64,000 nt of DNA from Solicoccozyma terricola (Eukaryota; Basidiomycota; Tremellomycetes; Filobasidiales; Piskurozymaceae). Shown in pieces: positions 1 through 64,000 of this stretch (the stretch's first letter is position 1; every line of letters starts with the position of its first letter). The position numbers and the translations under genes are program-made. The notes under the pieces are model-generated. The model was given only the letters and a program-made list of their open reading frames with translations. It searched no databases and was not told the origin of the DNA. Where the stretch lies: NCBI GenBank assembly GCA_001600875.1, contig BCLD01000018.1, positions 429,521-493,520 on the forward strand, given 5' to 3'.

Positions 1-2278
1 CCTTGTAACGAAGCACGGCTGCAGTTATTTCAATGAGGTACGAGTCTAGGACGGAGCGGTTCCACTGTAGCAGAGTGGGCGAGGAGGCGAGAAGGTTTGT
101 AATCAGAACAATTATTAGAAGAGGAAAAAAAAAAAAAACCCCGAAAATTAAACAAAAAACAACTCACCTTTTCGAAGATACCCGCGATTTCATCCTCCGA
201 GAGTCCTAGAACAGTCTTGAGGATCGTATACGCTTCCGCAAGATTTTGCATGTCCCCTGCAGAGGATAAACAAACCAAGCACACAAGGAAAGGAAAAGGG
301 AAAAAATAGGGGGAAAACCATGAACCCGCCGGTCAGCATGCCTCAAGGTGTCTGTAGTGGGGAAGCTTCTTCAACACCAACCGTACTCTATCCCATTACT
401 ATTATTAGCGATTAGGGAGGTTTAGAGAGCATACGGAGGTAGACAGAAGCGATGGGGGAGAAGAATAAGCCGGATTTTCGCGATTTTTCGCGATTTTTCG
501 ACGATTTTTCCCACTCACTGCACCATCTTGACGTAATGACCTGACCCGTTCTCTCCCAACCACTCGCAGCACGGTTGCCCGTCGACCTGCGCCGATGTTT
601 TCTCTGTAGGTTACGAGCATGGCGTGTGAGCGCGCTGAGCCCGCCGACGTCCTCTCGCCACCGACCGACTCACGGAAGATGTCCTTCAAGTGTGGCCATG
701 CGGCCTTGGATCCTCCTAGAAAAGAGCACCGCGTGAGCGTGAGAAACACGTCGTGACGCTATCAAACCTACCTGGCATCATGGAAGGACCCTGTCGAAGA
801 AAAACTGGGCATCAGCTGCGAACCAACCGCGCCCACGCCACGACACCCACAAATCGCGCTCCCTCTTCACCACCTGAAACACCACACCCTACGAACAGCA
901 AACCCTTGTCCTCGAGCTCCTTTGTCCTTCGGATGGAATCGGGGTAATGCGAGTTACCACCGTCGATGATGATATCACCCTTCTCCATGTGTGGTTCGAG
1001 CTGGGCGATGAAATCGTCTACCGCTTGACCGGCCTTGACGAGGAGTACGACTCGCTGTTGCGGCGGGGTGTTAGCGCGCGTGGGGTCGTCACGACGAGAC
1101 CTCGAACTCACCCTCGGAGTCTTGAGTTTCTTGCAGAGCTCCTCGACGGAGTGAGCGCCTTGGATTTGAGTGCCTGCGTGGGGGATGACGTCATCAACCG
1201 TATCACGTGACTGGTACTTCGGCGGCGACCCACCCTTGGCCTCATTCGCGAGGAAATGATCGACCTTGGACGTAGTCCTGTTGTATGCGCAGACTTTGAA
1301 GCCCTGTGGGTGGAGGTGTTAGCGGGAATAGACGCCGTATCGATCGGGTACCACCCACCTTGTCGTTCATGTTGAGGATCAAGTTTTGACCCATGACGGC
1401 GAGGCCTGGGGGGGGGGGGGGTTAGCGTTCGATCAGACTGCAGGGAATGTGGACCGTAGGCCCGTCGTACGGTTCGCGCTGGTGTCGACGATCTACGGAC
1501 CGAGGGTCAAGTCGCCCCGTGGTAAGGTCGCCCAGACCAACGGTCGAATCCTACCGCTGTCAAACGCCGCTCGTTGGCAGACGGGGTAGGATACGTTTCG
1601 TCTCCATTCTCCCCTCGCATCGTGGACAACCGATGGGAACACCGCACTTCCTCCGGGAAACGCCCCAACGGGGGGAAACAAACGGTAGCAAACTCACCGA
1701 TGAGACCAATATCACAGCTGTATGGAGGTCATCCAGGTAGCGCAGGCGTAGACAGAGTAGGTTGACGGAATGAAACGATGTAATCGACGTCAGCGTCCGT
1801 ATTCGTGCACGGCGTACCAGACAATATCCAACCACAACCCAGATGGTTCATCGAAACATCGGCGAATTCCGGTTGGACGGGGCGGGGAAAGAAAAAAAAC
1901 GAAAAAGTTCTCTTCTCAAACGACGACGTGGAGCTCTGGAGAGTACGAGGCGACTCTGCTATGCCAGCACGCACCCTGGCGACGACCTTGCATCGGGATG
2001 TTGCAGCGATCTACAGCCACATGTTCGTGGGATATCCCCCCTACGCACCGACGCAGCGTGGTGCGTTTGGCGTTTGGGATATGGCTTTGCAGGTCATCGG
2101 GTAGCTCGTGTACGGCTTTCGCTGATACCCTGCACCTCGGTCGCACCCTCCGCCCACCTGTAACCGCTCTACCTATCCCTATGCTGCCGATGCAAGACGC
2201 CAGTCCCCTACTCCCTGCCCCGTCCTTCCAACCACACCCCGTTACCACCCCCACCAACACTCACAGATCGGAAGACAT
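1..2278 (-). CDS. GND1: 6-phosphogluconate dehydrogenase, decarboxylating (partial at 3' end)
   Basis: Oxidises 6-phosphogluconate to ribulose-5-phosphate with NADPH production in the cytosolic oxidative pentose phosphate pathway. Visible are the NADP-binding N-terminus (GLIGLAVMGQNLILNMND), KAGQAVDDFI, the family signature IIDGGNSHYPDSIRRTKEL, SGGEEGAR, GSGHYVKMVH and NGIEYGDMQ. Reconstruction needs very small exons: a 14-nt first exon (2265-2278, ATG in an AAAC context), a 20-nt exon (1698-1717), a 47-nt exon (1359-1405) and a 17-nt exon (382-398). The reading phases of all of these fit. The first intron would be about 547 nt, long for this genome, so the start is probable rather than certain. 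The gene runs off the left edge after the EDEIAGIFEK segment, so the C-terminal half is missing from the window. Confidence 0.9.
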
Positions 2279-2637
2279 GTTTCGAGATTGATTTTCGTTA
2301 TGAAATCGAGGTTGTGGAAGGATGTGTGGGTACGCGAGTTGTTCGACGTATGAATGGGGGTTATGGGATGTTGTGTTAAAAGATTGAGATTACGGGACGG
2401 ACGGGGGGGCCAGCGCATCTAATTCGTCTTTTGGGGGGGATTGCCCGGATCCTGAACCCGCTGGCTGACGCAATTGGGAGATGGGATTCTCACGGTGGGA
2501 AGGTGGAGGGGGGGGGGCGGGGTGGCGGGTGTCGGCGTACCGGTCCGGGAAGGGAGGATGGATAGGAGGGACGGCACGCCGGCATCCAGGGCACACACAA
2601 CAATGACGTGTAGAATGTATCAATCAATCGCCACTAT
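2279..2637. promoter_or_regulatory. Intergenic region upstream of GND1
   Basis: Gap of about 360 bp between the GND1 start and the stop of the upstream TPR gene, both on the minus strand, so it should hold the GND1 promoter and the TPR gene's 3' end. It contains ATTCTCACGGTGGGA (2486-2500), a motif also present twice upstream of RPN10, and a G-rich stretch just after it. No convincing coding sequence was seen. Confidence 0.45.
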
Positions 2638-3843
2638 CTACTCCTCCTTCAACGCAGCCAACTTTGCAGATACCTGTATTCCACATAGCATCCGTAGATC
2701 AGTACCGTGTGACCCCCTCCCCCACCCCCCCCACCCCCCACACCCCACACCCACATTCAACACATTCTGCTCTGCTCTTTTCACCCCGTTAGCAACTGCC
2801 TTCTGATACAACTTCAACGCGGGTGCAAGGTTACCGGCTGTGGGTGGTTCGAGGCGAGGGGGAATTAGCTGGCACCCTGGAAGGGTGGTCAACGACGTCA
2901 CATACTCGATTCCAACACGGCAGCAAGGTTGAATGCGATCTGTAAACGGGTTGTCAGTCGGTGTATCATGCCTGCGACCATCCAACGCGCCCCGCCCCAC
3001 CCACCTCTGGATCATTCGGTTCCAGTTCCAAAGCGGACCTGCAGAGTTTGCCGTGTGAGCCGGAATGTCCCCCCTACGTTCACACCCGAGCGCTACCCAC
3101 TTCAAATGCCGAATCGCCAACGCCGCTTGTGGAGGTTGTGACAGGATATACGCTGATGCTATGTCTACGGGGAGGGGGGGATGCTACGTCAATTAGAGAC
3201 CTGTACACGACGTCCCCACCCCCCGCGCCACATACTCGTATGAGCATCAGCGGATGGTTGCAAGTTGATGGCGTGATTCCAAGCATCGATAGCTGCTTCA
3301 GTGTTTTCTATAAAAATGTGGATGTGATCAGAACGATTGCTCTGCGCGGCGTAAAACGTGTCAAAACATCCCACGCACTGAGTTGATATTCTACCACCTA
3401 GACGGACGAGACGGATAATATACGAACCCATCAGCCGTCTTTCCATCGGATACGCCCCCCCCCCCCCCCCCCTCCTTCCCCCACCACCCCCACTCACACC
3501 TAAATTAAACCAACCCGCCGCACTACCATCCATCTTCAAACTCGTCTGATACTCTTTCTTAGCACCTTCCAAGTCCCCATCCTCGAGTAGACGGGTACCA
3601 GATTCGAGATGTGCGTAGGCGGTGGCTGGTGACGGGTCGTTGGGTGATATTGACGGGGTAGATGATGCGACTGTGGGTGCGGGGTGCGAGGGGGTTGAGT
3701 CGGACGAAATGAAGACGACGGACCCAATATCACCCACATCTGACCAACGTTCGGGATGCAACGACCGGTATCCGACGTGCGACGATCCTGCGACCGACTG
3801 CCAACCGCGTAGACGTCGCTGCTATGGAGACAAACCTGTACAT
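2638..3843 (-). CDS. Mitochondrial TPR-repeat protein
   Basis: Tetratricopeptide-repeat protein, probably a mitochondrial assembly or scaffold factor; the exact function is not recognised. The start MYRFVSIAATSTRLAVGRR opens an arginine-rich, acid-free presequence typical of matrix import. An intron with GTGGGT donor (about 3673-3735) joins it to SSTPSISPNDPS. TPR helices follow: AYAHLESGTRLLEDGDLEGA, then AAGWFNLG, EAAIDAWNHAINLQPSADA, AIRHLKVALG and ALKLYQKAVANGVKRAEQNV. The protein ends SAKLAALKEE. The exon between WFNLG and NTEAAID could not be fixed with certainty; more than one acceptor is possible. The gene is divergent from the GTPBP1-like gene and shares its promoter region. Confidence 0.75.
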
Positions 3844-4130
3844 GCTGTGATAGATGGATACACGGGTTGAAACACGAGTGGTGACCTAACTTTGATATAT
3901 ATTTCCAAAGTGTCGCACGTGAAACACCCCTCCGTGGGCCTCCACATCGATGGAACCGAACACTCCCCTTGCCTTTTGGCCACTGTCAGCTCGTATCAGA
4001 CTGCATCACCGAGTCATCTCGACGTTGATCGCCCACTTCACCACCACTCGGAGGACTCCAACGCACTGACTGAACGTTGATATTCCAGCCTCGCCCCACG
4101 TCCCCGAACGCGCACCGAATCCACCAACCC

Positions 4131-4177
<47 letters not shown>

Positions 4178-4186
4178 CCCCCCACG
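3844..4186. promoter_or_regulatory. Divergent promoter region with a 43-nt C run
   Basis: A 343-bp region between the minus-strand TPR gene and the plus-strand GTPBP1-like gene, so it must hold both promoters. A C homopolymer occupies 4133-4175 and ends 11 bp before the GTPBP1-like ATG. No ORF of interest was found. Confidence 0.5.
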
Positions 4187-4494
4187 ATGACCACCCTCCG
4201 CTCCTTCCAAGCGGAGATCGAGGAGTTTTCGCATTCCCAGCACCTCAAGCAGATCAGGGATGACAAGGAAAAGGTCGCTGCACACGGGGTGGCTACACAC
4301 ACCCATCCCAAAACACCGCACCCCACACGTCCCACACGACCAAGCAAGAGCAAACAGGTGGACACAAATCAACCACAGCCGACCGCCGGCGAAGACGAAC
4401 AGGACCAAGAGATACATAACAACCACGGCGAAGACGTCAAACCGTCGTTGGAGGTGAGTGCATTTAACCTCCTCACGATGCGTTTCTCACCCCT

Positions 4495-4580
<86 letters not shown>

Positions 4581-7472
4581 AGTCACTCCTCCTCGACCTC
4601 CCTCCCACCTCCGACTCTCTCATCCGCACTCTCATCGGCTCTCTCCTACTCACAGGACACGGCGAGTACCTGTTAACCCTGGGAGCACATCCCACTCCTG
4701 GATGGCTGTATGGGGATCAAGAGGGTCCGATGGAGACGATTGGGAGGCATCTAACGGAGGAGAGGATGAGGGAGACGGTGACTAGGTTGAAAACGATCTG
4801 CAGAGAGCTCAATGTGGAGGTCGAGGAATTATATTCGGTTGCAGCGACTGCCACAACCTCACCATCCGGCCCATACTCCTCCCATCTCCTCCGTCTACCT
4901 CCCTCAGGCCCTCACGAGATTCAAGAAGTTCGGATATGCGTCGTAGGCAATGTCGATGCTGGTAAATCAACGATGCTCGGCGTGTTGACCCGTGGTGGTC
5001 TCGATGATGGGAGAGGGAAGGCCCGTGTGGCTCTGTTTCGTCACAAGCATGAGATTGAGACCGGGAGGACGTCAAGCGTGGGAATGGAGGTGAGATCGTG
5101 GTGTCTTTTCCGTCACTCCCTTGCATGAGCTCAGTAACCCCCCTTCCCCTGCCCCCACCCCCCACAGATCCTCGGCTTCTCCACAACGGGAGAGGCGGTT
5201 ATACCTACCTCCCACGGCCTAACACCCGATGGAACGACGATAACAACCTCGCGTAGGGAAAAAATCAGCTGGGATGAGATTTCATCAAAGAGCGCCAAGA
5301 TTATCAGTTTCATCGATCTAGCAGGGCACGAAAGGTGAGTGTGGGGATTGGGGGGGGCGTAGAGGTGGTGCCAGTGCGATGAGGCAATTCTGTCGATTCG
5401 AGTCGAATAATCGTCCTGAGCGTGGAGAAATACGGAACGGCGAGACTTTACCAGCGACACCGGGAATAACGGTCGATCAGGGGATTACACGCCATCGTAG
5501 ACCAGGTTCTTGACAGTCCTGCGTTGACTCCGGAAGATTTTGAGGGCGTAGCGTTCTTGCACGGCAGAGGACGCCAAAGCCACCTTGAGAGCAGCTGCAG
5601 AGAATGAGAGGAGATTCGAAGAGCAATTCGACGATCTCGCCCGTCTTCCGAGGTCTCTCCTGGTTTACCAACTGACCCACAGGACGAGGAATCTCGCCTG
5701 CGGTTTCCGGCGCACGAGAAACGCCTCGAACGATCTCGAGCATCGGAGACTCCCGCCAGAGATACCCAGAGAGCGTATGAGAGATGTTCTAGGACCCCTA
5801 ATGATGTTGAACGACCCCACTCCCCCCCCCCCCCCGGGCGACGCCCCGCAGATACCTCAAGACCACGCTCTTCGGCCTCACAGGCTGTCAACCCGACTAC
5901 GTCATGCTGATCGTCGGCGGGAACGCCGGACTGATAGGAATGAGCAAGGAGCATCTGGGAGTAGCATTGGCGCTTCAGGTGCCTGTCATTGTGAGCATAT
6001 GGCATATGACCTCATTCGACCCATCCGCACGACGCCAATGACACGCCGCAGGTCGCGGTGACAAAAATCGACATGACCCCTGCCCACGTCCTCGAACAAA
6101 CGATAAAGCAGCTGGTCAAGGTGTTGAAGAGTCCCGGGTGTAGGTGAGTTCTTGGTAGATGATGACGATAATGACCACATATGGATGATCGTGTTCATTC
6201 AGAAAGACCCCAGTTTTCGTGGAGACGGTTCAGCAAGCCGTTGATTGTGCTCGATATGTCACAACTGAACGGTGAGTTTGATGGGTTGTCAGTTGGCGTT
6301 CCCGTGAGCCCACGCCCCCCAACTCCGCCACCCCCCAGCATCTGCCCCATTTTCCTAGTCTCCAACGTAACCGGCGCAAACCTCCCAACCCTACGACGTC
6401 TCCTCAATGTCCTCCCGTCGAGTCAAGTTGGTGACAGGTATCAAACGGATGCACCGCTAGAGTTTTCAATCAGTGATGCGTTTTCCGTGCCGTTTGTAGG
6501 GAGTGTAGCAGTGAGTGCGGGGTGGTTGAGGGTGGTTGCGGGTAGTTGCACTTCGATCACATTACCTGACAATACGGCATACGCAGAGTGGAGTCATAAC
6601 ATCGGGAAGGGTTCACAGTGAGTGGATACATGGGGCCTGTATTACCAGGCCCGACCCTAATCTCTCGCCCTGTCAGCCGGTCAACCAGTCCTATTGGGAC
6701 CAGACAGTACGGGTCAATTCATCCCCACCGTAATCAAATCAATACAACGGAAACGTTCCCCCGTGGAATCAGCTGATGCAGGGCAGAGCGTTTCGTGGGT
6801 GTGCCACGACGAATGTCTCTCTTCTACAGCCTGTTGACCCCCGCGGCCTCCGGTTTCACAGATTCGGCCTCAAGAAGATTCGACGTTCTCAATTACGGAA
6901 AGGGCAAGTGATTGTGGCTCTCACGGATGATCCTCCAAAGGCCGTGAAGAGATTTGAAGGTCAGGTGTTGGTGCTTTAGTGAGTGGGAGTAGGGGGGAAG
7001 AGCCGAGGAATGGTATCCTGAACGCTCTCTTCGAACCCCAGTCATAACACGACGATACAGCCGAGGTATCAGGTGAGAAGCGAGGCGAGAGTTGCATGTT
7101 CTGGTCATTACACTGACGACCCTACAGGCTGTAATGCATATCAATTCTGTGCGTATACCGCGTCCTCACACCGTCGTCATACCTCTAACCCCCCACCTCT
7201 AACCCCCCCCCCCACCCCCCTCCCAGATCCGCCAAACCGCCCGCATCATCTCCATGGACCACCCGAAGAATATTCTACGAACTGGCGATCGAGCTCGAGT
7301 CATTTTCGAGCTAGAGAGGCCAGAGTTGATCAGGGTTGGAAACAAGCTGCTGTTCCGGGAGGGCAAGACAAAGGTGGGTGAAGGACGGGGCCTAGGACTG
7401 GTATTGAATCGCGCTGAACCCGCGCTCCCACCGACGCAGGGACTGGGAGTTGTGACACGAGTGAATGTATAA
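4187..7472 (+). CDS. GTPBP1/GTPBP2-family translational GTPase
   Basis: EF-Tu/EF1A-like GTPase of the GTPBP1/2 family, which in animals acts in ribosome rescue and mRNA turnover; a similar cytosolic role is inferred here. After an N-terminal region ([20 protein letters not shown]) come the G1 motif [24 protein letters not shown] (family switch region), G3 DLAGHERYLKTT and G4 [10 protein letters not shown]. Domains 2 and 3 follow ([38 protein letters not shown]) and the end is [10 protein letters not shown]. There are at least nine introns. Intron 1 (4454-4582) contains 85 consecutive C directly before its AG. Intron 3 (5335-5851) is 517 nt, five to eight times the local norm. Exon 1 ends at SLE; exon 3 is 5168-5334. 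Confidence 0.9.
4496..4580 (+). repeat. 85-nt C homopolymer in GTPBP1-like intron 1
   Basis: An unbroken C run occupies the polypyrimidine-tract position of the intron and is followed immediately by the AG acceptor at 4581-4582. The length in the assembly is probably not exact, because homopolymers this long cannot be resolved reliably. Confidence 0.9.
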
Positions 7473-7802
7473 TACGACGGGTGTGATACGACGACGACGG
7501 GTACGATACGACGACGACAGGTTGTACATGTACGATCTACGATGACGATGACATTTGCCCACGCGCGGGAGTATATTTCGTAATATCTCGGAGGCAATTG
7601 ACGGGTCAACAAAAAGTTGTTCACAAGTCCAAGTTGACCATGGTTGACGGCGGGACTCGCTGGACTCGCTGGGACTCGCTGGGACTCGAGCTCGACATAT
7701 CGTTGGGACTCCCTTGCAGACCCGGACATCCCGACCTGCACACACCCCAGCGGACACTACGCGGGCGGTGACAACGTTGGAAGCTCCGCAACGTAACCCA
7801 CC
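7473..7802. promoter_or_regulatory. Intergenic region with short tandem repeats
   Basis: A 330-bp gap between two plus-strand genes, so it should carry the terminator of the GTPase gene and the promoter of the AST1-like gene. It contains a duplicated ATACGACGACGAC block (about 7485-7518) and a run of the 10-mer GGGACTCGCT with near-copies (about 7652-7690). No coding sequence is supported. Confidence 0.4.
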
Positions 7803-10800
7803 ATGGTCAGATTATTCGGTCGACCGTCCCGCTCGTATGCATCCTCCGCTTCACCCTACCTCGACCCAACGAGCTCTTACCCGATCCTCGGTCCAATGGA
7901 GGATGAGGATGTGGGGCCATCACAAAGTAGAGCGAGGTGGGATGGCGATGGTGGGAGCGTGGGCTCCGTGGCAGAGCCTTCACCTCAACCCACCTCGAAA
8001 CCCCGCAAGAAGGTCCACCTCGTCGTCGACCCGGAACCACCACCTCGAGCAGGTCCTTCCTCCCTTTTCAACGGCTCACATACATCCTCCCACGCCAAAC
8101 CCCACGGAGCTGCAAAACGAAACCGTCAACTCTCTGAAGCGATGAAATCGTTTTCAGCAATGGACTTGGCACCTCCTCCTCCCAAGCCACGTACAGGGAT
8201 CACGAATGGACATCACGTACCCAACGTCACCCACCAAACGTCCCCCTCGGCGAACCCAAGCGATCCTGAAGACCTTTCCATCGGCAGCTCCCTCGTCTCC
8301 TCGGTTGGGCCATCAAAATCGTATTCGAAACACAAGCCATCGCCGTTGAACCTCGCAGCGGTACCTTTGGGCGGCGACGAGGCGGCGTCGTCTGCGGCGA
8401 CACTCCCACCACACAGTCCCGGAGAGACAGAGGACTGGTCGAGGGATTCAAACGATTCCGTCGATAGGTCGGCAAATGGAGGGGGCCCAGGAATCACCAC
8501 GGACAGTACACCGATAATACAATCGCCTGTTGTCGGACAAGGTGAAGGTTCACCCAATACCAGCATTTCTACGTCCCATTCTACGCCTCAAACCGTCTCC
8601 ATCATGCCATCCCTCTCCATCCAACCTCCTACACCGATGCACGACGTGGAGAGTACTCCGTTTCATGCAGATTCCCCCGCAGATTCCCCCGTGATCGAGG
8701 TGACTCGAGGGTCGCCAACGCACGACTCGGTAGCACCCACCGCTGGACTACAATCGGTGGCGGAAGAGGAAGACAGCGGTGCGGTTGGCAACGGCGTCGC
8801 TCCCATCTCCAACCCCAGCAGTCAGCCTGGATCATCTGGCAATTCCCGTCAATCATCGTCAGACAGCCTGGGACTTCGCCGCCCCACGAATCCACACCAC
8901 CTCCGACCACGACCTTCAACCGCCTCTGACCGCCACCGACCCTCCTCATCTGCACGCTCATCAAGCCCTGTATTCCGAGGCCCAGTGCAACCGCCAATCA
9001 GCGTGCCATTCTTACCCCCTGCTGACCCCTCTCAACCGTCGTACCTACGTTGGGACCCTGGAGCGCAAAGATGGGTGCCTGCGCATGATATCCGTCATGC
9101 AGGGCACGAAGGGTTATCTCGCCCCGGTTCCATCATCTCCTCGTCGGCATCTTCATACTCCCAGGCCTCTGCACAACCGTTCGCAATCGCAACAGCCGCC
9201 TCCATCACCTCGGCACGTCGTGCAAGCCTACCTCATCTAACCGTCAGTACCCGGTCTCCCACCCCATCCGACTCTGCACCCTCGCGTCCCATCTCCCCTT
9301 CATCACACCCCAATCGTCGAATGTCCATCGAACCCGCCTACTCGATCTCGCCTTCGATCCTGACACTCCTCCCAGAGATGACCAACGAGTCGCTGGCAAC
9401 GATGCCATCGAGGCCACCGTCGCTATCGCAATCCGTGTCCAAGGACCGCCTTACACGTCCGGCCTCCATTACCTTGCCACATCGCAACAGTGCGGTGTTT
9501 CCCGTCGGCTACGACATGGATACGAGGGCGTGGATAATGTCGAAAGCCGACCAACCTCGAAACGACGTCGACCAACGCGAGGAGGTCACCTCCAACCGAG
9601 GCAGTCGGCCTCCTAGTGTGTACTCGAATCACTGGGAATCCCAGCATCCCGCTCCCCGCCCATCATCCTCCCTCGACGTCATGAGCACACGCGGCGACCC
9701 CGTCCCACTTCTCGGCGCTGATGGCACCGGCGGAGAAGGGTTGGGTGGATACACCTCCCTCGTCCTCCCCACCGGCTCCTACAAACCCTCTGCCCCCAAT
9801 CGTAATCTCCAAACGATCGACCCCCGAGTCCTCGGCATGCCTACCACGACGATGAGCACGATCACGATCAACTCTGCCGGTCCCAGCCGTCGCAACTCGT
9901 TTGTAGGCCGTCGACGCAGCGAGACCCCGGCACACCTCCTCACAGATCAACCAGCTCCCGTATCCTTTTCCTCCCATCAACCACCACCCAGCAAGATATC
10001 ACCGTCGCAGGTCCTCGTGCAGGTGTATACGGTGGCCCTTGATCGCACAGACCTGGACAAGGTGCGAGAAAAGGCAGCGGCAGGCAGCGGTGCGGGGAAA
10101 TGGGTGCCAGGTAGAAGTTTCTGTGGGAGGGCACTTGACGTCGGGGCCGACGTCCGCACGATTGTGAAAGGTGACCTTGTGATGGGCGTGGTGGATGTGA
10201 AAAAGGTGGGTGGACGAACAACCTCCGTGTGGTAGAACCACCTGACCCCCACCCCCACCCCCCACAGAGCGGCACGTTGGCTGAATACATTACGTGCGAC
10301 CGACGACGTATCGCACGTACGCCACCCTCCACCGACCTCTCCCTCGAACAACTTGCCTGTCTTCCCCTCCTTGGCGTACTAGCACACCGTGCATCATCCC
10401 TCTGCACCTCTCGAGGCACTCGCGCGCTCATCCTCCACGCCCACGAAGGAGTCGGCGCACTCGTATGCCAGGAATTGTCAGCTCGGGGAGTCAACGTGAT
10501 CGCTCAAGCGCCTGCCACTATTCTGGGCGCCGAGGAGGACTGCTGGGAGAATGGAGCGCGGGAGGTGTTCCTCGACGACGACGAGGTTGGAATGATCAAC
10601 GAGCAGCATGAGAGCGGGTTCGAGTTTGTGCTGGATACAGTAGGTGGGAGGAGGGTGTACGACGCCGCAAGGAGAGTTATGAGGACGGGCGGAGTGTGAG
10701 TGGTGCGACAGACAGCCAACCATCTCTCATCCACTGACCCCCCAGCGCAGCTTCGTCACCCTCTACGGCGACACTGGACATACACCCACGCCATCCTCCC

Positions 10801-11102
10801 CAATAAAGTCATCCCTCCACTCCCTCCGCCGAGCTTTCGTCCGCAAGGACAAGAAGACGATATCTTACGTCCACCTGTCGCCTGGATCTTCAGGCACGGT
10901 CGTTGGAGGTTCAGACGTCGACCCATCCGGCCTAGACTCGCGGGATATCCTCGAACTAGGCGTCGTGCGAGGGTATAGACCGAAAGTGGGTGTTGTCCTC
11001 CCATTCGAGAGGGCAGGAGATGGGTTGGAGATGGCGGGGAGGAGTGCGGAGGGAGATGAGTGGGAGGGAACTGGGACCGTTGTCATCAGGTTGATTAATT
11101 GA
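7803..11102 (+). CDS. AST1-like medium-chain dehydrogenase/reductase with long disordered N-terminus
   Basis: The C-terminal third is an MDR (quinone-oxidoreductase-like) fold: QVLVQVYTVALDRTDLDKV, GRSFCGRALDVGADV, KGDLVMGVVDVKKSGTLAEY, then a Rossmann segment (RALILHAHEGVGALVCQELS) and FEFVLDTVGGRRVYDAA. Yeast Ast1/Ast2, which help traffic the plasma-membrane proton ATPase, are MDR proteins, so a membrane-trafficking role is possible but inferred. About 740 residues before the MDR domain are rich in Ser, Pro and Thr with no visible fold. The first exon runs to 10204. Two short introns follow: GTGGGT at 10205 to CACAG|AGC at 10268, and GTGAGT near 10698 to CGCAG|CTT at 10749. The stop follows VVIRLIN. 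Confidence 0.75.
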
Positions 11103-12406
11103 GGTGGGTGTTTATTATAATGAAATGACCGTGCCCCGTGTGATGTTGCTATGTAGCTGGGGAAGCTGTGAATATTCCACGAACGTTGAAATTCCGCGAG
11201 CCGGCTTTGCTCGTTTGAAAACCCGGAGGCTGCTCCTCGCCGCGGCGTTGATGGATGGCCAAACATCGTCCCTGTGTCGTCCGATGTCGCAAGTGCAGAG
11301 TCGGCTTAATGTCCATCGAAGCAACATCAGAGTCCCGGGCACCCGTAACATGGATGTGGCCCAGTCTGTTCACCCATATTCAGCGTTGAGTGCCGCTGAC
11401 GCACGTCGCTCCAGCAGCTGACTTCTTGGAACCGAGGGAACGGCGGCCTCTCCCTGATTGTTGGGTGACTAATTCGAATTCGACTACGATGTAGGAAGCA
11501 GGAGGCTGCATTTGTTCGAATATGCATTTCGTTACGTTTCTTGCGCGGGAAAGAAAGCGTGTCAGGAGGTGACTGTTGTTGTTTCAACGAAAGTCCTACA
11601 ATCTGCTGACCATGAGCTGCGTGAGCTGTATGATGAAAGATGTCTGTCTCGTTATAATTCCCAGCCGTCGCAGGTAATATACTCTTTCTGAACCTATTCT
11701 AATATCGAGCAATGCGGTGGTCGCGCATATTCCCGCTTTGAAACTGGAAATGATTGTGCTGCGCGTGAAGCAGCTGCCTGTGAGATGTATCAAGGGAGAA
11801 TCCGCTGTTGGTGAGTGCAACGCCTGGCGTTCGGAATGTTGCGTATCGTCGGAACCGGCACAGGATTAATGGGTTTACAATGGCCTCAGATTTGTGTGAC
11901 CATGGCTATACGGTGATGGAGAGCAAATGCCAACAGCTGTGAAGACATTGGGTATTGGGTTTCCAAGCGGTGAACAGATATTATACAGAGCTGAAATAAA
12001 GAGATCGGAGAGTGTAACCGTTGTGTCTGGCGTCGTAGGGCTCTTTTCACTGATAGAAGAGGCGAATGGAAAGCTGTGCCCCGACTTCACCCCAACATCT
12101 TCCGTGGGCAACATTTACCGCTACGGGTCCCCATCCCTCTCTCTTACATAATCAAACGCCAGGAACGGGGCGTCCGGTGGCAACCTCCTCATTGATATTT
12201 CATTTCATTTTACGTAAAGAAAAAAAAAGGTGGAAAAAGGGGACGACGGCCTCTGTGAACACCACAGAGCCTCAAGGAAATGGCACAACTACTCTCGAGT
12301 AATAAGATCAAGGAAGAAGGGGGAAAAAAAAAACTCGGATCGGGGAAGAACCGGAACAACGGGCGACGGGGACGTCCCTCGCTCTTCGCGACCTCTCTCG
12401 GGGAGC
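11103..12406. other. Gene-poor interval between AST1-like gene and ACT1
   Basis: About 1.3 kb between the plus-strand AST1-like stop and the minus-strand actin stop (convergent). Only short open frames occur, for example 11927-12151 (plus) and 11875-12114 (minus), and none resembles a known family or has convincing splice structure. The right end should be the ACT1 3'UTR. It is less GC-rich than the flanking genes. Confidence 0.4.
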
Positions 12407-14328
<1,922 letters not shown>

Positions 14329-15700
14329 ATTGATAGATGTTTAGATAGGGATTTAGGTTTTAAGAAGGATGAATACTATCAACGAGCAAAGAAGAAGGGG
14401 GGGGGGGGGCAAAATATGTCAGTATTTACGATTCTGGGTATTCTGATACACGAACAAAACCGTCAAAACGGAACAACGCGGACTCGACACAGCTTCGACA
14501 GCGGAATATCCGACCGGGAAAAAAGAAAGAAAGAAATGATCAAGTCGGTTGTTTGGAGAAAAAGGAACCCCCCTCCCCCCCTCTCTCTCTTCCCCCAAAT
14601 CAACGCAGTGAGATTTTTCGAACGGTGCTGATTTCCATTCGAAATTCGTTTCCAGAAAAGGAGAAAGAAGAAAAAAAAAAAGAAGAAAAGAAAAAGGGAA
14701 AGAAATCACGTCCCCCCTCCCTTCAATCCCATCTCATCTAATCAACGAAAAGAGGGAATGCTCGATTCGTTCGAAGAAGAGTATTGCTCATTTCGTTCGC
14801 GAAGAAAGAAGAGTATTGCTCGCTTCGCTCGCGAAGGCGGCAAAGCTCACTACGTTCGCGAAGATATCAATGCTCGCTTCGCTCGCGGAAGAGAGCGCTC
14901 CCTAACCAGAGCACGGTCTTTGCTCCACAAAGACAGCAGAGTATTTGCCTCGCTTCTCTCACGGAAGAAACAAGCTTCCTAAACGCGCGCCATACCCTCC
15001 ATTCCGCGAAGAAAATGAGAGGTTCGGAGCGTATGCTGTGCAAAACCCCGCCCCCGCCTTCTTCCCATCCCATCCAACCCCTCAACCGTTCTAACCATCA
15101 CGCACGACCAAAGTCGCCATACCCCGTATAACCAACCGCCCGTCGTATGAGTTAAAAGCGTGGTGATGGTGATATGAGTCGTGCGAGTGAGCAAGATAGG
15201 ACCGGGGGTAGGGGTTGAGGGGGGGGTGTGTCGTGGAAGTTGAAAAACTAAATTGATGACCTGGATATCTCCCCCATCCCTTTCCCCCTCCCCTGCGCAC
15301 TCCTCCCTTCCCCACTACCTCTCGCAACGCATCGACCTGGATTCACTCACCGTTTCGCAGATTGGTACGTGGTTACGTATGGGAGTTATGTACGATGTAT
15401 GGACAATGCCCCGTATGCGATGGAGTTGAGCTGGCACGCGCAGGATGAGGTCATCCAATCGGGATTACACGGGAATTGGGGGGCGACGGGGATTCTCACG
15501 ATGGGAAGGGGGGGGAGGGGAAAGGGTAGGGCAGGGTAGGGGTAGGGGATGACTCACCGGGGGCACAACGCATTCTCACGGTGGGAGGGGAGGGGAGGGA
15601 TGGGAGAGCGAGCTGACGCGGTGTTTCATTCAACCAACCACCCAAGAGACCATCGTAGATAAATCAACATATCCACCACACACACCACACACCGCCCACC
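14329..15700. promoter_or_regulatory. Divergent ACT1/RPN10 intergenic region
   Basis: About 1.37 kb between the ACT1 start (minus) and the RPN10 start (plus). The ACT1-proximal part is purine-rich (homopurine tracts at 14640-14705), followed by a short repeat array (14757-14990). The RPN10-proximal part contains two copies of ATTCTCAC(G/A)TGGGA-type sequence (15492-15506 and 15572-15586) and several G-rich runs. No protein-coding gene is supported; the open frames around 14758-15131 translate the repeat. Confidence 0.5.
14757..14990 (-). repeat. GCGAGCGAAGCGAGCA short tandem array, ACT1 upstream copy
   Basis: Around seven to eight imperfect units read TGCTCGCTTCGCTCGCGAAG on the plus strand, that is CTTCGCGAGCGAAGCGAGCA on the minus strand, the ACT1 sense strand. 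Spacing is about 27-33 nt. It is the same family as the arrays in the RPN10 and CHS5 introns, and lies about 430 bp upstream of the ACT1 ATG, possibly in the 5'UTR or a 5'UTR intron. Confidence 0.85.
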
Positions 15701-18058
15701 ATGCCTCTCGAAGCTTGTATGATCGTGTGAGTTACCCTTCCGTCCGTCTACCACGTTATTCATCATATCACACTTCTCATTAATCAACAACCCTTTGCCG
15801 CGGTGAATTCATCATCATCCATCATAGAATGGACAACTCGGAATTCATGAGGTTAGCGTTCTAGACAAGTTCTTAACTGGGGAAATATACCGAATATAAC
15901 CTCCATCCTATCCTCCCCCCCCCCCCCCCCCCCCCCCCCAACACACAAACAGAAACGGAGATTACCCGCCAACTAGATTTCTAGCTCAGAATGACGCAGT
16001 TTCTCATATTTTTAATGCAAAGACGGGGAGTAATCCGGAGAATACGGTCGGGTTGTTGAGTAGTGCTGGGAGGTGAGTGAGCGTAGTGAGGGCGAGCGAA
16101 GCGAGCGTGTTTCTGTATTCTGTCTTCGCGGAGCGAAGACCCAGGCTCCCTAACGGGAGCTCTTCCGCGAGCGAAGCGGCGAGCGAAGCGAGCACTGGTT
16201 TCTTCGCGAACGTAGTGAGCACTCATCTCTTTGCGAGCGAAGCGAGCACTCATCTCTTCGCGAACGTAGTGAGCACTCATCTCTTTGCGAGCGAAGCGAG
16301 CACTCGTTTCTTCGCGAGCGAAGCGAGCACTCATCTCTTCGCGAACGGAGCGAGCAATAATACTATCTCGTACGCGGAGTGAGCAATTATCAGTGTCTCT
16401 CGCGAAAGGAATGAGCAATACACTCTCCCGCGAGTGAAGCGAGCAATTCTCTCCCGCGAGTGTGGCGAGGGATACTCTCTCGTGAAGGGAGTGAGCAATA
16501 GTCCTCTCTCGCGAACGAATCGAGCAATATATTCTCTCTCGCGAACGAAGTGAGTAATCACTCCCTTCGCGAGTGTAGCTAGCAATGCTCTCTGCCGAAC
16601 GGAGTGAGTAATACTCCCTTCGCGAGAGTAACTAGCAATGCTCTCTCCCTCGCGAACGGAGCGATCAACAAATTCTCTCTTCCGCTAGTGTGGCGAGCGT
16701 GTGAATACTCTCTCTCGCGAGTCTTACGGAACAATTCTCTCTTCCGCGAGTGTAGCGAGCAATACATTCTCTATCTCGCGAACGATGTAGGCGCTGCTCT
16801 CCAATACGCTCGAGTCCATTGCTCGGTTCACTCGCGGAGACGTGACGTCCCATCGATCCGTTAGCCGTGCGACGAACTCGGAACTCCGTCTCCTCCAGCT
16901 ACCTTGAGTGGAAGAAAAATAGCCACCGCATTTTTGCTAACAATTCTGCCGCTTGCTTCACTCAGCCCTCAAGTCCTCGCAACCCTCACCCAAGACATTG
17001 GTAAAATCCTCTCAGCAATTTCCAAATCCAACATTGGCGGTCAAACAGACCTGTTAACCTCATTAAACGTCGCTTCACTCGCTTTGAAACATCGAGAGAA
17101 TAAGAATCAGCGTCAACGGATAATATGTTTTGTTGGTTCGCCGGTTGACAACACCACCACCACCACCACCACCACCACCACCACCACGTCATCCTCCTCC
17201 ACTAACGGAAAAGAAAAGATCGAAGAGAGTTTGGTAAAGTTGGGTAAAAAATTGAAGAAGAATAACGTAGCTGTAGATGTGATTGTCTTTGGTGATGAAG
17301 GAATGAAAAGTGAAGATTCATTGAGGAAATTCATCGAAGCTGTTGGAAGTGGTGATAACAGGTAAATGTCTCTCGCTCACTCGCCAACCTTTTCTTAATC
17401 AACTTGGGGGACTTTTCTTTAACACCCGCCCCCGTCATCATCACAGTCACATCGTATCGATCCCACCAGGTCCACATCTCCTATCCGACCTCATCGCTTC
17501 ATCTCCAATCCTAGCTGCGGAAGGCGGAGCAGCGGCAGCAGGTGGAGTCGACGCGGAAGGTTTCCCAACCGGTGATTTCGGTGATGTTGCAGGGGATTTA
17601 GGTGGTGGTGTCGGGGCAGGTGAATTTGGTGGTATAGATCCAAATATGGATCCGGAGCTTGCGATGGTGAGTTTGGCGGAGAGGGACGTTGGACCGCCCA
17701 AACCCCCCCGGCTAACATGCCCACTTCACATCAGGCCATTCGCATGTCGATACAAGAAGCGGAACAACGAGAACGTCGAGAACAAGAGGCGGCTGGTGCG
17801 TCTGCCGCCGCGGCATCGTCCGACGAAGCATCGTCCGAATCAGCCCCTCTCCTACCCGCAGCCACACACGATGACGACATCAGCATGGAAACTGAGCATC
17901 CGACCGCACCCGCCGCCGCCGCACCCATCGTTGACGCTGAGATGGTAGCAAACGATGACGAGGACGATGATGAGGATGAAGAAGCGGCGATGTTGAAAGC
18001 TATTGCGATGAGTATGGAGAATCAGGATGGGGAAGGAGATGAAGGGAAGAAGGATTGA
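15701..18058 (+). CDS. RPN10: 26S proteasome regulatory subunit RPN10 (ubiquitin receptor)
   Basis: Polyubiquitin receptor of the 19S regulatory particle, related to human PSMD4/S5a. A vWA domain occupies about residues 1-190: MPLEACMIVMDNSEFMRNGD, GSNPENTVGLLSSAG, LTSLNVASLALKHRENKNQR, ICFVGSPV, DVIVFGDEG. Two ubiquitin-interacting motifs follow: DPELAMAIRMSIQEAEQ and AAMLKAIAMSMENQ near the C-terminus. The tail is acidic. Exons 1 and 2 are each 26 nt. The intron at 16073-16965 is 893 nt, almost filled with a tandem GC-rich repeat, and ends with a branch-like TGCTAAC (about 16935) and CTCAG. A 12-residue poly-threonine insertion encoded by (ACC)n follows VGSPV. An intron also interrupts the first UIM between LAM and AIR. 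Confidence 0.95.
16077..16865 (+). repeat. GCGAGCGAAGCGAGCA tandem array in RPN10 intron
   Basis: About 25-28 imperfect units with period 24-30 nt and core CGCGARYGWAGYGAGCA, separated by short pyrimidine-rich spacers such as CTCATCTCTT. Units grow more divergent toward the 3' side. The core contains an inverted repeat, TTCGC-GA-GCGAA. It fills nearly the whole 893-nt intron in the same orientation as the gene. Confidence 0.93.
17150..17188 (+). repeat. (ACC)n microsatellite coding poly-Thr in RPN10
   Basis: Twelve ACC codons in frame, followed by TCATCCTCCTCC serine codons, give a Thr/Ser run between the vWA strands after VGSPV. Confidence 0.9.
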
Positions 18059-18178
18059 TTGTGGTGCGGGCGCCCACGACCGTGACGACAGGTTTTGTAG
18101 CATTATTTTCTTCTTCTTCGACACGACGTCCATGAATAATGAAAAAGGAAAAAAGGTCCTCTTCTTTTTATTCTACAC

Positions 18179-20073
18179 CTACACCCCCATACTGGTAAAC
18201 ACCCCTCTTGCAAACTCCATCGCGTTACCACCTGATTCAGCGTACTTGCCGACGAACAGCTCGTCGGTAGCTGCGAAGAGCGGCGGTGGATGGTAAGCCC
18301 ACGGCGTTTCAAATCAATCCAAGCGAAAACTCTGCCACCCACGCTGTACCAATTGCTTCTTCTCCCACATTCTCATCATCTCCGCTGCTTCCAATGGCGA
18401 CAAACGTTCCGCTACCTTGACGTGCGCCGAAGCCGCATCACTCCCAGCCGCATCCTTTGCCAGCTGGAGACACACGCTATCCAACCGATCATACGCCGAG
18501 ATCGGTCGACTGGAAGGCAGATGTAGGGCTTTGGTGAGCTCTCGAGGGATCGGGTGGCGGGGATCAGATTGTGAGATGGCAGTCAGTGTTGCTCCCTTGT
18601 TCTGTGTCGGGGTTGTCAGCGTATTTCCCTCACCGGTCGCGGGGTACCCCACTGCAACACTCACGAAACTTCTCCGGCCGGTGATAAAGTCCAAGAACAA
18701 CCTGACTCCAGACAACGCCCAACCGGGTACCCGCTTGCCACGCGGGTCAGCGATCTCCGACGTCGTGAACAGCGCTTGCACCTCGTCGATAGCGAGTAGG
18801 ACACCGTATCTGATTGTAGGACGATCAGCGGGTGGTCCCCGAAAACGCGGACGCGGCCACCACCGGACCAACCTCGTCTGCCTCTCCAACTCGCCCATAA
18901 CGACTTCGAGCACCTTTGGTGCCAACGCCTCCTCCCTCGCTCCAACCTCGCACAACGCTCCCAGTGTCTTGCCTGCACCCACCACGACCTCTTCATCTCC
19001 CGCTCTAACCCTACCCAGCCTCACCTCGCTCTCCAACACGATCTCTTTCATCGCCTCGCCGTTCACCTTGCCCATCGCACTCAACAACTGTGCGGACAAT
19101 GCTGTCTGATGAAACGTTTGAGATTGCGTGTCGTAGTGGTAATTAGAGGACGAGGTGGTCCATGTGATACCTCGTGGAATGTAAATCACGATCCAGCCGT
19201 CCATATGTGCGGCCGTAGCGCATTGCATGAGGATAGTGGACTTTCCACACCCTCGTGAGCCGGCTGTGGGGGGAGAGTAGTACATCAAGTTGATGCAGAG
19301 TGCGAAGGGTTTATTTCACCCACATAGTATGGTACGTGTCGAAGCACCGCCCTCCAATGCCTTTTCCAACCGAGCATACACTTCACCCGTTGCTATCCGT
19401 GGAACAGTTGTCGGTGCACTCAAAGCGAACTGAAAAAAAAAAAACAAGCATCATGGTCAGAACTCGGAAATCATATCCACTGGAAACACCATCCTAACCT
19501 CCTTATGAAGTGGCCGTGGAATACCAAACGAAGTGATTGTCTGGAACGCCGTTGCATCGAATCGCATATGTTCGACGGAATGGATGTTTTCCTGAATGGG
19601 ACGATCGGCAATTAGCTCAAACGATGGATTGCGAGCCGCGTCACAACTCACTGGAGTGAACGCAGTCATCCCACTGATGTTTGGTGCTTTTCCAACGAGA
19701 TCTGACTTGACAGACAAGGCTGCGGTCTGTGTCCATTTTTGACCGTCAGCAACCTCCTACCGTGCGCGCACTAACCACTCCACCTCCTTCCTCACCTCCT
19801 TGGATCGCTTCCCAACCGCTCCCACACCTTTCCCTTTGTTAAACGAGCCACCTTGTTTCTTCATCGGTGCAGCGCTCTTCCCTGAAAGTCCCCGGAGTGT
19901 TTCAGTCCCGTGCACAGAGTAGAATACCGTCGCCGTTCGAACTCACCCTTCTTCGCCGCTGCGGCAGTGGAGCTACTAGAAGCGAAATGACGAGACGTGG
20001 ATGGGATGAGGGCGGGTAGCCGTGCGTGGAACGACGTTGCGAAGCATCTGGAGCAAGAGAGAGGCGGCGACAT
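18179..20073 (-). CDS. RSM23: Mitochondrial small-subunit ribosomal protein S29 (DAP3/Rsm23-like)
   Basis: P-loop GTPase-fold subunit of the mitochondrial ribosome, the fungal Rsm23 and animal DAP3 homologue. The N-terminus MSPPLSCSRCFATSFHARLP followed by Ser/Ala/Arg-rich sequence is a mitochondrial presequence. Then come basic KSAAPMKKQGGSFNKGKG, DLVGKAPNISGMTAFTP, HSVEHMRFDATAFQTITSFG, the Walker A motif GSRGCGKSTILMQCATAAHM, WIVIYIPRGITWTTSSSNYH and Walker B-like VLLAIDEVQALF. The C-terminal exon is TDELFVGKYAESGGNAMEFA. At least six introns were placed. The last donor follows KKQLVQ and the last acceptor precedes CTACCGAC; the phase fits. The stop is at 18179-18181. Confidence 0.9.
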
Positions 20074-20276
20074 GGTGATGTGATGGCTGTGGTCGATGAA
20101 GATGGAGCTGCCGCTGCTTGGTGGACTGTTTCAACATTTGGGCGAAGACGGACAAGCCCCACCGCGGATCTCCGTTGAAATGCCACGCGACAGACAGTCA
20201 ACTCGACTTCACCTCATACCATACACCTCATACACCCATACCCATACCCATACACCCACACCCACACACCAGCACC

Positions 20277-20818
20277 ATGTCCTCGTTGTCCTCGACCGAT
20301 ATCACAAACTCCCTCACCACCCTCACCCACAACTACAAAACTACCACACCGTCCCGCGTCAAACTCATCGACTCCTTCCTCCTCGTCCTGGTCATTTCCG
20401 GAGTCCTCCAATTCGCGTATCGTATATTGATAACCAGTTATCCGTTCAATGCGTTTTTAGGAGGGTGAGTGGGCGGCTAGAGGGTGGTGCAGGGATGGCA
20501 TCGTCGCATCGTGACATCGTCGCATCGTGGCATGCTGACCACCGTGACCCATCCTTTCTCACCTCACCCACCCTTTCATAGGTTCGGAGGGACAGTAGGT
20601 CAATTCGTCCTACTCGCCGGTCTACGTGCACAAGTTTCCCCAGGTCGTGATGAAGAGTTCAAGGCTGTTTCTCAGGAGCGGTGAGTGTCAAATCTGATCT
20701 TACACGCTCATCAAAACCCCTTACTGATCCTCTACTCTCTGCTGTGAACAGCGCGTTTGCGGACTTTTGCGTCGCTTCCGTCGTACTACATCTCTTCATG
20801 TACAACTTTTTAGGATGA
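20277..20818 (+). CDS. OST2: Oligosaccharyltransferase subunit DAD1/Ost2
   Basis: Small ER-membrane subunit of the oligosaccharyltransferase that N-glycosylates nascent proteins. Three exons encode about 117 residues: MSSLSSTDITNSLTTL, a first membrane helix LIDSFLLVLVISGVLQFAYR, then GGFGGTVGQFVLLAGLRAQV, FKAVSQERAFADFCVASVVL and the conserved C-terminus HLFMYNFLG. The length and ending match the DAD1 family. The upstream in-frame ATG at 20118 would add about 53 residues absent from the family, so the ATG at 20277 is preferred. The preceding 50 bp is a CCCATA/CACCCA repeat, probably 5'UTR. Confidence 0.95.
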
Positions 20819-22450
20819 GAGGGATGGTCTTACATGCACGATATATGATACGGCATTACTGGTCCTGGCGTCTCATCGGATCGATGAAGCTACAATATCT
20901 TTCGTCGTCTCTTTGGAAGATGGGTATTGAACTTTGCTATGGATCCACAGGGTGACGCCTCGCTATCTACCTACGCCTTTGAGAAGAACCTCCAAACCCT
21001 GAACTACCTCTTAAATTCCTCCATCGCTGTTCAAATACCCTTGCATGTACCCTATTGTACCCTATGTTCGCGAGACGGGTCGATCCTGCTGGTGACGTCG
21101 GTCTCGTTGGTGCTGTTGGTGCTGTTTGACCTGTTTATAAAACGCCATCATCTCGCCTCGGTTGTTGATACATCACAACATATACCAAGCTCAACAGCAG
21201 GAGCTCACTGTTCTTCCTCTTCCGGTCCAGCTCTATCCAACAGGTGTGTTCATTATCTGAAGCTGCTAGATTTTCCATCATAAAGGGAGCTCACGATTGG
21301 ATTGTTTCCGCCCCGTCTTCCGCAGAAGGGGATGATAGATTCTCCGTACTTGTCCTGGGGGATTAAATACATCATGTTATCTTGGTAGAATCTTTGATGA
21401 AACGGGTTAAGCTGTAAGCTCACGATGGTTGCATGAACGATTCAGGTTCAGAAGTGTTTCCAGGCACAGCGCTCATGTTCAGTGAAGGTAAGCATCGTCT
21501 TGGGTCCTGATTATCCGGTTAGAAACCCGTGCTCACATGAGGGGACCACAATTCGGCAACGGTTTCCTGTGTGGCTCGATATCAGCGCTGGTCTGATTCC
21601 AATATCAATGACAACCATACTGTGGCTCCCAAAATGAGACCCATTCGCTGAACCCGTGATCCGAACGGTTCTCATAACTGTCATCCCGGAGGCACAACTG
21701 CATCGTCCGCGGGGAACGTCCGGCTTCCCTATAGACTGGGCAGAATACCAATCGTCTACTGGTGTTGGAGTGAGTTTTGACATACGTCACAGAGAACGTA
21801 TAAATGTTCATTCTGTTGTGGAGGATCGTTGTAACAAGCACGGGACACTCATTCTCGGGAGATGCGATCTCGATACCCAGTCTGCTTAACCATGCGACAT
21901 CTTCTTGACTAAGGGGTGTCTTGCAGTCGACTCCAAGGACGGGGGCACTTTGCTCAGAGAAGGTGGCGTTGTGTAAGGGACATTGCCGGCCCATGACATC
22001 GTATAGATGAAGAAATGTTGTCGGTGGTTCTGGTACCTGGACCAAGACTGTGGTCCTATCCCAAGTAAATGCGGATGTCATCGGGTTCTGTGGAGATGTT
22101 GTTAAACTAGCGAGGGATGCAGATGACTTCAGGCGCTTGTATATGTAGTTCCAGGTTGATAGTCACATTCCTTTGATTGCGAAGTCCTTTGTCCGAAACC
22201 CCTGTAAGGCATGGTTTTTACCATCCTCCGGACCGGAAACATTGCCAGGTCCACACTGGTTAGCCGGTCGGAGTTGCACTGAAACAGATAGTAGAAGGAG
22301 CCTCAATTCCTCTCAAAGCTCTCCGCATCACGCCTCTGGGAAACGCCTACGCTGCCATACCGATCCCAAAACACATGATTGATTTACATCCAGATCGCTA
22401 TCAGACTTCGTCATTCCTCACGATCACCTTGAACCGCGTACTGCACCCGC
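20819..22450. other. Gene-poor interval between OST2 and PTC1
   Basis: About 1.6 kb between convergent genes. The only frame with some protein-like character is on the minus strand at 21605-22081, listed separately. Other open frames (for example plus 20927-21283) show no family resemblance or splice support. Composition is less GC-rich than the flanking genes. Confidence 0.4.
21605..22081 (-). CDS. Hypothetical protein, unassigned
   Basis: Open frame of about 158 codons that stays open a further 75 nt or so upstream of its ATG, so a real product might start further out or be spliced. The segment TTFLHLYDVMGRQCPLHNAT and the part around VLGVDCKTPLSQEDVAWLSRLGIEI read like folded protein. The pattern of a beta strand ending in D, then a helix and LG-I-E-I, recalls SRR1-like domains, but the resemblance is weak and the expected glycine-rich first motif is not seen. 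A possible internal intron begins at GTGACG near 21778. It could be a gene remnant or chance. Confidence 0.25.
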   Translation of the reverse strand: MTSAFTWDRTTVLVQVPEPPTTFLHLYDVMGRQCPLHNATFSEQSAPVLGVDCKTPLSQEDVAWLSRLGIEIASPENECPVLVTTILHNRMNIYTFSVTYVKTHSNTSRRLVFCPVYREAGRSPRTMQLCLRDDSYENRSDHGFSEWVSFWEPQYGCH

Positions 22451-24693
22451 TTACAACCCTTTGAATCGCACCACCATCACGCTCAGATTATCCGTCGAAT
22501 AGTTTTGCATTGCAAAGTCCAACAACAATTTGCTGGCTTTTTGAGGATCGACGGTCGAGCGAATGAGGTCGACAGCGTCCTGGTCCTCGGTAACATCCCA
22601 GAGCTGTGGAAGGGTGGGGTCAGCCAAACCCCGACTGAACGCCAGTCACAGACTCACCCCATCACACGCAACGATCAAAAACTCGTCGTCTTCGTCCAGC
22701 GTCGTCTCGGTGGTATACGGTGAACCAACGACAAACTCCTTCATACTCGAGTCGCCGAGTGAGCGGGTAACCGCGAGGACTCCTGAAGAGGGAGGGTGGT
22801 ATTGGTTGGTGGGCAGATTCAATCCATAACGATGCCTACTCACCGTTCACTCGATTGTTCATGACGAAACCGCCAGCGTCAGTGATCCGCTTAGCTTCCT
22901 GAGCATCGCTTCCCTTGTGGTCGTAGGTCAATCTAACGGCCTTTCCTCCGCGGCTAGAAGAGAATGAGATCAGTGACGCGCTACCCCTCGACCCCCGTCC
23001 GAGTACTAACCACAACACGGCCCTCGCATCCCCAACATTGGCAGTATACAAAACCCTCCTCAAACCCTTCTCGCTCTTTGCGTCGATCAAGTCGAGGTGA
23101 TTCTTGCCATCTGCGATCGGCATCCCACCCGCTTCCGACGCACTCTCAGTATCCACCGCTGACGCCAGCGACGCCGTCTCCGACTCGTCCGGTACCTCCT
23201 TGTCCCTAGCACCCGTCAAACCTTTAACAAACGCCTTGATACGACGACCGCTGGATTTTCGTTGAATGGTAGACGCCTCAAGATTTGTACCAATGCTGGA
23301 TGATGACGGCGTTCCATCCAAGTTGGTAGACGATTTTCTCGATGTAAGCTTCTCCAACTCCTCCTCGCCCTTCCCTTCCATCAATCCCCGACTTTTGAGT
23401 CCCGAGTTAATAAACCCTTTCCCAGTGTCGATTTCCTCGATGCGGAGGAAGGCGGTGACGGCAGTACATCCGGAATGCGTGTTATCCTGAGAGGCTAGGC
23501 GGGAAAGTCGATGATCGACCTTGTGAAATGTGGTGTTGAGGAGGTCCGGCACGGGAGAGGTCGGCGACTCGATCAAGCAGTCGAGGAACCATTCGTGGAA
23601 GTTTTGACCACACCATTCGGCTGCGTGTTTGCCGGCGTGTCCGCTGGTGATCGAGAAATAGCGCAACACCATCAGATCTCGTCCCACCCCCGAGCCCCCA
23701 CTCCACTCACTCAAAGACGGCAAAGTACCCCTGACCTCTAACACCTCCAAAATCATAAACGAAACTATGTGAATCCTCCATCGTACGTCTACATTTTCTA
23801 TTACGATCTTCTGAAACGCCGATTCGGAATGGAGGAAATGGTTTGGGTAAAGAGGATGGTGAGGCTGCTGGGTGACGATTGAGGGCCTTGTAGAGCAAAG
23901 GCGATGCCGTGAATGATCACAAGAAGAGTAAGTCCAACAACCTTCTCTCCAACACCAACACGCGTCTCCACGACTCACTCCAAACGTATTCTCCCCATCA
24001 GCCATCGTGATAGTCTTACTCCTAGCATTCGGTGAATCCGCTATTCCACCAGGTCGTTTGATAGAGAGTTGACGGTCGGTCGCACCACCACCGCCCGCGC
24101 TACTCAGTGAAAGACCTGTCACTTCTTTCTGACGACCATGACCTCTTGCTCCGCCAGCCGGAGAGCCACCACCCACTCCTCCAGCTCCACTTTGAGACTG
24201 GGCTTCCTCCGCTACTACAGCGGGATCCTTGTGACTAGTGAACACGACGCTCGACCCTCCTGGTGCATTCGGGTCGATGTTTGGTTCATCGCCTGGCGTC
24301 GTGACACGGGGTAGAAAAAATTGTGTTGGGGAAGGAGATGTGCGAGGTTCAGACATGGACGTCGGTGTATGTGTGAGATCAGGGGAAGTGAAACTGTGAG
24401 GGGTGGTTCAGTCAGTGGAAAGCAGGAAGGACCCCGATCAAAATGGTCGGTAGAAGCTCACCTTGTATCGTCTGCAAAGAAGGGAGGAAAAAACACGTTG
24501 TAATGAAGACGATGGAATCAGCATCATCCAACTCGGTGCACTGCCCTTCGCTATACCCACCTTCACCTCCCGCGTTACCCTTGTACAGATCACTCAGAAC
24601 TGGATGATTCGGATGAGATGAGGAAAACGAGGCAATGGTCGTAGGTCCACCCAGATTCGGAGAGGTAGAAGACTGAGGCTCTTGTAGTGGCAT
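22451..24693 (-). CDS. PTC1: PP2C-type serine/threonine phosphatase, PTC1-like
   Basis: Mn/Mg-dependent phosphatase, probably a negative regulator of stress MAPK pathways as in yeast Ptc1. A Ser/Gly/Pro-rich N-terminus ([18 protein letters not shown]) leads to [122 protein letters not shown] and the final [14 protein letters not shown]. The metal-binding Asp in DGH and DGLWD and the RxxMED motif are present. A Ser/Lys-rich insertion of roughly 110 residues lies between FLRIEE and VLYTANVG. A 10-nt exon (24462-24471) joins the first exon to [13 protein letters not shown] with fitting phase; without it translation would start at 24356. Confidence 0.88.
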
Positions 24694-24923
24694 TGAGATG
24701 GTGATAAAGGTCTTTTACGATGGAGACTTACGGTGTTCGTCGATGGTGGTGTGTGATGCTGACTCCAAAATCCCGATGACGCGGTGTGGAATTGACGGAA
24801 CCAGATTTGAGGATTACGTAATTTTGGCAGCCCGCAGATATTTCAAACCGGCCCTAAGTAAAATACCCAGATCAGGTGTTGGGAGATGGGTAACCCCCTC
24901 CCCACCTCGGGTTTCAAGCAACC

Positions 24924-26822
24924 ATGTCTGGGCACCCGCCTGGCACTCCTCCCGCTCTGCCCCCCATAGACACTGGTATCCAAGCCTACTCATTCATCCT
25001 AGCAGGTTTTCTCATCGAGACGCTGCTATGGGGTCCCATGTTCTCCAACGGCGTGTTCCTGAAGTATTACGCTGCGAATCCCGTGCGTTTGACGGACAGT
25101 GGTACTGGGAGGACAGACTGAGCTGATTGGAAACGTCAGCCGTATAACACCTCATCGGAGCTGGAAATCTCGTTGATTGGAACACTAGCACTCTTCTTCG
25201 GCTGTACGTTGTCTGTGGTCGTCGCCCGACAACGGCTTAACCCCCCCCCCCCCCCCTCTTCTTCCACCAGATACCACCGGTCTTCCTCTCCTTGCTATAT
25301 ACACAGCCAACCCTCGTTTCGTCCAACCTTCACTCTACCTCGGGCTGACGATCTACGTCGGATGTATGATCGGAGCCAGTTTCGTTACCAACATCGGAGC
25401 GCTAGTCGCCCTACAAGGTGTTGGACCAGGGATGGCAAGTGCGTTGTGCGCTTTTCCAGTGGTTAGATATTTACCAGAGTGGGTGAAGAGTTTTATCAAA
25501 GCTGATAGGGACTGATGAGTATGGCTTCTGCAGATGGTTCGATAAACGGAAGGGAATAGCCATGGGTATCATCTTCTCGGGAGGAGGTGTTGGAGGAGCG
25601 GTGGGTCTGGGGAATCTCCTTGGGAGACGGTCTAATGCATGTACTGACCGCAGCAGATTTCTCCTCACAGTACATGCCATTACTGAATTCGTATCTGATT
25701 GACAAAGTCGGTATCGGATGGACATTGAGGATTATTGCCATTTCCACGGGCTTGGTTGCTGTGAGTCGGAGATCAGGGATGTTCCTCCATCAGCTCAGCT
25801 CCTCATTCCCACCTTTGATAAACTCGGAACAGGGCTTGGTAATACCCTTCATCCGCCCACGTCTTCCCATAACACGACCCATCTCCATCTCCACATCAAC
25901 TACCAACACATCCTCCATTCCTCTCTGGAAGACCTTTGCTACAGCCGGATTTTGGGGTTGTTTCTTGAGCACATTGTTACAGGGGTTCGGTTACTTGTTG
26001 GTATCTGACACGAGGATGGGTAAATGGTAGCCGTCTGATGTTGATGTCTCGGCACGCACAGCAACGTCGGCCTTTTCTTACCGAGGTTCTCGGATACCCT
26101 AGGATACACCGTTGGCGCTGCTTTGCTATCAGCATTCAATATCAGTTGTATAGTCGCTCAGGTGATGTGGGGTCATTTTACAGACGTAGGTATCAAATTG
26201 ACGCTTTTGATGGCATACTGGCTGCACTCACCACCCCTTCCCCTCTCCAGCGCATCGCTCCATCCAATGCAATGGCACTCTCCTCCCTCCTCTCCGCCAT
26301 CCTTGTCCTCTTGCTCTGGGGTACCGCAGGTCTTCCGCCGTCGACTGGCACACAAACAGCATCGTTGAGTCTCCTCTTCCCATTCGCCATCGGCTTCGGG
26401 TTGGTCGGAGGGGGGTTCACATCTATGTGGGTTCAGAGTGCAAGTCGGGTGGCTGGGAGTGACAAGGAAGCGCAGGGTCTGTTGTTTTCTGGTGGGTAGG
26501 ACGTTGGTTGACTTGCAATGGAGGCCCTCCCGCTAACGACGAGCGCATCTCCACAGGTTTCTCCATTGCCAGAGGTCTCGGTGCAGTGCTCGGCCCCACC
26601 ATCGGTTCCACACTCTATCGCGCACCAACCTCTTCTTCCCACTCGTGGGGGTCAGCAGGATCTCCTGGTCTGGTGTCGCTCGTGGCTGTGAGTCTGGCAT
26701 GTAGTGCTGGGGCAAGCGTATTGTTCGCGAGAGGAGACAACATGAGACGGTTTTGGAATGCGTTGTGGAAGGATAAAGGTGGAACCGAAGAGATTGAGTT
26801 GAGGAGAGTGAGTGGCTCATGA
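24924..26822 (+). CDS. MFS transporter, monocarboxylate (MCT) type
   Basis: Twelve-helix major facilitator of the monocarboxylate porter family in fungi; the substrate is not predictable here. The short cytosolic N-terminus MSGHPPGTPPALPPIDTG precedes the first helix AYSFILAGFLIETLLWGPMF and SNGVFLKYYAANP. Next come ISLIGTLALFFG, QPSLYLGLTIYVGCMIGASF, the MCT-like WFDKRKGIAMGIIFSGGGVG, IDKVGIGWTLRIIAISTGLV, LWKTFATAGFWGCFLSTLLQ, FPFAIGFGLVGGGFTSMWVQ and FSIARGLGAVLGPTIGSTLY. A cytosolic loop rich in Ser/Thr/Pro separates the two halves. About nine introns break the gene, one containing a 16-nt C run (25241-25256). No signal of local pathway partners. Confidence 0.85.
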
Positions 26823-26963
26823 GACATAAAATCATGTATATTTCAGCATAGCCAGGACTTCCGAGCACCCGTATGCATAACCTTCACTCGTATGGAAACA
26901 TTTACTTGAACGTATATGGAGAAAAGACAGGGGGTTCATTCAAAGTGCATTCCCTACTCGCCG

Positions 26964-29642
26964 CTAGAATCGATCCGACCCCGCAATGCTCGGGTTCCTA
27001 CCTGTGCGGAACGATCGCACGCTCGCCGCCATGCTCTGACGCCTCGCCTTGCCGTCGCGATCGCGAATGCTGGGTGGTTGAGGGGCGGCTCCGTGAACAC
27101 GGGTGACTGTGGGAGTTATGCGAGAGTCAGCGCCATGTATACAGATGTTCGGCAAGCACATACGTTCTGCGACGAATGCATTACCCCATGCCTCGGCGGT
27201 GTACTAGGGGTGAACAAAGGTCAATTTACCGCTCACGAGACGTCATCGGCACTAGGCGCATACCTTGGACACGTACTGAGCGAGAAGGAGGATACATCAG
27301 CTACAAACCCACCCCCATCACACACTACTCCCCGCACTCACTTTGAAAAGCTTCTGATGGTTACTCTTTCTCTGCTCGGCGCTCATGTTGCAGGCGGTCA
27401 GTATCGCATCCGCAGTTGACTGCACGTCCCACGGGTTAATGATGAGGCTACCATTCAAGCTCTGAGCGGCACCGGCGAACTCGGAGAGGATCATCACACC
27501 GTTGCGCTCCTGTTGGCAAGATATGTACTCGTAGGCGACCTGATAGGGTGGTGGGTGTGGTCAGACGGAAGGTCCGGTTTTGCGCCCAGGCACACACACG
27601 TACCAAGTTCATTCCATCTCTCGTACTCGTCACAAGACAGGCATCGGCCAACGCGTACATCGCCGTCAGTTCCTCGAACGGTACACTTGTGTGCATGAAA
27701 TGGATGGGCATGAATTCGACCGTACCGAACCGACCGTTGATTCGGCCGACCAACTCGTTGACCATCGAGCGGAGGTTCTGGTACTCTTCGACGTCCTGAC
27801 GAGATGGAATGGCGAGTTGCACGAGGACGACCTTGCCTATCCACTCCGGGTTCTGCTCGAGGAATACCTCGAGGGCATGGAGTTTCTGAGGAACGCCCTT
27901 GATGTAGTCGAGTCGGTCGACGCCGACAATAACCTTTACCCCTTCGAAGCGTTTTTCCAGTTGCTTGATGCGGGTCACGACCTTTTCGCGTTTCAAACCC
28001 TGTGGGTGGTGAATGGTGTGGCCGTCAGCAGGAGTCCATGTGACCCTCAAACGCGGACTTCTCACCTCGACAAATTGCAACGGCTCGATACCGATGGGGA
28101 AGGTCCCAACATGCGCGTACCTGCCTTCAAAGTGAACACCGTTCGGCATCGTCTCCAGGCCCAGAATACGGGTGCATGACGACAGGAAGTGACGAGCATA
28201 GTCGTATGTGTGGAACCTACGGGGTATGCGTTAGAAAATAAGAGCAGCCCCCCCCCCCCCCTCCCCGGCCACCCGCACTCACCCAATAAGATCACATTGC
28301 AAGACACCGAGTAGGATCTCTCGACGAACGGGAAGGATTCTACGAGTGGTTCTCTGGTGTCAGCACGAGTCCCGACTCTATTAGTGGCCCCGTCACGCCC
28401 CACACACCTATAAATTTCACTCGACGGGAATGGCGTGTGAAGGAAAAATCCAATCTTCACCCCTTCCTTGCCATTCTCTTTCTCCGCCTTTTCCCTTGCC
28501 AACTTGTGCGCCGCATCCTGACGATCAAACTCGTCCTCTGCTTCCTGCTCTTCCTCGATATTTCCAGGTTCAGCAGTCACGGTAGTTGCCTCCGCCTGGG
28601 ATTCTGGAATCGCAGAAGAGTGTGTTGGTTGACGTCCGGATGGTGATGATGCTGGTGCAGGTTTGATGCCGAGCGATGACACGACCTCTCCGGGAACACC
28701 GACGGCCACACGGGATAGCTCACGGCGTGTCGTCTCACCTTGAGACGGGGTCCCGGAGATGAGCGTGCGAAGGAGCATCGGTAGGAGCATGACTGGGAGG
28801 TCGGGGTGAATGAGGTTAGCTGATCGCCCTACGCCTGGTAACACAGTTATCACACTCACGATGGTAGTCCTACCACCAAACCCCCACCCCCACTCAAACC
28901 ACGTCAGCACCATCTCAACCTCTGACCTACGATGCGCCGTTTACCCACCTGCACCCAAACCATATCCCCACTTCCTACAAACGTATTAACGACCTCTGCG
29001 AACCGCATATTCGCCTCCCTGTACGCCAACCAATTATCCTCATCGAAATTCATCTCTCCAGGATGGTAATGGAATAAAGGCCACAAGATCGAGTTGGAGA
29101 ATCCGTTGTAATGCTTCTCGGCGAGTTCATCGGATAGGTAGACGGGATAACATTGGAATTCCGTAAGAAGTCGGTTATTTACCTCTGTTCTGTCCTTGAG
29201 TGGGATCTGTGGACGCCGAACTTCCTGATCAATAAACAGCCCCCAGGGAATGGCGAAATAGGCCAGAACTTCAAAAGCAAAAAGCCACCACCACACTCAC
29301 ATCTTGACCAGGCCAACCGATCCAAGTAAAATTCATGGTCTTCTTACACCCACTCAATGCCGACACCAAACCTCCTGATGACATTTTGTACCCATACTCT
29401 CCAGTCGCTGGATCCTTCTTGATCGTCACTGGCAGCCTGTTCGACACGATGATCAAACGCTGTTCACCTTCGAGTCTCATAGACTCGAGATGGGTCGCCA
29501 AGGAAGCCAACGAGTCTTTACGGGCTGCTGCTGCTGCGGATAGACTTGGTGACATGATGATGGGTTGTTTGACTGGAGCGGGGACGTAAGGCGATGTGTC
29601 AGTATCACGAAGGTAGAGGGCGATGGTTGGGTGGAGAGCCAT
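26964..29642 (-). CDS. TPS1: Alpha,alpha-trehalose-phosphate synthase (UDP-forming)
   Basis: GT20 glycosyltransferase making trehalose-6-phosphate from UDP-glucose and glucose-6-phosphate, the first step of trehalose synthesis, cytosolic. Seen in order: RLIIVSNRLPVTI, YKMSSGGLVSALSG, WIGWPGQD, LWPLFHYHPGEMNFDEDNW, MVWVQDYHLMLLPMLLR, KIGFFLHTPFPSSEIYR, GVDRLDYIKGVPQKLHALEV, GRINGRFGTVEFMPIHFMH, LVTSTRDGMNLVAYEYISCQ and GSLIINPWD. The C-terminus after AFVAEL is short and basic (RKARRQSM-like; ends SIAGSDRF). About 90 Ser/Pro/Glu-rich residues are inserted between MLLR and KIGFFLHTPFP. The start at 29642 (MALHPTIALYLRD) is the first plausible ATG; MSPSLSAAAAARK at 29555 is an alternative. Confidence 0.94.
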
Positions 29643-30656
29643 GTTGTCGATGTGGGTAGGGAGTTGGTCTAAAGGACAAGAATAACATGGGGTAAATGGA
29701 CAAGCCACGCACCGGGTGTTCAATGTATATGTATGCGTTTTCTATCCTGCCGTTCAAGGTCCGACTATCGAGTGTTTGAAGAAGCAGAGATTCAGAAACG
29801 AGAAAAAAGACACACAATATCAGTAGATTGTCCGCTGGATCTGCCGCTCGGATTTCAGCCCACAAAGGGCGAGTGGCTTTAGCCTGCCTTTATCCTCACC
29901 TTTCGACGCTACCGGCGGTAATGTTTCAGCACTTGAGCAAACTCCGACACGATGTTGCAACGTGCGACGGTGTTGCAAGGGGACGGTGGTTGGGGGGTAA
30001 GGGGGGATGGTACGGCGTGCGGCAGAGTGTCGAGGCAGACGGGAGGTGTTCCGTGGTTGGAGTTGGTTCTTGTATGGGACGGCGTGCGAAACTTGGAGTT
30101 GGAGAAAGCTCAAGCACCGACAGCTGGGGATGAGCAAAGGACTGGGCAGTGGTATGAACAGGCGAGTTGAGCTGAACACGGTGCTGCAAGATGGGACTGA
30201 AAGTTGGGAAAACGTTGCTGACCCCTTTCCTTTCATCCGCGTCACGAAAATACGTCACTGGGCGGGGACAGACAAATCCCGTAGAAGCACCGTTCGTCCT
30301 TCCACGGGGAAGAGGATGGGGATGAGGAGCCAGAACAGCTGTCTGCGCTCGTACACAAAGACAGCTTGGTGGAAACATCAAGACATTGATACTATAACGG
30401 GTAATGACTATAAGGGAGCGAACTGGTCTGGAACTACTACTGCAATGCGCAAAAGGGCCCTTCTGCAACTATCCAGCAATAAGCACAGCTGGACCGGCGA
30501 CTATCACTGTGGTAGTTGTTGACAAAGAATCAGCGACGTCGAAAAGCCACATAGATCTACTTTATCGACTAACCGTCATTGAGAAGTGAGAGGTTGTACC
30601 TTTTCAAGTGACAACAAGCTAGTCAGTACGCTGCTTGCACTACGTCTGGTTTCAAC
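29643..30656. promoter_or_regulatory. TPS1 upstream region
   Basis: About 1 kb between the TPS1 start and the stop of the next minus-strand gene. It contains stress-response-element-like pentamers: AGGGG at 29978-29982 and CCCCT at 30222-30226. These short motifs can occur by chance. Open frames here (for example plus 30007-30522) have no family resemblance and are judged spurious. Confidence 0.35.
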
Positions 30657-32398
30657 TCACGGGGTGACAAAAGTGTCCTCGCTCGTGAGCATAACGAACA
30701 TGGTGCCGTTGTTGATGGGGTCTATCGTATAAAAAAGGGGGTCATCCTCAGTCAGCAAAGTTTGCATAAACCCTCCCCCAACTGCAAAGCGAATTGAAAA
30801 AAAAAAAACTCACCATCTCCAAAGACGAATCCACCTGGCAAGATACACATACCAGTCCCGTTTCCGGTACTGTTAAATGGCGAACTTGTCACGTTCAACT
30901 GGTTGACGAATTTACAGAACGATGGGATGGACAAAGTGACGTTGTCTCCAACGGCTGTCATATACGAGTTGTTGTATGACACGTTCATACCAGGAGCATC
31001 GTATGACAGGTAAAGAGTTTCATTAACGGAAACGAATGCAGTTCGGTTGGTGGATAAAGCAGCTGGGATGTTTGGGTCGGTGAGGTTTGGGTTGTTGTTG
31101 ATGGTAAGAGTGGGGAAGATGTTCCATTCGATCTTTGGGTTCTCCGCAGGGCACTAGGAGGGGAGGAGGGTCGTCGCACAGTGTCAGCCGGCAAACCATC
31201 GGGAGGATATCCAGGTGAATACTCACTTCGATGAGGTACGGTGACAACAAAGTCCAGGCCATCGACTGAGAGATACCCGATTCAAACCAAACGGGCTATC
31301 GGAAAAAGAATATCGGGAACATTGGTCGGTGGCAATGATCAAACATCAACCTCGCACTCCGGCCTCGCACTCCGGGGCACGACAAAACTAACCATTGGGA
31401 AAGCACCTGCCAATTGACGGAATGCCATCTGCTGCCTCGCCTCAGTGGTGATACTCTGCAAGAGCAACTGGGCAGCAGCTCGAGAGTCGAGGTGTGGTCT
31501 GAAAGGGGGGGGGGGGGGGNNNNNNNNNNNNNNNNNNNNNNNNNNNNNNNNNNNNNNNNNNNNNNNNNNNNNNNNNNNNNNNNNNNNNNNNNNNNNNNNN
31601 NNNNNNNNNNNNNNNNNNNNNNNNGGGGGGGGGGGGGGGGGAAGGAGACGTCGTCAGAACTGCTGGTAGCGCTAGGGAAACAGTTTTTGCCAAGAGAAAG
31701 CAAGAAACTCACAAGAACCCGTAGACTCCGCTCTCTCCCCATCTGTTCGACGACGATGTCAAAGTAGGCACAACAGAACCGGCACATGAGGTACAATTGC
31801 TGTCAGAAACCCCTTTCCCGACTCGCATGCTGATCACTCACCGTGTCAAAACGGCGCAGAATTGGATAAACTCCTGTACAGTGTTGAAGTCGTACTTGTA
31901 CTTGCATTGCTGGGATATATAAACGGGGAGGAGACAGGGGGTCAGCGGAAATGATTGCGAATCCAATCACCGACGGACAGGCAATCATTCACCTTGGCAC
32001 CCTTGTTCTGTAAGATGTTAGTGATGAGCTCTGCGTGTCCGACTTCCTGTTGAGCCATGAATCGAATGAGACTGGTGTCTTGGTCGGTGATGCCAACAGC
32101 GGCGAATTCCTCGGCAGAGAAGCGGGCGAGACCCTACATAGAGTAAAAATGAGCGCATTGCCCAATCGAATCGGTATTCTAAGCAGACACTCACATAGTT
32201 GAATAGATCGAGCTCGATCCACTCCTGATTTAAAGCCAAGTTCAACGACTGGAAATCAAAGTCGGATCCTGGCGCGTAGAACGGCAGAGGAGAGGTGGCA
32301 TTGACGTCAACTCCACCAGTTGGAGGAGGAGCAGCTGTTGGCAAGCCTGCTACAATGGCAGCCGAAGCGGCGGCGGCGAGAAGTGCGTTGAACAACAT
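30657..32398 (-). CDS. Secreted ferritin-like Rds1-type protein (contains assembly gap)
   Basis: Ferritin-2-domain protein of the fungal Rds1/stress-response family; function poorly known, associated with nutrient stress in S. pombe. The signal peptide MLFNALLAAAASAAIVAGLP is clear. Helices follow: LNLALNQEWIELDLFNYGLA, FSAEEFAAVGITDQDTSLIR, FMAQQEVGHAELITNILQNK (the QQE..H metal-like pair) and YKYDFNTVQEFIQFCAVL. The C-terminal part is Asn/Thr-rich with N-glycosylation sites (NVTSSPFNSTGNGTGMC, NNGTMFVMLTSEDTFVTP). An N gap (31520-31624) flanked by G runs lies in an intron or exon edge, so one exon may be incomplete. The TGA after FVTP is also a perfect GTGAGT donor, so a further exon is possible. 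Confidence 0.82.
31520..31624. other. Assembly gap (105 N) inside a G run
   Basis: The gap is flanked by 15 G (31505-31519) and 17 G (31625-31641). On the coding (minus) strand this is a C tract followed by a CTTTCAG acceptor, so the gap most likely lies within an intron's pyrimidine tract. Confidence 0.95.
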
Positions 32399-32787
32399 TG
32401 ATTGTATGTTTTGGATTGAATTTTGTGGTCTACAGGTCACGACGACGACAGCAGCTCCACCTTATATATACGTATACGTCTTAGCTGAACGAAAAACCCC
32501 GCCTTCGATCTATGACACTGTGCATCACTGGAACTGCGGAATGCATCGTCATCCAAACCCTTTCCGGATAGTGCGATCCAAAGGTTCCCCCCACTCCACC
32601 TCCAGGCACGATCGCCCGATCGAGCCACGTGGGATTACTCAATTAAATTGCCGGAAATTCCAGAGAAATGTTGCCGAGACCATGAGGGCATACGAATGGC
32701 ACTCCCCATCCGACTTCCATTCTGCCGTCATTCGACCCTGCGGCCGCCGTCACATGCCCCAAACAAATGAAATGTCACCAAACGCGG
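32399..32787 (-). promoter_or_regulatory. Promoter region of the Rds1-like gene with TATA box
   Basis: A 389-bp gap upstream of the ferritin-like gene. A clear TATA element lies at 32462-32470 (TATATATAAG on the minus strand), about 65 bp before the ATG, as expected for a strongly regulated, stress-type gene. Confidence 0.6.
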
Positions 32788-34972
32788 CTACAGTCTAGCT
32801 TTAACTACAGGCTGTTTCACAGCCGGTTCGGCCTTCGTTGTTGACGATGGCGGTTCTCCAAAGAAAACAACACTGTTAAAGGGGGGAGGGGTTCAGCTTT
32901 CGGGCCCGTGCTGCATAGTCCACACCGATTAGAAACACCCACGTGCATGTGATATCATCCCTCAACCACCTAGACATTGGCGCCCTCATACTGATCAGTT
33001 GGTTGCGTTTCTGTGCGTCCGATCCGGCTAGCGAGTTCTTGATCAGATGGGTGGCGACGTTGTCGTCCTCGAACACCCAGTCACTGCGACGCTTGACAGT
33101 CTCTTGTGGCGGGTATCGCTCCAAAGACGCTGCAGAAGAAGGGAGGAGGGTGGATGCTAGTTCCGTCGCGGGGATCGGGGCGTGGCGAGGATGCTGGATG
33201 TGAGCTGCAACGAGTGCAACGGCTTCGGTAGATGATATCCGGTCCCAGACTGCCAAGACAAGGGCAAAATTCAGTTGTGAGTTGGCGAGCGGCGCCAGGT
33301 CCAACAACAACTCACGACCATCCGTCGCCATCACGACAAACTTCAAATCGCCCTCCGCACCCGCTTTCAGGCTCTTATGCGTCACCTCGGGTTTCGCGGT
33401 TACATAAGGAGGCGATCTCGAGTACGGAGTCGGATGACGGTTAACCGCGTAGTCAGACGGTAGCATGTTGTTTACCCTGTGCAGGCGTGGGGGGAATCCA
33501 TCAGTTCAAAAGCAGTTCAAAAGGGTGCAAGGCGATGAGCGATCGTGATACTCACCCTTCATACTGCTCCTTGGTCCATTTATATTTCGCGTCACCTTCA
33601 GGTCCCTTCCATCAGCTGACGGGTCCCCAGAGCTGAAGCATAAACTACCCTGACAAAACCCACCGAACGCTCTAGTAGGCATTAAAGAACCCAGTAATCT
33701 CCCTCTAATTACGACCGTATCCTTCTCCTCTGGAGGATGTTCGCCTTGTAATCTATGTGCGAACGTCAGAATCAGTCTCAAGAGCATTTGGCGGTTTATG
33801 CCAATCTGTCCCCCCACCGGCCCTAACCCACCTCTGTACCTCCTTTGGATTCTTCGCCATGTGATCGTCTGTCAACACTTCACATCTCCAACCCTCTCCC
33901 TCAACCCAATACCCAGCAACAGCTCTACAATCCCCCGTACTCGCCACCAACAACTCCTCCCTTTCCTCATCCACCATCAATGTGATTGCACAACTTCCAG
34001 AAACTGCGGGTTCCACCATCGGTATGATGATCGGTCTAACGGAAGCTTTACCCGGTTTAGCGGGAAAATGTGGGATCAATCTGAGTGGAGCCGAGATGAT
34101 TTGGTCGTCTAACGTGAGGAAAGCGGATTGTAGTGAGGATGATATGGTTCCTGGGGTGATTTGAACGGTAGGTGTGAGTAGCGAGGTTATTGGAGATGTT
34201 AAGGAGGAGATGTATGACAGGATATGGGAAGATGCTGATCGATTTGGCTGAAGAGGGAGTGTTGGATAATGACCTGCGTACAATGATCGTAATGATAAGA
34301 TGATCATGGGATGTAGTGTCTTGGTAAGGAGTTGAGAAGTTGCTGTTCCCCCGTGCCCATCGAATATCGAGAATAATCTGATCTTCTCCTCAATTTGATC
34401 TCCGGATGGTAAAATCATTGACTTTGAAACGGTATCCTCCGCATGACGATCTTCCATCGGTTCATTCGAAGCGAGGGAGTTGTTATCGTATCGAGTAACT
34501 GATGTAGGTTTCCCTGTAGGGAATGTGACTGTTTTTTCGTGTTCGTGAAGACGTTTGGAGAGTTCCGCAGGTGACAACACGGTATGTTCATGCTTTACTA
34601 CCCCCCTGCTGGTGTTGGTGTTTGTTGTGCTGCAGGACCGAAGACGAAGACGACGAGGTAAGCGGTACGCGGCAGGGCCCAATCAGCGTGATGATGATGA
34701 TGTTGGAATTTTGGTGCCCAGACCACATCATCCAGGGAAACTCACAACACCTCGATCTTGTGAGAAACCTCTCTACCCATCTCGGAATAGTAATACGATG
34801 CTCCTGCTGCACCCAGTAATGCGGTTGCTATCAAACCGTTGCGTAGTAGATGAGGAGACGACGAGGACGAGGACGACGTATGACTTGCGGAGTACGCTCT
34901 TGACGACGAAGATACACGACGCGGGATGGTGGAGAGACGAGCACAAGTACGGGATAGAGCTATATGGGACAT
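32788..34972 (-). CDS. Mitochondrial PP2C phosphatase, pyruvate dehydrogenase phosphatase type (PTC5-like)
   Basis: PP2C-family phosphatase that probably dephosphorylates pyruvate dehydrogenase E1 alpha in the mitochondrion. N-terminus MSHIALSRTCARLSTIPRRV plus Ser-rich SSSSRAYSASHTSSSS is a presequence, then a membrane-like segment LLRNGLIATALLGAAGASYYY. The PP2C core follows: EPMEDRHAED, LFSIFDGHGGTATSQLL, SGSCAITLMVDEE, LLVASTGDCRAVAGYWVEG, VLTDDHMAKNPKEVQRLQGE, IRGRLLGSLMPTRAFGD, YKWTKEQYEGVNN, PEVTHKSL, FVVMATDGLWDRISS, EDDNVATHLIKNSLAG and RDDITCTVVFFG. The long spacing and the NPKEVQRLQGEHP and RLLG..TRAFGDA motifs fit PDP rather than Ptc1-4. Ends PVVKARL. Confidence 0.9.
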
Positions 34973-35255
34973 CGTCGGTGGTGAGAAAGAGCGAGGTGTG
35001 ATGTGTATGAAGCTACGGTGAACAAGCCAAGGGTCGGGATTCGATCATGGGTCCTGAAGGATGTACTGAGCTGGTCAACAAAGGAGCAGGACGAGGGGGG
35101 TGGGTGACCCGGGAGGAGGGGGGAATCCCAGTTGCACCGCGGTTTCCCCCCAGCTCCACCCCCGGCACGTGACTGTCCAAGATTTCCTCACTTCAACCCT
35201 CCATTAGTCCTCCTGGGGCCCTCATACGGTCACCTCCCTCCTCTCCAGCAGCACC

Positions 35256-37262
35256 ATGGCAGTCAAACCACCAGTCCTCCATCTTATACTCGATGCAGGA
35301 CCTCTCCTCTCCCTCTCCTCCCTCTCCGGCATGGCAGAACATTTCATAACCACCCCTTCTGTCCTCGCTGAATTGAGAGACCCTCGTGCGAGAGAGCATT
35401 GGGAGCGATTGAAAATGTTGGGCAAGGAGGTCGAAGTTAGAGAGCCTGATGCGGCAAGTTTGGCAAAAGGTGGGTGGGGGTGGATTGGTCGTTGTTTCTT
35501 CGTCGTCGTCACCTTTGCGATATCTCGATGGCTGATGCGGGGTCAACTTTCCAGTCATTGCATTCGCTAAAGCAACAGGAGATTACTCGGTCCTCTCGCA
35601 ACCTGATTTACACGTTCTCGCATTGACATTCCAATACGAGGTGATGGAGAATGGGTATATGAGAGTTCGAGATGAATTTGGCAAGGTTAGTTGGCAGCGG
35701 AAAGGGAAAGAGATGAAATGCGAGGCTGATTGTCGTTTGTCGACGCACTCCTCGAATTAGCCACCAAAGGGCATCAAACCAGCTCATAAACTCAAACTCA
35801 AAGGTCCCGAATCAACAGCATCTCAAGACGAAGCTTCGACCAATACTTCCAACGCTCCAGTTGTAGAGACCTCCACATCCCAGGCATCATCGTCATCTGC
35901 GCCACCAGCAGGTCCATCAAACCCTTGGACTCGAAACCTACCCGTTCCTCCGTCTGAAGGAACAAACGAAGAGGAAAACGTCGTCGACGACGACGACGAC
36001 GACGAGGTTGATGAATACGATGAGGATGATTTCCCGGTGTTAGGAGGTGATAGAGTGTGGGAGGATGTCGACGAGGAGATATCGAAAGACGGTGTCGCGG
36101 AGACCGGACAGGACGAGCCGATACTAGTCCCTGTTCGTCGCCCAGCTGAATCGCCTACCACCGCGGCACCAGAAGAAGAACGACCGTCTCTGATCGACTC
36201 TTATCCTGCTCCTCGACGTCTTCAACCCGCACCCGCTGCTCCTATTTACGCTCTGGATGATTTACCTGCGTCGGACGATGAAGGAGATTGGATCACACCT
36301 ACGACCGTCTCCCATCAAAAATCACTGGATATGGGATTAATACCTTCCATTCCGGCGACGACAACCAATTCATTCACGACTGTCGCCACTACACCGGGAG
36401 CGAAAGTCAAGGGACCGAAACATGTGCCTCAATTAAAAGCGGCTTGTATGACGGGTGATTTTGCAGTGCAGAATGTGTTATTGCAGATGGGATTGAATTT
36501 AGTTGGAGAGGGTGGGAAGAGGATTGGGATGGTGAAGAGTTGGGTATTGAGATGTCATGCTTGTTTCAAGTGAGTGTTGGACCCTCCCCGCCCCCCCCCC
36601 CCCCAAAAAAAAAAGGTGTGCAAAATTGAGATACTGAACGGAATTCAACCAACCCACAGGGTCTGTAAAGATTCTAGTAAAAAATTCTGTCCATCTTGTG
36701 GTAATCCAACTCTAATCCGAGCTTCTGTCTCCGCACGAGCTCCAAATGCCTCTGGTGGATCCTCTACAACGACACCGGACGGTCTTCACGTTCACCTGAA
36801 GCCCAACTTCCAATATCGAACCCGAGGGACAATCTACTCCATCCCATCACCGAAGATGGGGTCTGCAAAAGGTCAATCAGGTGGCGGATCGGGGTTGATC
36901 CTCCGTGAAGACCAGAAAGAATTTATGAGCGCGGTGAGGAGGGAAGAAGGTCGAAGAAAGAAGGAGGAGAGACAGCTGGAGAAGGCGGTAAGGTTGGAGG
37001 TGGAGGGGAAAGGAAAAGGTTTGGGTGGTTGGAATGATCCGGATGTAAGTTCTTTTTTTTTTTTTTTCGTTTCTGCCAACGGGGAGCCGTTGACGAGTCG
37101 GGCGGGCGGTGAACTAACACGAGCCCTCGCGTGAAACCACAGTGGCTACCGGAGATGTTTACAGTAGGGATGTCAGGCAAGGGTCGACGTGGCGACGAGC
37201 AGCTGCCTGACATTGGGTACGGCCGTCGGAATCCCAACCAGGCGAGGAGAAAGAAGAGATAG
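35256..37262 (+). CDS. NOB1: NOB1, 20S pre-rRNA endonuclease
   Basis: PIN-domain nuclease that cleaves site D to form 18S rRNA 3' ends in cytoplasmic pre-40S particles. The PIN domain (residues 1-140) shows LILDAGPLLSLSSLSGMAEH, FITTPSVLAELRDPRAREHW, VIAFAKATGDYSVLSQPDLH and LALTFQYEVMENG, with the acidic active-site residues D12, E39 and D in TGD and QPD. A disordered acidic linker (VVDDDDDDEVDEYDEDDFPV) follows, then ACMTGDFAVQNVLLQMGLNL, the zinc ribbon CHACFKVCKDSSKKFCPSCG with its four cysteines, and a basic tail ending NQARRKKR. Introns include one with a C run plus A10 (about 36570-36660) and one with T15 (about 37045-37141). Divergent from the PDP-like gene. Confidence 0.95.
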
Positions 37263-37620
37263 AGATGGAGATGGAGATGGGGAGACACGGGTGGACGGGT
37301 GGACGGGGAAGGATGCCCGTTTAATTTTATGTTCGACGGCAGGGAGGGAGGGAGGGAAAGACAGACGGATGGATGGATGGATGGTGTACAGCTACTTGGA
37401 CAGACCGTAGATCACAGTACAGACCAGGTCATCGCACTCACACCAGCCCGGAGACTCCAGTACATGACTCCCATCCTCACATCTTTCCCTTAGAAGCACG
37501 AAAATCACACCGACGACCTCTTACGGGTTATTTCCGCCCTCCAACGCCCCTCTATCTCTCCCCCCCCCCCCCCACGCAACTCCCACGAGCATCACCATTC
37601 GGCGAACCTTTCTCGCCAAC

Positions 37621-39856
37621 ATGTTGGACATCGCACGAGCACCAATCGCACCTCACCTCCATCCCACCTCCACCCTCTCCCATCTCTCCCCAAAACAAGC
37701 TGCAAAAGCTCGCGATCCAACAGCGTACCCTGACGAGGTGCTTTCCCTGCTTACGAACGATCCGTTACGGTTCAAAGAGTATCAAGGAGACGAAGACGAT
37801 TCGCTGAATGCAAAGTATACTCCGATCAATGAGAAGAAAGGTCTTGTCAAGGCGAATGGAGTGGAATCGGTGCGTGCGGCTCTCCACTTTTACCTGTTCG
37901 GATTAAACCCACTGACGACTTGCCTCCCTTCCCACCCCTCTCAGAAACCAGCATTCTCATACGACTCTTCAACCTCATCCAAACGACAACGTCTTTCCTC
38001 TTCCTCCACACCGACCCCACCCATTCCCTCAGACGACCTCTTCGTCGGCCGGATCGACGTCCGCTGGTCACCCAACACTCCAAGTCGCGGCTCAGGGTTG
38101 AGGAATGGCGGCAATACTTGCTTCCTCAATTCGGTATTACAGGTATGGGCTCACACGCCAGCGCTGTTAAATTACCTGAAGATGGTAGAGAAAGATCATG
38201 GTGGACAGTGTGAGTTGAGGTTGAAACTGGAATATGCGACCCCATGATCGCTAAGTCCTTCAATTCCGCTCGCAGGCAAATGCGAGAAGCATTTCAACAA
38301 ATCGTGTCTCGCTCGAACGTTACAAGACACATTCCAAGCTATCTGGTATGGCAAGGCGCCGTTCTATCCTAAATCGATCATAGGGAATATCAGGAGTGCG
38401 TATCATCTTCACCGCCCCCCCTCCGTCTTCACGCCTTCTCACCCGCCCAAGTGGCAAATCACACAGAAATCGGACCTTTCCATCCAGGCAGACAAGAAGA
38501 TGCCCACGAGTTCTTACGATGTGGTATTGACAAACTACAAAAGGACGAATTGATGGCTTTGGGCAAGAGGTTAGTCTTTTCAACAAACTTTGCGTGACCA
38601 TCCATTGACTCTCTGCATTCCCTCGCACAGCAAAGCACCTCACGACGTAAAGGAAACCACTTGGATTCATAAAATCTGGGGCGGTCGTCTCCTATCCCGC
38701 GTGACCTGCTTGGAATGCCATCACGATTCCGATACCTTTGACACGCTCCTTGATCTTAGTTTGGATGTCCGAAATTGTGAGACCGTGGAGGATTGCCTGA
38801 AGGCGTTCACGAAGGAGGAGAGGTTGGAAGGAAGGAACAGGTATAAATGCGAAAAGTGGGTGTGCTCATTCATTCATTCCCTTGAGGAAGAGCTCCTCCT
38901 AACGCGTTGGGCCCGCCCCTTGCAGATGCAAGAAACTCGTCAACGCCACCAAACAATTCATCATCGCCAAAGCACCTCCCGTCCTCACCATCCACCTTAA
39001 ACGCTTCAAACCTCTTGGTGGCAAGATCACTCGCTCCCTCGGCTACAGAGCCAATCTCGACCTGAACGATTTCGCCCTGGAAAGTGGCCTCAATTACGAG
39101 CTCTTTGGCGTCACTCACCATCAAGGCAGCGGACCCCACTTTGGACATTACTACTCCACCGTCAAGAACAAGGACGGCAAGTGGTTTGAAATGAATGACG
39201 ACGATGTTTCGCAGGTGAACGCACCGCTCGATAAGCAGAGTGCGTATCTCCTTCACTATGTGTTGAAGCAGGGTGCGAAGTTGGATGCTGCGATCGCGGG
39301 TCAATCAAGCAATGGCAGTAAGAAGGTGCCGCAAACGAGATCCACGCTGTCGAATGGTGCACCGAACGGCAGCGTACCCAATGGCGTACCCAACGTCGTA
39401 CCCAATGGCCTGCCTAATGGTCACGCCGAGTCATCAACTCGAGCCGCGCAAGGGTCGCCATCGGCAAGTCCCCTCGTCCACAGCTCGCATAAGCGGAAAC
39501 GTTATGATGAAAGCGACTCTGGATCACCCATCGGATCACCGTCCTCCAACCGCCCTCTCAAAAATAAAACTGCAGCGATGAAACCAAAGTTTACAACGAT
39601 GAAGACCAATGAATTTTACGGCAACTCGAAGAACGACGCACCGAGGCAAGAGTTGACGACAACAAATGACGTTTGGGAGGGTAAATGGAGTCCATCGAAG
39701 AAGAAAGCAGACCAACAACAACATCACACGTTCAGACCATCAGGCAAGCATGGAAAATCCCGGCCGAACGCGTCACCCTATAGCTTCAGCAGTCGAGCAA
39801 AGGGAGGTGGAGGACATGGTGGTTCCAGGCAGAACCAACGGAAGAGCAGGTTTTAA
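37621..39856 (+). CDS. Ubiquitin-specific protease, USP36/Ubp10-like
   Basis: Cysteine-type deubiquitinase. The Cys box is SGLRNGGNTCFLNSVLQVWA (the usual LGNTC reads GGNTC). Zinc-finger pairs are CKCEKHFNKSCLARTLQDTF and VTCLECHHDSDTFDTLLDLS. Next come EDAHEFLRCGIDKL, CEKCKKLVNATKQFIIAKAP, PVLTIHLKRFKPLGGKI, and the His/Asp box SGPHFGHYYSTVKNKDGKWF followed by EMNDDDVSQV and SAYLLHYVL. This arrangement matches USP36/USP42 and yeast Ubp10, acting in the nucleus or nucleolus on histone H2B or Pol I (inference). The tail of about 190 residues is disordered and basic: an NGxPNG repeat, KRKRY and a Gly-rich end NQRKSRF. Seven short introns; the 5' neighbour is NOB1, 360 bp away with a C run just before the ATG. 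Confidence 0.92.
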
Positions 39857-39969
39857 TCAGAAATGACACCCTGACAATTCACCCAATTTGTAAATATCAA
39901 CACGACAAACCATCATCATGCATTATATACGATCAGACAGCAGTCAAATACAGAAAAAACGGTTCGTTA

Positions 39970-41886
39970 TCAATCTACAACCTTTGAAGCGTGCTTCCAC
40001 TTTGTTCCATTGATAGCGTCCTCAACAGCACGGGTTGGCGAAGCAGGTATCGGTTTACCCACGGATGACGCCTGGAGTGAAGATGGCGAAGCTGGTCCAC
40101 TCGATCGTTTCCGATTCCTCCGTTTCTTCGGTGTCTGCCATGGTTCCTCCTTCTTTTCGTCGATTGACCCTGACGTCGGCGTCGGCGTTGATTCACTTTT
40201 TACATCCCTGGAAGTTTCTGGCATATCCGCAGACACCTCTTGTTCCCTTACACGAGGTGATACCCTAACACCAACCTTCTCGACATCATACGCAGCCAAT
40301 ACCTCGACAAGTATCCATGCATTCACGATGAAGAACCCCAAACTCATAACCCAAAGCGGGAGATAAGCTGGTTCAGCTTTGAATTCAAGTCTATACGCTG
40401 TGGATAACCAGAGAGCCTAGATATCATTTTGGGTAAAATTTGATCACCAATCAGCGGGAAGTGTGTTTCCTTTTTTTTGGTTCACTGATATGACCCGTGG
40501 GGTTTTACATACCTGTGATATCACCCATGCGATACCTAAGATCAGCACTTTCATCTTGTTCATATTCAGATGCGGTATGATTGACGGTATTAAAAAGATC
40601 CACCACATGAAATACTGGTTGGAAAAAGAAAAAGAAATACCGGGGGGCTCGTAAGTCAAAAAAGATAAACCAAAACATTTCGACAAACGCAAAAGGACGG
40701 ACCAACACCCACTTGGGAGGTGCAAACCTTGTTAAACATGACAAACACCCAAGTCTGTACAAATAGTGCAGATTCCAACGACGTCCTTGGCGCTAGTATG
40801 AACCCAGACATTATCGTCAGACTCATTTGTGGGATGAACGAAGCAAGTGGATGTGAAGCGATATGGTTGATTACATCCCAGTTGGTTGTCGTCGTCGTCG
40901 TCGTCGTGGATAATGATGACGGTGAGAAAAGAGACAGGTAGATGGGGTAAAAGTATGCTGAAAAGTTGTGTCGATGATCAAGACGGTTGATATGGTAGAG
41001 GTAGGCGTGATCAAGAAATGGTTGGCCCCATCTGTTAGGACGGATAACAGATGTTAACCAAACCTAGTTGAACAAACAACGCTATGAGCGCCGCCAAGCA
41101 GGACACTTACATCGCCCAACAACCCACTCCTAGAAACATAAACGTCCCACCACTAACCAAGGTGAAACGTACCTTTCTCCAACTGATCCAACGACCTCCA
41201 TCTGTATGATGCAACATTGCAAGAAATGCAGCTCCATATACGATAGGGTATATTTTCCAATGTACTGATACACCCCAAACAATCGCAGCTAGAACCTGAT
41301 TCCCTCTTTTGAAAAGAACTAGAGATAGAACTAGTAAGACGACGAGTGTTGATTCTGCAGACCCACGAGTGTTGATGTTTAACACGAAGGGATTCAATGA
41401 CCAAATGAAGTGAGGGAGGAAGGATGGTGAGAGGGTAGGAGATGATAAGAGGTAAGAAGTGAGAAGAGATGAGAGTGTAATGATGAGTTTCCCAGCTAGT
41501 GGATGGAGTTGAATAGGAGAAAATAGAACCGCAAGTAGAGGTGTATAGCGATATGTTGATCTAGCGTATGGACTGTTTTTGACAACCTTTAGATTTCTCC
41601 ATTTGGACGAATGCCCACGGCAAGCACGCCTCATTCCTCTTACTCACTCTCCAATTTCCCACCCCATCCTCTGTGTCAACCAGCCTTCTGCTCTTTGCCC
41701 ATTCTTCCCATCCCACAACGCATGTACAGCGTCGGAGAAGACTCGATAGTCGACATCGGTATAGCGTGGAATGAAGTGACGATCGTGGTATTCGCCGTAT
41801 GCGATGAGTGTTAGGTGTAGGAGGAGGGAGATGAGGATGTAGATATTAGATGATACGTGGGTGGGACGTATGGATGGCCATTGCAT
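39970..41886 (-). CDS. GPI14: GPI mannosyltransferase I (PIG-M/Gpi14)
   Basis: ER-membrane mannosyltransferase adding the first alpha-1,4-mannose to the GPI anchor precursor. Starts MQWPSIRPTHVSSNIYILIS with an N-terminal helix. The GT50 DXD motif is in RYTDVDYRVFSDAVHALWDG, on the lumenal side. SPYARSTYRYTPLLAVLFSP matches the family's conserved RYTP..A. There are multiple hydrophobic helices (LVVLLVLSLVLF, GGTFMFLGVGCWAM, FIPQMSLTIMSGFILAP) and the conserved QYFMWWIFLIPSIIPHLNMN. HRLDHRHNFSAYFYPIYLS-type loop (HINRLDHRHNFS) is present. A polythreonine stretch (TTTTTTTNWD, encoded near 40884-40908) and a Lys/Ser/Pro-rich cytosolic tail of about 100 residues (KKRRNRKRSSGPASPSS) are extra to the family core. 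Divergent from CHS5. Confidence 0.92.
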
Positions 41887-42074
41887 GGTTTTACATATGG
41901 GTGATGGGGTGGTGTGAGGGGATAAGGTGATAGGGGGTGAGGTTGGGTATGCGGGTGTGGATCTCTATCACGTGATCAAATCTTGCCCAAGTCGCGTGTC
42001 AACCGTTCAACTCAACCATATGCTGGAGGGCACCGCGAATGTCATCACCGTCACCGTCACTTTCACTTCTTACC

Positions 42075-43506
42075 ATGGAGCGCTGTGAGAGAGACAGACA
42101 CACAGACATCACCCGAGCATATACTGAATATGTCGATCCTTCTCTCCTCACAGTCACATTCACCGTCGGCAAGCTCGGTAAGTCGTGATTCCCAACGGTC
42201 AGGGGTTAACAATGTGGCATGGCAGGATATTGATATGTTATCCCCTTGGTCGGGTCCCTTTTCCCCCAGACGCTGGTATGGCCGTAAGTGACACATAGGG
42301 AATATGATTGATAACCTCGATGGTACTGACAAACCATCTGTGTACAGATACTGATCGGTGGGTTGACCACGTTTTCCCACACCTACCAATCATCGAATCA
42401 CTCCCGCTGATCAGCCCCCCCCCCCCCTCTCCCTCTCCGGGTCTCCACAACTCCAGGTGAACGCGCACACCTCATCGAATTCCCTTCCCTTCTTCTCCCA
42501 CCTGGTGTAACATCAGGTTCCATCGTCAACATATCCGTCGATCGAAATACAGCAGCTGAACAAGCACAAGCTAAAGAATTTTGGTCATTACAAGATTCAA
42601 TACTTCAAGAATATGGATTATCAACTCCTCAACCACCTCAATTAAAACTCAGACATGTTACTCAAACGAGCGTTACATTAGAATGGCAGAGTTTAGATCT
42701 AGCTAAAGCGAAATTGAGAAGTTTGGAAATATTGAAAAATGGAACGAGGTTGGCTACGATACCGAATCCTACAGTTAATACAAGTACGAAATTGAGTTCG
42801 TTGCAGATGAATGAGGAGTATTCGTTTCAATTGATTTTGTGAGTGCTGGTTGGATCGTTTCGTCAGCGAGCGAAGCGAGCATTCTTGTCTTCGCGGAGCG
42901 AAGACTATTTTATGCGAGCGCAGCGAGCAATATTCTCTCTCGCGAGCGTAGCGAGCATTAATCTCGTCGCGGAGCGTAACGTCTTCTGCGAGCGTAGTGG
43001 GCATTATTCTTTTTCGCGAGCGTAGTGGGCATTATTCTCTTTCGCGAGCGTAGCGACTTCTTGTTGTTCCTCCTTTGCGAGCGGCGAGCATTCATTCCTC
43101 CGCACGCGTAGGAACATGTTGTCTTCCTTCTTTGCGCACGAAGCGAGCATCTATTTCTTTGCGGAGCGAGGACGATGTCTTCCGCCAGCGCAGCGAGCAT
43201 TATTCTCTCTCAACAGCGTAGCGACTTCTTGTCTTCCTTCTTTGCGCGTGAAGCGAGCATTTATTTCTTCGCGGAGCGAAGACGATGTCTTCCGCAAGCT
43301 CAGCGAGCATTCTTGTTTTTTTTCTTCTCGATGCGTCTCTCCGATAAGCTAATGTCTTTTCGTTTGTTGTGCGGGGGTTTTTTTTTTTTTTATGTAGAAA
43401 AACAACGGCTGGTACATATCCTTCGAATATCATTCGAGTACGAACCCATACACTACAGTAAGCACCGAAATCATATCCACCGCAGTGCTCTCTCTCCCAT
43501 CCTCAC

Positions 43507-43541
<35 letters not shown>

Positions 43542-45067
43542 CCCTCTTCCAATCAGAGACACATCCGGTATCTCTGTATGTTTCGGCACAGTTGAAGACC
43601 CGCAACTCCTCACTCAAGCCAAAGCCGCGCTTGAGAAGATGAATGCAAAGTGGACGGAAAAGATACAGATCGATACGACGCAGTTTGTTTGTACGACACC
43701 GATGGCGATGGGTCAAGAGGAAGGTCAGAAGAATGGATATGGGTCAATGAGGTGGGTTTTGTGCATAATGAATAAAACAAAACTCTTCCGATGCTGATGA
43801 AGGCAAGGACTTCCATCGTACGTAGTGGAGGTACGGCCGAATATCAAAAAGCTATGCAGCTGTCATTGCCTGTCGTACAGCCTCAGTGGATTCTCGCATG
43901 TTACGGAGAGAAAAAGTAGGTGTGACTGCACATTGCATACCGGCCGACCGACCGATCGACCGACCCCCAACGCCTCCCCCGCTAAAACCCCTCCCAAACA
44001 GACTCGTACCCGTATCATCATACCAACTTGGTTCAGCACCCATTCAATCATTCTCCACCGCTCCATTCTCACGATCGCCTAATCAACCTGGTTCTCCTCG
44101 ACAATCATCAATGACTACAGCCGCTCATAGCGCTTCAATCCAACGTGCTCCATCTCCAGAAACAATCGCTAGGATGAGCATCAATACGTCTTCGTCTCCG
44201 AGCTCGGTAGCTGGTGGTTCTGGTAGCCCATCGTCGAATGTCGCTTTGAAGGTGGTAGGACGACAATCCACGGAGCGAGGTGGCGATAAAGAAGTTGAAC
44301 AGGTGGTTAGACCGAAATCACCGAGATCGGATGTGGTTGGGAAATTGGACAGAGGTTTCAAGTTCCCGACTGGCTCTCCGATAGTATCGGGTACGAACGG
44401 GACGTCTCTAGGTGATACGGTGGATGCGTCGAGTGTACCGGTTCCGCTGGCGGAGCAGGATGAGACGGCGAAGGTTGATGCTGTTGAGGGGAAATCACTG
44501 CCAGAGGAACCGCAGCTACCAGATAACAAAGAACCAGAGGTCTTGGTAGCCGATACAACTCCAACATCGGTCGTTTCTGAACCGCCATCCGCTGCTATCG
44601 AGGAACTTCCTCCCGCAGAGCCAGCCGCATCAACATCCGAGGAAATTCCACTACCGGCGCTTCCGTTGGAGAAGGAGACGGTGGTTGAAGATCAGACCGT
44701 CGCAGAATCGGTCGTCACGAAGCCGGTGGCAGAGGACTTGCCGCCAGTCGTTGCAGCTCCTCAGGACATCTCGACCGAATTGGATACGAGTATCGTAGCT
44801 GAAGAGCCCGTATCTGAGACACCAGCTGCCGCTGTGGCTGCTGCCGTCGCTCCTATACAAGCCGACGAGCCTCAAATTGAAGAGGAGCCGACGTCTGCGT
44901 CTGTACCGGAGCCGGAGGCGGAAGTGAAGTCTGCAGACTCTGCAGTCTCGATCGCGAAGAAGAAGAAGGGGAAGAAGAAGAAGGCGGGTGGGAGGAAGAC
45001 GGACGAGGCTGCGGACTCTCCCAAGGAAATTGACGACATTGATTCGGTTTCCAAGGATGTAGATTGA
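42075..45067 (+). CDS. CHS5: Chs5, exomer scaffold (FN3 plus BRCT)
   Basis: Exomer subunit that carries chitin synthase III from the trans-Golgi to the plasma membrane. The N-terminal oligomerisation motif (TVGKLDAGMAILIGERAHLI), FPSLLLPPGVTSGSIVNI and the FN3 domain (PPQLKLRHVTQTSVTLEWQS, SLQMNEEYSFQLIL) match yeast Chs5. A BRCT domain (GISVCFGTVEDPQLL, QFVCTTP, VVQPQWILACYGEKK) and a long Pro/Glu/Ala-rich tail ending KKKKGKKKKAGGRKTDE follow. Two micro-exons are needed: 42270-42283 (14 nt) and 42348-42357 (10 nt). With an intron in the leader, translation starts MERFTFTVGKLD at 42075; without it an in-frame ATG at 42039 adds a Ser-rich extension. The intron at 42839-43397 (559 nt) carries a GC-rich repeat array, and a later one contains about 31 C. 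Confidence 0.92.
42865..43320 (+). repeat. GCGAGCGAAGCGAGCA tandem array in CHS5 intron
   Basis: About 14-16 imperfect units, with GCGAGCG(A/T)AGCGAGCA cores separated by ATTCTCTCTC or TCTTGTCTTC spacers, plus a variant TTCGCGGAGCGAAGAC seen three times. The same variants occur in the RPN10 array. Orientation is the same as the CHS5 coding strand. Confidence 0.9.
43508..43538 (+). repeat. C homopolymer in CHS5 intron
   Basis: About 31 consecutive C followed by TCCCCCTCTTCCAATCAG, a pyrimidine tract ending in the intron acceptor before the BRCT exon. Confidence 0.9.
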
Positions 45068-45223
45068 TCGAGACATGATTTGTATGCTGGTTGACGTCGA
45101 TGAATTGGCATTCCCGGTGGCGAAAGCGGGGACAGCGAGGAAGCGCGTAGACGTCGCCGGGTCCGATGAGCATGTTGCAAGCAGTCCACCATCGTCCAGC
45201 ACAACCACAGCCACACAGTCACC

Positions 45224-47371
45224 ATGGACAGCAGTAGCAAGGCAATCTCCTTCCAGCGTGAGTCCACTGTCCTCCTCAGTGTCCTCTTGCACCGTCTCCA
45301 ACCTCTTCTGCACATCAGTCCTGCACACTCTGAACAAGGAGCGAGCTGCTTTCGGCATTCGAGACAAGGATCATGCTCGATACAGGTGCGCACCCCGTTG
45401 TGTTGTGAGCCAGGAGCGTCGAGTGAGATCGCTGGCTAATCCAGCTTCCCGCTAACACAGAAAGCACTGCTCGAACAAGCTCGCTAAGCTGCGACAGGTC
45501 ACCGGATTGAAACACGGTTCTGGAAAGGTCTACAAGCCTACTCCAGCCATCACAGCGTCGACAGTCAAGGATGCGAGGTGAGCTTTAGGTTGGAGTGAGG
45601 CCCGGTNTNCNCCNNCTAAACCCNCCNTNCCCCCCCCCCCCCCCAATCAGCTCCCTTCTCACCCTTCTTTTCGAGGCGGAACGATCTCTCGCATACGCAC
45701 ACGACCTCAAATACCACACTCCTCCGAACGCAGATCACGCACATGACCGCAAAGCTGAGATTTCAAAGCTTCGAAGGGCTCTTGCATATGCTAGTCAGCT
45801 CCATGATCTAAGCATCGACCCGACGTTGACTCCCAGGCTATCTGCGCGCATCATTGCCGAGATCGCAGTCTACTATCTCGCACTCCGTGCAGAGGTCGCT
45901 TTCGAACGTCATCATTGGGAGCGGGCTGTAGGAGACTATGTTGTACGTCGCAAACTCCTCATCGTACTCTCCGAAGAGGCCACAACGTCGCAAGACCGAG
46001 TCCTAGCAGACGAGGAGATGGATGTGACGGACCCCCTGATCCGCTTCTGCGCTTACAAACTCGGTCGTCCTGAATCTCACGATGTCGATGGAATCGCTCG
46101 GGACTTTGGTGATGAAGCTGTAACCGAGTTGTACCCTCCGTTCCCTGCTCTAGTCGCTTCCGTCAAATCCGAAGCCTCTGTAACAAAGTCAGCATCTGGA
46201 ATGACAGATTGGGATGGTCAATTAGCTCCCGGCGTACAGGTACGACATCTCGAGCTGGTTCAGCCGATGATGAGAGCTCAGTCTGCGATGAGAGAGTTGT
46301 CGGACAAGGCCAAGTCGGGACGATCGGTCAAGTCTATGAAATTGTGGGATAGGGTGTTGACTAACCTCGGAGAGGCCGAGGCTATTGCGCAGAGGTTGGC
46401 TGATACTGAACAGGTGAGTATCGTGTCACGTCGTCATGGAAGAAGACTGAAATTTGCAAGTCATCCTCACAGCAGTCTTCCACCTCGACCGCTTCCCTCG
46501 CTCACCAACACATCCTCCAACTGCTTCTTGAACATCGCATACGAAGAGACGACATACTCGTTCGACAGTTGAACAAAGCCATCCGCGTCCCACTGCCCTT
46601 GCGCAAGGATGTCACCATCCCTCAAAGTAAACGTCAAGAAGTTGTCAAGAACCTTACCGCCGTCCTCAAGCTTTACGACGTCATCGCTCAGAGTCTCGGG
46701 GCGCTGATGGACCTTGAGATCGTCGCAGGCGATCAAGCAAAGTCGGCCGGGGTGGAAGCCACCGATTCGTTCATAAGGGCGAAGAGGTGAGTGTGTGTGG
46801 GGGGGGGGGGGGGAGGCTCAAGGGTACCGATCGCACCGCGGCCGCGCTAACATGTCTCCATATCAGATGCTACACTCTTGGCCTTCTTCACACCCTCATG
46901 CCTACTCCTGACTACCCCGCCATCATCCTCTTGACCGAACAATCCCGCTCGTACCTCGTTCAATCCCGCATCGCTTTCCAGTCCTCTCCCATCCACCTCA
47001 TCCCCAACTTTCTCTCTCGGGAAGAGCTGAACGTAGATGCTCTCGCAGAGCAGGTTGAAGCGCTCGATACGACCGCGAAACTCGCTTGGATGCCTAGTTG
47101 CGTTCCGAAAAAGACGATTTATGATATCGCATTCAATCATATCGATTTACCGATGGCGGAGTTGGAGGTCGCGGCTGGGAGGAAGATGACGGTGGTCAAG
47201 GAGACGGCAAAGGTGACGACGAAGGCGTCGGCGGTTACACCTCCGCGAACGCGAGTGGAAGAACAGGGCGAGGAGGCTGCCGCTGAGGAGGAAGAAGCAC
47301 TTGAAGAGGAACAAACGGATACTCCCAAAAAGAGTGGTTGGTTTGGTGGTCTATGGAGCGGCAAGAAGTGA
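45224..47371 (+). CDS. SRP68: Signal recognition particle subunit SRP68
   Basis: Subunit of the SRP that binds SRP RNA with SRP72 and targets secretory proteins to the ER. N-terminal sequence ERAAFGIRDKDHARYRKHCS, NKLAKLRQVTGLKHG and ARSLLTLLFEAERSLAYAHD-like segments match the family's RNA-binding start, with conserved basic RYRKHC. There follow helical repeats (KLRRALAYASQLHDL, AEIAVYYLALRAEVAFERHH, WERAVGDYVVRRKLL, QKLW-like SMKLWDRVLTNLGEAEAIAQ) and the conserved YDIAFNHIDLP. The C-terminus is acidic, ending KKSGWFGGLWSGKK, which is typical of SRP68. The first exon is 33 nt or so and several introns are short. One intron (about 45580-45649) has scattered N and a 15-nt C run; another has a 12-nt G run directly after its GTGAGT donor. 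Confidence 0.92.
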
Positions 47372-47497
47372 TTGTTCCCTGCGTTTTTTTTTCTTTATAT
47401 CCGTTTTGCAACCAAAATGAATAGTAAAATCTAACGCCAATACAACGAATGAAACATTCCGATCTTTGAAAAAAATGTGGGAAGACCTGGCTGGATT

Positions 47498-48571
47498 TTA
47501 CCCAGTCAATAAATCCTGAAGTTCCTTCTGCATACGTTGCATCTCCTTCTCCGTCTCCACATCCGGTTGTTCTTCTTGTGCGGTCTGTTTTCATGTTCAC
47601 GCCGTCATCAGACCAAAATCTAGGCGATTCCCTCGACGTTTTGCTGGGAGGAAGACACAAATTGCAAAACATAACTCACAGGTAACTCGGTTCCAACTTG
47701 CCCTGCTTGACCTAATTTCCCATCCGTCAACTCATACAACACTTTATCAACCTCTTCGTCCGCTTCATCTTCAAGTTCATCATCGTCCATCGCTTCTAGC
47801 GTATCTTCCATCATTTCATCCATGATACCGGACTGGAATGGCGTAAACAAGAGTTCAGTTTGGGACGTAGATCACATTATAGGGTTCGTAATGAAACGGT
47901 CGCGATAAAGAAAACACAAACACACACCTTCATCATCTCAACGCTCATTTGTCTCATCGTAGCACTCAACTCTGGTAGTTTTATCAATTGATTGGTAGCT
48001 TTCATGATTTCTGTAGATTTTTGAAATGCTCCAGTGACTTTAACCATTGCTGTTCGTCCCATTCTCCATCAGTTTTGGCCTGGTCACCTTTTCTTTTTGG
48101 TTTTTGGGGAGGAGAGCACCCCCCCCCCCCCCCCCCCCCGCCGGGAGTTCAAAAGGATACTCACCAAGTTGATGTTGCATCTGCATCTGAATACTTCCCA
48201 ACCTCGCTTTACTCATATGTAACCGATTCTTCTGCTTGTTCGTCCGAACTACCTCTCTGGCTAGTAACCTAGCGGACTTTATATCATTCTTCGCAGCCAG
48301 TTGTTTAAGCGATTGACGAGCTTTAGATGTTCCCATATCCAACTGAGGTAGTAAGAACGCAGCGAACAATAGGGATATTCAGTGTTTTTTTTCTTATCAT
48401 GTGTTGGGATTGTCAATGTTCAACAAGCCCAATCAAAATAGCCCGTGTCCTTACTTGACGAATCTCTCTATCGAGTTGACGCTGTTCCTGCTTGAGTTTC
48501 CGATCCCACTCCTTTATGCGTTCTTCCGGTGAGGGACCATACATCCAGCGATTGATGCTCTTCATGGACAT
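47498..48571 (-). CDS. VPS24: ESCRT-III subunit Vps24/CHMP3
   Basis: Membrane-remodelling subunit that with Vps2 and Snf7 drives sorting into multivesicular bodies. Basic N-terminal helix MSMKSINRWMYGPSPEERIK is followed by EWDRKLKQEQRQLDREIRQL, KNDIKSARLLAREVVRTNKQ, RLHMSKARLGSIQMQMQHQL, VTGAFQKSTEIMKATNQLIK, LPELSATMRQMSVEMMKSGI and EEMLEDT-like MDEMMEDTLEAMDDDELEDE. The C-terminal MIM region ends QRMQKELQDLLTG. The order and GI-(M/I)-(D/E)EM motif place it with Vps24 rather than Vps2. Six exons; a 20-nt C run (48120-48139) lies in an intron and, on the coding strand, is a G run near the donor. The neighbouring MED17 gene starts 230 bp away in the opposite direction. Confidence 0.9.
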
Positions 48572-48801
48572 GGTTGGGGATGATGTTGCTGAGGGTGGGT
48601 GTGTGGAGGGTGTGGTGTGTGAGGGGGGATGACAGTTGGGACCGGGGGGGGGGGGGTGTCCCTCGGTATGACGTGTCAGTGCCAACCCTGTTCTCGCGTG
48701 GCATCGACCATTCAACTTCAGTCACAGATATCGACGAGACACATCCACCACAGCCACCACCACACACCACCACCACACACCACCACCACACACCACACTC
48801 A

Positions 48802-51153
48802 ATGGAAGGCACCGTAGTCTCACTGGAGCCATATCCGTATCACGGTGGTGCTCAACGAGATCATGCAGTCCACCGATTGGAACCTGGTGGGAAGATTATT
48901 TACGAACAGTACGCTTCAGACGTCCCCATATTCCCCTTGAGATTATGTACAACCTCCGCCTGACACTCCTCATCCACACTATGCCATACAGACCCAAAAC
49001 ACCCCATCAGAAATTAGAAGAAGCGGTCATTAGCGTGTTCAATAACGCAAAAGTGGCAGGAACCTACAATGGACTTACGGAAGATGAATTATTGAAACGA
49101 CCTGAAGATGATCCTTTTCTTTTACACGCGAACACACAATTTGAAGAAGTCATCAAGACTACAGAGGAGATGAAAGATGAAGATGAAGAAGGGAAAATGA
49201 CATTCATAGAGATGCAGGAGATGAAAACTACCATGTGGAATGAATTAGGGTGAGTTTTGTCATTTGGCGTCGTTTTTCGTCTGAATTTTCCCCCCCGAGA
49301 CTCACTCCTCACGCCTCGCCCACACCCACCCACCTACGCCCAACCACAGCCAAGCATATCAAAAAGTAGACTCAATCATTCAATTATGTCGTTGTCTACT
49401 TCCACCAGAACAACCTATCCGTATACCAGGACAACCACCTCAACATCCACCTCCAACCGTCTTACCACCTTCCACCATCGGCATAACCACCGTATCCCGT
49501 CCGACGATTCATCGACCATCACTCATCGAAGGATCTAGACTAGCAATCGCAAGGAATAGAAAAGGTATTGCAGATGCTCAATCTGCGTTAGGTGATGCTG
49601 TGGGTCGAATGAGAGGGAAACAACCTGCAGAGCAAAGGTTTTGGAATGGTGTTACGGAGTTATCGGGGATTGGACAGGAAGGAGGAGGAGGAGGAGGAGG
49701 AGGAGGAGGAGGAGGAGGAGGAGGAGGAGGAAGTGCTGGCGCTGGTGGAGCTGGTGGAAAACGTTGGGATGTTTTACCGATGTGGACTCAAGGTGTGGAA
49801 TTCGTTAAAGCAGATAGACAAATGGCAAAAGATGTGATGATCATGTATACGCCTGATGAAGGTAAGTCTCTGAACCTCGTACTACTTGTCCCTCAAAACG
49901 TGGATGGTCCCCCGATTTATAAGACACTGATTCTCTCGTCGTTCACAGCTGATCCTACAGTCCGATTACACTACCGAGCTCAATTCCCTCCAGATACAAC
50001 ACCAATAACATCCTCGGATCGTCTCATTTTCCCAATGGTGAAAACCAGATCTCGTCTTCGAGTGACCTTATCGACACCGGAAGATGGGGTCATGAGTAGT
50101 CGGAATGTATCTCCTAAAGAAGGAGAGTTGTCAGATATATTGGACGATGTTCAGGAGGAGGCGTTTGATCAAGAGATTTTTACGGCAGTGAGTAGTATGC
50201 TAAATAGTGAGGCAATTCATCTACTAATGAAAGTTCCACCCGCTACAGCTCCAAATCGAAGCGGATAAGATGAAAGAATTGGATGCTAGAATCTCGGTTG
50301 GTAAAGTTGTCGTGAAAGCTGGACCCGGTATGGAACTGATATTCGAGATGGTGAGTTCCTTGCTACAACGCACATCTCAGCATCGACTAATCATTTTCCA
50401 CCACCACAAGATTAATATCGATGACATTGACGAAACTCAATCACCTCCATCAAAACCACTCCCGGATTTCCTACTCTCCATCACCCGCCTTCTAATGATC
50501 GCTCGATATCGTCATCGTCGACTAGACCGATCTCTTCGCATGGCTCATGCTTCCCTTAGAGGAAAAAAATCACCCCAGCCAACCATCCCACCTTCGCCTC
50601 CAACGCCACTCGCCACTCTCATTCCCTTCCTACACTACCAAGCATTCTCACGACAGCTCAGACAGATGTTGGCTAGTGTTGAGAGGTCTGTGGCGGATCT
50701 GGGCATGAAGTTGACGACTTACTGGGAAGGCAGTGGGGATGTTGGGGGTATGCAATGGGAGCATGTGATGGCAGTAGGACTGAGAGGTGACGAAGGGAAG
50801 ACACAGCAGGATGATGCCGGTGGGACTATCGAAGTCACGCTGGAAGGACGGTGAGTGTGCCAGATCAAGCGGGTATTGAGAGAACCGGCCGCTGAACGTT
50901 TACCCTCCACTCCCTCCCTCCCCGAAGACAAATCTGTTCCATTCTCATTGGTTCCGACTGCGATCTCACACTGGCTCTCCCGCATGTCATGCTTCGTCTC
51001 CGGGACATCGCTCAACTACCAATCATACTCTGCGAAGAGATACAGAAGGTCGTACTGGCGTTCATTCGAGACACACTTGTCGGGCAGAAATCTTCCGCCA
51101 AAGTGGCTGTGGATGATACCGCTGGGGCGGTGATGACTAAAGACGTCAAGTAG
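48802..51153 (+). CDS. MED17: Probable Mediator complex subunit 17 (Srb4-like)
   Basis: Head-module subunit of Mediator, essential for RNA polymerase II transcription. Evidence is partial. N-terminal VSLEPYPYHGG and HRLEPGGKIIYEQYASDVPI, a helical acidic region, AIARNRKGIADAQSALGDAV and EQRFWNGVTELSGI recall the Med17 pattern of RFW..V..L. Later QEEAFDQEIFTALQIEADKM and LDARISVGKVVVKAGPGMEL correspond to the EIF..L..EA...V......I motif. The C-terminal half is helical with MLASVERSVADLGMKL. A poly-glycine run encoded by (GGA)n lies in the first third. About eight introns were placed. The last codons are MTKDVK with TAG at 51151. The assignment should be read as likely, not certain. Confidence 0.65.
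49679..49731 (+). repeat. (GGA)n microsatellite coding poly-Gly in MED17
   Basis: About 17 GGA codons in frame just after the RFW..V..L motif, followed by SAGAGGAGG. The DNA is purine-only on the coding strand. Confidence 0.9.
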
Positions 51154-51750
51154 TGAGTTTGCTGTGCCGCAGAACAGCTACGCGATAGCGATACGCGCGG
51201 GAACTGATGTTAGCTCTCAGTGTCGTCCGCATGGACTACGAATCGATGGCCTTTCGCGTCACCCGTGCCGTCCTGAGAGGATCTGTAGAGCTTTATCGCG
51301 GTGCAACGGGGCCATCTTTACTGTCCTGGGTCACTGCCCATTACTGAGTCATTCATATGATATGATTGGCAAAGGAGATTACTTCGGTCAGAGGCGAATA
51401 TCCTGGACCTACATGGGTGGATCAAGTCTTGGCAACACTGATAAGAAGATTCGGCTAATCCTCCTCTTGAGACATATGACCGAGCACCCTGTCTCACCTG
51501 TGTTGCTTTTTCCCTTGTGTTCGTTGCATCGTACTGTCTTGATTTAACTGCAGTGACCGACCTCCGAAAGCGTCCGTCGTATCATGCTGGTGGACGGCAA
51601 AACTGTCTGTAATCAGAGATAACGATTGACATCAGGTTCCAAGGTAGCGGCCGACCTCAAACTCAACCCAACCCGACAGAGGTTGTGCTACATAAGAGGG
51701 GGGCGAGTCATGTCCGAGATGAGTTCGTCCTCTCCTACATACCTCCCACG
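51154..51750. promoter_or_regulatory. Amine oxidase upstream region with GATA sites
   Basis: About 600 bp between the MED17 stop and the amine oxidase ATG. GATA-factor-like sites occur at 51440-51445 (GATAAG), 51618-51623 (GATAAC) and 51293-51298 (TTATCG, reverse strand). GATA factors activate nitrogen-scavenging genes in fungi, which would suit an amine oxidase. The open frame at 51164-51547 has no family resemblance. Confidence 0.4.
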
Positions 51751-54493
51751 ATGCGTTTCGCTGCCATTGCAAGTGCGACGGCCGCCCTCATGGCGACCGC
51801 GATAACCGCAGCGCCGGCACCAAAACTCAACCATGTCCACTACCCTCACTCGCCAAAATTCAGCTCTCATCACCGTCGAAGTCAGCAGGTCCGTGATCTC
51901 ACCAATCAGGCTAACGTCACCTCTGCCAGCCCGACCATCAACGCACCTCATTCCAACATCTGGATGTCGCTGTCCGACGACGAGGCGGCTGCTGTGATCG
52001 GGTTCATTCACGATCAAGATGACCTCAACGTGACTGCCGTGGTGAATGCGACCAGGTGGGTGCTAGAGACTGCCAATGGTTTGGCCCCTTTCTGATCATA
52101 TCAACGTCACTGCCATTCAGCTGGGACAACAGTGAGGACAAAGTGGCGATTTCGTGCCTGGATATCTGAATGGCCAACTTTCACCCCGTCTATAGCCGTC
52201 ATGGTCGTCGACCTCCTCCCGCCCAACAAAACTGACGCTCTCGCCTACTTCAATGGCAGTGCCGCTCCCGAACGATGGGCGAAGGCATCTATCATGTTCG
52301 CTGCATTCGAGGAGCCGTATGTACAGGAAATCATGGTCGGACCTCTGCCGGTCAGCAACGAGACGATTTGGGCGCCATACGACTATGCTAGCACCAAGGA
52401 AGGCGGTGCCAAGATCCGTGTATACGACGCCGACAGCGAAGCGCTCTACGAGGCCTACACTGCCATATCCATCGAGAATGCTGATCTCGTGATGGATCTC
52501 CTCAACCTCACTGTCAATGGCACGGACGCGGATACTGGAGATATGTGGGGGATTGATCCACTCTGGCACGAGGTCGATGACGAGGGCAACAGCCATGTTA
52601 TCACCTGGCTTACATTCTGGCGATACCCCACTACCGACTTCTACTTTGACGGAGAAACCCTCTTGCCACAAGGGTTGTTCATCAAGATGGACATTACAGG
52701 GCGGGACCCAAGCCAGTGGCATCTGGTCGGGTGGCTTTACAATGACATTTACTACACATCCACCGAAGAGTTCCGGGCTGCGTGGCAATCCGAGGGGTTC
52801 GAGAAGCTGACCCCAAACATGTCGGGAGACTGGATCGGCACTGACCAGGCTGGATCGACCATGCCATTCGACAATCTGCCTCCCCCAATGCCGGTGCAGC
52901 CAGCCGGTCAGCGATTTTCCGTCGATGTCGACGAAAAGTATGTCGAATGGATGGACTGGTCGTTCTACATCACCTTTACTCGTGATACGTGAGTGCAGTG
53001 CGCTGTGTTTCTGGAAACCGCGCACTAATGAGGCTGACCCGTGATGTCTTTGTAGTGGTGTTCGTCTATTCAACATCAAGTAGTGAGTTTATCGAACATC
53101 GCACGGACCTGAACCCTAGGCTCATACATGCTTTTCAAATCGCAGTATGAACCAGACCATCTTGTACGAGCTGGGACTGAATGAGGCAATTGCTCATTAC
53201 GCTGGAAACGACCCCGTACAGTCTGGTACTGCTTGTGAGTCAGGCAGGGGATGAGACATCCCGGCTTCATTTGACATGTCCAACATCACAGACCTCGATA
53301 CGTACTACGGTTTCGGACCTTACGCTTTTGAGCTCATCCCAGGGTAAGTTCGGCCTCGAAAATCAAGTCTCTAGTCTCTTCCACTGATGTTCTACGCCAC
53401 AGCTACGATGTTCCCGAGTACTCCACTTTCCTCAACAGCACCTTCCACGGTGCCGAGGAATCTATTACTCACCGGCAGTCAATCGCCATCTTTGAAAAAG
53501 AAGAGTCGTACCCTTTGCAGAGGCACTCCAGTGGCCACTACGTCACCGCAACCAAGAACATCGCACTCGAGCTTCGATACGTTTCTACAGTCGGCAACTA
53601 TGACTATTCTTTCAGTTACATTTGGTACCAGGATGGTAGTCTGGAGACGATCGTCCGTGCCTCTGGCTACATTCAGAGCGCGTTCCCTATCAAGAACGAG
53701 GATTACGGCTACAAAATCCACGACCAACTCAGTGGTAGCATGCACGACCACGTTCTTAATTTCAAGGCCGACTTTGACATCATGGGCACTTCCAATACCA
53801 TGGTCAAGCATCAAGTCGTCGCCAAGAACGTCGACTACCCATGGTCAAACACAACCCGCTCAACGATGCACCTCGAGCGATCCTGCATCAAGAGCGAAGA
53901 TGAGGGCAAGGTCAATTGGGGAGATCATCCTGGAGCCATGTTCGTGGTGGTCAACAAAAATGAGATCAACAAGTACGGCGAGGAGAGGGGATACCGTATC
54001 ATGCCATCTAGGGGTGGAGCTGGAATGCACCTTACCATCCAGAACTCGACAAACCTTCTCAACTCGCAGAGTTTTGGTACTCACGACTTTTACGTCACCA
54101 AGAGGAAGGACACCGAGCAGACGTCCAGTCACGCTCAGAATGCTTATGATACCGTCAACCCGATCATCGACTTTGCCAAGTACTTTGATGGAGAGGCCCT
54201 GGAGCAGGAGGATCTCGTAACTTGGTTCAATCTCGGAATGCACCACGTTCCACACACTGGTGATTTGCCCAACACCATGATGACGACTGCTACAAGTGGA
54301 ATCGTGAGTCTGGCGTGAGTTTTCGATGGATGATAACATCTAATCCGATGCCCCTCTCCAGATCATGTCTCCCCACAACTACTTTGACGGCTCGATGGCT
54401 ACTGGTGGCGACCCATCCAGGAAGACCCGCCAGATCATCCGTATCGATTATGGCGTCCCTTCGGGTGTGCAAGAAGTCCACACTTTCGGCTAA
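51751..54493 (+). CDS. Secreted copper amine oxidase
   Basis: Topaquinone copper amine oxidase that oxidises primary amines to aldehydes with release of ammonia and H2O2; probably used to take nitrogen from amines. Signal peptide MRFAAIASATAALMATAITA. Conserved elements: the substrate-channel region, YYGFGPYAF with the catalytic-base Asp in LDTYYGFG, the TPQ site in VGNYDYSF, the copper pair HDH in SGSMHDHVLNFKADFDIMGT, LGMHHVP with the third His, and PHNYFDGS. Several N-glycosylation sites support secretion. Exons include an 11-nt one (52121-52131) and a 27-nt one. The frame ends at an in-frame TAA (54491-54493) after QEVHTFG; coding-like sequence with three properly phased introns continues to a second TAA at 54800-54802. 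See findings. Confidence 0.9.
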
Positions 54494-54929
54494 ACTACTT
54501 TGTCCGGTAATATCAGCTTGGTGAGTTGGAATTTCCAGCCTAAAATGACTCGAGCTGAACATGCCGCCGACGACAGCCGGAGATTGCATGGGATGCAACC
54601 ACCTACGCTGGGGATGTCTCGGTCCGCAAGTTCCCCTACGATCGTGAGTGATGCACTGGTAGAGTATCGTGCTTTACTGTTACTGACTTGGTCGTGGATG
54701 TTGCAGCCACCAACCCGTACAACGAGAGTGCGTAGAAGAGTCGTGCAAAAGACAGACATTCAACTGACTTTATCACACTTTGCAGCTGTCGCTATCACCT
54801 AAAGCAGGCTGAGCAACATTCCCTGTTCAGAAGGGGGACGTCTGTGGCTCCATTAATAATTCTCATAATCCCTCCATAATCCTTCCATTGTCTTTCCTCA
54901 TAATTCGTAGAATAATACGATTCGCATTG

Positions 54930-56885
54930 ATGTTTCGGCATCGTTCGCCACCGTTTTCGCCACCGTTGTTTTTCGTATCTCGCACCGCGGAACTTGGATC
55001 CCACCCAACTTTCTTGATTTCTGTCCCAATCTGCTTGAACATCCAGCATACAACATCGACAACGGCCAGGATCACACCTGACGCTGAGCATGGTATGACG
55101 GTGCGGTGGTTGGCATCTTCAACTGGACGATGCTTCCTCCAGCCCCGCCAGCGGGCCAGATCAAGCACCTGTGATCCCACAAGTCGTTATGGCCTCAACA
55201 TTCTGCCCGTCCGATTCGGTGGTAGTGTCGCAGCTGCAAAGGTCGAAGAGGAACACGAGAGCGAAGGCTGTGATCAGGTGGAGAGGGTTATTGATGCAGG
55301 GACCGGACCTACATCTCGAACAAATGACCTGGCGGGTAAGTTGTGGCAGCATGTGGATATATCCAACTCCACCCTGACGAGTATGTCCCTCGCAGCTCTC
55401 ACAGCGGTCATACCAACACCAGAACCCTCTACACCATTCCCTACACCTCTAGAGGCACCTACCCGACGACGTCAGCGCCTACTTGATCATCGGTCCAACA
55501 ACAACCTCCACGAAACCCTCAGTCGCCTCCATCAAGCGACCGACAGCGGACAATCCATCAACAGCTCTGACTTGCTAGCCGCTGCCTCGGAACACAGTTC
55601 CAAATTCACTCCATTCGAAGTCCTACGCCTCCTCGAGGCTTCCGAAGGGAGCTCTTTCAATCAAGAAGTAAAAGCGACAATCAAGTCACGTATTGATGAC
55701 GGCGTATTGTTCTCCCTACCCTCCCTTATGATACCCCGCCGATCCCGTCAGACCTCGATCGACGACGTCAAGAAAGCAGAAGATGCTCTTCACGCGGCGA
55801 TACCAGCCCTGTCCCTTCAACCAACCAAAGTCAAAACCAGAATCATCACCATCTATCTCAACCACATGCTCTACCTCGCCTCACGAATACCTTCCAAGCC
55901 CGTCTTTGATCGCGTTCGAACGCTGTATGGCCGATATCAGGTACTGCCGGACTCTTACACGGACCTCGCTCGGTTGCTTCTACTGGACAACGACGATCAG
56001 ATCGGCAAACTACCCAGCTTGTGGCGCGAACTTTGCAATCTACCGGCACAGACCGTTTCCATAATTCATCTGAACGCTCTGATCTGGGCGTACGTCAAAC
56101 GTGGACAGTGGAATGTCGTAGGTCCGCTTTACAACGCAGTTGTAGGAGACGAGGCTTCCACGGCGTTTTCCGGCAAGCCGTACTTTTCCTGGAAACCTCT
56201 TCCCGTTCCCACAGGGATCCATCCATCAAGAGCCACCTTCCAATGCGTCATGCGCGGCTTGGCGCATCATGGCAACCTGTTTTCCGCACTTCTTGTTCTA
56301 GAGGATATGACGAGAGCTGGCCAAGAACCACTCGTATCTGATTTCATAGCGCTGTTCCAGGGCTTTGCGAGGTTTGGGCGAGTAGCAACGGATAGCCAAC
56401 GTGCTTCAAATTCCCAAAGGATACCATCAGTTGAAACCTTTACCAAGACACCAGTACCGACTTTAACAACTGCACCGAAATCTCCAACTCGTCGTCTCAG
56501 CGACATCTGGGCGGAAAGCATGAAATTCGAGAGTGATCTACCAGAGTCAACATCTGATCACGACGAATGGACACTGGACAATCTCAATGCGCTGTTCGAT
56601 TCACTGATTGACCTGCCACCTCCAAGCAGTCGCACACCTGTATCACCATGGACTCAACCCCGTCGCGACCCTCTAGGTCAAGCTCCAAGTCCTCGAGCGG
56701 TGTTCTACGTCCTCATGGCTTTCTCCAGGGTGAGAGGGAATGACCCTGTGGTGCTTCAAGAGGTGTTTGGTCGGCTAGAGGGCAAGTTCGGTTCAAGGAA
56801 TAAGGAGGGATGGATTGGTTGGAGATTGGATAGGAGATTGACACGACTGCAACAGGGTTGGGAAAGTGTGAAACAGTGCAACTAG
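54930..56885 (+). CDS. Mitochondrial PPR-like protein
   Basis: Intronless frame of about 650 residues, unlike most neighbours. Helical repeats with a pentatricopeptide-like rhythm occur: VFDRVRTLYGRYQVLPDSYT, HLNALIWAYVKRGQWNVVGP, LYNAVVGDE, HPSRATFQCVMRGLAHHGNL, FSALLVLEDMTRAGQEPLVS and FIALFQGFARFGR. Such proteins act in organellar RNA processing or translation. The N-terminus (MFRHRSPPFSPPLFFVSRTA) is basic and hydrophobic, fitting mitochondrial import. A later in-frame ATG at 55095 (MTVRWLASSTGRCFLQPRQR) is an equally good presequence and leaves more room for a promoter, since the amine oxidase frame ends nearby. No specific RNA target can be inferred. Confidence 0.75.
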   Translation: MFRHRSPPFSPPLFFVSRTAELGSHPTFLISVPICLNIQHTTSTTARITPDAEHGMTVRWLASSTGRCFLQPRQRARSSTCDPTSRYGLNILPVRFGGSVAAAKVEEEHESEGCDQVERVIDAGTGPTSRTNDLAGKLWQHVDISNSTLTSMSLAALTAVIPTPEPSTPFPTPLEAPTRRRQRLLDHRSNNNLHETLSRLHQATDSGQSINSSDLLAAASEHSSKFTPFEVLRLLEASEGSSFNQEVKATIKSRIDDGVLFSLPSLMIPRRSRQTSIDDVKKAEDALHAAIPALSLQPTKVKTRIITIYLNHMLYLASRIPSKPVFDRVRTLYGRYQVLPDSYTDLARLLLLDNDDQIGKLPSLWRELCNLPAQTVSIIHLNALIWAYVKRGQWNVVGPLYNAVVGDEASTAFSGKPYFSWKPLPVPTGIHPSRATFQCVMRGLAHHGNLFSALLVLEDMTRAGQEPLVSDFIALFQGFARFGRVATDSQRASNSQRIPSVETFTKTPVPTLTTAPKSPTRRLSDIWAESMKFESDLPESTSDHDEWTLDNLNALFDSLIDLPPPSSRTPVSPWTQPRRDPLGQAPSPRAVFYVLMAFSRVRGNDPVVLQEVFGRLEGKFGSRNKEGWIGWRLDRRLTRLQQGWESVKQCN

Positions 56886-56996
56886 AGAGCAAGAAGACAA
56901 GAGGAGGGATGGGGTTTTTTTTTTTTTTGTGTTATTACAGAATGACAATGAGCTAGTCTACAATACGTGGGTTTGAGAGATGTTGGAAAGACATTG

Positions 56997-57988
56997 TTAA
57001 CTTGGTTGGCATTCAAACGCTCTTTGCACGTTGTGCGCGTTCTTTTTCCTGTGCATCTGTAGTTTTTGTTCGTCTCCTATCAGCTTTGCGGAAACCCCCT
57101 GATCCAACGGCCTGTTGCAAAACTCACCCAAAGTCGTCTTCCAACTATGATCTTCCTCTTGCTCGGGTTTCTCTCCCGTCGTCGTCACACCAGCGACGAC
57201 ACCTGATCCGATGAGTACACCGACTGTGAGACCTTGAGCCCACATACGTGCTTGAACGAGCTGTAGAAATGGGTGGAAGAGGTGGGTCAGTCGGGAGTCT
57301 TTTTAAGAAACGCAAGTGACGACCCCTCCTCACCTTTTGTGGGAATGTAAGATATGGGTTACGAGCTACGATGACCCCAGCGATGATCATGGATGCCGCC
57401 CAGCTATGATACGCATGCGGTCCAAATCAGCAAGTGATGCTTTTCCCCTACTATCATGAGACGAATCAAATACATACCTTCCTCCCACGATAGTGTACCG
57501 ATGATTCGCCGACCAATCTTTGACTTTCTCTATTGGACTCAACTGATCCCATCTCTGCTGTTCTCTCCTCTCTTCAATTTCCAACTCCCTCACACCCGCA
57601 CCAGTCCACAACGTCTTCTCATATGCTTCTCCCCCTTTCTCAGCACAAACACTGATCAATGGTACGGCAATTGTGACGATACCAAATGCCTTGATAGGGA
57701 GAGGAAGAGTTCGGAATTTTGGAGCGTAACGTTGGAGTGCGATGTAACCTGGGAGAAGAAGTGCAGTGGCGTAGCCGGCTCCTCGCACACCTCCAGCAAC
57801 GTTGGCATTCCACAGCCTGAAAGATGAGAAGGAAAGACATATGGTAAGAGATTTGTGAACAACCCTGGTATCAGCATTGGACTCACTCGTTCTCTTGGTC
57901 CTTGCTCAGAATCTGGACCCGATGCGAATATAATATCAGTCAACCCTGGTATTCGCTCGACATCGAGTTGGCACGGACTTACCTTCAT
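56997..57988 (-). CDS. RCF2: Respiratory supercomplex factor 2 (Rcf2)
   Basis: HIG1-domain protein of the inner mitochondrial membrane that associates with cytochrome oxidase and respiratory supercomplexes. The start is a 6-nt exon, ATGAAG (57983-57988), followed by ILSKDQENE, giving MKILSKDQENE as in yeast Rcf2. Next come ELWNANVAGGVRGAGYATAL, LLPGYIALQRYAPKFRTLPL, GIVTIAVPLISVCAEKGGEA, QLSPIEKVKDWSANHRYTIV, GGSWAASMIIAGVIVARNPY and LVQARMWAQGLTVGVLIGSG. The HIG1 core ARMWAQGLTVG is well conserved. After HSWKTTLG a last intron leads to the C-terminal exon read here as DEQKLQMHRKKNAHNVQRAF; an alternative phase would give a different, shorter tail. Confidence 0.88.
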
Positions 57989-58310
57989 GATGAGTTGGAG
58001 CTGGGTTTTCTCGATGCTATGTGCTTGACTGAATGGGTGGGTAGGATGGATGTGAATGGGATGGGATGGGATGGGATGGATACGTTGGACACCATCCCCT
58101 TTTAGATGCGAACCACCACCCTCCACAGTCAGCGAAAAACAAAGAATGACGTCATCCCAAATCCGAGATTGCCCGTTTGCTTGATCATGCAATTTCCTAA
58201 TATTACATTCCGAATCGCCGAAGCCCATCCTCCGAATACCTCTATAGACAGTGGAGTCGAGGGCTCACATCGGCCGTGAACAAACACAAAGCCCGGCCCT
58301 CGGTCCTCGT
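57989..58310. promoter_or_regulatory. Region between RCF2 start and FUR1 stop
   Basis: A 322-bp interval of two minus-strand genes, holding the RCF2 promoter and FUR1 3' end. A GGGATGGGATG repeat is at about 58054-58080. Nothing else was seen. Confidence 0.4.
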
Positions 58311-59838
<1,528 letters not shown>

Positions 59839-60019
59839 GATATATGAGCTTTGTGAATGTGTGATCCGGCACTGTTGAACATGGTGGTGGATTGAACTGA
59901 GAATTAAGGGCGAGCAAGGGTTAGTTGCTGGTCACGTGATATTCTAAATGAAACAGCAACAGTTCAACCCGCTCTCCAACATCCATCCTCACCCCAACAC
60001 AACACCCCAGTCAGCCATC

Positions 60020-61457
60020 ATGGAACCACCGCTCAAACGTCGTCGTTCAGCCTTCCGGCCATGCATCGATCTCCACGGCGGACTAGTCAAGCAGATTGTA
60101 GGCGGCACTCTGACGGATGATGAATCTCAACTCAAAACCAACTTTGTAGCGAGGTGAGTTTCAGCTTCTCGTTTAACAAGTGACGACGATGACGACGACG
60201 CTCACCTCTTCGTAACCCTATCCATCCATCCATTACCAGTCAATCTCCAGCGGAATTTGCAGAGCTATATAGATCTCATAACCTCACAGGCGGCCATGTG
60301 ATCAAACTGGGACCAGGGAATGACAAGGCAGCTAGGGACGCTCTGGCAGCTTGGAAAGATAAATTGCATGTTGCAGGTGGAATAAACCAAGACAATGCTA
60401 AAGAGTGGTTGGATGCAGGTGCTGAAAAGGTTTGAGACAATTGTTCAAGAAGCATCAAGGGTGTCTCGTTGAGGGGCTGATTATTCGTGACTGTCGCCTT
60501 GAAAAAAGGTAATCGTAACGTCATACCTATTTCCGGGAGCCAAATTCTCTTTGGAACGATTACAAACTCTATCTGCTGCTATTGGGAAATCCAAGCTGGT
60601 TGTAGACGTCAGGTGAGTTTGAAGTTGAGAATTCCTTTGTTGACCACGAGATTTGGGATCTGAACAAACCCTTTCTTTTTTTTTTTTTTTTTTTTTTTTC
60701 ACAATAGCTGTCGTCGAAGAGAAAATAAATGGATCGTCGCAATGAATAGATGGCAGGATCTGACGGATATGGAGGTTAATGCGGGTGAGAAAACAATCGA
60801 AATGAAAACACTGCCATGACGTCGATAGAAACTGATCCGCGCTTTTGTATTTATAGAATCGATACACATGCTCGAATCATATTGCAGGTTCGTCGAGTCC
60901 ATTGCCCCGATCTTGATTCAAAAAATCAACTGATACACATACACCGTCCCCAGTGAATTACTGATACACGCAGCAGACGTTGAAGGTCTTTGTCAAGGAA
61001 TTGATGAAGAATTAGTAAAATGTCAGTTATCATTAGAAGGAACGTCCGGGGGGATGCAATCCCCGAGCCTGATCATGAGTTTATTTTCCTCTTAGCTTTG
61101 GGAGAATGGGTTAGCATACCTTGTACTTATGCAGGAGGGGCAAAAGGTGAGGTAATATGATCTCTTGGAGGGGAACTTGGAGCTGAAAGGGGTATATTTT
61201 TTTCTTTAATTTTTTCTTTATAGACATCTCCGATTTGGAACTCGTCGATCGCTTGTCGAACGGGAAAGTGGATTTGACATATGGCAGGTGAGATTTTTTT
61301 TTTTTTTTGATTTTCAATCCTCCGAATCGCTTCCTCCTTTTGACTGACTACGACGGGCGCATACTTTAGTTCACTTGACATTTTCGGTGGCAAGACGGTC
61401 AAGTTTGATGAGCTGGTAGCGCTCAACAATCGAATGAAGGGTTCAAAGCACGAATGA
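60020..61457 (+). CDS. HIS6: Phosphoribosylformimino-AICAR-phosphate isomerase (His6)
   Basis: TIM-barrel Amadori isomerase, ProFAR to PRFAR, in histidine synthesis; cytosolic. Seen in order: [164 protein letters not shown] and [20 protein letters not shown]. The active-site Asp residues in IDLHG and the second half-barrel (AADVEG) are present. The short basic N-terminus before CIDLHG is typical of the eukaryotic enzyme. About nine introns, several with T-rich tracts. Ends KGSKHE. Confidence 0.95.
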
Positions 61458-61607
61458 TGCTGTAATTAGATGACCATGCATCAACACCATATGCATTCTA
61501 GATGTTACATGAAAGGGGGGGGGGGGGGGTTTACATCTCCAATGGTCTGGGGTGAAGTGACAGACGGGAGCAACAATGCGAGGATGGGGGGTCCGAAGAA
61601 CTTTTGT

Positions 61608-63750
61608 TCATACTTGTGACTGACTCAAAGCGGACTGTTCGAGGTTGTTTCCATGCGTTAATACCATGGCGAAACTGCCCCCCCCCCCCGGGGTCTACAC
61701 GCCACTCACCTGAGCCAACACCATGTCCAATGCTCCTTTTAATAACAGCAGCTCTGTCTCAAACTTGAGCTCATCATCCACTCGTTTCCGCAATTTGCTG
61801 AATAAGTCATCGATCATCGGTGATTGTCCCAAGGTTGCAGTGTATAGATCTGATGAAATTGGCAAGAAAACAACAAAAAAAACGACTTGAGTATGTGCGT
61901 GCGTGAAAAAAAAAACGAACACGGACGGTGACCGTCTTACTCTGAAACTCACCTATTACAACCTGTCCCACTTGAGCTGCCATTTCTCCGAATCGTGGAT
62001 CCGCAATGTTCTTGACTAGGAATCTTAGGATTGGTTCGAGCGTCACATCGTCTCTCCCTTTTAGTGCTATCCTGAGACCGTCTCGATATGTAAGTTCTTG
62101 AATGAGTGCGAATGCGATTGAAGGTCGGGTGCTCTGTGTGTGGTAGGTTGGGTGGGTGGGTGGAATTCGTCAGTCGGCCGCGGAGAAAAAGAAAAAATAA
62201 AAAATAAAAAGAAAGAGAATTCAATTTTCTCTCACCTTCATCATCACCGCATCCAAAGCCGCTCCATATTGAAAAGTCTTTAAAAGCTTGTCATAATCCT
62301 TTAATTTCCTTCTTTTCACACTCTCCACTCTAAACTCATCCACAGGTCCAACAACTTCTGTTCTCTTGGCTTTTGGTTTCGGTTGACCTATAGAAGCGAA
62401 AGCAGATTCAAAATCTGCAAAATATTCGAATGAACCGGTTGATAATGCCGTTCGTTTAGCTTCTGTAGCGGATATTTCGGCTGCTTTTGGATCTCGACGT
62501 CGGATAGCTAAAGTACCATCGGTCATTCCTGCTGCGATGTGGGTGTTATCAGGCTGGTGGTGGGGGAGGGGGGGAAGGGGGGGGGGNGTTCAGTCAGAGA
62601 TGTGTGTTCTGTTAGGGCCCAACCAAACCCCAAAAGGTCCACCCACCGAAACAGCCAAACTAAGGATCGGCGCTGGATACCTCATGGTATGAACTACCTT
62701 CCAATCCTCCACATCATAAACTTTAACCATATGATCCAACCCTCCCGACAAAACTCTTCTTTTCTCTCCATCAAACGATAAACAAGTTATCGTCTTTTGA
62801 TGATTACTCAATGCTCGAACACATTTCCCACCAGTTGTTATATCCCAAACTCTTAAAATGGGTCCACCAGCTGATAATATCAAACCACCTGAAGAGAATG
62901 GTAAAATATCTTCAACAGGTGAACCACCATGTTTCATAATCATTTCAGCAGATGAATTAGATGTTCTTGAATCCCATAATCGAATTGTTGAATCGTATGA
63001 ACCGGAAATTAAGAGTGAAGGATTTGTTGGTATGAAATGACCTGATCGTACGTAATCTGTGTGACCTGTAAATGTTGAAATGCAGGATTGAGAAGGAACG
63101 TCCCATAATTTGACGGTTGTGTCGTCCGAGCAAGAAAGGATTTCAGTGTTTGTAGGTGAGAATCGAGTTACGTGGACGGGACTGTGGGGGGTGGTGGGGG
63201 GGGGGGGGAGAAAAGACATTAGTTTCCTGTGAGAGCCGAAAAAAGAGACGAGACGAGACGTTCAACACCCACAGAGTATGTTCCTTCATCGTCCTCAAAA
63301 TAGCTCTACTATTAACATCAAAAACCTGAACCAAACCATCATCACCACCCGCAACCAACAATTTCCCATCTTTTCTTAATTCCGCTGATCTAGCTGTATC
63401 TTTAAACCTAGTTATTGTTTTAACAACTTTCCCAGTTTTAGGTGCGTATATTAATACACGAGAAGATGATGTAACTGCGAATCTATGTGGTTTTGAAGAA
63501 GAGAATGAAATATCGGTGATGGGATGATGTTGTCTTAGGAAAAGAGGATGTCGAAAAGAATGGAAGAAGCCTGGAGGGGTCGGGTGGGATGGAGGGGGGT
63601 TAGGAATCAGGGGGGGGAAAGTGCGTTTGCGCGCGTGAGTTTAAGGCCAACGGTTTAAAAAAAAAAGTGTCAAGACTCACGAGTATGTTCATTCACACCT
63701 GAAACGACAGCTGGTGCCTGTGGCAGCTTTGGCAAAGGCAAAAAGTCCAT
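61608..63750 (-). CDS. UTP15: U3 snoRNP / small-subunit processome protein Utp15
   Basis: Nucleolar WD40 protein of the t-UTP/UTP-A complex that supports Pol I transcription and 18S rRNA processing. N-terminus MDFLPLPKLPQAPAVSGVNE, then HPLFLRQHHPITDISFSSSK, RVLIYAPKTGKVVKTITRFK, KLLVAGGDDGLVQVFDVNSR, SCSDDTTVKLWDVPSQSCIS, LISGSYDSTIRLWDSRT, LSGGLDHMVKVYDVEDWKVV and the UTP15 C-terminal domain (TALSTGSFEYFADFESAF, KLLKTFQYGAALDAVMM, LRFLVKNIADPRFG). The end is read as LAQSALSQSQV using an acceptor near 61635; the frame and donor (GTGAGTGG) fit but this last exon is short. A G run and one N lie in an intron near 62571-62587. Confidence 0.92.
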
Positions 63751-64000
63751 GATGTAGGGATTATAGAAAACCCGTCCGTGTGCTTATCAGCTTTCGATTT
63801 AGGGCGGGGGGCGGGGGCGGGTGGTTGGTGGATGGGTATCGGTGGGTACGCTTGGGGGGGTCTCAGACGGTGGTGGTGGTGGGAGACATGGTGGACTTGG
63901 GACTGGGGTGAGCGGTTGTGGGCAATTTCTAAGTGGCAGAGGTGACCATTCCAACGTTTTGCAATTTATATTTCACGTGACACGGGGTGCGAGTTGGGGG

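Follow-up and report, generated by a model that had tools for sequence, protein, structure and literature searches.

The window analyzed here is the whole 64,000-nt stretch of Solicoccozyma terricola DNA; it lies on contig C18 of a genome of 23.89 Mb in 33 contigs and contains the gene RPN10 on its forward strand (Table 1). Ab initio gene finding misread RPN10, codon bias being too weak in this genome, and splice-site proximity, homology, and exon junctions were therefore used instead. Splicing of the six exons yields a translation of 369 residues followed by a stop codon. The first 188 residues align to solved Rpn10 chains in the PDB, with a one-residue gap at the junction of the array-bearing intron, and the full protein is 54% identical to its counterpart in Filobasidium floriforme and 50 to 65% identical to those of Naganishia species over 75 to 100% of the length; the best identity, 73%, is to a protein without a name. 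A (CAC)12 microsatellite at window positions 17152 to 17187 gives rise to a poly-threonine insert within the conserved vWA region of the protein.

Four of the five RPN10 introns are short (101, 101, 85, and 68 nt), whereas intron 3 measures 893 nt. An earlier note on this DNA described a tandem repeat filling that intron, and the array is real: it was also called by Tandem Repeats Finder, the window holds 27 matches to a 17-nt core (≤3 mismatches) against 0.13 expected from dinucleotide shuffles (largest shuffle, 1), and positions 16073 to 16965 can be spliced out in frame. The unit number given at the time, 25 to 28, was right in that many imperfect units are present but slightly too high, as 24 were counted.

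Table 1. Positions of the array loci, their host genes, and associated sequence elements in the window
Feature	Position	Strand	Details
RPN10 gene	15701..18058	+	exons 15701-15726, 15828-15851, 15953-16072, 16966-17361, 17447-17666, 17735-18058
RPN10 intron 3, array host, 893 nt	16073..16965	+	GTGAGT...CAG; frame open; Rpn10 alignment crosses junction
5' splice site GTGAGT, RPN10 intron 3	16073..16078	+	from sequence; overlapped by degenerate unit 1, starting at 16077
Tandem array in RPN10 intron 3	16077..16792	+	24 units, ≤4 mismatches each
Hairpin module A, GTCTTCGC-GGA-GCGAAGAC	16122..16140	+	from sequence
Hairpin module B, GCTCCC-TAAC-GGGAGC	16145..16160	+	from sequence
Putative branch-point motif GCTAAC, beyond the array	16936..16941	+	spotted by eye
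Second array	14760-14962	-	actin sense; start codon of actin (14328) about 430 nt further downstream; presumed 5'-UTR intron
Actin exon ORF	13069..13818	-	Pfam PF00022
CHS5 intron, 559 nt, within fn3_2 domain	42839..43397	+	GTGAGT...TAG; in-frame junction EEYSFQLIL/KTTAGTYPSN
Third array, in the CHS5 intron	42866..43308	+	10 core matches, gene sense

Across all arrays studied, unit spacing is mostly 27 to 28 nt, with 22 to 23 nt also found, and the spacers are 78% C+T, in agreement with the earlier description of them as pyrimidine-rich. The RPN10 array also carries two hairpin modules. GCGGAGC centers, which mark module A, were present in 39 of 62 arrays, with fully paired arms in part of these only; the palindromic module B sequence CTCCCGTYAGGGAGCTC has 62 exact copies genome-wide. 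The RPN10 copy of module B has the loop TAAC, the reverse complement of GTTA, while other copies have GTTA or GTCA; its inner part is inverted, as though the palindrome had flipped. The CpG observed/expected ratio is 1.49 in the arrays versus 0.94 in the window; the arrays thus bear no deamination scar, and the suggestion that the repeat is a methylation target finds no backing in its composition.

The window also contains long poly-C tracts of up to 85 C (4496-4580, 4133-4175, 15915-15939, and 43509-43538); the tract at 15915 lies inside an RPN10 intron and that at 43509 in the CHS5 region. When 69 C or G runs of at least 15 nt in the sampled loci were compared with GTRAGT donors, the link was weak, 16 against 10, and we did not find these tracts convincing as intron features.

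Both other loci of the family in the window are in the sense orientation of their genes, actin and CHS5, as had been claimed. For a minority of the arrays, a same-strand gene is backed by Pfam or PDB matches; in addition to these two and RPN10, such genes encode a D-2-hydroxyacid dehydrogenase, a SEP-domain protein, a guanylate kinase, an NmrA-like protein, NBP35 (with two arrays), a SUR7 protein, and an aminotransferase resembling 5-aminolevulinate synthase (ALAS-like). Host open reading frames (ORFs) for Pfam were picked by eye on the array strand, and 7 of 10 and 2 of 10 reached the cut-off; in all, 9 of 20 array-strand ORFs were at or over it, two of them from one gene, and the opposite-strand set gave 0 of 10. 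For the dehydrogenase and SEP genes, the link between first exon and Pfam-matching ORF was read by eye. The actin and SUR7 arrays precede the start codon and sit in presumed introns. In guanylate kinase, the array intron separates FSGNR from YGTS, a junction at which the best solved match is gapless, and the NmrA-like array falls between exons matching profile positions 1 to 95 and 113 to 274; the PDB alignment has a one-residue gap near the second NBP35 array, and the first NBP35 junction is outside the alignment. Splicing as predicted from the sequence would remove the array intron seamlessly in guanylate kinase and in frame in CHS5. The distance from start codon to donor ranged from 25 to 372 nt in six genes: 25 nt in the dehydrogenase gene, 93 nt in the SEP gene, 108 nt for the first NBP35 array, about 240 nt in the ALAS-like gene, 312 nt in the NmrA-like gene, and 372 nt in RPN10. 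In the ALAS-like gene (L011 5001), the intron carries just one core, which extends over the 5' splice site of that intron (GTGAGCGAGCGAAGCGAGC) and may represent a founding state.

Genome-wide, the degenerate core GCGARCGNAGYGAGC has 807 matches (445 and 362 on the two strands) versus 16 for the reversed pattern. Our sample of 65 arrays came from 20 stretches of 7 to 10 kb, 31 stretches of 1.6 to 3 kb, and the window; apart from the three window arrays, they were picked from 100 places matching an exact 16-mer, all on contigs C1 to C9. Within the 65 arrays, 439 cores were in the majority orientation and 8 in the opposite one, with 58 arrays pure, and the number of core matches per array ran from 1 to 22. 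Exact stretches of up to 53 nt are common to arrays on different contigs. The longest match between loci, 67 identical bases over modules A, B, and core, joins L058 and L059, about 15 kb apart on contig C9. The mean fraction of shared 18-mers between arrays is 0.025 (1,759 pairs), and neighboring arrays (mean, 0.024; 11 pairs) are no more alike than random pairs; arrays paired around a promoter are therefore not local copies, and we dropped local copying between neighbors as an explanation. Judging from these comparisons, each array draws on a genome-wide pool.

Most arrays begin beside a 5' splice-site hexamer, a link to splicing that is stronger than the splicing element suggested earlier. 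Searched in sense over the 120 nt preceding the first unit, GTGAGT turned up in 45 of 61 arrays; the antisense search at the opposite end gave 1 of 61. With the looser GTRNGT within 80 nt of the first core, the counts were 50 of 62 in sense and 5 of 62 in antisense at the far end (62 arrays had enough flank, three being dropped from the 65), compared with 15% of random places; in 19 of the 50 anchored arrays, the first core starts no more than 4 nt past the end of the hexamer. A broad donor set at 120 nt gave 57 of 61 in sense versus 17 of 61 in antisense, and since its background is this high, most arrays are not individually proven to be intronic. Over the whole genome, GTGAGT followed by a core within 30 nt gave 57 sense matches at 54 places versus 4 antisense matches; among the 57, three are a second match at one place, and at least one resembles an internal unit ending in GTGAGT. 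The sense bias is thus beyond what random insertion would give, as the earlier note had argued from the window. By eye, about five of the 62 arrays lack a convincing donor. None was recognized for L014, L029, L040, and L045 at 1492, and the sole candidate for the actin array within 260 nt is GTGCGT. The arrays at L040 653-865 and L029 571-716 have no recognizable upstream 5' splice site and are possible exceptions to the intron rule.

Read as GC-GA-GC-GNA-GC-GA-GC, the core has Watson-Crick pairs at 1-15, 2-14, 5-11, and 6-10, tandem G.A pairs at 3-13 and 4-12, and a GNA triloop. RNAfold formed these pairs in four sense cores, bearing out the proposed core hairpin, and gave no fold in two antisense cores tested; the predicted mini-hairpin is confined to the sense strand. 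Positions 5 and 11 covary: with both positions free in the search, 310 of 477 units had G-C, 116 A-T, 18 G-T, and 13 A-C, and 136 of 168 distinct core words pair at 5-11 versus 116.2 in shuffles (maximum, 129). The A-T form occurs with all loop bases, and the covariation was seen in all four loop backgrounds; the change from G-C to A-T may go back to one or a few old events that then spread. Covariation in module A was matched by 0 of 2,000 shuffles at one pair and by 35 of 2,000 at another, and was not found at four of the six pairs; in module B the best pair was matched by 52 of 2,000, and none was strong. Whole arrays had no extra RNA stability relative to dinucleotide shuffles (mean z, -0.25 sense and +0.33 antisense; 51 arrays). 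Per base, sense was more stable than antisense in 39 of the 51. GCGAAGC, the center of the core, is described in one study as an extra-stable DNA mini-hairpin with a GNA triloop (PMC10527192), so the relevant level may be RNA or DNA. The commonest core center here is likewise GCGNAGC, but the d(GCGAAGC) of that study is an oligonucleotide model, whereas in these genomic arrays the stem is extended by tandem G.A pairs.

Preservation is generally best in the units beside the 5' splice site. The 5' half of the RPN10 array is better preserved than its 3' half, and among the 41 arrays of at least 6 units, analyzed with zero flank, 26 had their more degenerate half on the 3' side, 7 had it on the 5' side, and 8 were tied (p = 0.0013). 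This p value is from the strictest version of the comparison, and three other settings agree; the effect persists with equal or zero flanks but is smaller than with unequal flanks. In the zero-flank version, mean mismatch was 0.46 for the first fifth of the array and had risen to 1.03 by the last.

The explanation that we favor, at a probability that falls just short of even, is that the RPN10 array is one site of a family of dispersed, intron-resident, mobile hairpin repeats whose spread is tied to the transcribed strand. New copies would be deposited at the 5'-splice-site end of pre-existing introns by a copying process that reads the transcribed strand, as intron RNA or cDNA or as the exposed non-template DNA strand. 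Deposited copies would then multiply via tandem duplication, and older units would decay while being pushed away from the splice site. Removal of the arrays by the spliceosome would allow host genes to tolerate insertion, and the hairpin may have been retained because the spreading step needs the fold or because folding of the arrays helps a long intron to remain spliceable. This account is consistent with the sense anchoring at donors, the single orientation within arrays, and the close placement of the first core after the hexamer. The covariation at 5/11, the sense-only fold, and the polarity of decay (26 versus 7) also agree with it, as does the gapless removal in guanylate kinase relative to the best solved match. 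Mobility itself we infer indirectly, from the distribution of sequences: the exact stretches shared between contigs, the 62 exact module B copies, and the lack of extra likeness between neighbors would agree with it. R-loop-driven growth, a version of the non-template-strand idea, was considered and dropped, the GC skew of the arrays being 0.02. Several observations weigh against a mobile repeat: module B lacks strong covariation and module A has it at one or two of six pairs only, whole arrays show no gain in stability over dinucleotide shuffles, and the mechanism alone leaves the frequent presence of arrays on both genes of divergent pairs unexplained. Moreover, selection on an element that functions close to the 5' splice site would likewise produce the polarity and the covariation.

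Such an element would be a promoter-proximal intronic hairpin, of RNA or possibly DNA, that raises expression or splicing of its host as in intron-mediated enhancement; we consider this somewhat unlikely and prefer the mobile repeat only narrowly. The sense placement beside 5' splice-site hexamers and the covariation at 5/11 would suit it, and the arrays have the 5'-proximal, sense, intronic position characteristic of intron-mediated enhancement. Further support comes from array pairs. We listed at least 172 array sites, drawn from genome-wide pattern matches and two window arrays, excluding arrays with the degenerate core only and one antisense-only place on contig C16. Among the listed arrays, pairs less than 3 kb apart were divergent in 12 cases, convergent in 0, and tandem in 2, where uniform placement predicts about 0.9, 0.9, and 1.8, respectively, and 0 of 2,000 simulations reached 12 divergent pairs; within 10 kb there were 14 divergent, 6 convergent, and 10 tandem pairs, the divergent excess being short-range only. 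From this excess among close listed pairs, it appears that arrays favor the 5' ends of genes. The paired arrays have no shared local sequence, and pairing around shared promoters fits a functional element or, alternatively, expression-dependent spread. The hosts also include conserved genes (actin, RPN10, NBP35, and guanylate kinase, for example), which is in its favor, although hosts that can be named from Pfam or PDB are conserved by the method's own selection. We know of no tandem hairpin element that acts as a carrier of intron-mediated enhancement. Strong intronic promoters and intron-mediated enhancement are described for Rhodotorula (PMC5124236). Enhancement by 5'-proximal introns resembles the arrays in being promoter-proximal and intronic. 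On the other hand, at least 172 array sites in a 23.9-Mb genome probably leave most genes without an array, the number of core matches per array is as variable as 1 to 22, and distal units decay.

It is very unlikely that the arrays are a neutral minisatellite, seeded anywhere and kept only in sense in introns after antisense or exonic copies, with their cryptic splice or polyadenylation signals, were purged. Tandem units and clear local duplication, as in minisatellites, are present, and copy number varies, yet many intergenic copies in both orientations would be predicted, and few arrays lack a convincing donor. The earlier note had named 50:50 orientation and a mainly intergenic location as marks of a neutral satellite; instead, orientation and location depend on genes, with sense bias in the sample (45 of 61 versus 1 of 61) and genome-wide (57 versus 4). 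Covariation would need a separate cause, and we disfavor a neutral satellite because it fails to explain placement, orientation, and covariation jointly.

Slightly less likely still is that the arrays arrived, in the manner of fungal introner-like elements, with introns that they created and then expanded: a coding-strand-only, seamless, structured character is reported for known elements and Hypoxylaceae sister stwintrons (PMC8469720), and the ALAS-like gene intron with its single core would agree, but array spans, which are what our comparison covers, share so few 18-mers that the arrays are not copies of one intron, and the loci have units and modules in common rather than whole array spans or near-identical whole introns.

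The arrays have partial parallels in known systems. Yeast mitochondrial GC clusters show that a short palindrome can disperse while keeping its fold, and their movement has been suggested to be RNA-mediated (PMC4478555). These clusters and the double-hairpin elements of fungal mitochondria (PMC4478555, PMC7218506) have a conserved fold and, like the array modules, are short, GC-rich, palindromic, dispersed, and composite; they are, however, mitochondrial, and the GC clusters are mostly intergenic, whereas the arrays described here are nuclear, mostly intronic, in one orientation, tandem, and anchored at 5' splice sites. Introner-like elements and sister stwintrons (PMC8469720) are also repeated, structured fungal intronic sequences found on the coding strand only, but there whole introns with terminal inverted repeats are repeated, in contrast to a unit of about 22 to 28 nt inside differing introns. 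Intron gain via repeat expansion in Cryptococcus (PMC2395259) is another intron-changing expansion in a basidiomycete yeast; unlike the short-unit arrays, it involved duplication of whole introns in one gene. No description of 5'-splice-site-anchored hairpin arrays was found in the literature searched, most subscription papers being outside its reach. No match was obtained for the repeat at the protein level in other organisms, for the module-B-to-core pattern in viral contigs, or for a two-unit pattern in a prokaryote genome collection. Six published papers do contain 12 bases of the core, but we considered them unrelated, judging from the listing alone.

A further possibility, which we regard as unlikely, is that these nuclear arrays, anchored at 5' splice sites, grow at their splice-site end and retain a sense-strand fold because of its action on nascent RNA from promoter-proximal introns, in many cases for both genes sharing a promoter; if so, they would form a new, spliceosome-linked class of repeats that serves regulation. 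If the repeat spreads via the transcribed strand, the growth of introns at one fixed site could be read from the arrays by counting, which would inform the study of intron lengthening and of the movement of intronic repeats. Should the arrays act on expression, intron-mediated enhancement in fungi could be tested on a compact system.
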